Shown: piece after piece, positions 1 to 64,000 of the stretch
Numbering within the stretch: position 1 is the stretch's first letter
Layout: each line of letters opens with the position of its first letter
The notes under the pieces: generated by a model
Seen by the model: the letters and a program-made list of their open reading frames with translations, nothing else
What the model was told of the DNA's origin: nothing
Database searches by the model: none
Position numbers and translations under genes: made by a program
NCBI RefSeq assembly: GCF_900172255.1
Contig: NZ_FWFU01000002.1
Location: 186,001 to 250,000 of the forward strand
DNA from: Roseovarius halotolerans
Lineage (GTDB): Bacteria; Pseudomonadota; Alphaproteobacteria; Rhodobacterales; Rhodobacteraceae
DNA length: 64,000 nt
Direction of reading: 5' to 3'

Positions 1-84
1 GAGGCCGGACAGCGCCGGGAAGCCGAGAACTGGAAGAAAATCCGCCTCGCCATCGCCGAGATGCGCGGGCCGCGCCAGACCTGA
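1..84 (+). CDS. C-terminal end of an unidentified protein (partial)
   Basis: An open frame runs in from the left edge and stops at TGA 82-84, leaving 27 residues that end in RGPRQT. The tail is charged and looks helical (REAENWKKIRLAIAEMR). Codon composition matches the downstream genes. It ends 66 bases before ribF on the same strand. Too little is visible to name the protein. Confidence 0.5.
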   Translation, partial: EAGQRREAENWKKIRLAIAEMRGPRQT

Positions 85-150
85 CAGCGGACCGCGCCGG
101 GGGCGTGTATCGCGCTTGCACCCGCGCTGACATGGGGCTACCCCTGCCCC

Positions 151-1092
151 ATGCAGATCGTGCGCGACTATGATTACGTGGAAACGGCCGACCGGGGCGC
201 CTCGGTCGCCATCGGCAATTTCGATGGTGTGCATCTGGGGCATCAGTCGGTGATCGATATCGCCCGCACGCAGGCAAGGGCGCTGGATGTGCCGCTTGGT
301 GTCCTGACCTTCGAGCCCCATCCGCGTGAGCATTTCGCGCCCGAAGCGCCGCCCTTTCGCCTGATGGGACGCGAGGCGCGCGCCCACCGGCTGGAAAAGC
401 TGGGTGTGGACAAGCTTTATGAGCTGAATTTCAACGCAGGCATGGCGGCGCTGTCGCCCTATGAATTCGCCCGCAACGTGCTGTCGCGTGGTCTTGGCCT
501 CAGCCACGTGGTGGTGGGGGCCGATTTCTGCTTTGGCAAGGGCCGCGCGGGTGACGCCGGGGATCTTGAGCGATTCGGCCGCGAAATGGGCTTCGGCGTC
601 ACGATCACCCGCCTGCTGGAAAGCGGCAAGGGACAGGAAGTGTCATCCACCGCGATCCGCACCGCGCTGAGCGAGGGACGCCCGCGCGACGCCGCCGCCA
701 TGCTGGGCCACTGGCACCGGATCGAGGGTATGGTCGTAGGTGGCGAGCAGCGCGGCCGCGAGCTGGGCTATCCCACGGCCAACATGTCGATCGAAGGGCT
801 GCACCCGCCGCGTTTCGGCGTCTATGCGGTGCTGGTCGATGTGCTGGATGGCCCCCATGCGGGGCAGTATCACGGTGCCGCGTCGCTGGGCGTGCGCCCG
901 ATGTTTCATGGCGAGGTCGCCAATCTGGAGACCTTCCTGTTCGATTTCTCGGGCGATCTTTACGGCACGGAATTGTCGGTCGCGCTGGTCGAATACCTGC
1001 GCCCGGAAGAGACATTTGAAAGCCTCGATGCCTTCATTGCGCAAATGGATGCCGATTGCGCGCAGGCGCGCGGCATTCTCAAGCGGCTATGA
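151..1092 (+). CDS. ribF: Bifunctional riboflavin kinase / FAD synthetase
   Basis: RibF phosphorylates riboflavin to FMN and adenylylates FMN to FAD in the cytoplasm. At 313 residues it has the family's normal length. The N-terminal nucleotidyltransferase motif GNFDGVHLGH is at residues 22-31, and the C-terminal flavokinase motif ELGYPTANM lies near residues 203-211. The ATG at 151 has only a weak upstream Shine-Dalgarno, but it is where RibF proteins normally begin. The stop overlaps the next gene by ATGA, so the two are probably translationally coupled. Identification is secure. Confidence 0.95.
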   Translation: MQIVRDYDYVETADRGASVAIGNFDGVHLGHQSVIDIARTQARALDVPLGVLTFEPHPREHFAPEAPPFRLMGREARAHRLEKLGVDKLYELNFNAGMAALSPYEFARNVLSRGLGLSHVVVGADFCFGKGRAGDAGDLERFGREMGFGVTITRLLESGKGQEVSSTAIRTALSEGRPRDAAAMLGHWHRIEGMVVGGEQRGRELGYPTANMSIEGLHPPRFGVYAVLVDVLDGPHAGQYHGAASLGVRPMFHGEVANLETFLFDFSGDLYGTELSVALVEYLRPEETFESLDAFIAQMDADCAQARGILKRL

Positions 1093-1565
1093 GTGACGAC
1101 CCGATCGACCGCAGCGGCTTGCGCCCGCGCTTCTGGGAAACCACGCCGCTTGCCCGCATGACGCGCCACGAATGGGAGGCGCTCTGCGACGGTTGCGGCA
1201 AATGCTGCCTCAACAAACTCGAGGATGAGGATACGGGCGAAGTGGCGCTGACCCGCGTCGCCTGCCGCCTGTTCGACGATTCGACCTGTCGCTGCGCGCA
1301 ATACGAAATCCGCCACCAGTTCGTGCCCGAATGCATCTCGCTTGACGCGGGCAACCTTGAAGGGCACCTCTACTGGATGCCCGAGACCTGCGCCTACAAG
1401 CTTTTGCACCAGGGCAAGCCGCTGTTCGACTGGCACCCGCTGATATCGGGAGACCCCGAAAGCGTGCACGCGGCAGGAGTATCGGTACGCGACGCCACCA
1501 TCCCTGAGTTCGAAGTGGACGAGGACCACTGGGAAGACCATCAGATCGAGGAGCCCGGCGTATGA
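1089..1565 (+). CDS. YcgN/YkgJ-family cysteine-cluster protein
   Basis: This is a 158-residue protein of the UPF0260/YcgN type. The dense cluster C33, C36, C39, C40 (CDGCGKCC), with further cysteines near the middle (ACRLF, CRCAQY, PECI), suggests binding of zinc or an iron-sulfur cluster. The biochemical role of the family is not established. I chose ATG 1089 because it overlaps the ribF stop (ATGA) and the protein then begins like family members; an in-frame start at 1056 would lie inside ribF. The 3' end overlaps the aldolase gene by ATGA, so three genes form one tight operon. Confidence 0.85.
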   Translation: MSDDPIDRSGLRPRFWETTPLARMTRHEWEALCDGCGKCCLNKLEDEDTGEVALTRVACRLFDDSTCRCAQYEIRHQFVPECISLDAGNLEGHLYWMPETCAYKLLHQGKPLFDWHPLISGDPESVHAAGVSVRDATIPEFEVDEDHWEDHQIEEPGV

Positions 1566-2608
1566 ATTTCGCATCCGACAACGGCGGCCCCGCGCATCAG
1601 CAGATCATCGCGGCCCTCACCTCCGCCAACGAGGGCTTTGCGCCCTCTTACGGTGCCGAGGACGCAATGACCGAGCTGCGCGCCCAGATGGGCGACATCT
1701 TCGAGGCCCCCGAGGCCGCGATCTACCTCGTTGCGACGGGCACGGCGGCAAATGCGCTGGCGCTGGCCACGCTGGCGCAGCCCTGGCAGACGATCTATTG
1801 CACGCCGCTCGCGCATATCAATTGCGATGAATGCCAGGCCCCGGAATTCTATACCTGCGGCTCCAAGCTGACGCTGGTGGGCGCGGATGACAAGATGACG
1901 CCCGAGGCGCTGGACCACGCCATTGCCGGCGCGGGGCATGGCAACGTCCATGTGGCGCAACCCGGTCCGGTCTCGCTCACGCAGGTCACCGAAATGGGGC
2001 GGCTTTACTCGCTCGAGGAACTGGGCGCGCTGTCGGGCGTCGCTGCGGCTCATGGGCTGCCGGTGCATCTGGACGGTGCGCGCTTTGCCAATGCGCTGGT
2101 GGCGCTTGGCTGCAGCCCGGCCGAAATGACATGGAAAGCGGGAATCGACGCGGTCAGTTTCGGGGGTACCAAGAACGGCTGCATCGGGGTCGAGGCGGTG
2201 ATCTTCTTCAACCCGGAAAAGGCGTGGGAATTCGAGCTCCGCCGCAAGCGCGCAGCGCACCTCTTTTCCAAGCACCGTTTCCTTTCCGCGCAGATGCTCG
2301 CCTACCTAGCGGACGATCTGTGGCTGACATCGGCGCGCGCCGCCAATGCCCGCGCGGCGCGGCTGGCACAGGGGCTGGGCACCCTGCCCGATTGTCACTT
2401 CCTGGCCGAACCGCAGGCCAACATGATCTTCGCCACGCTGCCACGCGCGACCCATCAGCGCCTGAAGGAAGCCGGCGCGCGATATCATCTCAATGGCGGC
2501 CCGCTCGAGACCGGCCCGGAAGATGAACCGCTGCCGATGCGCCTTGTCTGCGACTGGTCCATCGATGAAGCCGAGATCGACCGCTTTATCGATATCGCGA
2601 AGGGCTGA
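1562..2608 (+). CDS. ltaE: Low-specificity L-threonine aldolase
   Basis: This is a fold-type I PLP enzyme that cleaves threonine and related beta-hydroxy amino acids to glycine and an aldehyde. At 348 residues it is of normal length. HLDGAR (169-174) contains the PLP-contacting aspartate, and SFGGTKNG (199-206) carries the Schiff-base lysine K204. It overlaps the upstream cysteine-cluster gene by four bases. It ends 13 bases before the convergent M20 deacylase gene. Family is clear; physiological substrate is inferred. Confidence 0.88.
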   Translation: MNFASDNGGPAHQQIIAALTSANEGFAPSYGAEDAMTELRAQMGDIFEAPEAAIYLVATGTAANALALATLAQPWQTIYCTPLAHINCDECQAPEFYTCGSKLTLVGADDKMTPEALDHAIAGAGHGNVHVAQPGPVSLTQVTEMGRLYSLEELGALSGVAAAHGLPVHLDGARFANALVALGCSPAEMTWKAGIDAVSFGGTKNGCIGVEAVIFFNPEKAWEFELRRKRAAHLFSKHRFLSAQMLAYLADDLWLTSARAANARAARLAQGLGTLPDCHFLAEPQANMIFATLPRATHQRLKEAGARYHLNGGPLETGPEDEPLPMRLVCDWSIDEAEIDRFIDIAKG

Positions 2609-2621
2609 AGGGCCCTGCGTT

Positions 2622-3902
2622 TCAGCCCCCGAGCAGCTCGTGCAGCGCCAGCCCCATCACCTGCGCCGACTGCACCATGTCGTCGATCCCGACATATTCG
2701 TCGGGCTTGTGCGCCAAGTCCAGGATTCCCGGACCGTAGGCGATGCAGTTCTTCAACCGCCCGATCCGGTCGATATGTTTCTGGTCATAGGTACCGGGGC
2801 TGACCACGTAGTCCGCCTCGCGCCCGAAAACCTGCGCGACCCCGCGCGCCACCGCGCCCACGACCGGGGCATCCTTTTCGGTCATGCTGGGCAGGACGCG
2901 GTGCAATTCGCGGATTTCATAGTCGAACCCGGGTCGCCCCTTGCGCAGGGTTTCCAGCAGGTCGCGAATCTCGGACTCGACCGCGCCGATATCCTCTTCG
3001 ATCAGGAAACGGCGGTCGATCACCATGCGGCAGCGATCGGGTACGCATGGGCTGGGCAAGCCGGTGTAATCGGCGGCCTGTTCGGGCTCGCCGCCATGAA
3101 TCGAGTTGATGTTGAGCGTCGATTGGCGCGCGCCCTCGGGGACGACCGGCATGTCGGTGCGCTTTTGCGCCAGCGCGGGAAACAGGTTCTGCTCCATCGC
3201 GTCGATCACCGCCCCCATGTGGCGCACGGCACAATCGCCCAGAAACGGCATCGAGCCGTGGGCGATCTCGCCATGGGTTTCGATCTCGGCCCACCAGACC
3301 CCGCGATGACCAAGGCAGATCCGATCCTTGTTGAGCGGTTCCGGGATGATCACATGCTGCACGCGCTCGGGGTTGAACCAGCCCTTTTCCGCCAGGTATG
3401 CGACGCCGCCGAAGCCCCCCGATTCCTCGTCGGCGGTGCCGCTGATCTCGATCGCGCCGGCGAAATCGGGACAGCTCGCAACAAAGGCCTCGGCGGCGAT
3501 GATGCTGGCGGCAAGCCCGCCCTTCATGTCACAGGCGCCGCGCCCATAGATGCGGCCATCCCGGACCTCGCCACCGAAGGGATCGGTCGTCCAGCCATGA
3601 CCAACCTCGACCACGTCGATATGGGAGTTGAAATGCACGCAGGCGCCGGGGCGCGCGCCCTCGCGGCGGGCGACGATATTCCAGCGCGGATGCCGGTCGC
3701 TGTCGCCGATCGCGCCCGTCGCGCGGATCAGCTCGGTATGAAAACCCGCGCGCAGGAGCCGCCGGTCGAGATAATCGCAGATCTCTCGGTAATTCTCGCC
3801 GGGCGGGTTGCGGGTGGGAATGCGGATGAGATCCTGCGTCAGCGCCACCAAATCGTCGCGCCGCGCTTCTATCTCGCGGGTCAGTCTGTCCTTGATCCTC
3901 AT
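2622..3902 (-). CDS. M20-family ArgE/DapE-type deacylase
   Basis: This is a 426-residue metallo-amidohydrolase of the acetylornithine deacetylase / succinyl-diaminopimelate desuccinylase superfamily. The metal-ligand set is intact: H94-x-D96 (SHIDVVE), D125 (GRGACDMKGG), the general-base pair E159-E160 (TADEESGG), and a C-terminal HKPDEYV histidine. It stands alone, not in an arginine or lysine operon, so it may act on another N-acylated amino acid. I assign no specific substrate or symbol. It is convergent with the threonine aldolase gene. Confidence 0.85.
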   Translation of the reverse strand: MRIKDRLTREIEARRDDLVALTQDLIRIPTRNPPGENYREICDYLDRRLLRAGFHTELIRATGAIGDSDRHPRWNIVARREGARPGACVHFNSHIDVVEVGHGWTTDPFGGEVRDGRIYGRGACDMKGGLAASIIAAEAFVASCPDFAGAIEISGTADEESGGFGGVAYLAEKGWFNPERVQHVIIPEPLNKDRICLGHRGVWWAEIETHGEIAHGSMPFLGDCAVRHMGAVIDAMEQNLFPALAQKRTDMPVVPEGARQSTLNINSIHGGEPEQAADYTGLPSPCVPDRCRMVIDRRFLIEEDIGAVESEIRDLLETLRKGRPGFDYEIRELHRVLPSMTEKDAPVVGAVARGVAQVFGREADYVVSPGTYDQKHIDRIGRLKNCIAYGPGILDLAHKPDEYVGIDDMVQSAQVMGLALHELLGG

Positions 3903-3963
3903 GGGTCAAGCTTGCCCCGCGAGCCCGCGCCAAGGCCAGCGGAAACTTTGCCCAGGCCCCGGT

Positions 3964-4647
3964 TCAAGATGCGCAGGCGGCCCGAATGGCGCGGATATTG
4001 TCGCCATATGGCGCAGGGTCGACAACGCTTCCGCCCTTGAACACGGCCGACCCGGCGACCAGCACATCGGCCCCCGCCTCGGCCATGAGCGGCGCGGTCA
4101 GGGGCGTGATGCCGCCGTCGATCTCGATATGGATCGGGCGGTCACCGATCTTTTCGCGCAGGCGGCGCACCTTTTCGACCTGGCTGTGAATGAAGGATTG
4201 CCCGCCAAATCCGGGATTGACCGTCATCACGCAGACGAGATCGATCATGTCGAGCAGGTAGTCCACATCCTCGATCCCGGTGCCGGGATTGAGCGCCAGG
4301 CCAGCCTTGCACCCGGCGGCACGGATCGCCTGAAGCGTTCGGTGAATATGCGGGCCTGCCTCCAGATGGGCGGTCAGCACATCGGCGCCCGCCTCGGCGA
4401 AGGCCTCGATATAGGGATCGACGGGTGCGATCATCAGATGCACATCCATCACCGTGGTAACATGCTTGCGGATCGCGGCGCACATCGGCGGGCCGAAGGT
4501 GAGGTTGGGCACGAAATGCCCATCCATCACGTCGACATGGATCCAGTCGGCCCCCTCGGCCTCGACACATCGGATCTCCTGCCCGAAATTGGCGAAATCT
4601 GCGCTCAGGATCGACGGCGCGATCTTGATGGAACGATCGAAACTCAT
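3964..4647 (-). CDS. rpe: Ribulose-phosphate 3-epimerase
   Basis: Rpe interconverts ribulose-5-phosphate and xylulose-5-phosphate in the pentose phosphate and Calvin pathways. The 227-residue TIM barrel shows PSILSADF (11-18), the metal-binding HVDVMDGHFVPN loop, VNPGFGGQ and DGGI. The ATG at 4647 is preceded by a GGGGGA Shine-Dalgarno and matches the family's N-terminus; the open frame extending upstream to 5043 overlaps the divergent thioesterase and is not coding. The gene is divergent from the PaaI-type thioesterase. Confidence 0.95.
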   Translation of the reverse strand: MSFDRSIKIAPSILSADFANFGQEIRCVEAEGADWIHVDVMDGHFVPNLTFGPPMCAAIRKHVTTVMDVHLMIAPVDPYIEAFAEAGADVLTAHLEAGPHIHRTLQAIRAAGCKAGLALNPGTGIEDVDYLLDMIDLVCVMTVNPGFGGQSFIHSQVEKVRRLREKIGDRPIHIEIDGGITPLTAPLMAEAGADVLVAGSAVFKGGSVVDPAPYGDNIRAIRAACAS

Positions 4648-4786
4648 GGCGGCATCCCCCTTGGCTGCCTTGCACATGCGACCTGCGCGCGCCAAGGTCA
4701 AGTCCCGGCGCCGGGGCGCAATTGCACCGGGCAGGGTTTCGTGCCAGTTTCCGCGCGACCGCGCGCATGCAGTGACAGGATCCCAG

Positions 4787-5206
4787 ATGACCAAAGACCA
4801 CGACCCGATTCTTGCCGAACCGTTGACCGCAATGGCCCGGCATCTCGGGATCGAGCTGACCGGCTGGGATGCGGGATGGGCGCAGGTCGAGGTGACGCTG
4901 GCACCCAATCTTCTGAACCGGCAGGAGCTGCCGCATGGGGGATTGCACGCAACCCTGCTCGACACGGCAATGGGATATGCGGGCTGCCACACCGGCGATC
5001 CGGCGCTGCGCCAGCACGCGCTGACCCTGTCGATGACGGTCAACTACCTTGCACAGCCGGGCGGCCAGCGGCTGATCGCGCAGGCCCGCAAGACCGGCGG
5101 CGGGCGCAAGACATTTTTCGCCGAAGGCAGCGTCACGGACGAGGCCGGGACATTGATCGCGACCGCCACCGGCGTCTTTCGCTATCGGGGCACCCCCGGC
5201 TCCTGA
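4787..5206 (+). CDS. PaaI-family (hotdog) thioesterase
   Basis: This 139-residue single-domain hotdog protein has the typical region HGGLHATLLDTAMG, where the helix carries the catalytic acidic residue, and LSMTVNYLAQPGG, followed by GRKTFFAEGSVTDEAG. Such proteins hydrolyse acyl- or aryl-CoA thioesters. ATG 4787 follows AGGATCCCAG and gives a normal N-terminus; the longer open frame would overlap rpe. The substrate cannot be told from the sequence. The 138-base gap to aroA shows no clear element. Confidence 0.8.
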   Translation: MTKDHDPILAEPLTAMARHLGIELTGWDAGWAQVEVTLAPNLLNRQELPHGGLHATLLDTAMGYAGCHTGDPALRQHALTLSMTVNYLAQPGGQRLIAQARKTGGGRKTFFAEGSVTDEAGTLIATATGVFRYRGTPGS

Positions 5207-5344
5207 TCGCCCGCGACTTCATCCTGCCCGAAATACTCCCGCCGGAGGCATCCGCCCTTACCGCCCGGCGCATTCGTCTGACCAATGGACGCGACGCGGG
5301 GGTTACGCTATCAGGCGTCTGACATATTGACGAAAGGCGCGCCC

Positions 5345-6691
5345 ATGTCCGGCCACGGCTCTCCCATTCCGATGATCTCGCACCGCGCGGCGGGCCTTCA
5401 GGGCATCGCCGAAGTGCCGGGCGACAAGTCGATTTCGCACCGCGCGCTGATTCTCGGCGCGCTGGCGGTGGGAGAGACGGCGATCACCGGGCTGCTGGAA
5501 GGGCAGGACGTGCTGGACACCGCCTCGGCGATGCGCGCCTTTGGCGCCGAGGTCGGCCGCGACGATGACGGGACATGGCGCGTCCACGGTGTTGGCGTCG
5601 GTGGTTTCGCAGAGCCGGAACAGGTGATCGACTGCGGCAATTCGGGCACCGGTGTGCGGCTGATCATGGGGGCGATGGCGACCTCGCCGATCACCGCGAC
5701 CTTTACCGGCGATGCCAGCCTCAACAAGCGGCCGATGGCGCGGATCACCGATCCGCTGGCGCTGTTCGGGGCGCAGGCGGTGGGGCGCGCGGGCGGGCGC
5801 CTGCCGATGACCATCACCGGCGCCGCCGACCCGGTGCCGGTGCGTTACACGGTTCCCGTGCCTTCGGCTCAGGTCAAGTCGGCGGTGCTGCTGGCCGGAC
5901 TCAACGCGCCGGGCCAGACCGTGGTGATCGAGGAGGAGGCAACCCGCGACCATACCGAACGCATGCTGGCGGGCTTTGGCGCCGAGATCACCACCGAAGA
6001 AACCGGCGAGGGCCGCGTCATCACCCTGACAGGCCAGCCGGAACTTGAGCCGCAAAGCATCGTCGTCCCGCGTGACCCCAGTTCGGCGGCCTTCCCTGTC
6101 TGTGCGGCGCTGATCACCGAAGGCTCCGACGTTCTGGTGCCCAATATCGGGCTGAACCCCACCCGTGCCGGCCTGTTCACCACGCTGCGCGAGATGGGCG
6201 CGGACCTGAGCTATGAGAACGAGCGCGAGGAGGGTGGCGAGCCGGTGGCGGATCTGCGCGCGCGGTTCTCGCCCGACATGAAGGGAATCGAGGTGCCGCC
6301 CGCACGCGCGGCGTCGATGATCGACGAATACCCGGTCCTCTCGGTCGTCGCGGCCTTTGCGCAGGGCGCGACGGTAATGCGCGGCGTCAAGGAGTTGCGG
6401 GTCAAGGAATCCGACCGGATCGAGGCGATGGCGACAGGGCTGCGCGCCAATGGCGTAAGCGTCGAGGACGGCCCCGACTGGTGGATCGTCGAGGGGCGCG
6501 GCGCGGGTGGGGTGCCGGGCGGCGCCATCTGCGCCAGCCATCTCGATCACCGCATCGCCATGTCGTTCCTGGTGATGGGCATGGCCACGAATAAGCCCGT
6601 CAGTGTGGATGATGGCGGGCCGATCGCCACCTCCTTTCCGATCTTCGAGGCGCTGATGGGCGGGCTTGGCGCGGATATCCGGCGCGGCTGA
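5345..6691 (+). CDS. aroA: 3-phosphoshikimate 1-carboxyvinyltransferase (EPSP synthase)
   Basis: AroA transfers enolpyruvyl from PEP to shikimate-3-phosphate, the sixth step of the shikimate pathway. The 448-residue protein carries [10 protein letters not shown] (25-34), the PEP-loop motif GNSGTG (about 98-103), [16 protein letters not shown] and DHRIAMSF. The PEP loop resembles the class II enzymes, but has glycine where the glyphosate-tolerant CP4 enzyme has alanine, so I infer a glyphosate-sensitive form. ATG 5345 fits the family better than the open upstream frame from 5285. No other shikimate gene is adjacent. Confidence 0.95.
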
Positions 6692-6696
6692 GGCTT

Positions 6697-7320
6697 TCAG
6701 ACCACGCGCGCGCCCTGACTGAGCAGCGCATCGCGCATCGCGGCGAAGGTGGCGACGTCCGATGCCGCGATGCCGTCGCGCACCAGTTCGACCTCGTAAC
6801 CGCGATTGAGCGCTGCCTGCGCCGTGCGCGCCAGACCCGCGCAGCCATCGCGCCCCATCAATCGCAAGCGGCCCACATGGAGCGCGCCCAGCACCGCATC
6901 AAGCTCGCCAGTCTCGAATCCGTCCTCGACCCGCTTGACCACGACGTGATCGGCCAGCCCGTGAAACGGCGCCGCCAGACCCACGCCGGCCCCGCCCCTG
7001 AGAGGCGCGCCGGGGCGCGTGGCGCGGGCGATCAGGCGGGTGGCAAGACCGGACCATTCCTGCCGCAATGCGATCACCGGCTGGTCGCGGTGGCGCGCCA
7101 GTTCGGCCTCGCGGGCGACCGCGGCCTCGACGCGATGGCGGTCCGGCGCGCCGTGATGGGCATCGTTCCAGAACGCCTCCTGCAACTCGACCAGCACAAG
7201 CGCGGTGCCGGGGCGCGCAGGCACAGGAACACCTTCGGTCGCGCGCACCATGTGGCGCGCCGTGACCCAGAGCCAAAGCGCGCCGCAACCTGCCAGCGCG
7301 ACGATTCCGGCCCAGATCAC
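6697..7320 (-). CDS. Membrane-anchored isochorismatase-like protein with altered catalytic acid
   Basis: This is a 207-residue protein. Residues 2-20 form a hydrophobic membrane segment, followed by an isochorismatase-like (cysteine hydrolase) fold. The family catalytic triad is Asp-Lys-Cys. Here the candidate cysteine is C160 (GRDGC) and the lysine K129 (VVVKR), but the N-terminal acid is E45 (LVELQ) instead of the usual aspartate. The typical tail AQAALNRGY...VRDG is present. The gene is convergent with aroA, with only five bases between stops. It may be an active variant or a non-catalytic relative; the fold call is moderately sure. Confidence 0.6.
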   Translation of the reverse strand: MIWAGIVALAGCGALWLWVTARHMVRATEGVPVPARPGTALVLVELQEAFWNDAHHGAPDRHRVEAAVAREAELARHRDQPVIALRQEWSGLATRLIARATRPGAPLRGGAGVGLAAPFHGLADHVVVKRVEDGFETGELDAVLGALHVGRLRLMGRDGCAGLARTAQAALNRGYEVELVRDGIAASDVATFAAMRDALLSQGARVV

Positions 7321-7561
7321 GGGTGCCTCCGCACTTGGATTTCATCCTGTCGTTTCAGATGTTTCACCAGTTCCATGCATATTTCCTGCACGGTTTGAAG
7401 GATCAAGGCAAGCCGCAGAGCCGCCCCATCAAGGCTCCGCGCGCCGGGTGGGCGCGCCGATGCCGCCGATGGAACATTTTCTGACGGTTGCAGGCTGTAA
7501 CCCGGCGGCCCTTGCCTTATGTTCCCCCAGAGCATTTGCCAAATCACGAGGACCTCCCCCA

Positions 7562-9610
7562 ATGACCCAGGATCCGCTGGTCGTTTTCACGCCTTCGGGC
7601 AAGCGTGGCCGCTTTCCGAAGGGAACCCCCGTTCTGACCGCGGCGCGCCAGCTTGGTGTCGATCTCGATTCGGTCTGCGGCGGCCGGGGGATCTGCTCGA
7701 AATGCCAGGTCGCGCCGTCCTACGGATCGTTCTCGAAACATGCGATCACCGTGGCCGACGATGCGCTGTCGGAATGGAACGCGGTCGAAGAGCGCTATGA
7801 GCAGAAGCGCGGGTTGAAACCGGGCCGGCGGCTGGGCTGCCAAGCGCAGATCATGGGCGATGTGGTGATCGACGTGCCCGCCGAAAGCCAGGTTCACCGG
7901 CAGGTGGTGCGCAAGGCGGCCTCGGCGCGGGTGATCGAGATGGACCCGGCCACGCGGCTCTATTTCGTCGAGGTGGATGAACCCGACATGCACGAACCCA
8001 CCGGCGATCTGGAACGGCTGGCGCGGGCGCTCGAGCGGGAATGGGACATTCCCGCGATCCGCGCCGACCAATCGCTGCTGGCGCGCCTGCAACCGGTGCT
8101 GCGCAAGGGCAAGTTTCAGGTCACGGTCGCGCTGCACAAATCCCACGCGGACGATGTGGCGCGGGTGATCGAGATCTGGCCGGGACTGCATGAGGGCGGG
8201 CTTTACGGGCTGGCGATCGACCTTGGCTCGACCACCATCGCGGCCCATCTGACCGATCTCGATACCGGCGAGGTCAAGGCCAGCTCAGGAATCATGAACC
8301 CGCAGATCCGCTTTGGCGAGGACCTGATGAGCCGCGTCAGCTATGCGATGATGAATCCGGGCGGCGACAAGGAAATGACCCGCGCCGTGCGCGAGGCGAT
8401 CGACGCGCTGGCCACCGGCATCGCCGAGGAGGCCGGGATCGACCCGATTCTGATCGTCGAGACGGTATTCGTATGCAACCCGGTGATGCACCACCTGTTG
8501 CTGGGGATCGATCCGGTGGAACTGGGCCAGGCACCCTTTGCGCTGGCGACATCGCAGTCGATCTCGATGGCAGCGCGCGAGCTGGATCTGGGCGCGATCA
8601 ATCCGCGTGCGCGCACCTATATCCTGCCCTGTATCGCCGGCCATGTAGGGGCCGATGCCGCCGCCGTCGCGCTGAGCGAGGAGCCCGGCAAGTCCGAGGA
8701 TCTCGTGCTGGTTGTGGATGTGGGCACCAATGCGGAAATCCTGTTGGGCGATACCAGCCGTGTGCTGGCGTGTTCCTCGCCCACTGGACCGGCCTTCGAG
8801 GGGGCGCAGATCTCGAGCGGGCAGCGCGCGGCGCCCGGCGCCATCGAGGCGATCCGCATCGACCCCGACACCAAGGAGCCGCGCTTTCGCGTGATCGGCT
8901 GCGACAAGTGGTCGGATGAGGAAGGGTTCGACGCGGAAACCGCCGAGACCGGGATCACCGGCATTTGCGGCTCGGGCATCATCGAAGCGGTGGCCGAGAT
9001 GCGCATGGCGGGCCTTCTGGACGAAAGCGGCCTGATTGGATCGGCCGAGGCCACCGGCACGCCGCGGTCGGTGCCCGAGGGGCGCACCCATGCCTATCTC
9101 GTCCATGACGCCAGCGCCGAAGGCGGGCCGCGCATCACCGTCACGCAGGGCGATATCCGGGCGATCCAGCTGGCCAAGTCGGCGCTTTATGCCGGGGCGC
9201 GGCTGTTGATGGACGAACGCGGTGTCGATCACGTGGACCGGGTGGTTCTGGCCGGGGCGTTCGGTGCGCATATCAGCCCCAAACACGCGATGGTGCTGGG
9301 GATGATCCCGGATGTGCCGCTCGACAAGGTAACAAGCGCGGGCAACGCTGCGGGCACTGGCGCGCGGATTGCGCTGTGCAATGTCGCCGCGCGCGTCGAA
9401 ATCGAACGCGTCGTGCGTCAGATCACCAAGGTCGAAACCGCGATCGAGCCCAAGTTTCAGGAGCATTTCGTGGCCGCCAACGCGATACCCCACAAGACCG
9501 ACCCGTTCCCGGAACTGTCGAAGATCGTGCCGCTCCCCCAGGTCAGTTTCAATGTCGGTCCATCGGGCGACAGCGCAGACGGCGGGCGGCGGCGCAGACG
9601 GCGGCGATAG
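7562..9610 (+). CDS. RACo-like ASKHA-domain iron-sulfur protein (corrinoid reactivation type)
   Basis: This is a 682-residue protein. An N-terminal plant-type [2Fe-2S] ferredoxin domain has cysteines C39, C45, C48 and C93. A linker follows, then a large ASKHA ATPase domain starting near residue 215 (LAIDLGSTTIAAHL) with VVDVGTNAEI and GAFGAHI. In characterised relatives this architecture uses ATP to drive reduction of Co(II) corrinoid proteins for methyl transfer. No corrinoid protein or methyltransferase lies next to it here. ATG 7562 follows GAGGACC. The C-terminus ends in an arginine-rich tail, an oddity that may be a translation artefact or a real basic tail. Confidence 0.8.
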   Translation: MTQDPLVVFTPSGKRGRFPKGTPVLTAARQLGVDLDSVCGGRGICSKCQVAPSYGSFSKHAITVADDALSEWNAVEERYEQKRGLKPGRRLGCQAQIMGDVVIDVPAESQVHRQVVRKAASARVIEMDPATRLYFVEVDEPDMHEPTGDLERLARALEREWDIPAIRADQSLLARLQPVLRKGKFQVTVALHKSHADDVARVIEIWPGLHEGGLYGLAIDLGSTTIAAHLTDLDTGEVKASSGIMNPQIRFGEDLMSRVSYAMMNPGGDKEMTRAVREAIDALATGIAEEAGIDPILIVETVFVCNPVMHHLLLGIDPVELGQAPFALATSQSISMAARELDLGAINPRARTYILPCIAGHVGADAAAVALSEEPGKSEDLVLVVDVGTNAEILLGDTSRVLACSSPTGPAFEGAQISSGQRAAPGAIEAIRIDPDTKEPRFRVIGCDKWSDEEGFDAETAETGITGICGSGIIEAVAEMRMAGLLDESGLIGSAEATGTPRSVPEGRTHAYLVHDASAEGGPRITVTQGDIRAIQLAKSALYAGARLLMDERGVDHVDRVVLAGAFGAHISPKHAMVLGMIPDVPLDKVTSAGNAAGTGARIALCNVAARVEIERVVRQITKVETAIEPKFQEHFVAANAIPHKTDPFPELSKIVPLPQVSFNVGPSGDSADGGRRRRRRR

Positions 9611-9655
9611 GCTCTTGACCGCGATGCGCGGATTTCCTACCTAGTGCGACGCTGA

Positions 9656-9729
9656 GCGGGTATGGTGAAAAGGTATCACGCGAGCTTCCCAAGCTTAAGT
9701 TGCGGGTTCGATTCCCGCTACCCGCTCCA
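9656..9729 (+). tRNA. tRNA-Gly (anticodon CCC)
   Basis: This 74-base cloverleaf includes an encoded CCA end. The acceptor stem GCGGGTA pairs with TACCCGC (discriminator T). The D stem is GTGA/TCAC. The anticodon loop TTCCCAA gives CCC. The T arm is GCGGG-TTCGATT-CCCGC. The anticodon stem has a G-T pair and a C-A mismatch at its outer end. The gene is isolated between the ASKHA gene and a short AT-richer region. Confidence 0.95.
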
Positions 9730-10368
9730 GCTTTATCCCCTTGCGTTCCGGCTCGCCCGGATCATCCGTTTGGTCGCACCCAGCTGTCAGTCATCCTTTG
9801 CCGACGATGACTCCGAGAACGGAAACGTTCCCGCCTCCAGGGGCAGCGCGACCGCGATCATCAGGATGGCAATGACAAGCAGCACCACTTCAAGGCCGGG
9901 CAGGCGCGCACGCAGGCGGCCGATGCGGGATCCGGGAGCTGTCGTTTCGGATGGGTTCAAATGCGGGCTTCGGCCCTCTGCCATGGAATGATGGCTGGGC
10001 TGATCCTCAGAATCGGTCATGTGTAATGTCCTGCGTATAAATAATAATCGTCATGAATTGCACCCGAAACACTCGTGAAGATTGCGCAGTTAAGCCATGC
10101 AAAAATGGCAAAATTTTGAAAACCCGGCCATCGGATGCATCGGACCCTGCACCAATGGCAGTGAGGATTGTTCGCCAACCGCACGAGATGTTTCCATTTT
10201 GGCGCCCGATCCGAATGATTGTTTTGAAATCGAGAACAATAATTCGCCCCTGCGCCCGCGTTTTCCAGCAGCGGGGGCCGTCGGCAACATGTCATGTCGC
10301 GCAGCGCGAGGCTTGAGCGCGGCGCTGGCTTACTCTACCCATGGCATTCGGAAGAAACGGGGGCCGAT
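9730..10368. other. Intergenic region after tRNA-Gly, partly AT-rich
   Basis: This stretch between the tRNA and cmk holds one small plausible gene on the minus strand (9787-10020). The segment 10021-10260 is clearly richer in A and T than its surroundings and contains no convincing gene on either strand. It may hold promoters for the small gene and cmk. I see no integrase, direct repeat of the tRNA 3' end, or IS remnant. Confidence 0.6.
9787..10020 (-). CDS. Small single-span membrane protein, hypothetical
   Basis: This is a 77-residue protein with a polar N-terminal half, one strong hydrophobic helix (EVVLLVIAILMIAVALPL, about residues 44-61), and a short acidic, serine-rich tail. ATG 10020 has CAGGAC about nine bases upstream. 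I recognise no family. It is divergent from cmk and stands alone, so coding status rests on the ribosome site and the membrane helix. Confidence 0.45.
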   Translation of the reverse strand: MTDSEDQPSHHSMAEGRSPHLNPSETTAPGSRIGRLRARLPGLEVVLLVIAILMIAVALPLEAGTFPFSESSSAKDD

Positions 10369-10980
10369 ATGGGTTTCACCATCGCGATCGACGGTCCGGC
10401 AGCGGCCGGAAAGGGCACGGTTTCGCGCGCCGTGGCAGCGCATTTCGGTTTCGCGCATCTGGATACGGGCCTGCTCTATCGCGCGACCGGACGGCGCACG
10501 CTGGACGGCACCGACCCGGTCGAGGCAGCGCGGAACCTGCAAGCGCACGACCTCGAGGCCGAGGACCTGCGCGGCCCGGATGTCACCCAGGCCGCGAGCC
10601 GGGTGGCTGCAATCCCCGAGGTGCGTCAGGCGCTGGTCGATTTCCAGCGCGCCTTCGCCCGGCGCGCTGGGGGCGCAGTGCTCGACGGGCGCGATATAGG
10701 CACGGTGATCTGCCCCGACGCCGAGGTGAAGCTGTTCGTGACCGCCTCTGACGATATCCGTGCCAACCGGCGCTGGAAGGAGCTGCGTGAAAAGGGGTTC
10801 GAGGACAGCTACGACGATGTTCTCGCCGACTTGCGCACCCGTGACGCGCGCGACAGCGCCCGTGCGGCCGCGCCGCTGAAACCCGCGGATGACGCGGTGA
10901 CGCTGGACACCTCGCGCATGAGCATCGACGAGGCCATCGCCGCCGCCATCGAGATGATCGAGGCACGGCGGAGCGCCTGA
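10369..10980 (+). CDS. cmk: Cytidylate kinase
   Basis: Cmk phosphorylates CMP and dCMP with ATP. The 203-residue protein has the P-loop [14 protein letters not shown] near its N-terminus, [10 protein letters not shown] for nucleotide binding, and [10 protein letters not shown], all typical. ATG 10369 gives the standard [15 protein letters not shown] start; earlier in-frame starts add an unrelated basic sequence. It lies upstream of rpsA, the common bacterial cmk-rpsA order, but a hairpin terminator separates the two. Confidence 0.95.
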
Positions 10981-11255
10981 ACGCCCTGACGGACTTAGAC
11001 ACGCCTTCGCAGCACCAAGCGGCAAGGCCCCGCCATCCGCGCCCCAGAACCGCACTGGGGGCTTGCAATACAAGGCGCAAGAGGCTAAACGCGCCCTTGT
11101 CGACAAGGCGATCAACGCCACCAATAAAGAGATCGAGCAGGGTCGGGTTACCGGCCCTCTTTGTTTTGTGGCACGTCTGACCAACGAAACCCCAAGACCG
11201 GCGGAGACAACCGCACGGCCCGAAAAACCGAAGACGTAAAGGAAAAACACGCCAC
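10981..11255 (+). promoter_or_regulatory. cmk-rpsA intergenic leader with successive hairpins
   Basis: The 275 bases before rpsA hold three inverted repeats: CCCCAG...CTGGGG at about 11042-11060, a perfect 14-base palindrome CCTTGTCGACAAGG at 11095-11108, and the terminator-like hairpin at 11139-11158. This arrangement could be an independent promoter plus leader, or a site where S1 controls its own mRNA. I cannot tell which from sequence alone. Confidence 0.4.
11139..11167 (+). terminator. Rho-independent terminator between cmk and rpsA
   Basis: Stem AGGGTCGG (11139-11146) and CCGGCCCT (11151-11158) with a GTTA loop and one G-T wobble, followed by CTTTGTTTTG. It may end cmk transcription or act as an attenuator in the rpsA leader. 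Confidence 0.65.
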
Positions 11256-12947
11256 ATGGCTCAGAACGCAACCATGGAGGAATTCGAGGCCCTCCTGAAT
11301 GAAAGCCTCGAAATGGACACGCCCCAAGAGGGCTCTGTCGTCAAAGGCAAGGTCATCGCCGTCGAAGCGGGCCAAGCCATCATCGATGTCGGCTACAAGA
11401 TGGAAGGCCGCGTCGATCTCAAGGAATTCGCAAATCCCGGCGAAGCGCCCGAAATCGCCCCCGGCGACGAGGTCGAAGTCTATCTGCGCGCCGCGGAGAA
11501 CGCCCGTGGCGAAGCCGTCATCAGCCGTGAGATGGCCCGCCGCGAAGAGGCATGGGACCGTCTTGAAAAGGCCTATGCGGACGATCAGCGCGTCGAAGGC
11601 GCGATATTCGGCCGCGTCAAGGGTGGCTTTACCGTCGACCTCGGCGGAGCCGTGGCCTTCCTGCCGGGCAGCCAGGTCGATGTGCGCCCCGTGCGCGACG
11701 CTGGCCCGCTGATGGGTCTCAAGCAACCGTTCCAGATCCTCAAGATGGATCGCCGCCGTGGCAACATCGTCGTGTCGCGCCGCGCCATTCTGGAAGAAAG
11801 CCGCGCCGAGCAGCGTGCCGAGGTCATCTCGCAGCTGACCGAAGGCGACACCGTGGACGGCGTGGTCAAGAACATCACCGAATACGGGGCCTTCGTGGAC
11901 CTGGGCGGTGTGGACGGCCTGCTGCACGTCACCGACATGGCATGGCGCCGCGTCAATCACCCCTCGGAGATCCTGTCGATCGGCGAAACCGTCAAGGTTC
12001 AGGTCATCAAGATCAACAAGGAAACCCATCGTATCAGCCTGGGCATCAAGCAGCTTCAGGACGATCCGTGGGATCTGGTTGCCGCCAAGTATCCGCTGGC
12101 TTCGGTCCATACCGGCCGCGTGACCAACATCACCGATTATGGCGCCTTCGTGGAGCTGGAACCCGGTGTCGAAGGCCTGGTTCACGTCTCGGAAATGTCC
12201 TGGACCAAGAAGAACGTGCATCCCGGCAAGATCGTTTCGACCAGCCAGGAAGTCGAGGTCATGGTGCTGGAGATCGACCAGGCCAAGCGCCGCGTGTCTC
12301 TGGGTCTCAAGCAGACGCAGCGTAACCCGTGGGAGGTGTTTGCAGAAACCCACCCGGTCGGCACCGAGGTCGAGGGCGAGGTCAAGAACATCACCGAATT
12401 CGGTCTGTTCATCGGCCTGCCCGGCGAGATCGACGGCATGGTTCACCTCAGCGACCTGAGCTGGGACGAACGTGGTGAAGACGCGATCCAGAGCTACAAG
12501 AAGGGCGATGTCGTCAAGGCCGTCGTCTCGGAAGTCGATGTCGAGAAAGAGCGTATCTCGCTTTCGATCAAGGCACTGGACGGCGACCCCTTCGCCGAGG
12601 CCATCGGCGGCGTCAAGCGCGGTTCGATCATCACCGTCGAAGTGACCTCGATCGAGGATGGCGGTATCGAAGTGCAGCATGATGGATTCAAATCCTTCAT
12701 CCGCCGCTCGGACCTCAGCCGTGACCGTTCCGAACAGCGTCCCGAGCGTTTCTCGGTGGGCGACAAGGTCGACGTGCGCGTCACCAATGTCGACCCCAAG
12801 AGCCGCCGTCTGGGCCTGTCGATCAAGGCACGCGAAATCGCCGAAGAGAAAGAAGCCGTCGAACAGTATGGCAGCTCGGACTCGGGTGCTTCGCTGGGCG
12901 ACATTCTCGGCGCAGCCCTCAAGGGCGACGAGGACGACAAGGGCTGA
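11256..12947 (+). CDS. rpsA: 30S ribosomal protein S1
   Basis: S1 binds mRNA on the 30S subunit and helps initiate translation. The 563-residue protein contains six S1 OB-fold repeats, visible as GKVIAVEAGQAIIDVG, GRVKGGFTVDLGG, GVVKNITEYGAFVDLGG, GRVTNITDYGAFVEL, GEVKNITEFGLFIGL and VEVTSIEDGGIEV. Repeats 3-5 carry the usual DGLLHVTDM/EGLVHVSEM motifs. The acidic C-terminal tail ends in KGDEDDKG. It is preceded by its own leader and followed by a strong terminator. Confidence 0.97.
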   Translation: MAQNATMEEFEALLNESLEMDTPQEGSVVKGKVIAVEAGQAIIDVGYKMEGRVDLKEFANPGEAPEIAPGDEVEVYLRAAENARGEAVISREMARREEAWDRLEKAYADDQRVEGAIFGRVKGGFTVDLGGAVAFLPGSQVDVRPVRDAGPLMGLKQPFQILKMDRRRGNIVVSRRAILEESRAEQRAEVISQLTEGDTVDGVVKNITEYGAFVDLGGVDGLLHVTDMAWRRVNHPSEILSIGETVKVQVIKINKETHRISLGIKQLQDDPWDLVAAKYPLASVHTGRVTNITDYGAFVELEPGVEGLVHVSEMSWTKKNVHPGKIVSTSQEVEVMVLEIDQAKRRVSLGLKQTQRNPWEVFAETHPVGTEVEGEVKNITEFGLFIGLPGEIDGMVHLSDLSWDERGEDAIQSYKKGDVVKAVVSEVDVEKERISLSIKALDGDPFAEAIGGVKRGSIITVEVTSIEDGGIEVQHDGFKSFIRRSDLSRDRSEQRPERFSVGDKVDVRVTNVDPKSRRLGLSIKAREIAEEKEAVEQYGSSDSGASLGDILGAALKGDEDDKG

Positions 12948-12976
12948 AGCTGACGCTTCATACCAAGATCACGTGG

Positions 12977-13006
12977 AACGGCCCCGCATCATTGCGGGGC
13001 CGTTTT
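12977..13006 (+). terminator. Rho-independent terminator of rpsA
   Basis: A stem of ACGGCCCCGCA and TGCGGGGCCGT with a four-base loop is followed by TTTTGC, 30 bases after the rpsA stop. It is one of the strongest terminators in the window. Confidence 0.85.
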
Positions 13007-13260
13007 GCTTTCAGGGACAGCGAGGGCCGCGCTTTCCCTTTGCGAATCAACGGCTTTGCTGCGGTGCAAAAATTCGGGCGCACTGACGCCTGCGCGCGGT
13101 CCAAGCGTCTCGCGACGCGCGTTTTTCCATGCAACAGGCGAAAAAGGGCCGGATTTCACCCTGTCGGGACAAGTGTTTCTGTTTCGATTTTTCCCGATAG
13201 TAACTATAGTCCTCGGGACTGCTGCTTGCGCCAAGAACCAGAAAACCCGGGGGAGTGCCG

Positions 13261-13545
13261 ATGATCCGGTCGGAATTGATCCAGAAAATTTCAGAAGAAA
13301 ATCCACATCTTTATCAGCGGGATGTCGAGCGTATCGTGAACACGATCTTCAACGAGATCACCAACGCCATGGCGAACGGAAGCCGTGTCGAGCTGCGCGG
13401 CTTCGGCGCCTTTTCGGTCAAGAAGCGGGATGCGCGCACCGGTCGCAACCCGCGCACCGGGGAATCCGTGCATGTCGAGGAAAAGCATGTGCCCTTCTTC
13501 AAGACCGGCAAACTGCTGCGTGACCGGCTGAACGGGAAGTCCTGA
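13261..13545 (+). CDS. ihfB: Integration host factor beta subunit
   Basis: IHF-beta pairs with IHF-alpha to bend DNA in replication, recombination and transcription. The 94-residue protein starts [10 protein letters not shown] and has the beta-arm signature [18 protein letters not shown] with the intercalating proline, ending [16 protein letters not shown] 13261 is preceded by GGGGGAGTG at good spacing and matches family N-termini; a GTG six bases upstream is less likely. The stop overlaps the next start as TGATG. The 254-base upstream gap has an AT-rich stretch near 13185-13215 that may hold its promoter. Confidence 0.95.
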
Positions 13546-13895
13546 TGCGCTACGTCCGCTATGCTTCGATCGCCATCTTCGCGGTCGCCCTGATCCTCGT
13601 GGCGCTAGCCAATCGCGGCCTTGTCGCGGTCAAGCTTGTGCCGGATGAGTTGGCAGGGCTGGCCGCGCTCAACCCCAGCCACGAGGTGCCGCTGTTCGTG
13701 GTGATCTATGGTGGGATTGTCGCGGGTCTGGTGATCGGATTCATCTGGGAATGGATCCGGGAGCATGGCGAACGCGTTGCCGCCGCCCGTCAGGCGCGCG
13801 AGTTGAGCGCCCTGCGCGCCGAGGTCCGGCGCCTCAAAGGCGAGAAGCACGAAGGCAAGGACGAGGTCCTGGCCCTGCTTGACGAGGCTAGCTGA
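13545..13895 (+). CDS. LapA-domain (DUF1049) inner-membrane protein
   Basis: This is a 116-residue protein with two hydrophobic helices (about 6-24 and 48-68) and a cytoplasmic coiled-coil-like tail rich in R, E and K, the layout of the LapA/YciS family. In E. coli relatives help assemble lipopolysaccharide with LapB; no lapB is visible here. It overlaps ihfB by one base (TGATG), a common alphaproteobacterial pairing. Function is inferred from family only. Confidence 0.75.
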
Positions 13896-13903
13896 GCGCC
13901 GCC

Positions 13904-14560
13904 ATGTCAGCCGATACCAAGGTGAAAATCTGCGGCTTGACCGATCCGGCCGACGTGCCTGCCGCGATCCTCGCGGGGGCGTCCTATGTCGGCTTCGTGT
14001 TCTTTCCCAAGTCACCCCGTCATCTGGAACTGGAGGCCGCCGAGTTCATGGCCGCCGCGGTGCCCGAGGGGATTACCCGTGTCGCATTGCTGGTCGACCC
14101 CGACGATGCGCTGCTCGATGAACTGGTGGCTCGCGTGCCGATCGACATGCTTCAGCTTCATGGTCATGAAACCCCCGCCCGCGTCACCGAGATCAAGGCC
14201 CGCACCGGGCTGCCGGTGATGAAGGTTGTGGGTGTGGGCGATGAGACCGATCTGACCCAGATCGACTTTTATGAAAAGGTCGCCGACCAGATCCTCGTGG
14301 ATGCCAAGCCACCCGAAGGCGCCGACCGGCCCGGCGGCAATGCCATGCGGTTTGACTGGACCCTGCTGAGCGGGCGGCGCTGGACCAAGCCCTGGATGCT
14401 CGCGGGCGGGCTTACGCCCGACAACGTGGCCAAGGCCCTTCGGCTGACCGGCGCGCGGCAGGTCGATGTGTCCTCGGGCGTCGAGAGCGCGCCTGGGGTC
14501 AAAGACCCCGAAAGGATGCGCGCCTTTGTTGACTCCGTGCGCGCCGCCACAGAGGATTGA
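13904..14560 (+). CDS. trpF: Phosphoribosylanthranilate isomerase
   Basis: TrpF isomerises N-(5-phosphoribosyl)anthranilate in tryptophan synthesis. The 218-residue TIM barrel starts with [12 protein letters not shown], containing the catalytic cysteine, and includes [26 protein letters not shown] and the C-terminal [10 protein letters not shown] and VDVSSGVE. The catalytic aspartate lies in [13 protein letters not shown] or the nearby DAKPP segment. It is eight bases downstream of the LapA-like gene and two genes upstream of trpB. Confidence 0.93.
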
Positions 14561-14595
14561 GCGCACCCGGACCGATCACAGAAGAAGGATGCGAC

Positions 14596-15228
14596 ATGGC
14601 CGGCCAGGCAAGCGACGATCTTGGAAATGTCTACGGTGCCAAGACACCGGAGGACGCGCGCCGGATCTATGACGACTGGTCGCAAAGCTATGACGCCGAC
14701 AATCTGAAAAAGGGCTTCCGCCTGCCATCTCTGGGCGCGGCAATGCTGGCGCGGCACCTGGGGCCGAGCGAGGGGCCGATCCTGGATGCGGCCTGTGGCA
14801 CGGGGCTCGTGGGCGAGACACTGGCGGTGCTGGGATACGGCGCGATCACCGGCTGCGATCTGTCCGGGCAAATGGCCGAAGCCGCAAAGCGCACCGGGGC
14901 GTACGGTGCCATTGAGGTCGCCAACATGGCCGAGAGCCTGCCATTTCCCGATGACAGCTTTGCCGCCTTCACCTGCATCGGCGCTTTCGGCCCCGGCCAT
15001 GCGCCGCCGGCAAGCCTGAACGAACTGGCGCGCGTGACGCGGCCAGGCGGCATCGGGGTGTTTAATCTCATCAGCGCCACATGGGAGGAGCAGGGCTTTC
15101 CGGAGGTGATCGACGCGCTGAAGGATGCGGGCCGATGGGAGCAGGTGCAGGTCAGTGCGCCCTTTCGGCCCTATCTTCTGGGCGAGCCAGAGCTCTGGTC
15201 GCGCCTGCATGTGATGCGAATGCTCTGA
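14596..15228 (+). CDS. Class I SAM-dependent methyltransferase
   Basis: This is a 210-residue methyltransferase with motif I LDAACGTGLVG, the acidic motif GCDLSGQM, and a post-motif MAESLPFPDDSF. The N-terminal YDDWSQSYD is seen in Williams-Beuren-type and related small-molecule methyltransferases. ATG 14596 has AGAAGGA eight bases upstream, better than the TTG at 14557 that overlaps trpF. It lies between trpF and trpB; whether it has any tie to tryptophan is unknown. Substrate unassigned. Confidence 0.75.
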   Translation: MAGQASDDLGNVYGAKTPEDARRIYDDWSQSYDADNLKKGFRLPSLGAAMLARHLGPSEGPILDAACGTGLVGETLAVLGYGAITGCDLSGQMAEAAKRTGAYGAIEVANMAESLPFPDDSFAAFTCIGAFGPGHAPPASLNELARVTRPGGIGVFNLISATWEEQGFPEVIDALKDAGRWEQVQVSAPFRPYLLGEPELWSRLHVMRML

Positions 15229-15309
15229 TCGCTGGTTTTCGCTGGAAAACCGCACCTGCGTCCCATATTGAACACAAGGACCAACGCCCAGACGGGAAGG
15301 CACGCAGCG

Positions 15310-16535
<1,226 letters not shown>

Positions 16536-16539
<4 letters not shown>

Positions 16540-18095
16540 ACGATCGGGTCGGGCGGGTAGAGCGCTGCATCGGCGCGCTCGGCCAGCCCCACCCCGGCCT
16601 GAGTCATCGTGAGATAGGTATCGTCGGCGCCTGCCTCTTTCAGCATGTCCTGATGCGCCGCGTCAAAGGCGTGGGCGACGATCGGCCCCGTAAAACCGCG
16701 CCGCCGCAGACTGCGCGCCGCAACCAGCTTGGCCTCGATGTCGTCCATCGCAAGAATCGCCGCACGCACCCGGCCCATATTGACACTGCGCCAGAAATTG
16801 CTGTCTTCAGCATCGGCAAACAGCACGTCACGCCCTGCCTCGCGGTGGCTGGCGGCCTTATAGGTATCTGCATCAAGCCCCACCGCACGAATCCCGGCTT
16901 CTGTCAGGCGATCATAGGCGGCCGACCCTGTGCGCCCCATCCCGAGAACCAGGACCTCTCCATCGCCAAGGTCCTTGGCCTGCTCGTCGGGATGGATCGT
17001 CTTGCGCTGAAAGCGCGACAGCCCTGTCGCGACCCGATCATAGAGCGGATGAGCCATGCGGTTGAGCGGTGAGCTGATGACGAATGACAGCGACACCGCC
17101 AGCGCCAGTGGCACAAGGAACTCGGGCAGCACCGCCGCCGAGACAATCAGACCGAATTCGGAATAGGCCGTCAGGCTGAGCGACGACAGGAAGGCACTGC
17201 GCGCGCGCAGCTTGAACGCCACCAGCAGCGCATAGAACAGCACCCCCTTGAGCGGAAGGATCACCGCCACCGCCAGGGCGAAGATCAACGCGTCGCGGTC
17301 GGGCAGGCCCGACATCCCGATCTGCAGGAAAAACCCGACAAGAAAGATCTCCTTGAGCGGCCAGAGCGAGTGGGACAGCTCATTGGCGCGCGGATGGCCC
17401 GACAGCATCACACCCATCGCCAGCGCGCCGATCTCGGCGCTCAGCCCCATCGCCTCGAATCCCATGCCGCCGATCACCACTGACAGCAACATTCCCATCA
17501 GCACCAGCAACTCGTCATGGCCGGTGAAATCCAGCAGCCAGTGCAGCACCGGGCGCATGAGCGGCAGAGCAAATACACCAAGCGCCCAGATGGTCGGCGT
17601 CTGCCCCGACCAGATTCCGAGCACGACCAGCGCGATGATGTCCTGCACGATCAGGATGCCGATGGCCGTGCGCCCGTGGAAACTCCCCAACTCGCGCTTG
17701 GTCTCGAGCAGCTTTGCCGCCAAGACCGTCGAGGAGAATGCCAGCGCAATCCCCAGCAACAGCGCCGTGTTCCAGTCCAGCCCCATGATCAGGCGCAGTG
17801 CGGGTGCGAAAATCCCGACACTGATCGCAAAATGCAAAAGCGCCCCGCCCACGACCTGTGGCTGGGCGATCTGGCGCAGCTTGAGCTTCAGCCCGACCGT
17901 GAAGAGCAGCATCAACACACCAAGATGCGCAACATGGTAAAGGATTTCACCGCTCTGCTCGGGCAGGTTCAGGGCAGGTCCAAAGAAGTTGATGGCAAAA
18001 CCGGCAGCAAGGAAGCCGACAAGCGGCGGCAGCCCAAGCTGGCGCACCGCCAGCCCGAAAAAAAACGCGAAAGAGATGGCAATGACTTCGAACAT
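16536..18095 (-). CDS. CPA2-family cation:proton antiporter with TrkA-N domain (Kef type)
   Basis: This is a 519-residue inner-membrane protein. About 12 hydrophobic segments of the Na/H exchanger domain run to about residue 380, followed by a cytoplasmic Rossmann TrkA-N domain beginning [17 protein letters not shown]. This resembles KefB/KefC/YbaL glutathione- or nucleotide-gated K+ efflux systems. I chose ATG 18095 because GGAG stands seven bases upstream and the protein then begins directly in its first membrane helix; the 18152 start would add a polar stretch. No KefF/KefG ancillary gene is adjacent. Confidence 0.85.
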
Positions 18096-18171
18096 TCGAC
18101 GCTCCGACCCGGCCCGGTAGGGAGTGTCAATCATGGCGCGCGCCTTGTCCATGCCGCGCGGGCGGGCCGTT

Positions 18172-18552
18172 TCAGTTCAGGTCGTTGGCGTGTTCCCGGA
18201 GCACATTCAGCGGCACGATTTCCAGGGCGCGGCGGTGCGTTGCCCCAAGACGCACCCGTGGCGCGCAACCCTCGTCATGCGCCTGAAGGAAGCGTGCCGC
18301 ACACAGGCACCAGCGGTCGCCGGGTTCCAGTCCCGCAAACCCGAATTCGGGGCGCGGGGTGCTGAGATCGTTGCCGACATACTTGGAATAGGCCAGGAAC
18401 TCGGCGGTCATCAGGGCACAGACCGTATGGCTGCCCGTGTCCTCGTTGCAGGTGTTGCAATGCCCGTCGCGGAAGAACCCGGTCAGCGGGTCATTCGAGC
18501 AGGGTTCCAGACTGCCGCCCAGAACATTGATACTGTCATCCTTGTCTATCAT
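18172..18552 (-). CDS. DUF2237 family protein
   Basis: This is a 126-residue protein that matches the DUF2237 pattern: NVLGGSLEPCS near the N-terminus, TGFFRDGHCNT, GSHTVCALMT, FLAYSKYVGNDLSTP and GDRWCLCA. Several conserved cysteines could bind a metal. The function of the family is unknown. The start at 18552 gives the conserved N-terminus; the longer open frame runs into the neighbouring monooxygenase gene in another frame. Confidence 0.8.
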   Translation of the reverse strand: MIDKDDSINVLGGSLEPCSNDPLTGFFRDGHCNTCNEDTGSHTVCALMTAEFLAYSKYVGNDLSTPRPEFGFAGLEPGDRWCLCAARFLQAHDEGCAPRVRLGATHRRALEIVPLNVLREHANDLN

Positions 18553-18601
18553 AGCGCGCCCTTTGGTTTCTTCCGAAAGGATAGCATTCCGGCGCGAAAA
18601 A

Positions 18602-18922
18602 TCATCCCTCGTGCAACACTGTCTCGAAGCCCTCGAAACTGGGCGGTCCAAGCAGCGCCTCGCGGGCTGATGCACGGCCCGCATCCTTGTGGGCGTCGCG
18701 GAACTGCTGTGATGTGGTCCATGCCTCAAAGGCGGCGCGGCTGTCCCAAAGCACATGGCTGGAATAGAGACGAAAACCGTCGCCATCCGGGCCGCGCAGC
18801 AGGCGAAACTCGCGAAAGCCCTCGACCTCGGCAAGGCGGCTTTCACGCTCGGCCCACATCGTCTCGAACTGGTCCTCGAACCCGTGGCGCACCTGAAAAC
18901 GATTCATCGCGATGTAGCCCAT
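18602..18922 (-). CDS. Antibiotic biosynthesis monooxygenase (ABM)-domain protein
   Basis: This is a 106-residue ferredoxin-like ABM fold (NRFQVRHGFEDQFETMW, EGFREFRLLRG, YSSHVLWDSRAAFEAW), the same superfamily as the IsdG/HmoB heme-degrading enzymes and quinol monooxygenases. The pattern resembles HmoB-like proteins, but no iron or heme genes are nearby, so the role is open. ATG 18922 has AGAAGG eleven bases upstream; the GTG at 18934 would overlap that site. Confidence 0.7.
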   Translation of the reverse strand: MGYIAMNRFQVRHGFEDQFETMWAERESRLAEVEGFREFRLLRGPDGDGFRLYSSHVLWDSRAAFEAWTTSQQFRDAHKDAGRASAREALLGPPSFEGFETVLHEG

Positions 18923-18993
18923 GACGCTCAGCACCCTTCTGTCCGTGGTCGGTCATCGACAACAGACCGTGCATCCGTTCCGGGTTCAACCGG

Positions 18994-20157
18994 TCAGAGG
19001 GCCTCCCTGATGCGACGCATCATCGCGACATTGGATTGATGCACGCCCTCGCTGCGGAACTCGCGGTCAGCAGCGGTGACGACGATCACTACTTCGGCCT
19101 GCTGGTCGATATAGATATACTGGCCATAAATGCCGCGAGCCAGAAACTCTCCGGGACGCGCGCCGCGCGGCACCCACCATTGATAGCCATAACCGATCTC
19201 GTCCGGCTTTGTCGGCGCACTGGCGCGGGTCGATGCGGCGACCCAGTCGCGTGGCACGATCTGTTGGCCCTGATACTCGCCCATCTGTTCATACATGAGG
19301 CCGAAGCGCGCGTAGTCACGGCTGCGCATGTTGAGCCCGCCCAGCACGAAGGCCACGCCCTCGCCATCGCTCAGATAGTATGGCGACGCCTCGAGCCCCA
19401 GCGGAGCGATCACCTTTTCGGACATAAGCGCGGGAATGTCGCGCCCGGTGGCGCCGCGCAGGACCATGCCCAGAACATGGGTGTCGATCGACACATATTT
19501 CCAACGCGCGCCGGGTTCTGCTTCGCGGTCGCTCAGTCCGGCTGCAAAACCATCCATCGAACCGCCCAGCGCCAGCACGCGGCCCATTCGGTTGATGTCG
19601 GAATAATAATCCAGGTAATCCTCGTTGAAGGTCACACCGCTGGTCATCTGCAATACGTTGCGGATGCTGGCCCCGTCATAGGCGCTGCCCTCAAGGGCGG
19701 GCGCGTATGCGGTCACCGAATCATCCAGCGACGCAATCGCGCCTTCCTCGACCAGGATGCCGAACAGCGCCGAAAGATAGCTCTTCGCCATCGACCAGCT
19801 GATCCGCAGGTCCTCAGGGTCCGTGCCCTGATGATAGCTTTCATGCACCACGTGCCCGTCATGCAACACCAGCAGAGATGTCACGCTGCGTGCCTCCAGC
19901 CACTCGGCCGCGCCCTCGGGCAAAGTCATGGCGGCACCGGGCGGCAACTGGGACACCGGCGCATCGCCACGCGCCACGGGCACGGTCAGGAAAGCGCGGT
20001 CCATATGCGAAAAATTGGCGACGATGCGGGACTCGTCAAAGAGCGTATTGACGGCCCAGAGACGGGCGATCTCCTCGCGCTTCCAGAGCCCAAGCACCAG
20101 CGCTGCCAAAAGCAGCATCAGCCCGATGCGGATCGTCCATCGCAGGATCGTCTTCAT
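18994..20157 (-). CDS. Serine hydrolase of the beta-lactamase / class C family
   Basis: This is a 387-residue protein with an N-terminal signal anchor (about 7-24, LMLLLAALVLGLW). The active-site SxxK is S122-M-A-K125. The later YSD (residues 171-190 region) and a C-terminal GIYGQYIYID stretch resemble esterase EstB and 6-aminohexanoate-dimer hydrolase relatives. It is probably periplasmic and membrane-tethered. Substrate unknown: it could be an esterase, a peptidase or a penicillin-recognising enzyme. It stands alone. Confidence 0.8.
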   Translation of the reverse strand: MKTILRWTIRIGLMLLLAALVLGLWKREEIARLWAVNTLFDESRIVANFSHMDRAFLTVPVARGDAPVSQLPPGAAMTLPEGAAEWLEARSVTSLLVLHDGHVVHESYHQGTDPEDLRISWSMAKSYLSALFGILVEEGAIASLDDSVTAYAPALEGSAYDGASIRNVLQMTSGVTFNEDYLDYYSDINRMGRVLALGGSMDGFAAGLSDREAEPGARWKYVSIDTHVLGMVLRGATGRDIPALMSEKVIAPLGLEASPYYLSDGEGVAFVLGGLNMRSRDYARFGLMYEQMGEYQGQQIVPRDWVAASTRASAPTKPDEIGYGYQWWVPRGARPGEFLARGIYGQYIYIDQQAEVVIVVTAADREFRSEGVHQSNVAMMRRIREAL

Positions 20158-20237
20158 CTGTCGCTTCCCCCCAGCCCTACTGATAACAAAGCATCCTTAC
20201 CGCGAAGAATCCAGCGTGACGTGGCGTAGAGGTTGAG

Positions 20238-20951
20238 TCAGCGAAACCTGTCGACCAGCTTCTGCAGCGGGCTGCGCGGATCTCCGGCTGACGGGTCTTC
20301 GGGTGACGCGCCGGGGGCCTTTCCGGCCTCACCCGCGGCGGGTGCAGTGCTTTCACGGGGCGTTTTCGGGGCTGCGGAACCGGTGGGTGCCATGCGCTGC
20401 GCGATGGCGTTCAGAAACCGGTCCTTGCGGTCATCCGCCAGATCGCCCGCGCCGTCCGAAATGCCGCGCATCAGATCGTCCAACCAGTCACCATCGGCCT
20501 TGGCAAAGTCCTGCAATACGTAATGCGCCACCATCTCCTTGCGGCCCGGATGCCCGATGCCAAGGCGCACGCGGCGGTAGGTCTCGCCGATATGCTGATG
20601 CAGCGATCGCAGCCCGTTATGACCGGCATGTCCGCCGCCTGTCTTGACCCGCACCTTGCCGGGAGCAAGGTCGAGCTCGTCGTGAAACACCGTCACGTCC
20701 TCGGGCATCAGTTTGTAAAAGCGCATCGCCTCGCCCACCGACTGGCCGCTGAGGTTCATGAAGGTCATCGGCTTGAGCAACAGCACCCGTTCGCCGCCAA
20801 GCCGCCCCTCAGAGAGCGCGCCCTGGAACTTCGCCTTCCACGGCCCGAAGCCGTGATCCTCGGCGATCCGGTCCAGCGCCATGAAGCCGATATTGTGCCG
20901 GTTTCCGGCGTATTTCGCGCCGGGATTTCCCAGGCCCACAAACAGTAGCAT
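20238..20951 (-). CDS. pth: Peptidyl-tRNA hydrolase
   Basis: Pth recycles peptidyl-tRNAs released from stalled ribosomes. The 237-residue protein shows [20 protein letters not shown] with the catalytic histidine, [23 protein letters not shown] and [12 protein letters not shown]. The C-terminal ~45 residues (proline- and alanine-rich) extend beyond the E. coli length, as in other alphaproteobacteria. Start 20951 gives the canonical N-terminus. It lies downstream of rplY, its usual partner, but with an oppositely oriented methyltransferase gene between. Confidence 0.95.
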
Positions 20952-21024
20952 TGCCGCGGCTCCCATCTTTGGTGATGCTGGTCTAAGCCGCATGAGCGGC
21001 GGAATCAACGATCGAGGGCGGTGA

Positions 21025-21705
21025 ATGGCCGAGTATGAGGTGAATGGGGTTCGTCTGATGGTGCCTGAGGCCAAGCTTACCGAAAGGATCGCCGACAAGC
21101 TGTCGTCGGGCGCCTATGAGGCGCATGAGGCGCGCGCGGCGCTGATGCGGTTGCGACCGCGCCACCGGGTGCTCGAACTGGGCTCGGGGCTTGGCTATAT
21201 CGCGACACTCTGCGCGGGCGTCGCGGGCGCAGAGAATGTCGTCACTGTCGAGGCCAACCCCGAAATGCTGCCGGTCATCCGCGCCAATCTCGAGCTGAAC
21301 GGCCAAGGTGGTGTGACCCTCTTGCATGGCGCGGTGACGCGCACGGCGAAACCCGGCGAGACCATCGGATTCGCCCATGACAAGGCGTTCTGGGGCGCGC
21401 ATATCGCAACCGAGAGCTCGAAACCCGGCAATGTGGCCGAGGTACCCTGCCTCGGGATCGACGCTCTCTTGCGCGAATACCGGCCGCATCTGGTGATCAT
21501 GGATATCGAGGGCGCAGAAGAACACCTGTTCGACGCGCCCTGGCCCGATCATGTGCGCGTGGTGATGATGGAACTGCATCCGGGGCGCTATCCGGACACG
21601 GTGATCAAGCGGATTGTCGATTGCCTGTCGGCATCGGGCATGACCTATGACCCCGGCCCCTCTCGCGGGCGTATCCTTACCATGCGCCGCCTGCGCGGGA
21701 CCTGA
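21025..21705 (+). CDS. FkbM-family methyltransferase
   Basis: This is a 226-residue SAM-dependent methyltransferase. Motif I is [11 protein letters not shown], followed by [10 protein letters not shown] and the FkbM signature [14 protein letters not shown]. FkbM enzymes methylate hydroxyls on sugars and polyketides. It is inserted in the opposite orientation between rplY and pth. It converges with rplY at a shared terminator. Substrate cannot be predicted; a surface-glycan role would be plausible but is not shown by neighbours. Confidence 0.8.
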
Positions 21706-21879
21706 CGATAGCAGGTTGGAGAAGCCGTGGAAGGATCGGCTTGGCAGGCACCAGAGGGGCCGAGTGAGGTTATTGTCCGGGACAATCATGCACGAACGCT
21801 GACCCATTTCTGCGATTGGGCATCAGAGCGCCAAGGCGGCTATTGCCCTTCCGCGCGAGAGCCGGGAACGCCATTGCGG

Positions 21880-21916
21880 CATGAAAAAAGCGGGGCGCGC
21901 ATGCTGCCCCGCTTTT
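21880..21916 (-). terminator. Terminator of rplY (possibly bidirectional)
   Basis: A stem AAAAGCGGGGC (21886-21896) and GCCCCGCTTTT (21906-21916) with a nine-base loop. On the minus strand it is followed by a run of T (21884-21889 complement), 28 bases after the rplY stop; the plus side has TTTT and could also end the fkbM transcript. Confidence 0.8.
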
Positions 21917-21943
21917 CTGATTTTCGATCCGATGAGGAATGGC

Positions 21944-22606
21944 TCAGCTTTCGCCTTCTTCGGCTGCTTCTTCCTCGCCGACGGTCGGAACCTCGGCGGA
22001 TTCTTCATCTTCGTCCTCGTCTTCGGCAGACTTGAGGGCCGACGGGGCCGACAGGTTGCAGATCACGAAATCGCGGTCGATGGTCGGCTTGGCGTCGGTG
22101 GGCAGTGTCACCTGGCTGATGGTGACGGTATCGCCGATATCGAGACCCGACAGATCGACGGTGATCTTCTCGGGGATGTCACCGGCGGTGACGATCAGTT
22201 CGATCTCGTTGCGCACGACGGTCAGAACGCCGCCCCTCTTGATGCCGGGGGCCTCTTCCTCGCCGATGAATTCGACGGGGATGAACAGATTGATCTTCGT
22301 CGTCCGGCGCAGGCGCATCAGGTCCAGATGCGTCGGCAGGTCCTTGACCACGTCGCGCTGCACGTCGCGGCAGATCACGCGCACATCTTCATGACCATCG
22401 ACCTTGAGATTGAACAGGGTCGATTTGAACCGCCCGTCTTTCAGGCGCTTGATCAGGACGTTATAGGGGATCTGGATCGGAAGCGGATCGACGTCGCCGC
22501 CAAAAACGATGCCCGGAACCATATGCGCGCGACGCACTGCACGAGCGGCGCCCTTGCCTGTCCCCGTGCGTTCCTGGGCGTGAAGATCAGGAATTTCTCC
22601 AGCCAT
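21944..22606 (-). CDS. rplY: 50S ribosomal protein L25 (Ctc-type)
   Basis: L25 binds 5S rRNA. The 220-residue protein has the long TL5/Ctc form: an N-terminal L25 domain ([28 protein letters not shown]) and a C-terminal beta domain, ending with a very acidic tail ([23 protein letters not shown]). ATG 22606 is preceded by GGAGAACAAC, which sets the start; the ATG at 22618 lies just before that site. Identification is secure. Confidence 0.95.
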
Positions 22607-22779
22607 GTTGTTCTCCATAGGTTAGGGCGGGGTGCCTCCAAGGCTGTCACCCCGCGTGAAGCCGCGCGTATAGACCGTATCGTCCCAGTTGAAAAGGGCG
22701 AATCGGCATGATGTGCAGGTGCTAAAAGGGTATCGGGCGTCGACGCGCGGCGGCGACGGGGGAAATTTCGCGCCACCCC

Positions 22780-22810
22780 TTGACCTTCCCGTGACTGGAA
22801 CCCCTATGTG
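22780..22810 (+). promoter_or_regulatory. MerR/CueR-type copper-responsive promoter of copA
   Basis: A -35 box TTGACC (22780-22785) and a -10 box TATGTG (22805-22810) are separated by 19 bases, the over-long spacer typical of MerR-family promoters. The spacer contains the imperfect dyad ACCTTCC (22783-22789) / GGAACCC (22797-22803), matching the CueR operator pattern. It lies 20 bases before copA, which is followed by cueR. Confidence 0.85.
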
Positions 22811-22830
22811 AATGACCAAAGGGGATCATC

Positions 22831-25293
22831 ATGACAGCGCGCTCACTTAGCATCGAAATCGACAATCTTTCTTGCGCAGGCTGTGCCGGGCGGGCAGAGC
22901 GCGCGCTTGACCAACTGCCGGGCGTCAGCGGGGTCTCGGTCAATTTCGCCAATGGCCAGGCCCAGATGACCGTCGATGGAACCGAGGCCACCGAGATCGC
23001 GGCGGCCCTCAGTGCGGCGAATTACCCCGCGCGCGAATCCAGCGCGACGCTGGAGATTTCAGGCATGAGCTGTGCCTCCTGCACCGGACGGGTCGAGGAT
23101 GCGCTGCGTGCGCAGCCCGGCGTGCTGGAGGCATCGGTGAACCTGGCAAGCCAAACCGCGCTGATCCGCTACCTGAGCGGCGCGAATGATGCGGCCAATC
23201 TGGCGCGCGCGCTCACAGATATCGGCTATCCGGCACGACCAGCGGGAGAAAGCGGCGAAGGCACGCAGTCGGCCCGCAACGCTGCCGAGACCGATCATGC
23301 CCGTCGCCTGACGCTGATCGCAGGGGCGCTGACCCTGCCGGTCTTCATCATGGAGATGGGCGGCCATGTCATTCCGGGCTTTCGCGACCAGGTTCATGGC
23401 ACTATCGGGCGCGAGACCGCCTGGATGATCCAGTTCGCGCTCACCTCGCTGGTCATGCTCTGGCCGGGCCGCAGCTTCTTCAGTCGGGGCATCCCGGCCC
23501 TGCTGCGCGCAGCGCCCGACATGAACAGTCTTGTGGCGCTTGGCACGTCGGCCGCCTGGGTGTTTTCCACGATCGCGCTCTTTGCGCCCGCCCTGCTGCC
23601 CGAAGGCACCCGCGCCGTCTATTACGAGGCCGCGGCGGTGATCGTCACCCTCATCCTGCTGGGCCGCTGGCTCGAGGCACGTGCCAAGGGGCGCACCGGC
23701 GCTGCGATCCAGAAGCTGGTCGGCTTGCAGCCGCGCACCGCGCGGGTCGAGCGCAACGGCGGGATCACCGAGATTTCCATCGACGAGGTCGGCGTCGGCG
23801 ATGTCGCGCATGTGCGCCCCGGCGAAAAGATCGCCGTCGATGGCGAGGTTCTGAGCGGCGATTCCTATGTCGATGAAAGCATGATCTCGGGTGAACCGGT
23901 GCCGGTCGCAAAAAAGCCCGGCGATGTTGTGATCGGCGGCACGATCAACGGCGAAGGCGCACTGTCGTTCCGCGCCACCAAGGTGGGGCGCGACACGATG
24001 CTGTCGCAGATCATCGCGATGGTCGAACAGGCGCAGGGCGCAAAGCTCCCGATCCAGTCGCTGGCGGATCGCGTGGTGGGCGTCTTCGTGCCTGCAGTCA
24101 TCGCGACCGCGCTGGCGACCATCGTAGCCTGGCTCGTTTTCGGACCGGACCCTGCGCTGACCTTCGCGCTGGTGGCGGGGGTGTCGGTCCTGATCGTCGC
24201 CTGCCCCTGCGCAATGGGCCTTGCCACGCCTACCTCAATCATGGTGGGGACCGGGCGCGGCGCCGAAATGGGCGTCCTGCTGCGCAAGGGCGATGCGCTG
24301 CAACGGCTCGACGAGGCGCGCGTCGTCGCCTTCGACAAGACCGGCACCCTGACCGAAGGCCGCCCGCGCCTGACCGGCGTGACGCTTGCCGGGGACTGGA
24401 ACGAGGATGACATGCTGCGCCTTGTCGCCGCTGTCGAAGGGCAGTCCGAGCACCCCATCGCCCGCGCCATCGAGGCCGCGGCGCATGAGCACGGCCTTGA
24501 CCTGCCCCAGCCCGAGGGCTTTCGCGCGATCAGCGGTTTTGGCCTTGGCGCGCGCGTCGATGATCATGACCTCCTGATCGGCGCCGCGCGCCTGATGGAG
24601 CGCGAAGGCATCGACACGGGCGCATTTGTCGAACGCGCCACCGAAATGGGCGCGCGCGGCGAAACCCCGGTTTTCGCGGCCATCGACGGGCAGCTTGCGG
24701 CGATCCTCGCCGTGGCAGACCCGGTCAAGGACACGAGCCGCAAGGTGATCGACAGGCTTCATGCGCAGGGCCTACAGACCGCAATGATCACCGGTGACAG
24801 CCATGCCACCGCCAAGGCCATCGCCGGGCAACTGGGCATCGACCATGTCGAGTCCGAAGTCCTTCCCGACGGCAAGGTCGCAGCCCTTCGCGCCCTGCGC
24901 GAGCGTCATGGCACCGTCGCTTTCGTGGGTGATGGCATCAACGACGCCCCGGCGCTGGCCGACGCCGATATCGGCATCGCCTTGGGGAGCGGCACCGACG
25001 TGGCAATCGAGGCGGCGGATATCGTTCTGATCTCCGGCGATCTTGCGGGGGTGGTGAACGCGATCGGCCTCTCACGCGCGACCATGCGCAACATCCGCCA
25101 GAACCTGTTCTGGGCCTTTGCCTATAACACCGCCCTTATCCCGGTAGCCGCAGGCGTGCTGTATCCACTGACCGGCACGCTTCTGTCGCCGATGCTGGCG
25201 GCGGGTGCGATGGCGCTGAGCTCGGTCTTCGTGCTGAGCAACGCGCTGCGGCTGCGCCGCCTGGGGCCGGTGATGGAAAGGGGTGCGGCATGA
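22831..25293 (+). CDS. copA: Copper-exporting P1B-type ATPase
   Basis: CopA pumps Cu(I) out of the cytoplasm using ATP. The 820-residue protein begins with two heavy-metal-associated domains (C15-x-x-C18 and about C82-x-x-C85). Then follow membrane helices, the actuator motif SGEPVP, the transmembrane metal site ACPCAMG (C457-P-C459), the phosphorylated D502 in DKTGT, the HP motif SEHPIA and the hinge [10 protein letters not shown] (about 700). ATG 22831 follows GGGGATC. It overlaps cueR by ATGA and sits behind a CueR-type promoter, so it is probably copper-induced. Confidence 0.96.
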
Positions 25294-25676
25294 ACATCTC
25301 CGAAGTTGCCCGGCGCACCGATCTGCCGCCCAAGACGATCCGCTATTACGAAGAAATCGGGCTGATCCGCCCGGCGCGCGACACCAATGGCTATCGCGCC
25401 TTCGCGGATGGAGATGTTCACAAGCTGGCCTTTCTCGGGCGGGCGCGTGCGCTTGGTTTCTCGATCGAGGATTGCCGCACCCTACTGGCGCTTTACGAGG
25501 ACGATGCGCGCGCCAGCGCCGATGTGAAGCGTGTCGCACAGGACCATCTGGACCGGATCGAGGAGAAGCTCGCGCAGCTGCGCTCGATGCGCGACACGCT
25601 AACCCATCTGGTGCATGAATGCGCGGGCGACAACCGGCCCGATTGCCCGATCCTTCAGGACCTCGCGCGCGATTGA
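25290..25676 (+). CDS. cueR: Cu(I)-responsive MerR-family regulator
   Basis: This is a 128-residue MerR protein. The winged helix at the N-terminus ([27 protein letters not shown]) is followed by a long dimerisation helix. The metal loop near the C-terminus has C-x7-C in [11 protein letters not shown], as in CueR. CueR activates copper export genes by untwisting 19-base-spaced promoters, exactly the type seen upstream of copA. The start overlaps the copA stop by ATGA, so activator and pump are co-expressed. Confidence 0.9.
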
Positions 25677-25688
25677 CCGCAAGTGTCT

Positions 25689-26882
25689 TCAGCCCCCGGC
25701 CACACGATAGCGGATCGCCAGGCTGAGCGCGCCGGTATTGCCACTGTCGGGCATCCACTCGGGCGTGCCGTCATAGGCGACATGTTCAAAGGTCCGGCGC
25801 AAGGCGCGCAGAGCGGCGGCGATATCGGTGCGCGCCACGTAATGGCCGATGCAGTGATGCGCCCCGCCGCCAAACCCGAAATGCCGCCGCCGCCGCGCGG
25901 TGATGTCAAAAGCGGGATCGTCACAGACCGCCGGATCGCGCGCCGAAGCATGCACCAGCAGGTGAAGCACGGTGCCCGCCTCTATGGTTATCCCGTCGAT
26001 CTCGACATCCTCGACAGCCTGCCTTGTGGCCCACGTCGTCGTGGGACGGGCGCGGATGATCTCTTCTATCGCCGCCGGGATCAGGGCGGCATCAGCGCGC
26101 AGCGCCTGCCACTGGACCGGATTCTCGATGAACAGCGATAGGCCAAGCCCTAGCAATGCGCGGGTGGTGTCCACCCCGCCGAAGATCGAAATCACGATGG
26201 TGTTGAGCAAGTCCTCGTGGCTGCAATCGCCATTGGCATCGAAGACGGCGACCATCCGCGCGACATAGCTTTCGCGGTCCTGTCCGCGCCGCACGCGCGC
26301 CACAAGATCGCGTGCCAGATCGAAGAGCCGCCCGCAGGCGGCGTTGAACCGCGCCTCGTGGGTCTTGGCGGTGATCCCCATCGCCAGCCCCAGCTCCGAC
26401 GCGTCATGCGCCACCTGCGGCCAGTCTGCGCGCGCCATCCCCAGAAGCGTGGTGATGGCCTGCCCAGCAAAAGGCGTACTGAACGCCTGCTGGAACTCGC
26501 AATGGTCGCTTTCGCGCAAATGCGCGCAAAGGTCGGCGGCGATGGCATCAAAGGCGGGAACGAGGCTCTCCACATGCGCCTCGGACAACGCAGGCACAGC
26601 CAGCGCGCGCAGCCGCTGATGCGCCGCGCCCTCCTGCCCGATCACCGATTGACGCCAGAATTCGGCGAAACGCCCCTCGATCCCCACGGTGGCGGGCCAG
26701 TTGTGACTGCCCTGACGGAAACGGCGGTCTCGCAGGATTCGCCCGACAGCATGATAGCGCAGCACCGCCAGCCCATAGGGGGTCTCCGCGCACCAATGTG
26801 CGGCACGCGCCGCGCGCATTTCAGGGCCGCGTGTCGACACCGCCGGGTCGCCCAGATCAAGATATGGCAGTCGTTCCCGCAT
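25689..26882 (-). CDS. Cytochrome P450
   Basis: This is a 397-residue soluble bacterial P450. The I-helix oxygen-activation motif is FGGVDTT, the K-helix ExxR is EEIIR, and the heme loop is FGGGAHHCIG with thiolate C344. I start it at ATG 26882; an earlier start at 26948 overlaps the terminator of the upstream ectoine operon and adds an odd basic segment. No ferredoxin or reductase gene is adjacent, so its electron supply and substrate are unknown. It is convergent with cueR. Confidence 0.85.
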   Translation of the reverse strand: MRERLPYLDLGDPAVSTRGPEMRAARAAHWCAETPYGLAVLRYHAVGRILRDRRFRQGSHNWPATVGIEGRFAEFWRQSVIGQEGAAHQRLRALAVPALSEAHVESLVPAFDAIAADLCAHLRESDHCEFQQAFSTPFAGQAITTLLGMARADWPQVAHDASELGLAMGITAKTHEARFNAACGRLFDLARDLVARVRRGQDRESYVARMVAVFDANGDCSHEDLLNTIVISIFGGVDTTRALLGLGLSLFIENPVQWQALRADAALIPAAIEEIIRARPTTTWATRQAVEDVEIDGITIEAGTVLHLLVHASARDPAVCDDPAFDITARRRRHFGFGGGAHHCIGHYVARTDIAAALRALRRTFEHVAYDGTPEWMPDSGNTGALSLAIRYRVAGG

Positions 26883-26923
26883 CACCGATCCATGATGCCA
26901 AGTCCCCGTGCAAATGTCCGCGC

Positions 26924-26965
26924 CCAAAAAGAAACCCCGCCGGGCCAAGGGAGGGCCAGGCGGGG
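26924..26965 (-). terminator. Rho-independent terminator of the ectABC-ask operon
   Basis: On the minus strand, stem CCCCGCC (complement of 26959-26965) pairs with GGCGGGG (complement of 26935-26941) across a G/C-rich loop, followed by TTTCTTTTT. It sits 35 bases beyond the ask stop and also overlaps the region before the P450 start. Confidence 0.8.
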
Positions 26966-26999
26966 CAAGTCACTGGTCTTGCTTGATTTCAGGCCGCTC

Positions 27000-28442
27000 T
27001 CAGGCGGCTTTCTTTTTCGGCTTCAGCTCTGCCACATCTGTGGCAGGCAGGAGGGCGCCGTGCAGCGCTCCGATTGAAGCCGCCAGCGATTCGCGTGGAA
27101 TCACGAATTGAACGTCGACCGAGCGGGTATTCTGCTGGGCGGCCAGCACCTCGACATCGGCCTCGGCCAGCGCCTTGAGACCGCTGCCAAGCACATTCAG
27201 GCCCTTCAGGTCGCGCCCGATCACCGCGGCGATGGCCAGCGGCTGAATGGTCAGCTCGGCACTCGGATAGACCTTGTTGAGATCCGCCTCGACTTTGCGC
27301 AGCTCGCGCAGCGGGGCGTCGACGTAATGCGTGATCGTGTTGGCGTTCGACGTCTTCGACACGATACGGATCCCGTGCCGCGTCAGCAGCTCGAGGATAC
27401 GCGCGTCATAACCCTTCACCCCGACCATGTCCTGCTCGAACAGCTCGAGCGCATGGACATCTAGCCCGGTCACGATCTCGGCCGCCGGGGTTTCGGCGGG
27501 CTGATCATCGATCAGCGTGCCGGGGTCGTGCGGTTCAAAGGCGTTGGTGACACGCAGCGCCACATCAGCCTGACGCAGGGTCTTGGCCGCCTTGGGGTGG
27601 ATTGCCTCCATCCCCATGTTCGACAACTGGTCGGCCACGTCGTAATTGGTGTGGCCCAGCTTGTGCACCTCGCCCTTGACCAGCTTCGGATCGGCCGAGG
27701 ACAGGTGGAATTCCTTGTGGATGATCGCCTCGCGCGCATGCGTCAGGGCGGCGATCCGGCTGAAGGTCACCTCGGAATAACCGCGGTCGAATTCCGCCAT
27801 CAGCCCTTCTGCACATTGCGCATAGCCGGTGACGATGGGCAATTCCTCCGAAACGTCCACATCGTCCAGCCCGTCGCGAATACGCTCGTCAAGAGTCATC
27901 TCGCGCTCATCGCGCCAGCCTGAAAGATCCACGAAACGCGCATTGATACCGACCCGGCGCAGCGCCAGCGTGGCCACATAGGCCGAATGGGCTTCGCCAA
28001 GACCCGACAGCAGCTCGCGCGTCAGCATCATGTGCTGGCTCAGGCGGAAATGCCCGTAGGAACAGAGCCGCTGCAAGTCGATCAGGCAGTTGCGTACCCC
28101 GTCGATCCGGTCGCGCACGAAATCATCCGCATCGCTCAGATCGGCGGCATGGTCGAGGACCGAACGGTGCGCCTCGCGCATACCGTCGGCAACCTTCGAC
28201 AGCGCGTCCATCCAGCCGTGATCGTCCTCGTCATTGGCGAAGCAGGCATAGACGCCTGCGTCGCCGGTCTTCTTGTGCTCGAGCAGCAGGTCGGTAATGC
28301 CGCCGAAAGCCGATACAACGAAGATCCGGTCATATATCCGCGCCTCGTCGTCGCGCCGGAACAGGGTGTCTACCAGTTCGTCGAGCCGCGACATCGAGGT
28401 TCCGCCAATCTTTTCGACGGTATGGTTAGCGTGTTGGGTCAT
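27000..28442 (-). CDS. ask: Ectoine-pathway aspartate kinase
   Basis: Aspartate kinase phosphorylates L-aspartate to feed aspartate-semialdehyde into ectoine synthesis. The 480-residue protein begins with a kinase motif EKIGGTSMSR and ends with a tandem ACT region (SKTSNANTITHYV, VLAAQQNTRSVDVQFV). It is the specialised Ask_Ect type that accompanies ectABC. ATG 28442 has GGAG eleven bases upstream; a TTG lies one codon before. Last gene of the ectABC-ask operon, before a strong terminator. Confidence 0.92.
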   Translation of the reverse strand: MTQHANHTVEKIGGTSMSRLDELVDTLFRRDDEARIYDRIFVVSAFGGITDLLLEHKKTGDAGVYACFANDEDDHGWMDALSKVADGMREAHRSVLDHAADLSDADDFVRDRIDGVRNCLIDLQRLCSYGHFRLSQHMMLTRELLSGLGEAHSAYVATLALRRVGINARFVDLSGWRDEREMTLDERIRDGLDDVDVSEELPIVTGYAQCAEGLMAEFDRGYSEVTFSRIAALTHAREAIIHKEFHLSSADPKLVKGEVHKLGHTNYDVADQLSNMGMEAIHPKAAKTLRQADVALRVTNAFEPHDPGTLIDDQPAETPAAEIVTGLDVHALELFEQDMVGVKGYDARILELLTRHGIRIVSKTSNANTITHYVDAPLRELRKVEADLNKVYPSAELTIQPLAIAAVIGRDLKGLNVLGSGLKALAEADVEVLAAQQNTRSVDVQFVIPRESLAASIGALHGALLPATDVAELKPKKKAA

Positions 28443-28484
28443 CAATGTTCACTCCTGGGCTTGCGCCAAAGAGCGCCTCTGGTT

Positions 28485-28877
28485 TCAGGCCACCTCTTCG
28501 GGCGCCGCATAAGATCCGTCTTCCTGGTGCACTTCCCGGCCCGTAACGGGCGGGTTGAATACGCAGGCCATGACGAGTTCTTCTTCGGCGCGAAGCGTGT
28601 GGCGATCATGTTCGTTCAGGGCATACATGGTGCCCGGCTTGATCGGGTGGGTCTCACCCGTCTTGAGATCGGTGATCGAGCCCTTGCCCTGAATGCAGTA
28701 GACGCTTTCAAAATGGTTCTTGTACTCGAACGTGTGTTCACTGCCGCCTTCAAGGAAGGTGATGTGGAACGAGAAACCCATCCCGTCATCGGCCAGAAGC
28801 ATCCGCACGGATGTCCACTTGGCATCCGAAACCGAGTTCCCGTTCTTCACCACATCGTCGAAATCTCTTACAATCAT
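28485..28877 (-). CDS. ectC: L-ectoine synthase
   Basis: EctC cyclises N-gamma-acetyl-diaminobutyrate to ectoine. The 130-residue single-domain cupin starts MIVRDFDDVVKNGNSV and has GGSEHTFEYKNHFESVYCIQG and ALNEHDRHTLRAEEE, which include the iron and substrate ligands. GGAG lies seven bases before the ATG. It is four bases downstream of ectB, so co-translation is likely. Confidence 0.97.
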   Translation of the reverse strand: MIVRDFDDVVKNGNSVSDAKWTSVRMLLADDGMGFSFHITFLEGGSEHTFEYKNHFESVYCIQGKGSITDLKTGETHPIKPGTMYALNEHDRHTLRAEEELVMACVFNPPVTGREVHQEDGSYAAPEEVA

Positions 28878-28881
28878 CGTT

Positions 28882-30174
28882 TTACTCCGCTGCCACTTTT
28901 GTCTGCACCGTTACGTCGCGGGCGGCATCCAGCAGGATGTTCAGACCCTTGCGCAACGTCTCTTCGGGGATGGTCAGGGGCGCAAGCACCTTGACCACTT
29001 CGTCATCCGCGCCCGAGGTCTCGATGATGAGGCCCTTCTCAAAGGCACGGGCACAGATTGCGCTCGCGGTCTCGCCGCCGCCGACATCGACGCCCTGCAT
29101 CATGCCGCGGCCCTTGAGGCGCGCACCCGGCACGATCTCGGCGATCGCCTGCAATCCGGTGGTGAGGATAGCAGACTTGTGCTGCACATCGTTCTGGAAA
29201 CCGTCATCGGCCCAGAACTTCTCGAGTGCGACGCGACCCGTGACGAATGCATGGGTATTGCCACGGAAGGTGCCGTTGTGCTCGGCGGGCTTCCAGATGT
29301 CGTGCTCGGGCTTGATCAGCAGTGCCGCAAACGGCAGGCCAAAGCCCGACAGCGATTTCGCCTGGGTGATCATGTCGGGCACGATGCCCGCCGACTCGAA
29401 GGCGAAATAGGTGCCGGTACGCCCGCAACCCGACTGGATGTCGTCGACGATCAGCAATGCGCCATGCTTCTTGGCGATGCGGGCAACGCCGCGCATCCAT
29501 TCATCCGACGCGGCATTCAGGCCGCCCTCGCCCTGCACGGGTTCAAAGATGAACGCGGCCGGGGCATCGACGCCGGACGAAGAATTGTCGAGCATCATCT
29601 CGAGATAGGCCAGCGTATCGGTATCGTCGCCAAAGGCGCCCTCGAACGGCATATGGGTCACGTCCGACAGCGAACCGCCGCCTGCTCCGCCACGCTTGCC
29701 GGTATTGCCGGTCAGCGACAGCGCGCCCATGGTCATGCCGTGGAAGCCGTTGGTGAAGGCCACGATATTGCGGCGGCCGGTCACCTTGCGGGCCAGCTTC
29801 ATCGCCGCCTCGACGGCGTTGGTGCCGGTGGGTCCAGTCATCATGACCTTGTAGTCCATACCGCGCGGCTTGAGGATGTTGTCCTCATAGGCCTTGAGGA
29901 AGCGGGCTTTCTCATGGGTATACATGTCAAGGCCATGCGCGATGCCGTCATCAGCAATGTGCGCGATCAGCGCCTCTTTCATGTCGGGGTCGTTGTGCCC
30001 GTAGTTGAGCGACGAACACCCCGCCAGGAAGTCGATATAGGTCTTGTCGTCAGCGCCGGTCATTTCCGCGCCGCTGGCTTTGGTGAACACCGTCTCGAAG
30101 CTGCGGCAATAGCTGCGCGCTTCCGATTCACGGCGGTTGAAGATTTCAAGTTCGGCTGACATGTCAGTCGACAT
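28882..30174 (-). CDS. ectB: Diaminobutyrate-2-oxoglutarate transaminase
   Basis: EctB converts aspartate-semialdehyde to L-2,4-diaminobutyrate using glutamate as amino donor. The 430-residue class III aminotransferase begins IFNRRESEARSYCRSFETVF, has GTNAVEAAMKLARK, the Asp of IVDDIQSG, and the PLP lysine in TQAKSLSGFG. ATG 30174 has AAGGA at seven bases. It is the second gene after ectA. Confidence 0.97.
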   Translation of the reverse strand: MSTDMSAELEIFNRRESEARSYCRSFETVFTKASGAEMTGADDKTYIDFLAGCSSLNYGHNDPDMKEALIAHIADDGIAHGLDMYTHEKARFLKAYEDNILKPRGMDYKVMMTGPTGTNAVEAAMKLARKVTGRRNIVAFTNGFHGMTMGALSLTGNTGKRGGAGGGSLSDVTHMPFEGAFGDDTDTLAYLEMMLDNSSSGVDAPAAFIFEPVQGEGGLNAASDEWMRGVARIAKKHGALLIVDDIQSGCGRTGTYFAFESAGIVPDMITQAKSLSGFGLPFAALLIKPEHDIWKPAEHNGTFRGNTHAFVTGRVALEKFWADDGFQNDVQHKSAILTTGLQAIAEIVPGARLKGRGMMQGVDVGGGETASAICARAFEKGLIIETSGADDEVVKVLAPLTIPEETLRKGLNILLDAARDVTVQTKVAAE

Positions 30175-30225
30175 AGCGTTTCCTTTGTCTGGGAGAGTTG
30201 AAGGCTGGCGCGCTTTCGCAGGCGT

Positions 30226-30750
30226 TCAGGCGGCGCGCTTCAGCACTTCGGCGAATTCGATTGTGACCATGTGCTCGGTCGCGTGGCGGCCGTCGAAATG
30301 GTCGTCCCGCTTGAAGTAGGGTTGGCTTTTCAGCTTGCCGCCGATCGCCTTCGAGAACCGCCCGAACAGGGCCCAGGATGCATCATTGTCGATGGTGATC
30401 GTGGTCTGCAGGCGGCGAACGCCCTCGCACTCCTCGCGCTTGGCCAGTTCTTTGAGCATCTTCGAGCCAAGTCCACGCCCGCGTGCCTTTTTCGAAACGG
30501 CAACCTGCCAGACGAAAAGCGTTTCTTCGTCGTCGGGCAGAACATAGGCCGAAATCCAGCCCACCGGCTCACCGTCAATCTCGGCGAGAATGCAGGTGTC
30601 GGCGAAGTGATCGCATTGAATCAGGTTGCAATACATCGAGTTCTCGTCAAGCGGATGGCAGGACGAAATCAGGTCCCAAATCGCGGAGCCATCTTCGCGA
30701 GCGGGCTTGCGAAAGGTGATCTTCGGTTTTGATCCTTCAATAGAGTGCAC
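30226..30750 (-). CDS. ectA: L-2,4-diaminobutyric acid acetyltransferase
   Basis: EctA acetylates the gamma-amino group of diaminobutyrate with acetyl-CoA. The 174-residue GNAT protein contains SSCHPLDENSMYCNLIQCDHF (split here across the substrate site), VGWISAYVLP, and the acetyl-CoA loop SKKARGRGLGSKML. The start is GTG at 30750, with GGGATC about nine bases upstream. It is the first gene of the ectoine operon and is divergent from the MarR regulator. Confidence 0.96.
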   Translation of the reverse strand: MHSIEGSKPKITFRKPAREDGSAIWDLISSCHPLDENSMYCNLIQCDHFADTCILAEIDGEPVGWISAYVLPDDEETLFVWQVAVSKKARGRGLGSKMLKELAKREECEGVRRLQTTITIDNDASWALFGRFSKAIGGKLKSQPYFKRDDHFDGRHATEHMVTIEFAEVLKRAA

Positions 30751-30777
30751 GGCTTCTGATCCCTTGTTGTTTGATGT

Positions 30778-30884
30778 ACTAAGTATATTGGTTCGGCCGT
30801 CGATTTCAACTGCCTAAGTAATATTTTGCGCTATATGCGTCATTTCGCGCCTATTCCAATTTGTTTCCTTAGTATTATATAAGG
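30778..30884. promoter_or_regulatory. AT-rich ectA / ectR divergent control region with repeated CTAAGTA motif
   Basis: On the minus strand the ectA promoter reads TTGAAA (complement of 30804-30809), a 16-base spacer, then TATACT (complement of 30782-30787). A repeated motif overlaps it: ACTAAGTATATTG at 30778-30790 covers the -10, and CCTAAGTAATATT at 30813-30825 lies just beyond the -35. A dyad CCTTA-N8-TAAGG at 30867-30884 lies just before a potential start of the regulator. These are candidate binding sites for the divergent MarR-type regulator. Confidence 0.65.
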
Positions 30885-30983
30885 ATCATGAGACAGATAG
30901 TTAGTAAAGAAAAGCAAACTACTTCACGGATTGCGGATTTTCACAAAACCGCTAGATTGGATCGGTCTGGAACGGAGATCGAT

Positions 30984-31460
30984 GTGGACCGCACGGATAT
31001 CAGCCTGATTGCCCTGCGCCGCATCCTGCGGGCCACGGAGATGTATTCGCGCAACCTCGCGCGCGATGCGGGGCTGACGGCAGTGCAGTTGCGGGTGCTT
31101 CAGATCGTGGCCGAAAAGGGCCATGCGACCCCGACCGAGCTCTCACAGCGCATGGGCGTCACCCAGGCGACCATTTCGGCACTGATCAAGAAGCTCGAGG
31201 CCAAGGGTCTTCTTACCCGCCGTCAATCCCAGCAGGATCGCCGTCAGACCCGGCTTGAAATCACGTCCGAAGGCGTGGCCAAGGTTCATTCCGCCCCCGA
31301 CGCGCTGCAACAGCGCTATGTCAAGCAGTTCGAATCGCTTGATGACTGGGAGCAGGCGATGATCGTCGCGGTGCTGGAGCGGGTCTCGACCATGCTCGAT
31401 GCCGAGGAGATCGACGCCTCCCCAGTGCTGGCGGTGGGCGAGATCGACCGCTCGCACTGA
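30984..31460 (+). CDS. ectR: MarR-family regulator, EctR type
   Basis: This is a MarR winged-helix protein of about 158 residues. The HTH region GHATPTELSQRMGVTQATISALIKKLE is followed by the wing RQSQQDRRQTRLEIT. Related EctR proteins repress ectABC. I chose GTG 30984 because GGAG stands six bases before it and the residues upstream are encoded by AT-rich DNA unlike the rest; an in-frame ATG at 30888 (190-residue form) has AAGG only three bases away. It is divergent from ectA and convergent with the 196-residue unknown gene. Confidence 0.8.
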   Translation: MDRTDISLIALRRILRATEMYSRNLARDAGLTAVQLRVLQIVAEKGHATPTELSQRMGVTQATISALIKKLEAKGLLTRRQSQQDRRQTRLEITSEGVAKVHSAPDALQQRYVKQFESLDDWEQAMIVAVLERVSTMLDAEEIDASPVLAVGEIDRSH

Positions 31461-31475
31461 TCGCGTGATCCGCGC

Positions 31476-32066
31476 CTAGCGGATTTCGGGATCGGCGCTG
31501 CTTCTGCCCCAATCCGGCTCGAACCCCAGAACCACCGTATCGGGTGGCATCTGCGGGTTGAAAAGCCCGTTATGCGCCATCGTGGCCTGGTGCAGCAGGT
31601 TATGCGGTGCCAGCCGCCAGACCTTGCAGGTCAGATCGAAGCGCTGCGCATAGGCATCGAACAGCAACCGGCATTCGCCGCTCTCGTGGATCTGTGCGGC
31701 GCCGGGCGAGCCGGGCGGGAAGGTCGCGGTCAGAATGTCGGAAAATTCCTCGGCCCTCTGGTAATAGGCAGAGGACAGGAACCGGATCGCCTGATCGCGG
31801 ATCTGCGCGGGGTCGTTGGTCTTGGCCGCCATGTGCAGCAACTCGGGCGTCACCGAATAACCCGGCGCCTTGTTCATCACCGTGATGACATGGCCCAGCG
31901 GCTCTGCCTGTCCCGTCAGCAGGACCGCGGGCATGATCGCATCGTCGGGCCGCCCCTCGCTTTCGCGCATCGCCATCTGGCGCACGCGGCATTGCCATTT
32001 CATGAACGCCTTGCGCAGCGGATGATCCGAGAAGGTCTGCCCGAACTGGGTCGCCAATGAACTCAT
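31476..32066 (-). CDS. Unrecognised 196-residue protein of the gln/glx operon
   Basis: I do not recognise this family. The protein is soluble with no signal peptide or membrane helix. It has conserved-looking segments FMKWQCRVRQMAMRESEGRP, ITVMNKAPGYSVTPELLHM, FLSSAYYQRAEEFSDILTA and NLLHQATMAHNGLFNP, and normal codon use. It overlaps the nitrilase gene upstream by ATGA and is the last gene of the operon, so it is probably co-translated with the amidase. An enzyme or adaptor linked to the amidase is an inference only. Confidence 0.75.
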   Translation of the reverse strand: MSSLATQFGQTFSDHPLRKAFMKWQCRVRQMAMRESEGRPDDAIMPAVLLTGQAEPLGHVITVMNKAPGYSVTPELLHMAAKTNDPAQIRDQAIRFLSSAYYQRAEEFSDILTATFPPGSPGAAQIHESGECRLLFDAYAQRFDLTCKVWRLAPHNLLHQATMAHNGLFNPQMPPDTVVLGFEPDWGRSSADPEIR

Positions 32067-32908
32067 GCGACGCTCCTCTTCGGTTGGGTCAGGGTATAGG
32101 GCCAGTCGGCCCGCAGGCTGGGTATGCGCGCCTCTGCACGCGCGACGTCGTCAAGGTCGATGCGGGCCTGCACCAGTCCCGGCAGGGTGCCGCCGTCGCT
32201 GATCACCTCACCCCAGGGGCTGACGACAAGCGAATGGCCATAGGTCTCCCCGCCTCCGGGCACCGGCCCGATGGCACAGGCCGACACCATGAAACGGGTG
32301 CATTCGATCGCCCGGGCGCGGTTCAGCACATGCCAATGCGCCTCGCCGGTGCGTTTGGTAAAGGCTGCAGGACAGAGCAGGATGTCCGCCCCGCCCTGCG
32401 CCAGGCTGCGGAAGAGGTTGGCAAACCGCAGGTCGTAACAGATCGAGTGGCCGATCCGGCAGAATGGCGTGTCATGGATGACCGCACGGCTGCCGGGGGT
32501 GACATGGGCGCTTTCGCGGTAGGTCTCGGTCGCTGAAAGCTGGATGTCGAACAGATGGATCTTGTCATAGCGACCCCTGATCTGCCCGTGATCGTCCAGC
32601 ATCAGGCCGCGGTTGATGATCCGCCCGTCCGGCCCATCGACGGCGATCGAGCCGATATTGACCCAGACCTTTCGCTGCGCCGCGAAATCCCGCATCCGCA
32701 TCAGGAACGGATGGCTTGCCTCGGGCGCCGAGGGCGGCACCAGCGCGCCGTTGTCGCTGCGAAGTCCGCCGCAGTATTCCGGCAGGAACAGGATATCCGC
32801 CCCCGCCTTGGCCGCAGCTTCGGCCAGGGGCAACGCCTCGTCGAGGGCCGATGCGAAATCGGGCATCGGCCGTGTCTGAAGGCAAGCGATATCAAGCGGA
32901 CGCGCCAT
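32063..32908 (-). CDS. Nitrilase-superfamily carbon-nitrogen hydrolase
   Basis: This is a 281-residue amidase with an intact Glu-Lys-Cys triad: E44 (FLPEYCGG), K116 (RYDKIHLFD) and C157 (GHSICYDLRF). The pattern is closest to the Nit1/Nit2 omega-amidase branch, whose members hydrolyse alpha-ketoglutaramate or deaminated glutathione. Placed among glutamine-synthetase and glutamate-synthase homologues, hydrolysis of a gamma-glutamyl amide or 2-oxo-amide is a reasonable inference. It lies five bases after the 137-residue gene and overlaps the next by ATGA. Confidence 0.85.
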   Translation of the reverse strand: MARPLDIACLQTRPMPDFASALDEALPLAEAAAKAGADILFLPEYCGGLRSDNGALVPPSAPEASHPFLMRMRDFAAQRKVWVNIGSIAVDGPDGRIINRGLMLDDHGQIRGRYDKIHLFDIQLSATETYRESAHVTPGSRAVIHDTPFCRIGHSICYDLRFANLFRSLAQGGADILLCPAAFTKRTGEAHWHVLNRARAIECTRFMVSACAIGPVPGGGETYGHSLVVSPWGEVISDGGTLPGLVQARIDLDDVARAEARIPSLRADWPYTLTQPKRSVA

Positions 32909-32913
32909 GTCGT

Positions 32914-33327
32914 TCAGAATTTCATATAGGCCTTGCGCAATGCAACCAGCGGGTGGCGGTCCGACATCTGGAACTTGATCAGAAGCTCGCGCGCGATCAT
33001 GTCCCGGTCCTGCTGGTTGTCCGGCAGTTCGATACTGTCGGGCACCCGCACCCAGCCGTTGTTGTTGCGGTCGAACACCGCCGGGGCACCTTCCTCATAG
33101 CCCATATGGACATCTTCGAGCCAGTTCAGGTCGTCCCAGCCCATGACCTCCATGTATTGCTCGAGGAACGGTGTGATCCGCTCGTAATCGGGGACGAGGT
33201 TCACATCATAGCGATAGCCGATATGCTGCCCGATCTCCTTTTCGCGCTCGGATTCCAGCCCCGCTGAATCCTTCAGAAACTGGTCGACATCCTTGATTTC
33301 AGAGCCGCGATACTGTGTTCCAGCCAT
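32914..33327 (-). CDS. Unrecognised 137-residue protein of the gln/glx operon
   Basis: No family is recognised. The protein is acidic and soluble, without cysteines. Segments include GTQYRGSEIKDVDQFLKD, IGYRYDVNLVPDYERITPFL and DVHMGYEEGAPAVFDRNNNG. ATG 33327 has GGAG nine bases upstream, which sets the start; the open frame continuing to 33387 lies in the intercistronic gap with a hairpin. It sits between glxD and the nitrilase gene and probably belongs to the same process. Confidence 0.75.
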   Translation of the reverse strand: MAGTQYRGSEIKDVDQFLKDSAGLESEREKEIGQHIGYRYDVNLVPDYERITPFLEQYMEVMGWDDLNWLEDVHMGYEEGAPAVFDRNNNGWVRVPDSIELPDNQQDRDMIARELLIKFQMSDRHPLVALRKAYMKF

Positions 33328-33411
33328 TGTCTTTCTCCTGTCCTCATGCCGTGCCGTGGCCCGGCCTGCGGTGTTGGTCCTTGGCATGGCGGGGTTGCCC
33401 CCGCCCTGCCC

Positions 33412-34776
33412 TCAGAAGTGGTGGTAATCCTCGACGCCCACGGTGTGGTTCGTGCCCGCCAGCGGCACGCCCGCCATTGCCGACGCTTCCATTGTCAGCG
33501 CGGCCAGGTCCTCGGGCTCGAGCGAATGGATATAGGTCTTGCCGCATGCGCGCGCGAAGAGCTGCGCCTCGATGGTCAGCGTATGCAGGAAGTTGTAGAC
33601 ACGCTCGGCCGCGGCATCCGGGTCCAGACGTTCGCGCAGCTTGGGATCCTGCGTCGCCACGCCCACCGGGCAGCGGCCCGTGTGGCAATGATAGCAGTAG
33701 CCCGGCTCGACGCCCATCTCCTCCTGGAAGTTGGCCTCGGGGATGTCCTTGTTGCAGTTGAGCGCCATCATCGCCGAATGGCCGATGGCGATGGCATCCG
33801 CGCCCAGCGCGATCGCCTTGGCCACGTCGGCGCCGTTGCGGATACCACCGGCATAGACCAGGCTGATCTCGCCGCGCTTGCCAAGGTCGTCGATCGCCTT
33901 GCGGGCCTGCCGGATTGCGGCCATCCCCGGCACGCCGGTGTCTTCGGTGGCAAGGTGCGGGCCTGCACCGGTGCCGCCTTCCATGCCGTCGATATAGATC
34001 GTGTCGGGATCGCATTTCACCGCCATGCGCACATCGTCATAAACCCGCGCCGCGCCCAGCTTCAGCTGAATCGGAATCTGCCAGTCCGTCGCCTCTCGGA
34101 TCTCCTGTATCTTCAGCGCCAGGTCATCCGGCCCCAGCCAGTCTGGGTGACGCGCCGGCGAGCGCTGGTCAATGCCCGCAGGCAAGCTGCGCATCTCGGC
34201 CACCTGGTCGGTGACCTTCTGACCCATCAGGTGCCCGCCCAGACCCACTTTGCAGCCCTGGCCGATGAAGAACTCACAGCCATCCGCCAGCACCAGGTGA
34301 TGCGGGTTGAAGCCATAGCGCGACTGGATGCACTGGTAGAACCATTTGGAACTGTAGCGCCGCTCGTCGGGGATCATCCCGCCCTCGCCCGAGCAGGTCG
34401 CGGTGCCCGCCATCGTGGCGCCGCGCGCCAGCGCGGTCTTCGCTTCGTAGCTCAGCGCGCCAAAGCTCATGCCGGTGATATAGACCGGGATATCCAGCTC
34501 CAGCGGGCGCTTGGCACGCGGGCCCAGGATGGTCTTGGTCTCGCATTTCTCGCGGTAACCTTCGATCACGAACCGCGTCAGCGTGCCCGGCAGGAAGGTC
34601 AGGTCATCCCAATGCGGGATCTTCTTGAACAGCGAGAACCCCCGCATCCGGTAACGGCCAAGCTCGGCCTTGATATGGATGTCGTCCATGACGCGCGGCG
34701 GGAAGATGAATGAATCACCCAGCCGGTAGGTATCGCGCTCAAGGGGCTTTTTCTTGGGCAGGTCGCCATCAGCCAT
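33412..34776 (-). CDS. glxD: Glutamate-synthase-like FMN domain protein (GlxD/MgsC type)
   Basis: This 454-residue protein corresponds to the FMN-binding synthase domain of glutamate synthase, encoded separately. The TIM-barrel phosphate-binding GGTGAGPHLATEDTG and IYIDGMEGG segments and the cysteine motif YCYHCHTGRCPVGVATQDP, like the iron-sulfur site of GltB, are present. The closest named relatives are GlxD and MgsC (N-methylglutamate synthase subunit); the sequence does not decide between them. ATG 34776 has AAGGAAC at good spacing. It follows glxC by 48 bases. Confidence 0.8.
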   Translation of the reverse strand: MADGDLPKKKPLERDTYRLGDSFIFPPRVMDDIHIKAELGRYRMRGFSLFKKIPHWDDLTFLPGTLTRFVIEGYREKCETKTILGPRAKRPLELDIPVYITGMSFGALSYEAKTALARGATMAGTATCSGEGGMIPDERRYSSKWFYQCIQSRYGFNPHHLVLADGCEFFIGQGCKVGLGGHLMGQKVTDQVAEMRSLPAGIDQRSPARHPDWLGPDDLALKIQEIREATDWQIPIQLKLGAARVYDDVRMAVKCDPDTIYIDGMEGGTGAGPHLATEDTGVPGMAAIRQARKAIDDLGKRGEISLVYAGGIRNGADVAKAIALGADAIAIGHSAMMALNCNKDIPEANFQEEMGVEPGYCYHCHTGRCPVGVATQDPKLRERLDPDAAAERVYNFLHTLTIEAQLFARACGKTYIHSLEPEDLAALTMEASAMAGVPLAGTNHTVGVEDYHHF

Positions 34777-34824
34777 GTGTCTGTTCCTTTTTCGTTGCAA
34801 TGGAAGGCGCGGGGCGCCGCTCCG

Positions 34825-35694
34825 TTACAGAATGAGTTTCTTTTCGGACGGTTCGAGGTTGTCGTAGTTCCACAGCTGCTTGCCTGCGACGACCTTGGTG
34901 AAATGATCCACGCCCTTGTCGGGCATCAGCCCGTATTGGGTCAGCTTGCGGGTCAGCCATTGCCGATCCAGGTCGGTCAGTTCGGCCTCGATGGCATCGA
35001 CCCCGAGTGAGCGGATCTCGCCGCCCACGAAGATCGTGCCGTCATACATCGAGTCGCCGAGGTTCTTGCCGGCATTGCCGCAGACGACCATGCGCCCGCG
35101 CTGCATCATGAACCCGCTCAGTGCCCCGGTGTCGCCGCCCACGATGATCGTGCCGCCCTTCTGGTCGATGCCGGTGCGCGACCCGACCGAGCCGCGGCAC
35201 ACAAGATCGCCGCCGCGCATCGCCGCGCCAAAGGTCGAACCCGCGTTCTTTTCGATGACGACGGTGCCCGCCATCATGTTCTCGCCGCAGGACCAGCCCA
35301 CGCGCCCGGTGATGCGCACGTTCGGCCCGTCGATCAGCCCGATGGCGAAGTAACCGCAGGACCCGTCGACGATCAGGTTCAGCTTGTTCAGGATTCCCAC
35401 GCCAAGACTGTGCTTGCCGCGCGGGTTCTTCAGCACGATGGTGCCGTAGCCCTCTTTCATCCTCTCGCGGATCGCGTTGTTCACTTCGGTCGTGCTCAGC
35501 GCATCGGTGTCGATCTCGGTGCGTTTGTTGAAATCGACATCGTGGGACCAGGGATAGGTGTAGCGCTCGCTCGCCTCGGGATCGAACTCGATATAGAGCG
35601 ACTTGCCCGTCAGCTGTTCGGTGGTCATCCCAAGCGCCTTGGCGCGCTCGTCCTGGCTCATCTGCTTCAGGTCTTCGTCGGTCATGCTTGCCAT
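34825..35694 (-). CDS. glxC: GXGXG-domain protein (GlxC/MgsB type)
   Basis: This is a 289-residue protein with the right-handed beta-helix of the GltB C-terminal domain (GYGTIVLKNPRGKHSLGVG, VGWSCGENMMAGTVVIE, GGDTGALSGFMMQRGRMVV). In glutamate synthase this domain positions the other two. It is longer than the usual ~230 residues, with about 60 extra N-terminal residues. GAGGAGG stands seven bases before ATG 35694, and the start overlaps the end of glxB by 13 bases, indicating coupled translation. Confidence 0.8.
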   Translation of the reverse strand: MASMTDEDLKQMSQDERAKALGMTTEQLTGKSLYIEFDPEASERYTYPWSHDVDFNKRTEIDTDALSTTEVNNAIRERMKEGYGTIVLKNPRGKHSLGVGILNKLNLIVDGSCGYFAIGLIDGPNVRITGRVGWSCGENMMAGTVVIEKNAGSTFGAAMRGGDLVCRGSVGSRTGIDQKGGTIIVGGDTGALSGFMMQRGRMVVCGNAGKNLGDSMYDGTIFVGGEIRSLGVDAIEAELTDLDRQWLTRKLTQYGLMPDKGVDHFTKVVAGKQLWNYDNLEPSEKKLIL

Positions 35695-36617
35695 ACCCGA
35701 ACCTCCTCGTCGTAAGGGTCAGTCGTGTCGATCTCTTCGGGAAGGATGGCGCGGATCGCCACCTCTTCCGAAGCCATCGCGATCAGGTCGTCGGATTCGT
35801 AAAGAACCAGCGGTTTCGCGGCCATCGTGTCCTTGGCCATGCCCAGCTGGTCCTTGGTGGCGACCAGATAGGTGAACACGCCGTCGATCTCGTCGATGGA
35901 TTGCCGCAGACTGTCCTCGAGCGAGATGCCATTGGACAGGTTATGCGCCGTGTAGACTGCCAGCAGCTCGCTGTCGCAATTCGACATGAAGCGATGGCCC
36001 TTGCGCTCCATCTCGCGGCGCATGATCCAGTAATTGGTGATCTGGCCGTTATGGACGACGCTGACGTCATTATAGGGGAAGGCCCAGTAAGGGTGCGCCG
36101 ACTTGATGTCGACATCGGATTCCGTCGCCATCCGGGTATGGCCGATGCCATGCGTGCCCTTGAAATCCTTGAGCCCGTACATCTCGGAAACCACGGTCGC
36201 GTCGCCGAGGTCCTTGATCAGCTCCAGCCCGTTGCCCATCGACAGGATCTCGACGCCTTCGACCTCCTCGATGGATTTGGCCATGTCGCCGGTGTTGCCC
36301 GCATGGGACAGCACATAGCGCAGGGCGTATTCGGTGACCGCGTCGCGCGATTTCACCTTGGCGCCGGCATCTTCCATGATCTCTTCGACATCCGCGATGC
36401 GGGTCTCGATGAGCTTGTGAATGCCGCGGCCCTTGCCCATATCCTCGGCCTCGGCCACCTTCAGGCGCATCACGTAATCGCCTTCGGTGGGTTCGCCGTA
36501 AACGGCATAGCCGGTGCTGTCGGGGCCCCGGTGTTTCAGGGCCTGGAGCATCGCGGTCATTTCGGACCCGACATTCGCGCTCTTGCCCTTGTGGATCAAT
36601 CCAGCAATTCCGCACAT
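35682..36617 (-). CDS. glxB: Class II glutamine amidotransferase (GlxB/MgsA type)
   Basis: This is a 311-residue N-terminal-nucleophile amidotransferase with Cys2 exposed after Met removal (MCGIAGL), plus KHRGPDSTGYA, GIGHTRMAT and VVHNGQITNY, the glutaminase signatures seen in GltB and PurF. It supplies ammonia or transfers a gamma-glutamyl group to the synthase subunit GlxD. Its separate encoding beside GXGXG and FMN proteins defines the split GltB-like enzyme. A GC-rich hairpin separates it from the upstream glutamine synthetase gene. Confidence 0.82.
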   Translation of the reverse strand: MCGIAGLIHKGKSANVGSEMTAMLQALKHRGPDSTGYAVYGEPTEGDYVMRLKVAEAEDMGKGRGIHKLIETRIADVEEIMEDAGAKVKSRDAVTEYALRYVLSHAGNTGDMAKSIEEVEGVEILSMGNGLELIKDLGDATVVSEMYGLKDFKGTHGIGHTRMATESDVDIKSAHPYWAFPYNDVSVVHNGQITNYWIMRREMERKGHRFMSNCDSELLAVYTAHNLSNGISLEDSLRQSIDEIDGVFTYLVATKDQLGMAKDTMAAKPLVLYESDDLIAMASEEVAIRAILPEEIDTTDPYDEEVRVWQA

Positions 36618-36652
36618 CTTGAATGCGCCTCCTCAGTTTAACGGTCTAGAGA

Positions 36653-36679
36653 GGCGGCAGGCATGACGCGCCTGCCGCC
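36653..36679 (-). other. Intercistronic perfect inverted repeat between glnT and glxB
   Basis: GGCGGCAGGC (36653-36662) and GCCTGCCGCC (36670-36679) form a perfect 10-base stem with a seven-base loop. There is no T-run, so I read it as an mRNA stability or processing hairpin rather than a terminator. Confidence 0.6.
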
Positions 36680-36693
36680 AGGACAGGAATGCC

Positions 36694-38178
36694 TCAGGGC
36701 AGGCATTCCATGTACATTTCGTTGTCCCATTCGGTGACGGTGGACATGAACCGCGCGAACTCGTCGCGCTTGTATTCCTCATAAAGGCGATACATCTCGC
36801 CGGGCATGCCGCGCTTGACGACCTCGTCCTCGGCAAGCTTGTCCAGCGCCTCTCCCAGCGACATCGGCAGTTTCTTCACGTCCTTGCCATCGGCCATCGC
36901 CTCGTAGATGTTGCGCTCTTCGGGCTTGCCGGGATCGAGGCTGTTTTCCAGCCCGTCATCCATCGCCGCCAGCAGGGTTGCGCCCATCAGGTAGGGGTTC
37001 ACCATCGAGTCGACCGAACGGTATTCGAACCGCCCCGGTGCCGAGACGCGCAGGCCCGTTGTGCGGTTCTGGAAACCCCAGTCGCTGAACACCGGCGCCC
37101 AGAACCCCGTATCCCACAACCGGCGATAGGAATTCACCGTGGAGCAGCCGATCGCGGTCAGCGCCTGAAGGTGATGCACCACGCCGCCGATCGCCTTCAG
37201 ACCCTCCTTGCCGGGCATCTGCGGATCGTCCGTGTCGGGCATGAAGGTGTTCTCGCCGCCCTTCACATACATGTAGTTGTCGGCCATGCCGGGCAGGTTG
37301 TCGGGATCATTGCCGCATTTGACGAATTCGTCCTTGCCGCCATGCCACAGGCTCATGTTGTGGTGACAGCCCGATGCCGACACCCCCATGAAGGGCTTGG
37401 TCATGAAACAGGCAAAGATTCCCTGTTCGCGCGCCACCTGCGCACAGATCTGGCGATAGGTGGTCAGACGGTCGGCATTGCGCAGCACGTCGTCGAACAT
37501 CCAGTTCAGCTCAAGCTGCCCCGGCGCGTCCTCGTGATCGCCCTGGATCATGTCCAGACCCATCTTGCGGGCATAGCGGATCACCTGAAGCGACACCGGG
37601 CGCAGGCTCTCGAACTGGTCGATGTGATAGCAATAGGGCTTCGAGAACCCGTCCTTCGGCTTGCCGTTCTCGTCGAACTTCAGCCACATCATCTCGGGCT
37701 CGGTGCCGATGCGCAGCTGCGTGCCGTGTTTCTTGGTGAATTCCTCGTGCAGACGGCGCAGGTTGCCACGGCTATCGGCGGTCAGGAAGCCGCCGGGGTT
37801 TTCCTTTTCCTCGCGGTTGCGGAACAGCGTGCAATAGAAGCGGCCGATCTCGGGTGCCCAGGGCAGCTGCATGAAGGTCTCGGGCTCAGGAATGCCGATC
37901 AGTTCGGCGGCCTCGGGGCCATAGCCCAGGTAATCCCCCGCCCGGTTCAGGAACAGGTTCATCGTCGCGCCATAGACCAGCTGAAAGCCCTTCTTGGCCA
38001 CTTGCTCCCAATGGTCGGCGGGAATGCCCTTGCCCATGATCTTGCCGGTCACGGACACGAACTGAAGATAGAGATACTCGATCCCCAGCTCGTCGATCTT
38101 CTTGCGGACTTCCTTGATCTTCTCGTCGCGCCCCGGCGCTTCCACGAATTTCTCGAGATCTGTCTCAGCCACTTTCAA
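36694..38178 (-). CDS. glnT: Type III-like (GlnT) glutamine synthetase family ligase
   Basis: This is a 494-residue member of the GlnT branch of glutamine synthetases, longer than the usual ~435 residues because of an N-terminal ~50-residue segment rich in charge. The catalytic fold shows IGTEPEMMW, QGDHEDAPGQLELNW, SASGCHHNMSLW, VNSYRRLWDTG and RFEYRSVDSMVNPYL. It forms a gamma-glutamyl amide from glutamate, an amine or ammonia, and ATP. Relatives include glutamine synthetase III and gamma-glutamylmethylamide synthetase GmaS; the substrate is not decided by sequence. It is the first gene of the operon, divergent from a FadR-type regulator. Confidence 0.82.
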   Translation of the reverse strand: MKVAETDLEKFVEAPGRDEKIKEVRKKIDELGIEYLYLQFVSVTGKIMGKGIPADHWEQVAKKGFQLVYGATMNLFLNRAGDYLGYGPEAAELIGIPEPETFMQLPWAPEIGRFYCTLFRNREEKENPGGFLTADSRGNLRRLHEEFTKKHGTQLRIGTEPEMMWLKFDENGKPKDGFSKPYCYHIDQFESLRPVSLQVIRYARKMGLDMIQGDHEDAPGQLELNWMFDDVLRNADRLTTYRQICAQVAREQGIFACFMTKPFMGVSASGCHHNMSLWHGGKDEFVKCGNDPDNLPGMADNYMYVKGGENTFMPDTDDPQMPGKEGLKAIGGVVHHLQALTAIGCSTVNSYRRLWDTGFWAPVFSDWGFQNRTTGLRVSAPGRFEYRSVDSMVNPYLMGATLLAAMDDGLENSLDPGKPEERNIYEAMADGKDVKKLPMSLGEALDKLAEDEVVKRGMPGEMYRLYEEYKRDEFARFMSTVTEWDNEMYMECLP

Positions 38179-38625
38179 CTCTCCCTGGTGATTGTGCCGC
38201 GGCCGGGTCTTGTGCCCGTCTTTGCGGCCGAATGACGCTCAGTTCCTCACAATCGGGCAGCCCGGTGCGGGGCGGAGCCCCCCGTTCCGATCCCGTCAAA
38301 ACACGCGGACCATTGCGGGGCGGTGTTTTCACCCGGTGCAAATTTGGATTGCCTCCGCTTTCCCGATGCGGGCGCGAACCCTTGCCCGCCAAACCGGGCG
38401 ATCAGGGCCGCAAACTGTTGTTTTCCAGCATCATGAAACGTCATGTCGCATCTATCCCAGTCTTTGCCTGCCGCCGGGAACACACTATGTGTCACGCCGA
38501 TTGGTGGAGCTGTTGGTCTGAGTTTCCGAAGCCCAGCCCAAAAGTCAACCACTTTTGATCCAATGGTGCTTAATTCGGTGGAATATCGCATCAAATGGTC
38601 TATAATTGGTCTAGAAAAGAGGTAA
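38179..38625. promoter_or_regulatory. Divergent glnT / fadR-type control region
   Basis: The 447 bases hold no convincing gene. The distal part becomes AT-richer (38540-38625) with two direct copies of TGGTCTA (38596-38602, 38607-38613) close to the regulator start; these could be an operator or promoter elements. A GC-rich hairpin-like stretch (GGGGCGGAGCCCC near 38271) lies nearer glnT. Start and stop signals read on both strands lack support. Confidence 0.5.
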
Positions 38626-39318
38626 ATGATGAACGTTTCCGCAGACCAGAAACTTGGCGCCGCCGATATTGCAGCGCTGATCCGGCGCGAAATCTCGAAG
38701 GGGAGCCTGCAACTGCACGACCGCCTCCCGCCGGAACGGGTGCTGTCAGACAGTTATGGCGCGGCCCGCGGAACCGTACGCAAGGCCCTGACGCGCCTCG
38801 AAAAAGAAGGGTTCGTCGAAACCCGGCCCGGCAGCGGCACATATGTGGTCCACCAGCCCGACGACAACTCCGCCAGCGCGATCGAACACGCCACGCCGCT
38901 GGAACTCATGGATGCCCGATTCGCGCTCGAACCGCATATTTGCCGGCTTTCGGTCCTGCATGGCCGCCAATCCGATTTCGACCGGATGGAGGAGCTTTGC
39001 AACCGGATGGAAGACTGCCTGGACGACCCGGTAGCGTTTTCCGACGCCGATACCGATTTCCACCGCGCGCTGGTGGAATGCACCCGCAACGGGCTTCTGA
39101 TCTGGATCATCGACCAGATCGCGACCGTGCGCAGCGAAGACGACTGGACGCGGATGCGCCACCTGACGCTGGATAGGCGCACCATCGCCACCTACAACAC
39201 CCAGCACCGCCAGATCCTGAACGCGATCCGCACCCGCGAACCCGAACGCGCCGCCAATATCATGAAGGAACATCTGGAAACCGCGCGCCTGTCGCTGACC
39301 CGCGCCTCGGATACCTGA
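38626..39318 (+). CDS. FadR/GntR-family regulator with FCD domain
   Basis: This is a 230-residue protein with an N-terminal GntR winged helix (RLPPERVLSDSYGAARGTVRKAL, split, and ETRPGSGTYV) and a C-terminal FCD all-helical sensor domain (HRALVECTRN, HRQILNAIRTREPERAANIMKEHL) with metal-type histidines. FCD regulators usually respond to small organic acids. Placed divergent from glnT, it is a likely controller of the gln/glx operon. The first ATG has GAGG three bases away, the second (38629) six bases; either may be used. Confidence 0.85.
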   Translation: MMNVSADQKLGAADIAALIRREISKGSLQLHDRLPPERVLSDSYGAARGTVRKALTRLEKEGFVETRPGSGTYVVHQPDDNSASAIEHATPLELMDARFALEPHICRLSVLHGRQSDFDRMEELCNRMEDCLDDPVAFSDADTDFHRALVECTRNGLLIWIIDQIATVRSEDDWTRMRHLTLDRRTIATYNTQHRQILNAIRTREPERAANIMKEHLETARLSLTRASDT

Positions 39319-39326
39319 TCCCGGAC

Positions 39327-39346
39327 ATTTCGATTGATGTCGAAAT
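39327..39346. promoter_or_regulatory. Perfect dyad ATTTCGA-N6-TCGAAAT, candidate ArsR operator
   Basis: A seven-base perfect inverted repeat sits 40 bases before the arsR start, in an AT-rich stretch that must contain the promoter. Its shape fits operators of the ArsR/SmtB family. Confidence 0.65.
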
Positions 39347-39371
39347 GATTTGACGTCTGTGTTTGATTTCT

Positions 39372-39387
39372 ATATTTCTCGAAATAT
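39372..39387. promoter_or_regulatory. Perfect dyad ATATTTC-TC-GAAATAT overlapping the arsR start
   Basis: A second seven-base perfect palindrome reaches into the ATG at 39386. With the dyad at 39327 it suggests two repressor sites 26 bases apart edge to edge. Confidence 0.6.
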
Positions 39388-39745
39388 GGAAAACTTGCCC
39401 GCGCTTAGCCCCGACCTCACCGAAACCAACCTCGCCATGACAGCGTCGGCCTTCGCCGCACTTGGCTCGGAGCAGCGCCTTGCGGTGCTGCGCTGCCTGG
39501 TGCGGGCGGGGCCGGAGGGGCTCAGCATCGGGGGGCTGGGCGAACGAAGCGGCGTGACCGGATCGACCTTGACCCATCACATGAAAATCCTGACGCAGGC
39601 GGGTCTTGTGCGCCAGCAACGCCAGGGGCGCTCGATCATCTGCGCCGCCGTCGCCTATCCCGAACTTTCGGCGCTCGCGAATTTCCTGTTGCGCGAATGC
39701 TGCGCCGATGCACCTGCTGCTTGCGAGGACCAGGACCATGGCTGA
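39386..39745 (+). CDS. ArsR-family repressor
   Basis: This is a 119-residue ArsR/SmtB winged helix protein (SEQRLAVLRCLV, HHMKILTQAGLVRQQRQGR). The C-terminus has the cysteine pattern ECC-N6-C (RECCADAPAAC), which resembles the C-terminal thiol sites of some arsenite-sensing ArsR proteins. The ATG at 39386 has no clear Shine-Dalgarno and lies inside a palindrome, so translation may be leaderless or weak. The 3' end overlaps the permease gene by eight bases. Inducer not proved. Confidence 0.8.
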   Translation: MENLPALSPDLTETNLAMTASAFAALGSEQRLAVLRCLVRAGPEGLSIGGLGERSGVTGSTLTHHMKILTQAGLVRQQRQGRSIICAAVAYPELSALANFLLRECCADAPAACEDQDHG

Positions 39746-40766
39746 AACCACCTCCATTCAACCAGGTCACCTCTGGTCGCGCATCGACAAGGCTTGGCTG
39801 ATCCTGGCGCTGACCCTTGTGGCGCTCGCCATTCTCGACCCGGCACAACTCTGGCCCACGCTGACATTTGCCGCCGGGGCTCTCTGGCACACGGCGCCGT
39901 TCATCGCCTTTGCCGTGCTGGCCGTCGCCTGGCTCAAGGCCACCGGCGCCGAGCGCCTCCTTGCGCGCGCCTTTGAAGGCAGCCAGGCGCGTATGGTCCT
40001 GATCGCCGCGCTGATAGGCGGGCTTGCGCCTTTCTGTTCCTGCGAGGTGATTCCCTTCATCGCCGCGATGCTGGCGCTTGGTGCGCCTCTGGGGGCGGTC
40101 ATGGCGTTCTGGCTGGCATCGCCGCTCATGGATCCCGCGATGTTCCTGATTACCTCGGGAACACTCGGCTGGAATTTCGCGATCGCCAAGACCATCGCCG
40201 CGATCTCGACCGGCCTCCTGGGCGGGTTCGCAACATTGTTGCTGGCGCGCTCCGCACTTTTCGCCGACCCGTTGCGCGCGCAGCCGGGTTCCGGCGGTTG
40301 CTGCAGCTCCCAAAAGCCCTTTGAAGGCGCTCCCGTCTGGCGGTTCTGGCGCGAAGCAGCGCGCCGCGACACCTTTCGCGTCACCGCGCTGAGCAATGCC
40401 GCGTTCCTGCTTAAATGGCTGGCGCTGGCCTATGTCGTCGAGGCCCTGATGCTGGAATACGTCCCGGCCGAGACCGTCGCCGGGGTCCTGGGCGGCACCG
40501 GGATCAAGCCGATCGTTCTGGGTGCGCTGGTCGGGGCGCCTGCCTATCTGAACGGCTATGCGGCGGTTCCGATGGTGGACGCCCTGCTGGCGCAGGGCAT
40601 GAGCAACGGCGCGGCCATGAGTTTCGTGATAGCCGGCGGCGTCAGCTGCATTCCCGCCGCGATCGCCGTCTGGGCGCTGGTGAAGCCGCGTATCTTCTTC
40701 GCTTACCTTGCTTTCGCGATGACTGGCGCGCTACTGGCGGGCATTGCCTGGCAGGCCATCGCCTGA
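39738..40766 (+). CDS. DUF318/ArsP-like permease
   Basis: This is a 342-residue inner-membrane protein with about eight hydrophobic helices and the hallmark APFCSCEVIPF and GGVSCIPAAIA motifs of the DUF318 (YraQ/ArsP) family, plus a Cys-Cys pair in GGCCSSQK in its central loop. ArsP members export trivalent organoarsenicals; others are uncharacterised. Coupling to an ArsR with arsenite-type cysteines makes metalloid efflux a fair inference. It starts inside the arsR end (ATG 39738, GAGGACCAGGACC upstream). Confidence 0.8.
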   Translation: MAETTSIQPGHLWSRIDKAWLILALTLVALAILDPAQLWPTLTFAAGALWHTAPFIAFAVLAVAWLKATGAERLLARAFEGSQARMVLIAALIGGLAPFCSCEVIPFIAAMLALGAPLGAVMAFWLASPLMDPAMFLITSGTLGWNFAIAKTIAAISTGLLGGFATLLLARSALFADPLRAQPGSGGCCSSQKPFEGAPVWRFWREAARRDTFRVTALSNAAFLLKWLALAYVVEALMLEYVPAETVAGVLGGTGIKPIVLGALVGAPAYLNGYAAVPMVDALLAQGMSNGAAMSFVIAGGVSCIPAAIAVWALVKPRIFFAYLAFAMTGALLAGIAWQAIA

Positions 40767-40943
40767 ACCGCCTCATTGCACACCAAATTTGGCTCGAAAA
40801 TATTCGTGAACCGGCATAAAAATGCCCTGTTTCGCTGTAACAAGACAGCGCGATCCGGCATAATGCCATGAACGTATCGAGTGACGCCTCGACGAAGTCC
40901 CCATAAAAGAGGACGAGGCAAGAGCAGCATCGGAGCGACCTGG

Positions 40944-41603
40944 ATGCTCGAATTCGACAATGTGAGCAAGTCCTTCTGGACAGGCACGCAGCGCAAGGTG
41001 ATCCTTGACCGCGTGTCGTTTCGTGTCGAACTGGGAAAGTCGCTTGGCATCCTCGCCCCCAATGGCACCGGCAAGACGACCCTGATCAACATGATGGCCG
41101 GGCTCGAAAAACCGGACGAGGGCGAAATCCGCCGTGGCTGCCGCATCAGCTTTCCGCTTGGCTTCATGGGGGGCGTGATCTCGAAAATCTCGGCGATGGA
41201 AAACGCGCGCTACATCGCGCGGCTCTATGGGCTCGACCCCGATTACATCGAGGCATATTGCCGTTGGATGTGCAATCTCGGCGAATATTTCGACCAGCCG
41301 CTCGGCACCTACTCATCCGGCATGCGCGCGCGCTTCGCGTTTTCACTGATGCTGGCGCTCGATTTCGACATGTATCTGATCGACGAGGGCATGCCCAGTT
41401 CGACCGATGTCGAGTTCAACCGCAAGGCCGGCGATATCCTGCGCGAAAGACTGCGCACCACCACGGTCGTGATCGTCTCGCACAGTCCCGAAGTTCTTGA
41501 AAAATTCGCACACTCCGCCGCTGTTCTGATGGGCGGAAAGCTGTATATGTTCGATACCTTGGAAGAGGCAAAGCAACTCTATGACTACGAAACCCAAGGC
41601 TAG
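40944..41603 (+). CDS. kpsT: Capsule polysaccharide export ABC ATPase (KpsT-like)
   Basis: This is a 219-residue ATPase of the KpsT/CtrD family, which powers export of lipid-linked capsule chains. Walker A is APNGTGKTT, with alanine where glycine usually opens the motif; the ABC signature is TYSSGMRAR; Walker B ends in LIDEG; the switch histidine is in VSHS. ATG 40944 has CGGAG nine bases upstream. The end overlaps the KpsE-like gene by 23 bases. No permease gene (kpsM) is adjacent. Confidence 0.85.
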   Translation: MLEFDNVSKSFWTGTQRKVILDRVSFRVELGKSLGILAPNGTGKTTLINMMAGLEKPDEGEIRRGCRISFPLGFMGGVISKISAMENARYIARLYGLDPDYIEAYCRWMCNLGEYFDQPLGTYSSGMRARFAFSLMLALDFDMYLIDEGMPSSTDVEFNRKAGDILRERLRTTTVVIVSHSPEVLEKFAHSAAVLMGGKLYMFDTLEEAKQLYDYETQG

Positions 41604-43209
41604 GAAGTTCCGCATCCGGCGCAACCCCAATGCGCCGCAGGATCATGCCCCCGTCGAACACGGCCAGACCCAGGCCGCGCCCGAACCGCTGCGCGAGGGT
41701 CAAATCAGTTCAGCACGCGAGACCGCCGCCTCGCAGAATATCGAAGACATCCGCAAGGAAGGGCTGACCGGGCGCGAATTGCGCATGGCCCGCCGCATGG
41801 CACAAAAGCACGGGCTGGCGCCGACATCGGATTTCGACGCGGTCCGCCTGTTGCGCGCCAAGGGCATTGATCCGTTCCAGCGCGGCAACATGCTGGAACT
41901 GGTCGCCGGCGACGGCGGTCGCGGCGGCTCAGGTGGCGGGTCGGGCGGCAATGCCCTGACCACCACGCCTGAACCCGGTGATCCGCGGCGCGTGCAGCTT
42001 CCCCAGACCGTGCCGGTCGGGCAACAGACCCTACCCTCGACCGATCTCAGCCCGGCGGATCGCCGCGCCGATGAAATCTCGCGTATTCAGCGCGACATCG
42101 CCAAACGCCGGCGGCGCAAGCTGATCTTGCTGTTCTCGCGCCTCACCGCCTTCGTGTTCCTGCCGACACTGATCGCAGGCTATTACTATTACGCCGTCGC
42201 CACGCCGATGTATTCCACCAAGTCCGAATTCCTGATCCTGACCGCCGACGGCTCGGGCGGCTCGATGGGCGGGCTTGGAGGGCTTATCCCCAGCCAGTTC
42301 GCCACCGGGCAGGATTCCATCGCAACGCAGTCCTACCTGCAATCCAAGGACGCGATGCTGCGCCTCGACAAGGACGTGGGCTTTCGCGCGCATTTCAGCC
42401 AGGACTGGATCGACCCGATCCAGCGCCTTGCGCCCGATGCCTCGACCGAGGACGCCTACAAGCTCTACAAGAAATACGTGAAGCTGGGCTACGACCCGAC
42501 CGAGGGCGTCATCCGGATGGAACTTGCCACCGCCGACCCCGAGGTTTCGGCGCAGTTCTCCGAGAAGCTGATCGACTACGCCGAAGAGCGCGTCGATCAC
42601 CTCAGCGCCGAGAAACGCCTCGACGCGGTCCGCACGGCCGAGCAAAGCCTTGCACAAGCCAAGCAACAGCGCAGCGACGCCCAGCGCCAGCTTGTCGAAT
42701 TGCAAGAAGGGTCGATTCTGGACCCCGAGGGCGAGATCGCCAATATCCGTTCGCTGATCGGCTCGGCTGAACTGCAGCTTCAGGAAAAGCAACTGGCCCT
42801 CAATACGCAGCTCAGCAACGCGCGTCCCAACCAGGCGCGCGTCGAAGCCCTGCGCGGTGAAATCGAGGGGCTCGAGGCCGAATTGCGCAAGCAGAACGCG
42901 CGCCTGACCGATGCGACCGCGGGGTCTTCATCGCTGGCCGCTCAGGCGGCGGCGATCCAGATCGCTCAGGCTGATCTCGCGACCGCCGACATGGTTCTGC
43001 AATCCGCGCTGGAATCCAAACGCCTGTCGGAAATCGAAGCCAACAAGCAGGTCCGCTACCTGACTGTCAGCGTAAATCCGGTGCCCTCGGAGGATCCCTC
43101 CTATCCGCGCTCCTTCGAGAACACCGTGCTTGCCTTCCTGATCTTCGCCGGTATCTACATGATGATATCTCTCACCGCTTCCATCCTTCGTGAACAGGTC
43201 TCGTCTTGA
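41581..43209 (+). CDS. kpsE: Capsule export inner-membrane protein (KpsE/CtrB-like)
   Basis: This is a 542-residue polysaccharide co-polymerase-type protein. An N-terminal hydrophobic helix (about 180-203) is followed by a periplasmic coiled-coil domain ([32 protein letters not shown]) and a C-terminal helix (about 513-533). The first ~170 residues are unusually long, polar and glycine-rich ([13 protein letters not shown]) and would be cytoplasmic. KpsE links the ABC exporter to the outer-membrane KpsD channel; kpsD is not seen. It overlaps kpsT by 23 bases. Confidence 0.82.
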
Positions 43210-43211
43210 CC

Positions 43212-44045
43212 ATGACCCATGTCGATCTCCCGGGGCTCAGCGTCGGCAACGACCAGCCCCTGACCCTTATCGCCGGTCCCTGCCAGCTTGAATCGGCGGA
43301 TCACGCCCAGATGATCGCCGGCAGCCTCAAGGAAAGCTGCGCGGCGCTTGGCATCGGGCTGATCTTCAAGGGCAGCTTCGACAAGGCCAACCGCACATCG
43401 CTTTCGGGCAAGCGCGGTCTTGGCATGGATGAGGGGCTCAAGGTGTTGCAGTCGGTCAAGGACAGCCTCGGGCTCCCGGTGTTGACCGATATCCACCTGC
43501 CCGAACAATGCGCCCCCGTGGCCGACGTGGCCGACGTGCTGCAGATCCCGGCATTCCTCTGCCGTCAGACCGACCTGCTGATCGCCGCCGGAGAAACCGG
43601 CGCGGCGATCAACGTCAAGAAGGGTCAGTTCCTGGCGCCCTGGGACATGCCCAATGTGATCTCCAAGATCGAAAGCACCGGCAATCGCCGCATCCTCCTG
43701 ACCGAACGCGGCACCTCGTTCGGCTACAACACCCTTGTCGCCGACATGCGCGCCTTGCCGCAGATGGCCGCCACCGGCTATCCGGTGGTGATGGACGCCA
43801 CTCACAGCGTGCAACAACCGGGCGGCCAGGGCGGCAGTTCTGGCGGCCAGCGTGAATTCGCCCCGGTCATGGCCCGCGCCGCCGTGTCGCTTGGCGTGGC
43901 CGCCGTGTTCATCGAAACCCACGAAGCCCCCGACACCGCGCCTTCGGACGGACCCAACATGATACCGCTCGATGAGATGCGCGCGCTGCTTGGGGTTCTC
44001 AAGGCGCTCGACGATGTCGCCAAGGCAAACCCGGTCGCTCTCTGA
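43212..44045 (+). CDS. kdsA: 3-deoxy-8-phosphooctulonate (KDO-8-P) synthase
   Basis: KdsA condenses arabinose-5-phosphate with PEP to make KDO-8-phosphate, for lipid A or KDO capsule linkers. The 277-residue protein shows [24 protein letters not shown], and [15 protein letters not shown], all characteristic. ATG 43212 is preferred to the TTG overlapping the kpsE stop. Its place behind capsule export genes suggests a dedicated second copy for the KDO capsule linker; whether another kdsA exists is unknown. Confidence 0.93.
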
Positions 44046-44078
44046 CCCCGATTCATTCCCGATAACGAGCCTCATATA

Positions 44079-45575
44079 ATGACCAGACCCCTGCCGACCT
44101 GCACGCCCAATACCTGGGAATTCCTGCGCGACGCGATGATCGCGCCCACGGGATTTCGCGAATATGACGCGCGCTGGAAATATCCCGACGAGATCAACCT
44201 GCCAGGTATGACCGCGCTTGGCCTCGGCCTCGGCACCCAGATGCAGCGCCGCGGCATCCGCCCCGAAATCGCAGTCGGCAACGATTACCGCGACTATTCC
44301 CTGGCGATCAAACAGGCGCTCATCATCGGGTTGATGCAGGCAGGCATCCGCGTGCGCGATATCGGCCCGGCCCTCAGCCCGATGGCCTATTTCGCCCAGT
44401 TCCACCTTGATGCGCCCGCCGTGGCAATGGTCACAGCCAGCCACAATCCCAACGGCTGGACCGGGGTAAAGATGGGCTTTGAACGCCCGTTGACCCACGG
44501 CCCCGACGAGATGGCCGAACTGCGCGACATCGTGCTGAACGGCGAAGGCGAGCCGCGCGAAGGCGGCTCTTATGAATTCGTCGATGGCGTGCGCGAGGCG
44601 TATCTCGACGACCTCGTCGGCGATTTCAAGATGTCGCGCAAGCTGCGCGTTGTCTGCGCCACCGGCAACGGCACCGCCGCGGCCTTCGCCCCCGAACTGT
44701 TCGAGCGCATCGGCGTCGAGGTGATCCCCTCGCATAACGAGCTCGACTACACATTCCCCCATTACAACCCGAACCCCGAAGCGATGGAAATGCTGCATGA
44801 CATGGCCGATTCCGTGCGCGCTACGGGGGCGGACTTCGCGCTTGGCTTCGATGGCGACGGCGACCGCTGCGGCGTGGTCGACGACGAGGGCGAGGAAATC
44901 TTCGCCGACAAGATGGGCGTCATCATGGCCCGCGACCTTTCCGGGATCTACCCGAACTCCACCTTCGTCGCGGATGTGAAGTCGACCGGCCTCTTCGCCT
45001 CGGACCCTGAATTGCAGAAGAACGGCGTCACCGCGGATTACTGGAAAACCGGCCATTCCCACATGAAACGCCGGGTCAAGGAGATCGGCGCGCTGGCTGG
45101 CTTCGAGAAATCGGGCCACTACTTCCTGGCCGAGCCCATCGGGCGTGGCTATGATTGCGGAATGCGCGTGGCAGTCGAGATATGCAAGCTGATGGATCGC
45201 AACCCCGATGCCTCGATGTCCGACCTGCGCCGCGCCCTGCCGCAGACATGGTCGACGCCGACCATGTCGCCCTGGTGCGCCGACACCGAGAAATACGAGG
45301 TGCTGGACCGCATCGTCGCGCGGCTGGTCGCCAAGGCCGAGGCCGGTGAACGCATCGCCGGTCGCCCGGTCAAGGAGGTGGTCACCGTCAACGGCGCCCG
45401 CGTGATCCTCGATAACGGCTCATGGGGGCTGGTGCGCGCCAGCTCGAACACGCCCAACCTTGTGGTGGTCTGCGAAAGCAGCGAAAGCGAAGCCGAGATG
45501 CGCGCGATCTTCGCCGACCTCGATACGGTGATCCGCACCGAGCCTTCGGTCGGGGACTATGATCAGCGAATCTGA
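44079..45575 (+). CDS. Phosphomannomutase/phosphoglucomutase
   Basis: This is a 498-residue alpha-D-phosphohexomutase. The phosphoserine loop is TASHNPNGW, the metal loop is GFDGDGDRCG, the sugar loop is FEKSGHYFLAEP, and the phosphate-binding loop contains VRASSNTPN. It interconverts hexose 6- and 1-phosphates for nucleotide-sugar synthesis (ManB/AlgC type). It follows kdsA by 33 bases in the capsule cluster, so GDP-mannose or UDP-glucose supply for the polysaccharide is likely. The metal loop is standard. Confidence 0.88.
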   Translation: MTRPLPTCTPNTWEFLRDAMIAPTGFREYDARWKYPDEINLPGMTALGLGLGTQMQRRGIRPEIAVGNDYRDYSLAIKQALIIGLMQAGIRVRDIGPALSPMAYFAQFHLDAPAVAMVTASHNPNGWTGVKMGFERPLTHGPDEMAELRDIVLNGEGEPREGGSYEFVDGVREAYLDDLVGDFKMSRKLRVVCATGNGTAAAFAPELFERIGVEVIPSHNELDYTFPHYNPNPEAMEMLHDMADSVRATGADFALGFDGDGDRCGVVDDEGEEIFADKMGVIMARDLSGIYPNSTFVADVKSTGLFASDPELQKNGVTADYWKTGHSHMKRRVKEIGALAGFEKSGHYFLAEPIGRGYDCGMRVAVEICKLMDRNPDASMSDLRRALPQTWSTPTMSPWCADTEKYEVLDRIVARLVAKAEAGERIAGRPVKEVVTVNGARVILDNGSWGLVRASSNTPNLVVVCESSESEAEMRAIFADLDTVIRTEPSVGDYDQRI

Positions 45576-45641
45576 GGCGCGCGGCGCGGTTGCTAAATCG
45601 CCGCCGCGTTAACACTTCATAAACCGCGCGGGCGTAAGTCT

Positions 45642-45661
45642 TGGTTAACCGAGATTAACCA
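45642..45661 (+). promoter_or_regulatory. TTAACC direct/inverted repeat upstream of comM (candidate CtrA site)
   Basis: TGGTTAA (45642-45648) and TTAACCA (45655-45661) form a perfect dyad; read in one direction it also gives two TTAACC half-sites ten bases apart. TTAA-N7-TTAA is the CtrA pattern; spacing here is six. Another TTAAC lies at 45609-45613. The site is only 15 bases from the comM start, so direct activation would need a short leader. Confidence 0.45.
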
Positions 45662-45676
45662 GACAGGAACATGCCG

Positions 45677-47191
45677 ATGGTCGCGCGCGCCTACACGGTG
45701 GCCTTCGAGGGAATCCGCGCACGGCAGGTCGAAGTGCAATGCGCGATCAGCCCCGGCCTGCCCGCCTTTTCGCTTGTCGGTCTGCCCGACAAGGCCGTGA
45801 CCGAAGCCCGCGACCGTGTGCGCGCCGCGCTCAGCTCGATGGCCATCGCCCTGCCCTCGAAACGGATCACCGTCAATCTCAGCCCCGCCGACCTGCCCAA
45901 GGAGGGCAGCCATTTCGACCTGCCTATCGCCCTTGCGCTTCTGGCGGCGCTGGAAATCATCCCCGCCGACGCGGTCGAAGGCACCTGCTCGCTCGGAGAA
46001 CTCTCGCTCGATGGCACGCTGATCCCGGTGATCGGCGCCCTGCCCGCCGCGATGGCCGCCGCCGAGGACGAGCGCACCCTGCTCTGCCCAAGGGCCTCTG
46101 GCGCCGAGGCGGCATGGGTCGGCGCCGCACAGGTGATCGGTGCCGCCAGCCTTGCCGATGTGGTGCGCCACTATACCGGCCAGTCACCGCTTGTCCCCGC
46201 CGAACCCGGCGAAGTCACCACCGATGCCACTGGGCGCGACCTTCTGGATGTGAAGGGGCAGGAGCGCGCCAAGCGGGCGCTGGAAATCGCCGCCGCCGGA
46301 CGCCACCACCTGATGATGGTCGGCACACCGGGGTCCGGCAAATCCATGCTGGCGGCGCGCCTGCCCGGCATCCTGCCACCCCTGACCGCAGCCGAGGCGC
46401 TGGAAACCTCGATGATCCATTCGCTGGCGGGGCTTCTGGACGAGGGCGGCATCAACCGTACGCGGCCTTTTCGCGAGCCGCATCACACCGCCTCAATGGC
46501 CGCCATCGTCGGCGGCGGGCGACGTGCCGGGCCGGGGGAAATCAGTCTTGCGCATAACGGCGTTCTGTTCATGGACGAATTCCCCGAGTTCGCCCGCACC
46601 GTGCTGGAGACCCTGCGCCAGCCCGTCGAAACGGGCGAGGTCATGGTCGCGCGCGCCAATGCGCATGTGAAATACCCCTGCCGATTCATGCTCGTCGCCG
46701 CCGCCAACCCTTGCAAATGTGGCTACCTCCCGGACCCGGCGCGTGCCTGCAGCCGAGCGCCCCAATGCGGCGAGGATTACATGGGCCGTATTTCGGGACC
46801 GCTGATGGACCGTTTCGACCTGCGCGTCGAGGTGCCGCCCGTGACCTTCACCGACCTCGACCTGCCCGCCTCGGGCGACAGTTCAGCCACCGTTGCCACC
46901 CGCGTCGCCGAGGCGCGCGCGCTTCAGGCGCGCCGCTTTGCCGATGCGGAGCGCACGCGGCTCAATGCCGATGCCGAGGGCGAGATACTGGAGCAGGTGG
47001 CCACCCCCGATGCCGAGGGGCGCGCGTTGATCAACCGCGTGGCCGAGCGGTTCGGCCTGTCTGCGCGCGGCTATCACCGGGTGTTGCGCGTGGCGCGCAC
47101 CATCGCCGATCTCGACCATTGCGAAAACGTGCGCCGCCCGCATGTGGCCGAGGCCGTCAGCTATCGCCTTGCGGTCGGGAAAGAGACCTGA
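45677..47191 (+). CDS. comM: ComM/YifB-family Mg-chelatase-like AAA ATPase
   Basis: ComM is a hexameric helicase that helps integrate DNA taken up by competence. The 504-residue protein has an N-terminal Lon-protease-like domain (SLVGLPDKAVTEARDRV), Walker A VGTPGSGKSML, Walker B MDEFPEF, a zinc-ribbon stretch PCKCGYLPDPARAC and a C-terminal lid. I chose ATG 45677 because AGGA stands at a good distance; ATG 45671 lies too close. The last 35 bases overlap a convergent hydrolase gene. Confidence 0.9.
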   Translation: MVARAYTVAFEGIRARQVEVQCAISPGLPAFSLVGLPDKAVTEARDRVRAALSSMAIALPSKRITVNLSPADLPKEGSHFDLPIALALLAALEIIPADAVEGTCSLGELSLDGTLIPVIGALPAAMAAAEDERTLLCPRASGAEAAWVGAAQVIGAASLADVVRHYTGQSPLVPAEPGEVTTDATGRDLLDVKGQERAKRALEIAAAGRHHLMMVGTPGSGKSMLAARLPGILPPLTAAEALETSMIHSLAGLLDEGGINRTRPFREPHHTASMAAIVGGGRRAGPGEISLAHNGVLFMDEFPEFARTVLETLRQPVETGEVMVARANAHVKYPCRFMLVAAANPCKCGYLPDPARACSRAPQCGEDYMGRISGPLMDRFDLRVEVPPVTFTDLDLPASGDSSATVATRVAEARALQARRFADAERTRLNADAEGEILEQVATPDAEGRALINRVAERFGLSARGYHRVLRVARTIADLDHCENVRRPHVAEAVSYRLAVGKET

Positions 47192-48068
47192 TCCACCCGG
47201 CCACCTCTTCGAGCGTGCGGCACGCTTCGGGCAGCAGCGGCCCGAAAATCGGCCAGACATGGGGCAGATCGCGCGCGATCACCTCGGTCACACGCACCCC
47301 GTCCGCACGCAGCCGCGCCGCCATCCGGCGCGTATCATCCAGCAGGATCTCGGTATCGCCCGCCGCAATCCAGACCGGCGGCGCGCCGCGGAACCCGGCA
47401 AAAAGCGGCGACACGCGCGGGTCGCGCGGATCGCTCTCGCGCAGATACATCCGCGCCAGTTCGCCCGCGCGGGCAACCGGCAGCATCACTTCGGCATCTG
47501 CGTTCGACGCCATGCTGTCGCCCGAAAAAGTCATGTCGGTCAGCGGCGAAAAGCAGAAGACCCCGCGCGGGCGGCGCAGCCCGTGGCGCAGGATCTCGGC
47601 CAGCAGCGCCAGCGCCAGGCCACCCCCGGCGCTGTCGCCGCCGATGATCACCTCGCGCTCGGCACTGAGCTCGATATAGACCGCAAGCGCATCCTCCAGC
47701 GCCGCCGGAAAGGCATGTTCCGGGGCAAGACGGTAATCCGGCAGGCAGGCGGCAAGCCCGCTTAGCCCCGACAGGCGCGCCAGCATCGCGCGATGGCTGC
47801 GCGACGAGCCGAACACATAGCCACCGCCATGCAGATACAAGATCACCGCGCCGGCCTTGCCCGCGGACACATCCTTTCCGAGCGCCCAGCACACCGGCAC
47901 GCCGTCCAGCACCTCTTTGGAAAAATGGCTGCCGCGCGGCGGTCGAAACCAGAACCGCGCCTTGCGTTCAAACCCCGCGCGCAGCGCCACCGGATCATCG
48001 GCCCGCGCCAGGAACCGCTTTTCCACCAGTCGCAGACCGAGATTCAGGATATGCCGACGCAGGCTCAC
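47157..48068 (-). CDS. Alpha/beta hydrolase of the hormone-sensitive lipase family
   Basis: This is a 303-residue esterase/lipase-like protein. The oxyanion motif HGGGYVFGS, the nucleophile elbow [11 protein letters not shown] (serine in GDSAG), the acid region and a C-terminal DLPHVWPIF with the catalytic histidine are all present. It starts with GTG overlapping the gshB stop (GTGA), so it is co-translated with glutathione synthetase. It overlaps the end of comM by 35 bases in a convergent arrangement. Substrate unknown. Confidence 0.83.
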
Positions 48069-49000
48069 GCGCGTTTCGCCTCGATCGCCTCCCAGATCAT
48101 CGCGGCCACGTTGATCCCGTCGAACCGCTCCAGTTCCTGGATGCCGGTGGGCGAGGTCACGTTGATCTCGGTCAGGTAGTCGCCGATCACGTCGATACCG
48201 ACGAAAACCTGCCCCTTCTCACGCAGAAGCGGCCCGATCGTGGCGCATATCTCGCGGTCGCGATCATTCAGCGCGACCTTCTCGGGGCGCCCGCCGACAT
48301 GCATGTTGGACCGGGTTTCGCCCTGCGCCGGAATGCGGTTGATCGCGCCCACAGCTTCGCCATCGACCAGGATCACCCGCTTGTCGCCATTCTTGATCTC
48401 GGGCAGGTATTTCTGCACGATCAGCGGCTCACGGCTGAACCCGGTGAAAAGCTCGTGGAGCGAGCTGAGGTTGCGGTCGGATTCCGAGAGGTGAAACACC
48501 CCCGCGCCGCCATTGCCGTAAAGCGGCTTCAGGATCACATCGCCATGACGGTCCTTGAACGCGCGAATCGTCGCCAGATCGCGGGCGATTGCAGTGGGCG
48601 GCATCAGCTGCGGAAAATCCAGCACCAGCAGTTTTTCAGGGAAATTGCGCACCCAGAACGGGTCATTCACCACCAGCGTGCCGGGCATGACGCGCTGCAA
48701 CAAATGGGTCGTCGTGATGTAGTGCATGTCGAACGGCGGATCCTGGCGCAGCCAGACCACGTCGAATTCGCTCAGGTCGGCCTCGCGCGGCTCGCCAAGG
48801 CTAAAATGGTCGCCCTTGACGCGCCGCACTTCCAGCGGACATCCCCGTGCCGTCACGCGCCCTTCGACATAGGCCAGCGCATCGGGCGTGTAATAGAACA
48901 GTTCATGCCCGCGCGCCTGCGCCTCTTCGGCGATGCGAAAGGTGCTGTCGGCATTGATATCGACCGGTGCGATCGGGTCCATCTGAAAGGCGATCTTCAT
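48065..49000 (-). CDS. gshB: Glutathione synthetase
   Basis: GshB joins gamma-glutamylcysteine and glycine with ATP. The 311-residue ATP-grasp protein begins [20 protein letters not shown] and has [56 protein letters not shown] and [12 protein letters not shown]. It lies downstream of rsmI-yraN in the common order, 61 bases after yraN, and overlaps the next gene by GTGA. Confidence 0.96.
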
Positions 49001-49061
49001 GGGGCTCCCCCGGCGTGTTTGCGTCCCGCCCTAAATGGGGCATGCCGCCGCCAATCGCAAA

Positions 49062-49481
49062 TCAGAAATGACCGAACGCGTTCTCGATGATCTCTGTGGC
49101 CCCGCGCTGATCGACCACCGCAAGGTCGAATCGCACCTCGGCCAGTTGGCCTGCAGGCACATTCCCGAGGTATTCCGCCGCCGCCGCATGTATACGCCTG
49201 ACCTGCACCGGGCGCAGCCGCGCGATCGCCGCGTCGAAACTGCGCGCCGCCTTCACCTCGCAGAACACGATCACCGCGCCCTCGCGCAGGATCAGGTCGA
49301 TCTCGCCGCCCTCTCCCCGCCACCGGGTTTCCAAGAGGTCCGCACCGCGACGGTCATAGCAGGCCGCAACGCTGCGTTCCGCCGCCATCCCGGATTGCCA
49401 GGCCCTGAGACCGCGATCGGCGCGCTGCCTGCGCCATGACGCATCCGCATCCACCTGCCGAACATCCGTTCCCACCGTCAT
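49062..49481 (-). CDS. yraN: YraN/UPF0102-family endonuclease-like protein
   Basis: This is a 139-residue protein with the restriction-endonuclease-like motif GGEIDLIL...VIVFCEVKAA and an upstream AERSVAACYDRRGADLLETRW. The family is seen beside rsmI and often encodes a stand-alone Holliday-junction-resolvase-like fold; its true substrate is unproved. Its ATG overlaps the rsmI stop (ATGA). Operon order rsmI-yraN-gshB matches many proteobacteria. Confidence 0.88.
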   Translation of the reverse strand: MTVGTDVRQVDADASWRRQRADRGLRAWQSGMAAERSVAACYDRRGADLLETRWRGEGGEIDLILREGAVIVFCEVKAARSFDAAIARLRPVQVRRIHAAAAEYLGNVPAGQLAEVRFDLAVVDQRGATEIIENAFGHF

Positions 49482-50359
49482 GATCCCGAATCCCCTGTCG
49501 AGTCCTGCGAAAGCTGCAAAGCACGCTGATAGACCTGCCGCCGCTTCAGCCCCAGTTCTGCCGAGACCGCATCCGCCGCATCGCGCACCGAATGCACCTT
49601 CAATGCCTCAGCCAACCGCATTTCTAAATCCGATTCGCGAATATTTGGTAAACGCCCGCGATCCACCAGGACCACGATCTCGCCCTTCAGGCTACGCGCG
49701 GCGCAAGCCTCGGCCAGCTCGTCGAGCGTGCCGCGCATGACCTCCTCGAATTTCTTGGTCAGCTCCCGGCAGAGCGCCGCCCGCCGCTCACCCCCGAGAA
49801 CCTGCGCCGCGTCGCGCAGCATCGCCGCCGCCCGCTTTGGCGATTCGTAGAAGATCAGCGTCCCCGGCACCGCCTCCAGCGCCTTGAGCGCGGATTTCCG
49901 CCGCCCCGAGGCATTGGGCAGGAAGCCCGCGAAGAAGAAGTAATCGGTCGGCAACCCGGCCACGGTCAGCGCCGCGATCACCGCCGACGGGCCCGGCGCC
50001 GAGATCAGCGCATGGCCCTCAGCCACTGCCGCGCGCGCCAGGTCATAGCCCGGATCGGCCACCATCGGCGTGCCCGCCTCGGACGCGTAGACCACCGACT
50101 TCCCCTCTGCGAGCGCCGCCAGCAGGCGCGGGCGCATTTTTTCGCCATTGTGATCGTGATAGGCGAGCACCGGCCTGTCCCCCGGTGAAATCCCGTGGAT
50201 ACCCATCAGCTTGCGCAGGCTGCGGGTATCCTCGGCGGCGATCACGTCCGCCGCGCCCAGAATATCGAGCGTGCGCAGCGTTATGTCGCGCGCCGTCCCG
50301 ATCGGGGTCGCCACAAGGTATAGCCCCGGCGCCAGGCTCTGCTGTTTCGGATTCACCAC
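49478..50359 (-). CDS. rsmI: 16S rRNA (cytidine-1402-2'-O)-methyltransferase
   Basis: RsmI methylates the ribose of C1402 in the ribosomal P site. The 293-residue SPOUT-unrelated, tetrapyrrole-methylase-fold protein shows GLYLVATPIGTARDITLR, DVIAAEDTRSLRKL, ASEAGTPMVADPG and GPSAVIAALTVAGLPTDYF, all signatures. The start is GTG at 50359; a second GTG follows directly. It is divergent from the LpoA-like lipoprotein gene, as in the conserved yraL-yraM arrangement. Confidence 0.94.
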   Translation of the reverse strand: MVNPKQQSLAPGLYLVATPIGTARDITLRTLDILGAADVIAAEDTRSLRKLMGIHGISPGDRPVLAYHDHNGEKMRPRLLAALAEGKSVVYASEAGTPMVADPGYDLARAAVAEGHALISAPGPSAVIAALTVAGLPTDYFFFAGFLPNASGRRKSALKALEAVPGTLIFYESPKRAAAMLRDAAQVLGGERRAALCRELTKKFEEVMRGTLDELAEACAARSLKGEIVVLVDRGRLPNIRESDLEMRLAEALKVHSVRDAADAVSAELGLKRRQVYQRALQLSQDSTGDSGS

Positions 50360-50446
50360 TGGACCCGCCTCTCATGACGTTTATTATCGATCCTGAATAT
50401 CGCAACGGGGCAGACCCCGCCGCAAACTCAGGGAGTGACGTGATCC

Positions 50447-51625
50447 ATGTTCGCCGTTTTGTCTTCCGCCCGCAAGGCGCCGGGCCGTATCGCCATTCTT
50501 CTGGCCGCGCTCTGGCTCAGCGCATGCCAACCGGTCGCCACCACGGGCGGCGGCGGCCAACCGATCAATCCCTCCCAGCCGGTCGCGGTGGCGCTGTTGC
50601 TGCCGCATGGCTCTGCCGTGCCCCAGGAACAACGCCTGGCCCGTGATCTCGAGAACGCGGCCCGCATGGCCGCTTCGGACATGAGCGGCGTGCAGATCGA
50701 CCTGCGGGTCTACGGCACCGCCGGTCAGGCCGCGCAGGCCCGCACCGCAGCGCTCAATGCGGTGACGGACGGCGCGAGCATCATCATCGGCCCGCTGCAC
50801 GCCGAATCGGCCAATGCCGTCGCGGTCGCAGTGGCCGACCGTGGCATCAACGTGCTGACCTTCTCGAACAACAGCACCATCGCGGGCGGCAACCTGTTCG
50901 TGCTGGGCCAGACCTTCGACAACACCGCCAACCGGCTGGTGGGCTACGCCACCCGCAGCGGCAAGAGCCGCATCATGGCGGTCTATTCCGACAACCTCGC
51001 GGGTCAGTTGGGCCGCCAGGCCATCGAACAGGCCGCAGCCCGCAACGGCGCCACCATCGCGGGCAGCATCGGCTACACGTTCTCGCAGCAGGGCGTCGTC
51101 TCGGCCGTGCCCCGAATCCGCGATGCGGCCCGCGAGAACAATGCCGACGCGATCTTCCTGACCGCCAACACCGCGGGCGCGCTGCCGCTCTTTTCGCAAA
51201 TGCTGCCCGAGGCGGGGCTGAGCACCGACACCATCCAGTATATGGGCCTCAGCCGTTGGGATACGCCACCGCAGACGCTCGAACTGCCGGGTGTCCAGGG
51301 GGGGTGGTTCGCCCTGCCCGACCCGCAACGCAGCGCCCAGTTCAAAAGCCGGTTCCAGGCCGCCTATGGCAGCGCACCGCATGATCTGGCGGGGCTTGCG
51401 TATGACGGCATCGCCGCCGTCGGCGCGCTCGCGAAATCCGGCGATCGCAACGCGCTCAGCCGTGGCTCGCTGACCCAGAGTGCCGGCTTCCAGGGGGTCA
51501 ACGGTGTCTTCCGCCTGCGCCCCGACGGCACCAACGAACGCGGCCTTGCGGTGGCGACGATCCGCGACCAGCAGGTCGTGGTGATCGACCCTGCACCACG
51601 GGGCTTCGGCGGCGCGGGCTTCTAG
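50447..51625 (+). CDS. Penicillin-binding-protein activator lipoprotein (LpoA-like)
   Basis: This is a 392-residue lipoprotein. The signal ends in the lipobox LSAC with lipidated C27. The mature part has a periplasmic-binding-protein fold (VALLLPHGSAVPQEQRLARD, ADAIFLTANTAGALPLFSQ), similar to the C-terminal domain of LpoA, which activates PBP1A in E. coli; the N-terminal TPR part of LpoA is missing. The divergent neighbour rsmI supports the identity. ATG 50447 has GGGAG upstream. It is 19 bases from glnD. Confidence 0.8.
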   Translation: MFAVLSSARKAPGRIAILLAALWLSACQPVATTGGGGQPINPSQPVAVALLLPHGSAVPQEQRLARDLENAARMAASDMSGVQIDLRVYGTAGQAAQARTAALNAVTDGASIIIGPLHAESANAVAVAVADRGINVLTFSNNSTIAGGNLFVLGQTFDNTANRLVGYATRSGKSRIMAVYSDNLAGQLGRQAIEQAAARNGATIAGSIGYTFSQQGVVSAVPRIRDAARENNADAIFLTANTAGALPLFSQMLPEAGLSTDTIQYMGLSRWDTPPQTLELPGVQGGWFALPDPQRSAQFKSRFQAAYGSAPHDLAGLAYDGIAAVGALAKSGDRNALSRGSLTQSAGFQGVNGVFRLRPDGTNERGLAVATIRDQQVVVIDPAPRGFGGAGF

Positions 51626-51644
51626 GGCCGCGCGAAAGGACCGG

Positions 51645-54413
51645 ATGAAAGACGCGATCTCAAGCCCGGACGACCTGATCCGCCCGGCCGGGGACATCTT
51701 CGACAAGAGCGCCATCGAGGCGCGTCTCGCCGAGGCCCTGGCCGCGGCCGACGGCGACACCATGACCCTGCGCCGCGCGGCCGTAACCGTGCTCTCCGAC
51801 GCCCTCGCGAAAGGCCGCGAGGCCATCGCCGCGGGGTTCAGCGATCATCCCTTCGCCGCCCGTGCCACTGTGCGCGCCTACAGCTGGCTGACCGATTGCA
51901 TCATTCTCAGCGCGCTTGACGTGGCCCAACACCACCTCCATCCGCTGGCCACGCCCACCAGCTCCGAAAGCATCGCCGTCTTCGCGGTCGGCGGCTACGG
52001 GCGGGGCGAAATGGCGCCGCAATCGGATGTCGATCTGCTGTTCCTCACCCCCTACAAGATCACCCCCTGGGCCGAGAGCGTCATCGAATCGATGCTCTAC
52101 ATGCTGTGGGATCTCAAGATGAAGGTCGGACATGCCAGCCGCACCATCCGCGACTGCCTGCGCCTTGGCGGCGAGGATTTCACCATCCGGACCTCGCTGC
52201 TCGAACACCGTTTCCTCGCGGGCGACCGCCAATTGGCCGACCATTTCAAGAAGCGCCTGTGGCACGAGCTGTTCGAGGGCTCCGAGCGCGAGTTCATCGA
52301 GGCCAAGCTGGAAGAGCGCGACGCCCGCCATGAAAAACAGGGCGGCCAGCGTTACATGGTCGAACCCAATGTCAAAGAGGGCAAGGGCGGGCTGCGCGAC
52401 CTGCAATCACTGTTCTGGATCGCCAAGTACCTGCACCGCGTCGACAGTGCCGCCGAACTGGTGAATGTCGGCATGTTCACCGAAGACGAGTTCGACACCT
52501 TCGCCACCGCCGAGAATTTCCTCTGGGCGGTGCGCTGCCATATCCACCTGCTCACCAACCGGCCCACCGATCAGCTGACCTTCGACCTTCAGGTCGAGGT
52601 GGCCGAACGCATGGGTTATACCGATACCGCCGGTCGGCGCGCGGTCGAGGTGTTCATGCAGGAATATTTCCGCCACGCCACCGCCGTCGGGGACCTGACA
52701 CGGATCTTCCTGACCAAGCTGGAAGCGGCGCATGTGAAATCCGAACCGCTTCTGCAACGGATCTTCCGGCGCAAACGCAAGCTCAAGGCTGGCTATGAAG
52801 AGGTCCACGGCCGCCTTGCCATCGTCGACGAGGACGCCTTCCTCTCGGACCCGCTCAATATTCTGCGCCTCTTCGAGGAAGGCTTGCGCACCGGGCTCCT
52901 GATCCACCCGGACGCCATGCGCCTCGTGACCGCCCATCTGGAGCTCATCGACGACGATTTTCGCAATGACCCCAAGGCGCGCAAGCTGTTCCTCGATCTC
53001 TTGCTGAAACACGGCAATCCCGAACGCGCGCTCAGGCGGATGAACGAGCTGGGCGTGCTCTCGGCGGTCATCCCCGAATTCGAGCCCATCGTCGCGCTGA
53101 TGCAGTTCAACATGTATCACAGCTACACGGTGGACGAGCACACCATCCAGTGCATCTCGAACCTGGCGCAGATCGAACGCGGCGAACTGGTTGAAAACCT
53201 GCCGCTGTCCTCCTCGATCCTCGAGGAAGGCGTGAACCGGCGCGTGCTATACGTGGCGCTGCTGCTGCATGACATCGGCAAGGGGCGAGACGAGGACCAT
53301 TCCATCGTCGGCGCCCGGATCGCACGCAAGGTCGCACCCCGCCTCGGGCTGAAGCCCAAGGAGGTGGATACCGTCGAATGGCTGGTGCGCTATCACCTCC
53401 TGATGTCGGACATGGCCCAGAAGCGCGACATCGCCGATCCGCGCACTGTGCGCGACTTCGCCAAGGCCGTGCAGACCAAGGAACGGCTCGACCTGCTCTG
53501 CGTGCTGACCGTCTGCGATATCCGCGGCGTCGGGCCGAATACCTGGAACAACTGGAAAGCCTCGCTTCTGCGCGCGCTGTATCGCCAGACCCGGCGCGCG
53601 ATGGAAGGCGGGCTAGAGGATCTCAACAGGGAACAGCGCGGTTCGGACGCCAAGCGCAACCTGCGCGACGCGCTCGACGATTGGCCCGCCCGCGATCTCA
53701 AGCACGAGACCGCCCGCCACTACCCGCCCTACTGGCAGGGGCTGCATGTCACCGCGCATGTCGTCTTTGCGCGGCTGCTGCGTGACCTCTCCGAAGACGA
53801 GATCGCCATCGACCTTTCGATCGACGAGGACCGCGACGCCACCCGCGCCTGTTTCGCGCTGGCCGATCATCCGGGCATCTTCTCGCGGCTGGCCGGCGCA
53901 CTGGCGCTGGTCGGCGCCAATGTGGTGGACGCGCGCACCTATACGTCAAAGGACGGGTTCGCCACCGCCGCCTTCTGGATCCAGGATTCCGACGGCCACC
54001 CCTACGAGGCCGCCCGCCTGCCGCGCCTGCGCGACATGATCCGCAAGACCCTCAAGGGCGAAGTGGTCGCGGCGCAGGCGATCCGTTCGCGCGACAAGAT
54101 CAAGAAACGCGAACGCGCCTTCAAGGTGCCCACCCACATCACCTTCGACAACGAAGGCTCGGAAATCTACACCATCATCGAGGTCGATACCCGCGACCGC
54201 CCCGGCCTGCTCTACGATCTGACCCGGACGCTGGCCGACAGCAACGTCTATATCAACTCGGCGGTGATCGCGACGTACGGCGAACAGGTGGTCGATACGT
54301 TCTACGTGAAGGACATGTTCGGCCTCAAGTTCCACTCCGAACCCAAGCGCCAGGCGCTGGAGCGCAAACTGCGCCGCGCCATCACCGAAGGCGCGGAACG
54401 CGCCGTGACCTGA
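51645..54413 (+). CDS. glnD: PII uridylyltransferase / uridylyl-removing enzyme
   Basis: GlnD senses glutamine and modifies PII proteins, controlling nitrogen assimilation. The 922-residue protein contains the nucleotidyltransferase motif GGYGRGEMAPQSDVDLLF (about 115-132), the HD phosphodiesterase motif LLLHDIGKGRDEDHS (about 537-551), and two ACT domains (about 735-765 and 843-890). Length and order are canonical. It usually lies next to murJ in relatives; here a catabolic operon lies between. It converges with the LacI gene, six bases apart. Confidence 0.96.
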   Translation: MKDAISSPDDLIRPAGDIFDKSAIEARLAEALAAADGDTMTLRRAAVTVLSDALAKGREAIAAGFSDHPFAARATVRAYSWLTDCIILSALDVAQHHLHPLATPTSSESIAVFAVGGYGRGEMAPQSDVDLLFLTPYKITPWAESVIESMLYMLWDLKMKVGHASRTIRDCLRLGGEDFTIRTSLLEHRFLAGDRQLADHFKKRLWHELFEGSEREFIEAKLEERDARHEKQGGQRYMVEPNVKEGKGGLRDLQSLFWIAKYLHRVDSAAELVNVGMFTEDEFDTFATAENFLWAVRCHIHLLTNRPTDQLTFDLQVEVAERMGYTDTAGRRAVEVFMQEYFRHATAVGDLTRIFLTKLEAAHVKSEPLLQRIFRRKRKLKAGYEEVHGRLAIVDEDAFLSDPLNILRLFEEGLRTGLLIHPDAMRLVTAHLELIDDDFRNDPKARKLFLDLLLKHGNPERALRRMNELGVLSAVIPEFEPIVALMQFNMYHSYTVDEHTIQCISNLAQIERGELVENLPLSSSILEEGVNRRVLYVALLLHDIGKGRDEDHSIVGARIARKVAPRLGLKPKEVDTVEWLVRYHLLMSDMAQKRDIADPRTVRDFAKAVQTKERLDLLCVLTVCDIRGVGPNTWNNWKASLLRALYRQTRRAMEGGLEDLNREQRGSDAKRNLRDALDDWPARDLKHETARHYPPYWQGLHVTAHVVFARLLRDLSEDEIAIDLSIDEDRDATRACFALADHPGIFSRLAGALALVGANVVDARTYTSKDGFATAAFWIQDSDGHPYEAARLPRLRDMIRKTLKGEVVAAQAIRSRDKIKKRERAFKVPTHITFDNEGSEIYTIIEVDTRDRPGLLYDLTRTLADSNVYINSAVIATYGEQVVDTFYVKDMFGLKFHSEPKRQALERKLRRAITEGAERAVT

Positions 54414-54419
54414 CCACGC

Positions 54420-55445
54420 CTAACGCAGCGCCCGCGTCGTGCCCCGCGCGATGCATTCCAGCTCGCAGCAATAGCGGAAGATCTCCTCCTCCTCCGAGGC
54501 GATCAACCCGGTCAGCCGCTCCCCCGCGATCTTGCCGATATCCTCGGCGGGTATGCGCACCGTGCTCAGCCCCGGCTCCATGTCATGCGAGCCGTTGAAA
54601 TCCCCGATCCCCATGACCGACATATCCCGCGGCACATCCAGACCGATGCTCTGCACCCCGTATATCGCCCCCTGCGCGATCACGTCATTCCCGCAAAGCA
54701 ACGCCGTCGGGCGCACGCCGCCCTCCAGCAACCCATGCACCGCCTGTTTCGCCAGGGTCGTGCTGTAAGGCGCCTCCATGCGCCATTCGTCGCGCACCGG
54801 TGCGCCGCACGCCTGCATTTCCTCGATCGCGCCCTCCAGGCGCTGGCGCGCGCGGTCATTGCCCTCGACCCGCGGAAAGACCAGCCCGATATCGCGGTGT
54901 CCCAGCTCCAGCAGATGCCGCGCCGCCATCCGACCCGCCTCGCGATTGTCGGGGCCGACGCAGGACATGGGCGCATCGGCCGAATAGTTCCAGATCGCGA
55001 TGCAGGGCGTCTCCTGACGCGCCAGCAGGCGGAAACTGGCCTCTGAATGCTCCAGCCCGACAAGCGCGATTCCATCCACCCGATGTTCCATCAGCTTGCG
55101 GATCGTCTCGTATTCGCGCTCCAGCTCATACCCGTGCGACGCGATCAGCAGGGTAAAGCCCGCCCGGTCGATCGCATCCGAAAAGGACTGGATCACCTCT
55201 GCAAAGATCGCGTGGTTGATCGTCGGCACGATCAGCCCGATCGTGGCATTGCGCCGCCCGTGAATCGCCTGCGCCGCACGGTTGCGGATATAGCCCAGCT
55301 TCTCGACCGCGCGGTTGATTCTCTTGCGGGTGGCCGGGTTCACCAGATCCGGGTGATTGAAAGCGCGCGACACGGTGGAAGGCGACACATTCGCAGCCTT
55401 TGCAACAGCCACAATATCCGAGTTTTTCTTTGTTTTTTCCGGCAT
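54420..55445 (-). CDS. LacI-family transcriptional regulator
   Basis: This is a 341-residue regulator with an N-terminal LacI helix-turn-helix (SDIVAVAKAANVSPSTVSRAF, split across its DNA helices) and a periplasmic-binding-protein sensor domain (NATIGLIVPTINHAIFAEV, CVGPDNREAGRMAARHLLELG). It is divergent from the tctA-sauST operon and likely represses it until the substrate or an intermediate binds. ATG 55445 follows GGAAAGCC. The operator candidate is listed separately. Confidence 0.88.
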   Translation of the reverse strand: MPEKTKKNSDIVAVAKAANVSPSTVSRAFNHPDLVNPATRKRINRAVEKLGYIRNRAAQAIHGRRNATIGLIVPTINHAIFAEVIQSFSDAIDRAGFTLLIASHGYELEREYETIRKLMEHRVDGIALVGLEHSEASFRLLARQETPCIAIWNYSADAPMSCVGPDNREAGRMAARHLLELGHRDIGLVFPRVEGNDRARQRLEGAIEEMQACGAPVRDEWRMEAPYSTTLAKQAVHGLLEGGVRPTALLCGNDVIAQGAIYGVQSIGLDVPRDMSVMGIGDFNGSHDMEPGLSTVRIPAEDIGKIAGERLTGLIASEEEEIFRYCCELECIARGTTRALR

Positions 55446-55470
55446 TTGAATGGGCTTTCCGGCGAATTTT

Positions 55471-55498
55471 ATGAAAACATTTGCAATACTATTTTCAT
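55471..55498. promoter_or_regulatory. Candidate LacI operator in the lacI-type / tctA gap
   Basis: TGAAAACATTTGCA (55472-55485) is an imperfect LacI-type palindrome. A larger dyad ATGAAAA (55471-55477) / TTTTCAT (55492-55498) encloses it. It lies in an AT-rich 116-base gap between the two divergent genes. Confidence 0.55.
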
Positions 55499-55561
55499 GC
55501 CTTAGCCTGATCTGTCAAACGTCATGAAAGTGACGGGAAGAGCCATAGGGAGGGGCGCTTC

Positions 55562-57082
55562 TTGGAATTCATAGGATATTTCGGCGAGGTCTTTCAGCCG
55601 GTGTCGTTCCTGCTTTTGCTGGTCGGCACCATCGGCGGGTTGATCCTCGGGGCAACGCCGGGCCTGTCGCCCACGATGGCGGTGGCGCTGCTGATCCCGT
55701 TCACCTTTCAACTGCCCGCCGCGCAAGGCCTGATCCTGCTCGGCGCGGCCTATACCTCGACCGTCGCGGGGGGCGCAGTCAGTGCGATCCTGCTCAAGAT
55801 TCCCGGCGCGCCCGCCAATATCGCGACCACGCTCGACGGTCACACGATGGCGACGCAGGGGCGCGGCGCCGAGGCGCTGCAACTCTCCTTCATCTCGTCC
55901 GCCATCGGCGGCGTGTTCGGGGTGCTGCTGCTGATTTTCCTCACCCCGCTGCTGGCGCAATGGGCGCTGGCCTTCGGGCCGTCGCACCTGTTCTGGCTGG
56001 CGATCCTCGGGGTCACGGTGATCGGCACGCTCGACAGCAACTCGGTCGTCAAGGGGCTGTTGTCGGGCTGTATCGGCATGTGGCTGGCAACCATCGGCTT
56101 TGACGACATCATGGGCGCGCAACGTTTCATCTTTCACCCCGAACTGTCGGGCGGGATCAACATCATCCCGGCGCTGATCGGTCTCTTTGCCATCCCGCAG
56201 GTGCTGACCATGTTCGCCCGCGGCCGCGTGCCCTCCGGCGCCGAAGTGATCGCCGTGCGCAAGCATCCCATCGGCGCGGCCATCCGTGAAACGCTTCGCC
56301 GCTGGCGCTCGCTGTCCATCGGCACGATTATCGGCTCGACCATCGGCCTCATCCCCGGCGTGGGCGGCCAGATCGCAGGGCTTGTCGCCTACGACCAGGC
56401 CCGCAAGTTCAGCCCCGAGCGCAAGAAGTTCGGGACCGGCCATTCCGAAGGCGTGATCGCCGCCGAAAGCGCCAATAACGCGATGGTCGGCCCCTCGCTC
56501 GTGCCTCTGCTCACGCTTTCCGTTCCCGGCAGCCCCACCGCCGCCGTGCTTCTGGGCGGGTTGCTGATCCACGGCATCTTCCCGGGCTCGGACCTCTTCG
56601 ACAATCACCCCGACGTGGCCTGGACCTTCATCAACTCGATGCTGATCGGCCAGATCCTGATGTGCATCTTCGGCCTTTACGTGGCGGGCTTCGCCGCGCG
56701 GGTGGCGCAGGTGCCGCAATCGGTGATGGCGGCGCTGGTGCTGGGGCTTGCCGTGTTCGGCTCCTATTCCGTGCAGAACTCGATGGGGGATGTCTATGTG
56801 ATGGCGGCGCTCGGCATCGGCATGTATTTCCTCGAACGCTTCGGATTTGCCGCTGCGCCGCTGGTCCTTGGCCTTATCCTCGGCCCCATCGCCGAGGCCA
56901 ATTTCATCCAGGGCGCGATGATCGCCGACGCCTCGGTGGGGCGGACGACCTATTTCTTCAGCGGCGTCCTGAACCTGTCGCTGATCGCCATCGTGGTGGC
57001 CTCCATCGCCTATTCGGTCTGGATGGAACTGCGCCAGCGCCGGATCGACAGGCAGGAACAGAACGAGGAGGCCGCGGCATGA
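55562..57082 (+). CDS. tctA: Tripartite tricarboxylate transporter, large membrane subunit
   Basis: This is a 506-residue TctA protein with about 11-12 membrane helices, the LGATPGLSPTMAVALLIPFTF motif region near the start and GLIPGVGGQIAGLVAYDQA (family signature) in the middle. With TctB and TctC it imports an organic acid. The start is TTG at 55562, preceded by GGGAGGGGCG; no ATG exists before the conserved N-terminal helix. It overlaps tctB by ATGA. The substrate is inferred to be sulfoacetate from neighbouring enzymes. Confidence 0.9.
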   Translation: MEFIGYFGEVFQPVSFLLLLVGTIGGLILGATPGLSPTMAVALLIPFTFQLPAAQGLILLGAAYTSTVAGGAVSAILLKIPGAPANIATTLDGHTMATQGRGAEALQLSFISSAIGGVFGVLLLIFLTPLLAQWALAFGPSHLFWLAILGVTVIGTLDSNSVVKGLLSGCIGMWLATIGFDDIMGAQRFIFHPELSGGINIIPALIGLFAIPQVLTMFARGRVPSGAEVIAVRKHPIGAAIRETLRRWRSLSIGTIIGSTIGLIPGVGGQIAGLVAYDQARKFSPERKKFGTGHSEGVIAAESANNAMVGPSLVPLLTLSVPGSPTAAVLLGGLLIHGIFPGSDLFDNHPDVAWTFINSMLIGQILMCIFGLYVAGFAARVAQVPQSVMAALVLGLAVFGSYSVQNSMGDVYVMAALGIGMYFLERFGFAAAPLVLGLILGPIAEANFIQGAMIADASVGRTTYFFSGVLNLSLIAIVVASIAYSVWMELRQRRIDRQEQNEEAAA

Positions 57083-57537
57083 GACAATGGCAACATATCT
57101 TTCCATCGGGATTCATCGCCGCTGTCGGCATCTGGATCTGCTGGGTCAGCTATACGCGCGAACCGGCGCAGGCCTTCCTGTTCCCTCGCCTCATCTCGAC
57201 GGTGTTCGTCGTGCTGGCGCTCTGGACCTTCGGCAAGGCCGCGCTCGGCCTGTCGCGGGTCGGCGACGGGATCGGGCGGCGCATGGTCATCAACATCGCG
57301 CCGGGCCTGGCGGTGATGCTGATCTACGTATTCTGGGCCGCGCGCGGGCTTGGCTTCTATACTGCCAGCACGATCGCCTTTTTCATGCTGCTCTCGATCT
57401 ATGATCCCGCCCCGCACAATGCGGCGCGCAGCTGGATCATGCGGATCCTGATCACCCTGGGATTCCTTGCCGTCATGTATGGGCTGTTCGCCGGAATCCT
57501 CAACGTATTCACACCCAGAGAGGTGCTGTTTCAATAA
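57079..57537 (+). CDS. tctB: Tripartite tricarboxylate transporter, small membrane subunit
   Basis: This is a 152-residue TctB protein with four hydrophobic segments (about 9-27, 38-55, 76-96 and 119-140), as usual for the family. Start ATG 57079 overlaps the tctA stop. It works with TctA in the inner membrane. Family identity rests on context and topology more than on motifs, since TctB sequences vary widely. Confidence 0.85.
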   Translation: MRQWQHIFPSGFIAAVGIWICWVSYTREPAQAFLFPRLISTVFVVLALWTFGKAALGLSRVGDGIGRRMVINIAPGLAVMLIYVFWAARGLGFYTASTIAFFMLLSIYDPAPHNAARSWIMRILITLGFLAVMYGLFAGILNVFTPREVLFQ

Positions 57538-57583
57538 TCCGGACCCAACCGGTCAACCGAAAAAACCAAGGGAGGAGAACCCA

Positions 57584-58543
57584 ATGATGAAATCACTTAT
57601 GGCCGGGCTGGCGACAGCCCTCATGATCGCAGGTCCCGCTGCGGCACAGGATTACCCCGACCGTCCGCTGATGATGATGGTCAGCTATGGCGCGGGCGGC
57701 GCGACCGACTTTCAGGCGCGGATCGTGACCATGACCTCGGGCAACGAGGATGCCCTGGGCCAGCCCATCGCCATCGTCAACAAGCCCGGTGCAGGCGGGC
57801 GCGTCGGCTGGAACTGGCTGGCGACGCAGGCCGATGCCGACGGCTATACCATCGGCGCCTACAACGTGCCCCACTTCATCGCCCAGTCGATCAAGGGCGG
57901 CGTGGAATACAGCGCCGACAGCTTCGAGCCGATCGCCAACTGGGGCGCCGACCCGGCGGTCTTCGTCGTCGGTGCCGACAGCGAGTTCGACACGATGGAA
58001 GACGTTGTGAACTGGGCCAAGGAAAACCCCGGCAAGATGACCTTCTCGGGTGCCGGGCTGTTCGTCGGCCACCACATCGCCGCGCTTCAGCTTGAAAACG
58101 CCGCGGGCGTCAAGCTGGCCTACATCCCCAACAACCAGGGCGGTGCAGGTGCCATGAAGGCGGTCATCGCCGGCGAGGTGATGGGCGGGGTCAACAACCT
58201 CTCGGATGCCTTCCGCGCCGCCGATGCGGGCAACATCAAGATTCTCGGCGTGTTCGACACCGAGCGCAGCGACTTCCTGCCCGACGTGCCGACCATGCAG
58301 GAACAGGGCTATGACATCGACAATGCCAGCGTGAACTACCGCGGCATCATGGTCCCCAAGGGCACCCCGCAAGAGGTGATCGACAAGCTGGCCGAAACCG
58401 TGCCCGCGATGTTCCAGAACGACCGCGTCAAGAAGCAGATGAAGGCTGGCGGCTCGCCCATGAAGGTGATGACCCGCGACGAGGTCCGCGAGATGTGGAA
58501 CCAGCGTCAGGAAACGCTCGAGAAACTGCTGGCCGGCCTTTAA
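57584..58543 (+). CDS. tctC: Tripartite tricarboxylate transporter, periplasmic binding protein
   Basis: This is a 319-residue solute receptor of the Bug/TctC family. A signal peptide (about 1-22, ending GPAAA-Q) precedes the mature YPDRPLMMMVSYGAGGATD with the ligand loop, KPGAGGRVGWNWLA and GVNNLSDAFRAADAG. It captures the substrate in the periplasm for TctAB. ATG 57584 follows a strong GGAGGAG. The 46-base gap after tctB is short enough for one operon. Confidence 0.9.
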   Translation: MMKSLMAGLATALMIAGPAAAQDYPDRPLMMMVSYGAGGATDFQARIVTMTSGNEDALGQPIAIVNKPGAGGRVGWNWLATQADADGYTIGAYNVPHFIAQSIKGGVEYSADSFEPIANWGADPAVFVVGADSEFDTMEDVVNWAKENPGKMTFSGAGLFVGHHIAALQLENAAGVKLAYIPNNQGGAGAMKAVIAGEVMGGVNNLSDAFRAADAGNIKILGVFDTERSDFLPDVPTMQEQGYDIDNASVNYRGIMVPKGTPQEVIDKLAETVPAMFQNDRVKKQMKAGGSPMKVMTRDEVREMWNQRQETLEKLLAGL

Positions 58544-58615
58544 GCCGCGCCCGCTTCATTCAACCCCGGACAGGGCGGCCGCCCGCCCTGTCCACCCACC
58601 GCGAAGGACTTTCAG

Positions 58616-60025
58616 ATGAACGCCCCCGACGATCTTACCGCCATCGACAGCATCATGGCCTGCGCCCGTGCCGCGCAGCAGGCCTTCGAGGACGGCGCCA
58701 CGCAGGAACGCTATGACCGGGCCGCGCAGGCCGCCGCATGGGCGATCATGGAACCCGCGCGCAACCGCGCCCTGGCCGAACTGTCGGTCGAAACGACCGG
58801 GCTTGGCAACGTGCCCGACAAGATCACCAAGAACCACCGCAAGACACTGGGCCTGATGCGCGACATCGCCGGGGTGAAAACCCACGGCGTGATCCGCGAC
58901 GACCGGGCCACCGGCATCACCGAGATCGCCCGCCCCATCGGGGTGATCGGCGCCGTGGTACCCTCGACCAACCCGGCGGCGACCCCCGCCAACAATATCA
59001 TCAACGCGCTGAAATGCGGCAATGCCATCGTGCTCTCGCCCTCGCCCAAGGGCGTCCCGGCCTGCGACATGCTGCTGCGCTACATCCACGCCGAATTCGA
59101 CAAGATCGGCCTCGATCATGACCTCGTTCAGATGGTTCCCGCCCCCGGCTCCAAGGCCAAGACGCAGCGGATGCTCGAAACCTCCGACCTCGTGGTCGTG
59201 ACCGGCAGCCAGGACAACGTGCGCCGCGCCTATACCTGCGGCACGCCCGCCATCGGGGTCGGCGCGGGCAATGTCACCGTGATCGTCGACGAGACCGCCG
59301 ATCTCGACGCCGCCGCCGAAAAGATCGCCGCCTCCAAGACCTTCGACAATGCCACATCCTGTTCCTCCGAGAACGCCCTCGTGGTGGTCGATGCGGTCTA
59401 TGACGCCTTCGTCGCGGCACTGGCGCGTCAGGGCGGTGCGCTGGTGCATGCCGCCGAATCCGACCGGATCGTCCAGCGCCTCTGGCCCGAGGGCAAGCTC
59501 AACCGCGCGATCCTCGCGCAGGACGCCGATGTCACCATCGAGGTGCTCGGCCTCACCGGGCAAGTGCCCGACAGCACGCGCTTCATCGCGGTCGAAACGG
59601 CCGGCATCGGCCCCGACCACCCGCTTTCGGGCGAAAAGCTCAGCCGCGTGGTCGCGCTCTATCGCGCTGCCGATTTCGACGCCGCCACCGACACCGCGCG
59701 CCGCATCCTCGAACACCAGGGGGCGGGGCATTCCATCGGCCTGCATACCGGCGACGACAGCCGCGCCATGCAGTTGGGCGAGATCATCCCGACCTGCCGC
59801 GTGATCGTCAATCAGGCCCATTGCTTCGCCACCGGCGGCGCCTTCACCAACGGCCTGCCCTTTTCCCTGTCGATGGGCTGCGGCAGCTGGGGCGGCAATT
59901 CCATCGACGAGAACCTGCATTGGCGCCATTTCATCCAGACCACCCGCGTCGTGCGTGAAATCCCCGCCAATGAACCCACGCTCGATGCGATCTTCGCCGA
60001 CTACTGGGACGTGGCCGGGCAATGA
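58616..60025 (+). CDS. sauS: Acylating aldehyde dehydrogenase, probable sulfoacetaldehyde dehydrogenase
   Basis: This is a 469-residue CoA-acylating aldehyde dehydrogenase. The catalytic cysteine is C249 (NATSCSSENA), with GVIGAVVPSTNPAATP and GVGAGNVTVIVD for cofactor binding. In the SauS pathway it reduces sulfoacetyl-CoA to sulfoacetaldehyde. The call rests on family similarity plus adjacency to an acyl-CoA ligase, a transporter and Pta/AckA. Alternative acyl-CoA substrates are possible. It overlaps the ligase gene by ATGA. Confidence 0.7.
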   Translation: MNAPDDLTAIDSIMACARAAQQAFEDGATQERYDRAAQAAAWAIMEPARNRALAELSVETTGLGNVPDKITKNHRKTLGLMRDIAGVKTHGVIRDDRATGITEIARPIGVIGAVVPSTNPAATPANNIINALKCGNAIVLSPSPKGVPACDMLLRYIHAEFDKIGLDHDLVQMVPAPGSKAKTQRMLETSDLVVVTGSQDNVRRAYTCGTPAIGVGAGNVTVIVDETADLDAAAEKIAASKTFDNATSCSSENALVVVDAVYDAFVAALARQGGALVHAAESDRIVQRLWPEGKLNRAILAQDADVTIEVLGLTGQVPDSTRFIAVETAGIGPDHPLSGEKLSRVVALYRAADFDAATDTARRILEHQGAGHSIGLHTGDDSRAMQLGEIIPTCRVIVNQAHCFATGGAFTNGLPFSLSMGCGSWGGNSIDENLHWRHFIQTTRVVREIPANEPTLDAIFADYWDVAGQ

Positions 60026-61518
60026 AACTGGAACGCGACGCACCGCCCCAAGGCACCCTGCGCGACTGGGTCGACTCCCGCGCCGAGGCTGGCGGGACCG
60101 CCTTCGTCTTTCCCGAAACCGGCGAGACCCTGGATTGGCCCGCCCTGCGCGACAGCGCCCGCCGCATTGCCGGGTCGCTGGCCGGGCAAGGTGCGCAAAA
60201 GGGTGAAAGCGTCGCCATCGTCATGCCCAACGGGCGCGCCGCCATCGAGGCGCTCTACGGCACGCTCTACGGCGGTTTCCGCCTGACCATGATCAACCTC
60301 GCCGCCGGGCTTGACGCCATCGCCTATGCGCTTGGCCACAGCGAGGCACGCTTTGCATTCGTGGATGACAGCGTGCGCGACATCTTCGACGAGGCCACGC
60401 GCGACAATCCGGTGAAACGGCTCGATCCCGATACCGTCAACGGCCCCGCGGGCGACCTTGCGCCGCTCTCGCCCGAGGATCATGCGCTGCTGATGTATAC
60501 CTCCGGCACCACCGGGCGGCCCAAGGGCGTGGTCCACAGCCATTCCAGCCTGCTGGCGGGGGGGTGGACCACCTCGGTCGCGCATGAGCTCTCGCCGGAT
60601 GACCGCGGGCTTTGCGTGCTGCCGATCTACCATATCAACGGGCTCTGCGTGTCCGTCATCGGCTCGCTGGTCTCGGGCGGCTCGCTGGCGCTCTGCCCGC
60701 GCTTCTCGGCCAGCCGCTTCTGGGATCAGGCCGCCAGCAGCGAGGCGACGTGGTTCTCGGTCGTGCCGACGATCATCTCTCACCTTCTGCACGGCGATGC
60801 CGACCCGAGCGACGCGGTGAAGGCGCGGCTGCGCTTCGGGCGCTCGGCCTCGTCGCCGCTGGCGCCGGATGTGCAGACCGCCTTTGAAACCCGCTTCGGC
60901 GTGCCGATCATCGAAACGATGGGCCTCACCGAAACCGCCGCGCAGATCCTCTCGAACCCGCTGCCGCCGGGGACGCGCAAGATCGGCTCGCCCGGCATTC
61001 CCTTCGGCAACGAGGCGGCGATCCTCGATGGAAACCTCGCCCCCCTGCCCCACGGACAAGAGGGCGAAATCGCCGTGCGCGGCCCCAACGTGATGCGCGA
61101 ATACCTGCGCAACCCCGACGCCACGCGCGAGACCTTCACGCCAGACGGCTGGCTGCGCACCGGCGATCTGGGCCGTCAGGACGCGGATGGCTATTTCTTC
61201 GTGACCGGGCGCCTCAAGGAACTGATCATCAAGGGCGGCGAAAACATCGCCCCCCGCGAAGTGGACGAGGCGCTTTATTCCCATCCCGACATCATCGAGG
61301 CCGCCGCTTTTGCCCGCCCCTGCACGCGCTACGGCGAACGGGTCGAGGCCGCCGTGGCGATCCGCCCCGGATCGGACCTGAGCGAAGACGACCTGATCGC
61401 CATTTGCGCGCGCAAGCTCGGCGCCTTCAAATGCCCGGATCGTGTGCATTTCCTCGATGAACTGCCCAAAGGTCCATCGGGCAAGATCCAGCGCCGCAAA
61501 CTGGGCGAGATTCTCTAG
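60022..61518 (+). CDS. sauT: AMP-forming acyl-CoA ligase, probable sulfoacetate-CoA ligase
   Basis: This is a 498-residue ANL-superfamily ligase. The ATP motif is YTSGTTGRPKGV, the A5 motif is MGLTETAAQ, and the C-terminal hinge and catalytic lysine lie in GRLKELIIKGGENIAPREV and PSGKIQRRKL. It activates a carboxylate with ATP and CoA. With the adjacent SauS-like dehydrogenase this matches sulfoacetate activation. Start ATG 60022 overlaps the sauS stop. A 135-base gap follows, without a terminator. Confidence 0.68.
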   Translation: MKLERDAPPQGTLRDWVDSRAEAGGTAFVFPETGETLDWPALRDSARRIAGSLAGQGAQKGESVAIVMPNGRAAIEALYGTLYGGFRLTMINLAAGLDAIAYALGHSEARFAFVDDSVRDIFDEATRDNPVKRLDPDTVNGPAGDLAPLSPEDHALLMYTSGTTGRPKGVVHSHSSLLAGGWTTSVAHELSPDDRGLCVLPIYHINGLCVSVIGSLVSGGSLALCPRFSASRFWDQAASSEATWFSVVPTIISHLLHGDADPSDAVKARLRFGRSASSPLAPDVQTAFETRFGVPIIETMGLTETAAQILSNPLPPGTRKIGSPGIPFGNEAAILDGNLAPLPHGQEGEIAVRGPNVMREYLRNPDATRETFTPDGWLRTGDLGRQDADGYFFVTGRLKELIIKGGENIAPREVDEALYSHPDIIEAAAFARPCTRYGERVEAAVAIRPGSDLSEDDLIAICARKLGAFKCPDRVHFLDELPKGPSGKIQRRKLGEIL

Positions 61519-61653
61519 GCGCTTCGGGCGCTTGCCGAAATCTGCTCCCTTGCGGCGCGTGTCACGCGCATGCCATCCTGCCCTGCGAAACGTCGTCCCC
61601 GGTGCCGCCATGCGGCGGCCTACGACGACGACGCCACCCAGGGAGCCGCGTGC

Positions 61654-62589
61654 ATGAACCAGATGGACCAGCATTACGACGGGCTGATGGCGCGCTGCGA
61701 CCCTCTGCCCGCCCTGCCCACCGCCGTGGTTCATCCGGTGCAGGCCACCGTGTTCGAGGCCGTCAACGATGCCGCCGCCGCCGGGCTCATCTCGCCGGTT
61801 CTGATCGGTCCCGCCGCCCGGATCGCCACCGCCCTCACCGAAACCGGCCAGCCACCCGACGCCTACCCCGTCATCGACACCGAACACAGCCATGCCGCCG
61901 CCGACAAGGCCGCCGAACTGGCCGCGACCGGGCAGGTGCGCGCCATCATGAAGGGCTCGCTGCACTCCGATGAATTGCTCGGCGCGATCATCTCGCCCGC
62001 CGCCGGGCTCAGGACCGAACGCCGCATCAGCCACGCCTTCGTGATGCTGACCAACGACTATCCGCGCCCCTTCATCATCACCGATGCCGCCGTCAACGTG
62101 CAGCCCGACCTTCTGGAGAAGGCCGACATCGCGCAGAACGCCATCGGGCTCTGGCACGCGCTGTTCGGCCCGCAGAAACCCCATCTCGCCATCCTTGCGG
62201 CGGTCGAAACCGTGCATCCCCGGATGCCAGCGACGATCGACGCCGCCGCGCTGTGCAAGATGGCCGATCGCGGGCAGATCACCGGCGCGCTGCTTGACGG
62301 GCCACTGGCCTTCGACAACGCCATCAGCGTCAGGGCGGCGCAGGAAAAGGGCATCGACTCGGTGGTTGCGGGCCATGCCGACATCCTGCTCGTGCCCGAT
62401 ATCGAGGCCGGGAACATGCTGGCCAAGCAACTGATTTTCATGGGCCACGCCGAAGGCGCGGGGATCGTTCTGGGCGCGCGCGTGCCGGTGATCCTGACCA
62501 GTCGCGCCGACAGCGTGCGCGCACGGCTTCTGTCCTGCGCGCTCGCGGTGCTGCTGGCCGACGCGCGCGACAGGGGGCAAGTCAAATGA
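61654..62589 (+). CDS. pta: Phosphate acetyltransferase (PTA_PTB type)
   Basis: This is a 311-residue phosphotransacetylase. Features include IMKGSLHSDELL, RTERRISHAFVM, ITDAAVNVQP, GQITGALLDGPLAFDNA and DILLVPDIEAGNMLAKQL. It matches the C-terminal domain of enoyl-hydratase/phosphotransacetylase fusions but lacks the hydratase part. It interconverts acetyl phosphate and acetyl-CoA. ATG 61654 has GGGAG nine bases upstream, better than an upstream open frame. The stop overlaps ackA by ATGA. Confidence 0.85.
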   Translation: MNQMDQHYDGLMARCDPLPALPTAVVHPVQATVFEAVNDAAAAGLISPVLIGPAARIATALTETGQPPDAYPVIDTEHSHAAADKAAELAATGQVRAIMKGSLHSDELLGAIISPAAGLRTERRISHAFVMLTNDYPRPFIITDAAVNVQPDLLEKADIAQNAIGLWHALFGPQKPHLAILAAVETVHPRMPATIDAAALCKMADRGQITGALLDGPLAFDNAISVRAAQEKGIDSVVAGHADILLVPDIEAGNMLAKQLIFMGHAEGAGIVLGARVPVILTSRADSVRARLLSCALAVLLADARDRGQVK

Positions 62590-63704
62590 CCGAAACGATC
62601 CTGACACTCAATGCCGGGTCATCCAGCCTCAAGTTCCGCGTATTCGCGCGCGACGGGCTCCGCGAGCTGGCTGGGGGCAAGGCCACCCGCATCGGCGGCG
62701 CGGCGCAGTTCAACGCCTATATCACCGACGGTCCGACCACGCAGACCACGCTCGCACCCGGCGCGGATCACCATGCCGCGCTGGAATCCGTGATCGCGTT
62801 CCTGAAGGCCCATGCCAGCGAATGGCAAAGCGTCGCCATCGCGCACCGGGTTGTCCATGGCGGCACGCGCTATACCGGGCCGGTGCGGGTCACACCGCAG
62901 GTGCTCACCGACCTCGAAGCGCTCAACCCACTCGCGCCACTGCATCAGCCCCACAACCTCGCCGCCATCGCCGCCTCCGAGAGGGTCGAAGCGGACGTGC
63001 CCGATATCGCCTGTTTCGACACCGCCTTTCACGCCGGTCACGGGCCGATGACGACCCGTTTCGCGATCCCGGCGGAATTTCATGAGGCAGGCGTGCGCCG
63101 CTACGGGTTTCACGGCCTGTCTTACGCCTGGGTCGCCGAGTCCCTTCGCCGCGATCACCCCGCGCTTCACGCCGGGCGCGTGATCGCCGCGCATCTCGGC
63201 AACGGCTCCAGCCTCTGTGCGATGTCACAGGGCCAGAGCCGCGACACCACCATGAGCATGAGCACCCTTGACGGCGTGCCCATGGGCACCCGCTCGGGCG
63301 CGATCGACCCCGGCGCGGTGATGCACCTCATGCGCGCGCATCGCATGTCGGCGGCTGAGGTCGAAACGATGCTCTACGACCGCTCGGGTCTGCTTGGCCT
63401 TTCGGGGATCTCAAACGATGTGGCGACCCTTCTGGATGACGGCTCGGATGGCGCGCGCTTCGCGCTCGACTATTTCGCCCGGCGCTGCGCACAGGCGGCG
63501 GCGTCGCTGGCGGTGGTGCTCGGCGGGATCGACGCGATGGTGTTCACCGGCGGTATCGGCGAACACGCAAGCTCCGTGCGCGAGCGGATCATCGCCCAGC
63601 TCGCGCCGCTCGGCGATTTCCGGACGCTGGTGATCCCCGCCAACGAAGAACGGATGATGGCGCTTGAGGCGCTCTCGGTCCTCGAACGCGATCATGCCGC
63701 ATGA
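62586..63704 (+). CDS. ackA: Acetate kinase
   Basis: AckA converts acetyl phosphate plus ADP to acetate plus ATP. The 372-residue ASKHA kinase begins with TLNAGSSSLKFR and has HRVVHGG, DTAFHAGHGPMTTRFAIP, GFHGLSYAWV, AHLGNGSSLCA and FTGGIGEHA, all signatures. It overlaps pta by ATGA. In the proposed pathway it harvests ATP from acetyl phosphate released by Xsc, which is not in this window. Confidence 0.95.
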   Translation: MTETILTLNAGSSSLKFRVFARDGLRELAGGKATRIGGAAQFNAYITDGPTTQTTLAPGADHHAALESVIAFLKAHASEWQSVAIAHRVVHGGTRYTGPVRVTPQVLTDLEALNPLAPLHQPHNLAAIAASERVEADVPDIACFDTAFHAGHGPMTTRFAIPAEFHEAGVRRYGFHGLSYAWVAESLRRDHPALHAGRVIAAHLGNGSSLCAMSQGQSRDTTMSMSTLDGVPMGTRSGAIDPGAVMHLMRAHRMSAAEVETMLYDRSGLLGLSGISNDVATLLDDGSDGARFALDYFARRCAQAAASLAVVLGGIDAMVFTGGIGEHASSVRERIIAQLAPLGDFRTLVIPANEERMMALEALSVLERDHAA

Positions 63705-63720
63705 TTGCCCGCCTCCGGTT

Positions 63721-63759
63721 TGGTACAAAACGGGGGGTCGTTATGTGCGTTTTGTACCA
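63721..63759. repeat. Perfect 12-base inverted repeat between ackA and murJ
   Basis: TGGTACAAAACG (63721-63732) and CGTTTTGTACCA (63748-63759) flank a 15-base loop. The arms are perfect. No T-run follows, so it is an operator, a rho-assisted hairpin or a repeat end rather than a standard terminator. Confidence 0.8.
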
Positions 63760-63843
63760 TCCTTCCTGCGCTGCTGATGCCTCTTTCGCCTGCGTCCCCG
63801 ATCCGCTAAGCCTGCCGGAACCCGCGCAATCAAAGGCCCGCAT

Positions 63844-64000
63844 ATGAGACCCGTCCGCCTGCTTTCCGGTGTCCTGACTGTCAGCGGATGGACCATGCTC
63901 AGCCGAATTCTGGGGTTCGTGCGCGATGTTCTGATCGCCAATTTCCTTGGCCCCGGCGCCTTGATGGATGCCTATGTGGCCGCCTTCCGCCTGCCCAACA
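63844..64000 (+). CDS. murJ: Lipid II flippase MurJ, N-terminal part (runs off the window)
   Basis: The visible 52 residues start with a first membrane helix (VRLLSGVLTVSGWTMLSRIL, conserved SRILGFVRD motif) and continue to DAYVAAFRLPN, typical of MurJ/MviN. MurJ flips lipid II for peptidoglycan synthesis. In relatives it normally follows glnD directly. The gene continues past the right edge, so no stop is seen. Confidence 0.9.
   Translation, partial: MRPVRLLSGVLTVSGWTMLSRILGFVRDVLIANFLGPGALMDAYVAAFRLPN

Follow-up and report, generated by a model that had tools for sequence, protein, structure and literature searches.

Among described systems, the N-methylglutamate pathway GmaS-MgsABC-MgdABCD runs from an amine-glutamate ligase through a three-subunit glutamate-synthase-like complex to an FAD/THF demethylase, while DmmDABC, a heme/flavin oxygenase with a GcvT partner, converts dimethylamine (DMA) to methylamine. 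The available part of PMC7948447 reports seven amine-pocket and catalytic residues of GmaS in RhGmaS numbering, and gives GmaS Km values of 16 mM for DMA against 27 uM for methylamine, and GmaS itself is therefore not a DMA enzyme. A further comparison is offered by the type III glutamate-ammonia ligases, including the S. meliloti-type glnT-glxBCD (TIGR03105).

The operon described here follows the same order of enzyme types as the N-methylglutamate pathway, its synthetase GlnT2 has the same amine-pocket residues as GmaS, and its GlxBCD2 proteins match the GATase II, GXGXG and Glu_synthase subunits of MgsABC. However, GlnT2 forms a clade separate from GmaS (30% identical), GlxD2 is 51% identical to MgsC, and the operon adds u196, an FCD regulator and u137, the last adjoining glxD in 80/80 related loci; both gene sets coexist in most tested genomes. 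The same step after Tdm that is carried out by DmmDABC is predicted for the operon, but the two have no gene family in common, the operon encoding a ligase and a synthase, and they were not found together in the genomes tested. Gene names and domains are those of the type III ligases, whereas GlnT2 scores 307.6 bits to TIGR03105, under the cut-off of 469.6, compared with 652.7 bits for the genome's own copy on C3. From genome context and active-site residues, the operon is probably a second, oxygenase-free way of using DMA.

Layout and proteins of the operon

Within the window, the whole stretch of 64,000 nucleotides analysed from Roseovarius halotolerans, the gene order given in the earlier note (glnT-glxB-glxC-glxD-u137-nitrilase-u196) was confirmed, all on the minus strand, as was coupling by overlap, of 13 bp for glxB/glxC and 4 bp for nitrilase/u196. 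Pfam and NCBIfam matches support GS catalytic, class II GATase, GXGXG, Glu_synthase, CN_hydrolase and GntR-FCD domains. The divergent FCD regulator reported beside the operon is likewise present (38626..39318, plus strand), with PF07729 and PF00392 over cut-off. A weak candidate operator, TTTGATCCAAT (38554..38564, unstranded), lies in the glnT2/FCD intergenic region, with one mismatch to TTTGATCCAAA. This motif is enriched over simple shuffles across 64 regions and is suggestive, but it was discovered and scored post hoc in the same regions, and is thus not independent evidence.

The gene glnT2 (glnT; 36694..38178, minus strand) encodes a putative gamma-glutamyl-amide synthetase of 494 aa (PF00120, 262 bits). 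Phylogenetic reconstruction, with a warning for long branches, resolved separate GlnT2 (100/99) and GmaS (96/98) clades with weak sister support (81/49), such that the phylogeny proposed in the earlier note places GlnT outside the GmaS clade. In GS, ammonium is bound by an Asp; the alignment has Val at this position (Asp/Ala48) in 12/12 covering GlnT2 rows, and Trp (WAP motif) instead of Glu in the Glu flap. Residues K30', Y147, Q175, D177, E179, E186 and N188, listed in the RhGmaS numbering of PMC7948447 (available part) and transferred via the source genome's GmaS with an offset of 1, are identical in 14/14 GlnT2 rows, with K30' covered in 12 rows and identical in 12/12. Judged from sequence, GlnT2 falls outside both GSIII and canonical GmaS, and represents a separate clade keeping the GmaS amine pocket. 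On active-site residues and family scores, we rejected an ordinary GSIII/GOGAT pair.

Downstream, glxB2 (35682..36617, minus strand) encodes a class II glutamine-amidotransferase-like subunit (PF13522/PF13537 over the Pfam cut-off) that starts MCG, with Cys2 as the expected nucleophile, and is 33% identical to the source genome's MgsA. This is followed by the GXGXG-domain subunit glxC2 (34825..35694, minus strand; PF01493, 54.9 bits), and by glxD2 (33412..34776, ORF to 34800, minus strand; PF01645, 307 bits), a glutamate-synthase-like FMN subunit with 51% identity to the source genome's own MgsC. A CxxCxxxxCPxG motif is invariant in 82/82 GlxD2 homologues; loss of its Fe-S cysteines fails as a clean distinction from MgsC, the motif being kept in 2/10 MgsC sequences.

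The two proteins that the earlier note could not recognise remain without a name. For u137 (32914..33327, ORF to 33387, minus strand; 137 aa), no Pfam or NCBIfam family matched, and its AlphaFold2 model (mean pLDDT 73.3) returned no Foldseek match better than E 1.3; it shares 61-92% identity with 29 homologues. A weak profile match to Toxoplasma TLAP2 (E 0.008), over propeller-like repeats, appears fortuitous. We presume u137 to be a fourth subunit of the GlxBCD2 complex. The only Pfam match of u196 (31476..32066, minus strand; 196 aa) is below cut-off (16 bits vs 26.9); its predicted model has a split-barrel fold, with predicted FMN binding. Between them lies an omega-amidase-like member of the nitrilase family (32063..32908, minus strand; PF00795, 166.6 bits), whose closest match among solved chains is nitrilase homolog 2 (2w1v, E 4e-41).

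Genomic context in the source genome and its relatives

The mgd genes noted earlier as absent are indeed absent from the window, but an mgdABCD-like (soxBDAG-type) operon is found elsewhere in the source genome, at C8:490474-495544. In NCBIfam this operon is named no more specifically than sarcosine oxidase family, and C3 carries another of the same type; from the TmaR-like AraC gene beside the C8 operon, we infer that it represents Mgd rather than sarcosine oxidase. The source genome also possesses Tmm and Tdm over equivalog cut-offs, a canonical mgsABC-gmaS set, a type I GS-like gene and a full-length GltB-like gene. A pathway devoid of its mgd half, as once suggested, is therefore not supported by the source genome, nor by relatives carrying mgd-type genes within 10 kb of the operon (14/45 full loci). 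No match to dmmDABC was found in the window; elsewhere in the source genome, DmmC-like matches did not exceed traces of 39-61 bits, and none had DmmA/B as a neighbour.

The seven-gene operon is conserved well outside the source genome. We compared 80 related loci, 45 of them full loci, in which u137 is flanked by 10 kb on each side. Following the neighbourhood comparison advised in the earlier note, u137 was found with glxB, glxC and glxD (each 45/45) in every full locus and u196 in nearly all (44/45), with glnT present in 44/45 and the FCD regulator beside the operon in 44/45. The nitrilase was present in 37/45 full loci and in 2/10 loci from Tdm-negative genomes, and is thus considered accessory. 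Within 10 kb of the operon, Tdm was identified in 28/45 and Tmm in 20/45 full loci, while 9/45 had no methylamine gene at this distance; in some Roseovarius-type loci the operon lies beside MTTB-family, aldehyde dehydrogenase, DapA-like and P450 genes, not tmm/tdm. TMAO-transport genes also number among those linked to the operon. Many relatives carry an extra FAD dehydrogenase, DAO, which is missing in 23/45 full loci and was not found in the source genome (best match 30% identity). Canonical GmaS occurs in the same cluster as the operon at L168, and at L169-L170 also with MgsABC and Mgd. One lineage (L091 and L191, probably one genome) has canonical GmaS instead of GlnT2 ahead of glxBCD2-u137, with mgd alongside, an arrangement suggesting that methylamine can be handled by GlxBCD2. 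Plasmid carriage was considered and dropped, u137 having no match in the plasmid collection.

Co-occurrence with Tdm, Dmm and GmaS

Across 386 alphaproteobacterial genomes, of which 34 were called Tdm-positive (NF053776, >1000 bits), u137 was present in 26/34 Tdm-positive vs 10/352 Tdm-negative genomes (odds ratio 111 among genomes related by descent; Fisher p 2e-25, which is optimistic because of this kinship and because some genomes may have been counted twice under different handles). Applying only the curated Tdm cut-off, u137 was found in 24/29 genomes, and in 14 of the 26 genomes with both, the distance between u137 and Tdm is no more than 25 kb. The heme subunit of Dmm, DmmC (profile A2, >700 bits), was detected in G028, G099, G315 and G658 only, each with a full dmmDABC run and each from a different family (f1, f2, f4 and f221). 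DmmC thus occurs in 4/8 Tdm-positive genomes lacking u137 vs 0/26 of those possessing it (p 0.0015), and in 0/71 u137-positive genomes overall (p 5e-5), both values being optimistic for the same reasons. Many u137-positive genomes also encode weaker PF11927 proteins (about 140-195 bits), which were rejected as Dmm: they score <=64 bits to the DmmC profile, and the four inspected have no DmmA/B/D alongside. The Tdm-positive genomes with neither u137 nor DmmC comprise G612 and G539, from genera where other genomes carry u137, and G067 and G678, which score below the Tdm cut-off. Among four listed f30 genomes, G568 (1.2 Mb, 32% GC locus) is the only one with Tdm >1000 bits and also the only one with u137.

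Canonical GmaS (TIGR03105 over cut-off) was identified in 22 of the 26 genomes with Tdm and u137; the other four have none over cut-off, three of these genomes being 81-86% complete. Given this coexistence, methylamine is already served, and a role for the operon as a GmaS replacement is ruled out.

A probable route for dimethylamine and its alternatives

The earlier proposal of a glutamyl-amide module for an amine still offers the best reading, with its "unknown amine" narrowed to DMA on the basis of Tdm linkage and mutual exclusion with dmmDABC. We consider it fairly likely that the operon is a second gamma-glutamyl-amide module with DMA as its amine, replacing DmmDABC in marine and other Alphaproteobacteria. 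GlnT2 would use ATP to couple DMA to glutamate at its gamma-carboxyl. GlxB2 would then cleave the amide, the freed DMA being coupled on the flavin/Fe-S subunit GlxD2 to give N,N-dimethylglutamate, with GlxC2 and u137 as putative structural or gating subunits. Finally, an FAD dehydrogenase would strip the methyl groups, leaving nitrogen in glutamate; this could be DAO where present, and an MgdABCD-like enzyme where it is absent, as in the source genome. More speculatively, u196, with its predicted flavin barrel, may have a redox role, and the nitrilase may act as a hydrolase on by-products, namely deaminated amides.

A number of observations count against a DMA substrate: u137 without Tdm in ten genomes, Tdm without u137 or DmmC in four, the missing DAO (source genome and 23/45 full loci), and the 9/45 full loci without a nearby methylamine gene. 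The available part of PMC7574528 also reports no growth of Roseovarius indicus, to which a u196 homologue was assigned, with either a methylamine mixture or methylamine plus glucose. The lineage in which canonical GmaS takes the place of GlnT2 further suggests caution, and is among the evidence for an unlikely alternative, in which the operon is a second methylamine module forming N-methylglutamate as with GmaS-MgsABC, perhaps differing in affinity or regulation, with DAO acting as an alternative N-methylglutamate dehydrogenase. Matching enzyme types, the shared amine-pocket residues and the four genomes without canonical GmaS over cut-off agree with this. However, GmaS coexists in the remaining 22, even in the same cluster where checked, and a duplicate methylamine system leaves the mutual exclusion with dmmDABC unexplained.

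That exclusion and the strong Tdm association are specific to the DMA step, and also speak against another amine (e.g. ethylamine, or one released from an osmolyte), for which the link to TMAO genes would reflect co-regulated nitrogen scavenging in the sea; the Roseovarius-type loci lacking tmm/tdm neighbours and the ten Tdm-negative genomes fit this idea, which we rate as rather improbable. The Pfam domains of GS and glutamate synthase, together with the GOGAT-like cysteines retained by GlxD2, would suit an ordinary nitrogen-controlled GS/GOGAT-type pair assimilating ammonia. This is highly improbable given the Val and Trp substitutions in GlnT2, the type I GS-like and GltB-like genes already in the genome, and a context of methylamine genes.

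Among marine amines, DMA is of relevance to climate. In the available part of PMC5520151, the group that discovered dmmDABC found no such genes in SAR11 and took DMA to be a bottleneck in the sea. SAR11 strain HTCC1062 was later shown to grow with TMAO as nitrogen source despite having no dmm, leading to the postulation of an unknown isoenzyme (PMC8918994, available part). By title and abstract, no published DMA route of the kind proposed here was found in the open-access literature searched. Since the operon is present in most of the sampled curated-Tdm genomes, adjoins Tdm in roughly half of them, and did not occur together with Dmm in any genome tested, it represents a concrete candidate for the DMA step in Tdm-bearing bacteria without dmm, a gap of the HTCC1062 type. 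We lean slightly towards an oxygenase-free route via gamma-glutamyl-dimethylamide, a four-subunit GlxBCD-u137 and DAO/Mgd being how Tdm-bearing Alphaproteobacteria usually carry out the DMA step, streamlined ones of 1.2-1.4 Mb included, and filling the gap left by missing dmmDABC. If true, statements that marine bacteria have no route for DMA would have to be revised, and as DMA markers u137 and glnT2 would be preferable to dmmABC.

The operon and the methylamine genes of the source genome

The minus-strand operon that the earlier note had described from sequence alone was borne out, with the gene order as stated: glnT2-glxB2-glxC2-glxD2-u137-nitrilase-u196, u137 and u196 being proteins of 137 and 196 residues. 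Domain scans upheld the glutamine synthetase, amidotransferase, GXGXG, glutamate-synthase and nitrilase assignments; in these scans u137 had no family match and u196 none above a cut-off. The high-confidence model of u196 (pLDDT 92.6) strongly predicts an FMN-binding split barrel. u137 is strongly conserved (61-92% identity, 30 aligned) and devoid of cysteines, and its predicted model, of middling confidence, gave no fold match; its constant position after glxD2 suggests a synthase subunit. Between glnT2 and the divergent FCD regulator gene, TTTGATCCAAT (window 38554-38564) resembles a motif common to the intergenic regions of relatives, and is possibly an operator. Directly past u196, at window 27000-31460, lies what we take by eye to be an ectoine-like cluster (aspartokinase, ectC, ectB and ectA, minus strand) with its own divergent MarR-type regulator.

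The window spans C8:186001-250000 of the 3.7 Mb genome. Elsewhere in the genome, a canonical mgsABC-gmaS set was identified at C3:~1021860-1026185 (GmaS 652.7 bits; cut-off 469.6). On contig C6, Tmm and Tdm, enzymes of the TMA/TMAO steps, adjoin each other and exceed their NCBIfam equivalog cut-offs (821.7 bits against 675, and 1232.5 against 1100). A soxBDAG-type operon at C8:490474-495544, for which NCBIfam yields sarcosine oxidase families only, was named mgdABCD-like because of its neighbourhood, a TmaR-like AraC gene and a class I amidotransferase gene; a second soxA-type gene is present on C3. The reported absence of mgdABCD holds within the window, but probably not genome-wide. The dimethylamine (DMA) monooxygenase DmmDABC was not found in this genome, the top match to its heme subunit, DmmC, scoring 39 bits with no adjoining DmmA, B or D.

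According to PMC13390433, the GntR-family TmoR of R. pomeroyi is a repressor of tmm; DMA is the main effector that lifts the repression, and TMAO a minor one. The FCD gene of the operon, DMA-linked in position, resembles TmoR at the family level, as a GntR relative. Another FCD-like match (29% identity) adjoins the source genome's tmm.

Distribution and neighbourhoods of u137 loci

Protein searches at E 0.001 returned at least 8000 relatives of u137 (8000 of 8000 scored candidates) and at least 7999 (7999 of 8000) with its homologue from a 1.2-Mb genome; for u196, 899 of 997 candidates passed. Phylum-wide, u137 is rare (2 of 398 genomes, even draw). Neighbourhoods were read by local clustering and tblastn in the best 80 loci of at least 538 relatives from one scan with the u137 alignment, and counts rest on the 45 full loci (10 kb on both sides of u137), excluding 35 shorter ones.

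The recurrent order was FCD regulator, DAO (an FAD dehydrogenase), glnT2, glxB2, glxC2, glxD2, u137, nitrilase and u196. In many loci Tmm comes next, with an OpuAC-type binding protein, ATPase and permease (from resemblance, putative TmoXVW) and then Tdm; the opposite flank often carried mgd-type genes, a TmaR-like AraC regulator and a class I amidotransferase. Representative Tmm and Tdm exceed the NCBIfam equivalog cut-offs. That the 137- and 196-residue proteins travel with the operon was confirmed in these u137-anchored loci, which hold glxBCD (45/45), glnT2, u196 and FCD (44 each), nitrilase (37), Tdm (28), DAO (22), Tmm (20) and mgd (14); at least one methylamine gene lay within 10 kb in 36. 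Ten extra loci from Tdm-negative genomes contained DAO in nine, u196 in five and nitrilase in two, and the deepest core is therefore FCD-DAO-glnT2-glxBCD2-u137.

Among streamlined genomes, G568 (1.2 Mb, locus GC 32%) carries an unbroken run of Tdm, DAO, glnT2, glxB2, glxC2, glxD2 and u137, with canonical GmaS ~2 kb beyond. In G422 (1.4 Mb), a distance of ~30 kb at most separates the operon from each of GmaS, MgsABC, Mgd, Tmm and Tdm. A class I glutamine-amidotransferase-like protein (cluster 10; L125:12706-13422), present in 37 of the 80 loci, regularly adjoins the TmaR-like regulator and mgd-type genes. Past the operon, Roseovarius loci L023, L024, L029, L031, L034 and L038 encode GntR, DapA-like, aldehyde dehydrogenase, MTTB-family (PF06253), P450 and SDR proteins, a set that points to a further cluster for methylated-amine catabolism.

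Features of GlnT2 and GlxD2

GlnT2 shares 30% identity with the source genome's GmaS and, as the proposed phylogeny was to establish, falls outside the GmaS clade: in a 23-row tree with long branches flagged, GlnT2 (100/99) and GmaS (96/98) form distinct clades, with poor support (81/49) for a sister relation. RhGmaS numbering, from PMC7948447, was transferred via the source genome's GmaS (offset one; valid to ~position 190), RhGmaS itself lying outside the alignment. On this basis GlnT2 retains K30', Y147, Q175, D177, E179, E186 and N188; Val occupies the ammonium-site position (Asp/Ala48), and the Glu flap carries Trp. Its second shell is uniformly altered (Y174I, N176G, N182P, F185L). Km values given there for GmaS are 27 uM with methylamine and 16 mM with DMA; DMA would therefore need a different ligase.

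The motif CxxCxxxxCPxG occurs in 82 of 82 GlxD2 sequences, against 2 of 10 for MgsC. Most MgsC lack the glutamate-synthase-type cysteines and carry DDWHEGxDP instead (L017, L163-L166, L172, L173, L175); those of L167 and L169 retain CxxCxxxxCPVG, indicating two MgsC forms.

Co-occurrence with Tdm and a putative dimethylamine step

Within a single sample of 386 alphaproteobacterial genomes (≥80% complete), Tdm exceeded 1000 bits in 34, 29 of them above the curated cut-off. u137 occurred in 36 genomes, comprising 26 of the 34 with Tdm and 10 of the 352 without (Fisher p 2e-25, shared descent ignored); it lay within 25 kb of Tdm in 14 of the 26 with both, and within 10 kb in 12 of these. DmmC exceeded 700 bits in only four genomes, all Tdm-positive, lacking u137 and holding complete dmmDABC, and a profile search of 71 u137-positive genomes did not find it (top score 64 bits). 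Consequently, u137 or Dmm was present in 30 of the 34 Tdm-positive genomes (28 of 29 above the curated cut-off), both together in none, and neither in G067, G612, G539 and G678. This exclusion gave Fisher p 0.0015 across 34 genomes and 5e-5 across 79, shared descent ignored, the 45 locus-derived genomes possibly including duplicates (G587 and that of L091 are apparently one). Canonical GmaS exceeded its cut-off in 69 of the 79 genomes, including 22 of 26 u137-positive Tdm-positive genomes versus 5 of 8 u137-negative (p 0.32); the operon therefore neither replaces nor excludes GmaS. A HODM-like PF11927 protein (L193; G000:C3:767188-767868), widespread among u137-positive genomes, is distinct from DmmC and had no DmmA/B/D neighbours in four loci inspected.

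Several observations count against a role in DMA use. In L091 and L191 (G587), one lineage, canonical GmaS replaces GlnT2 ahead of glxBCD2-u137-nitrilase-u196; this ligase swap is natural, and mgdABCD adjoins. The operon occurs without Tdm in ten genomes, DAO is missing from the source genome and from 23 of the 45 full loci, and nine full loci have no methylamine gene within 10 kb. For Roseovarius indicus, which may carry the operon, a source assigning it a u196 homologue, PMC7574528 predicts methylamine and TMA genes and lists none for DMA, and reports no growth on methylamine or on the methylamine mixture with glucose, and support of diatoms with methylamine in coculture.

The enzyme types are known; their combination, substrate and two protein families were not found described in searchable literature. 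The operon is a genuine module without a name, conserved across many genomes; judging from gene content, it would most likely supply the DMA step where bacteria carry Tdm but lack Dmm.
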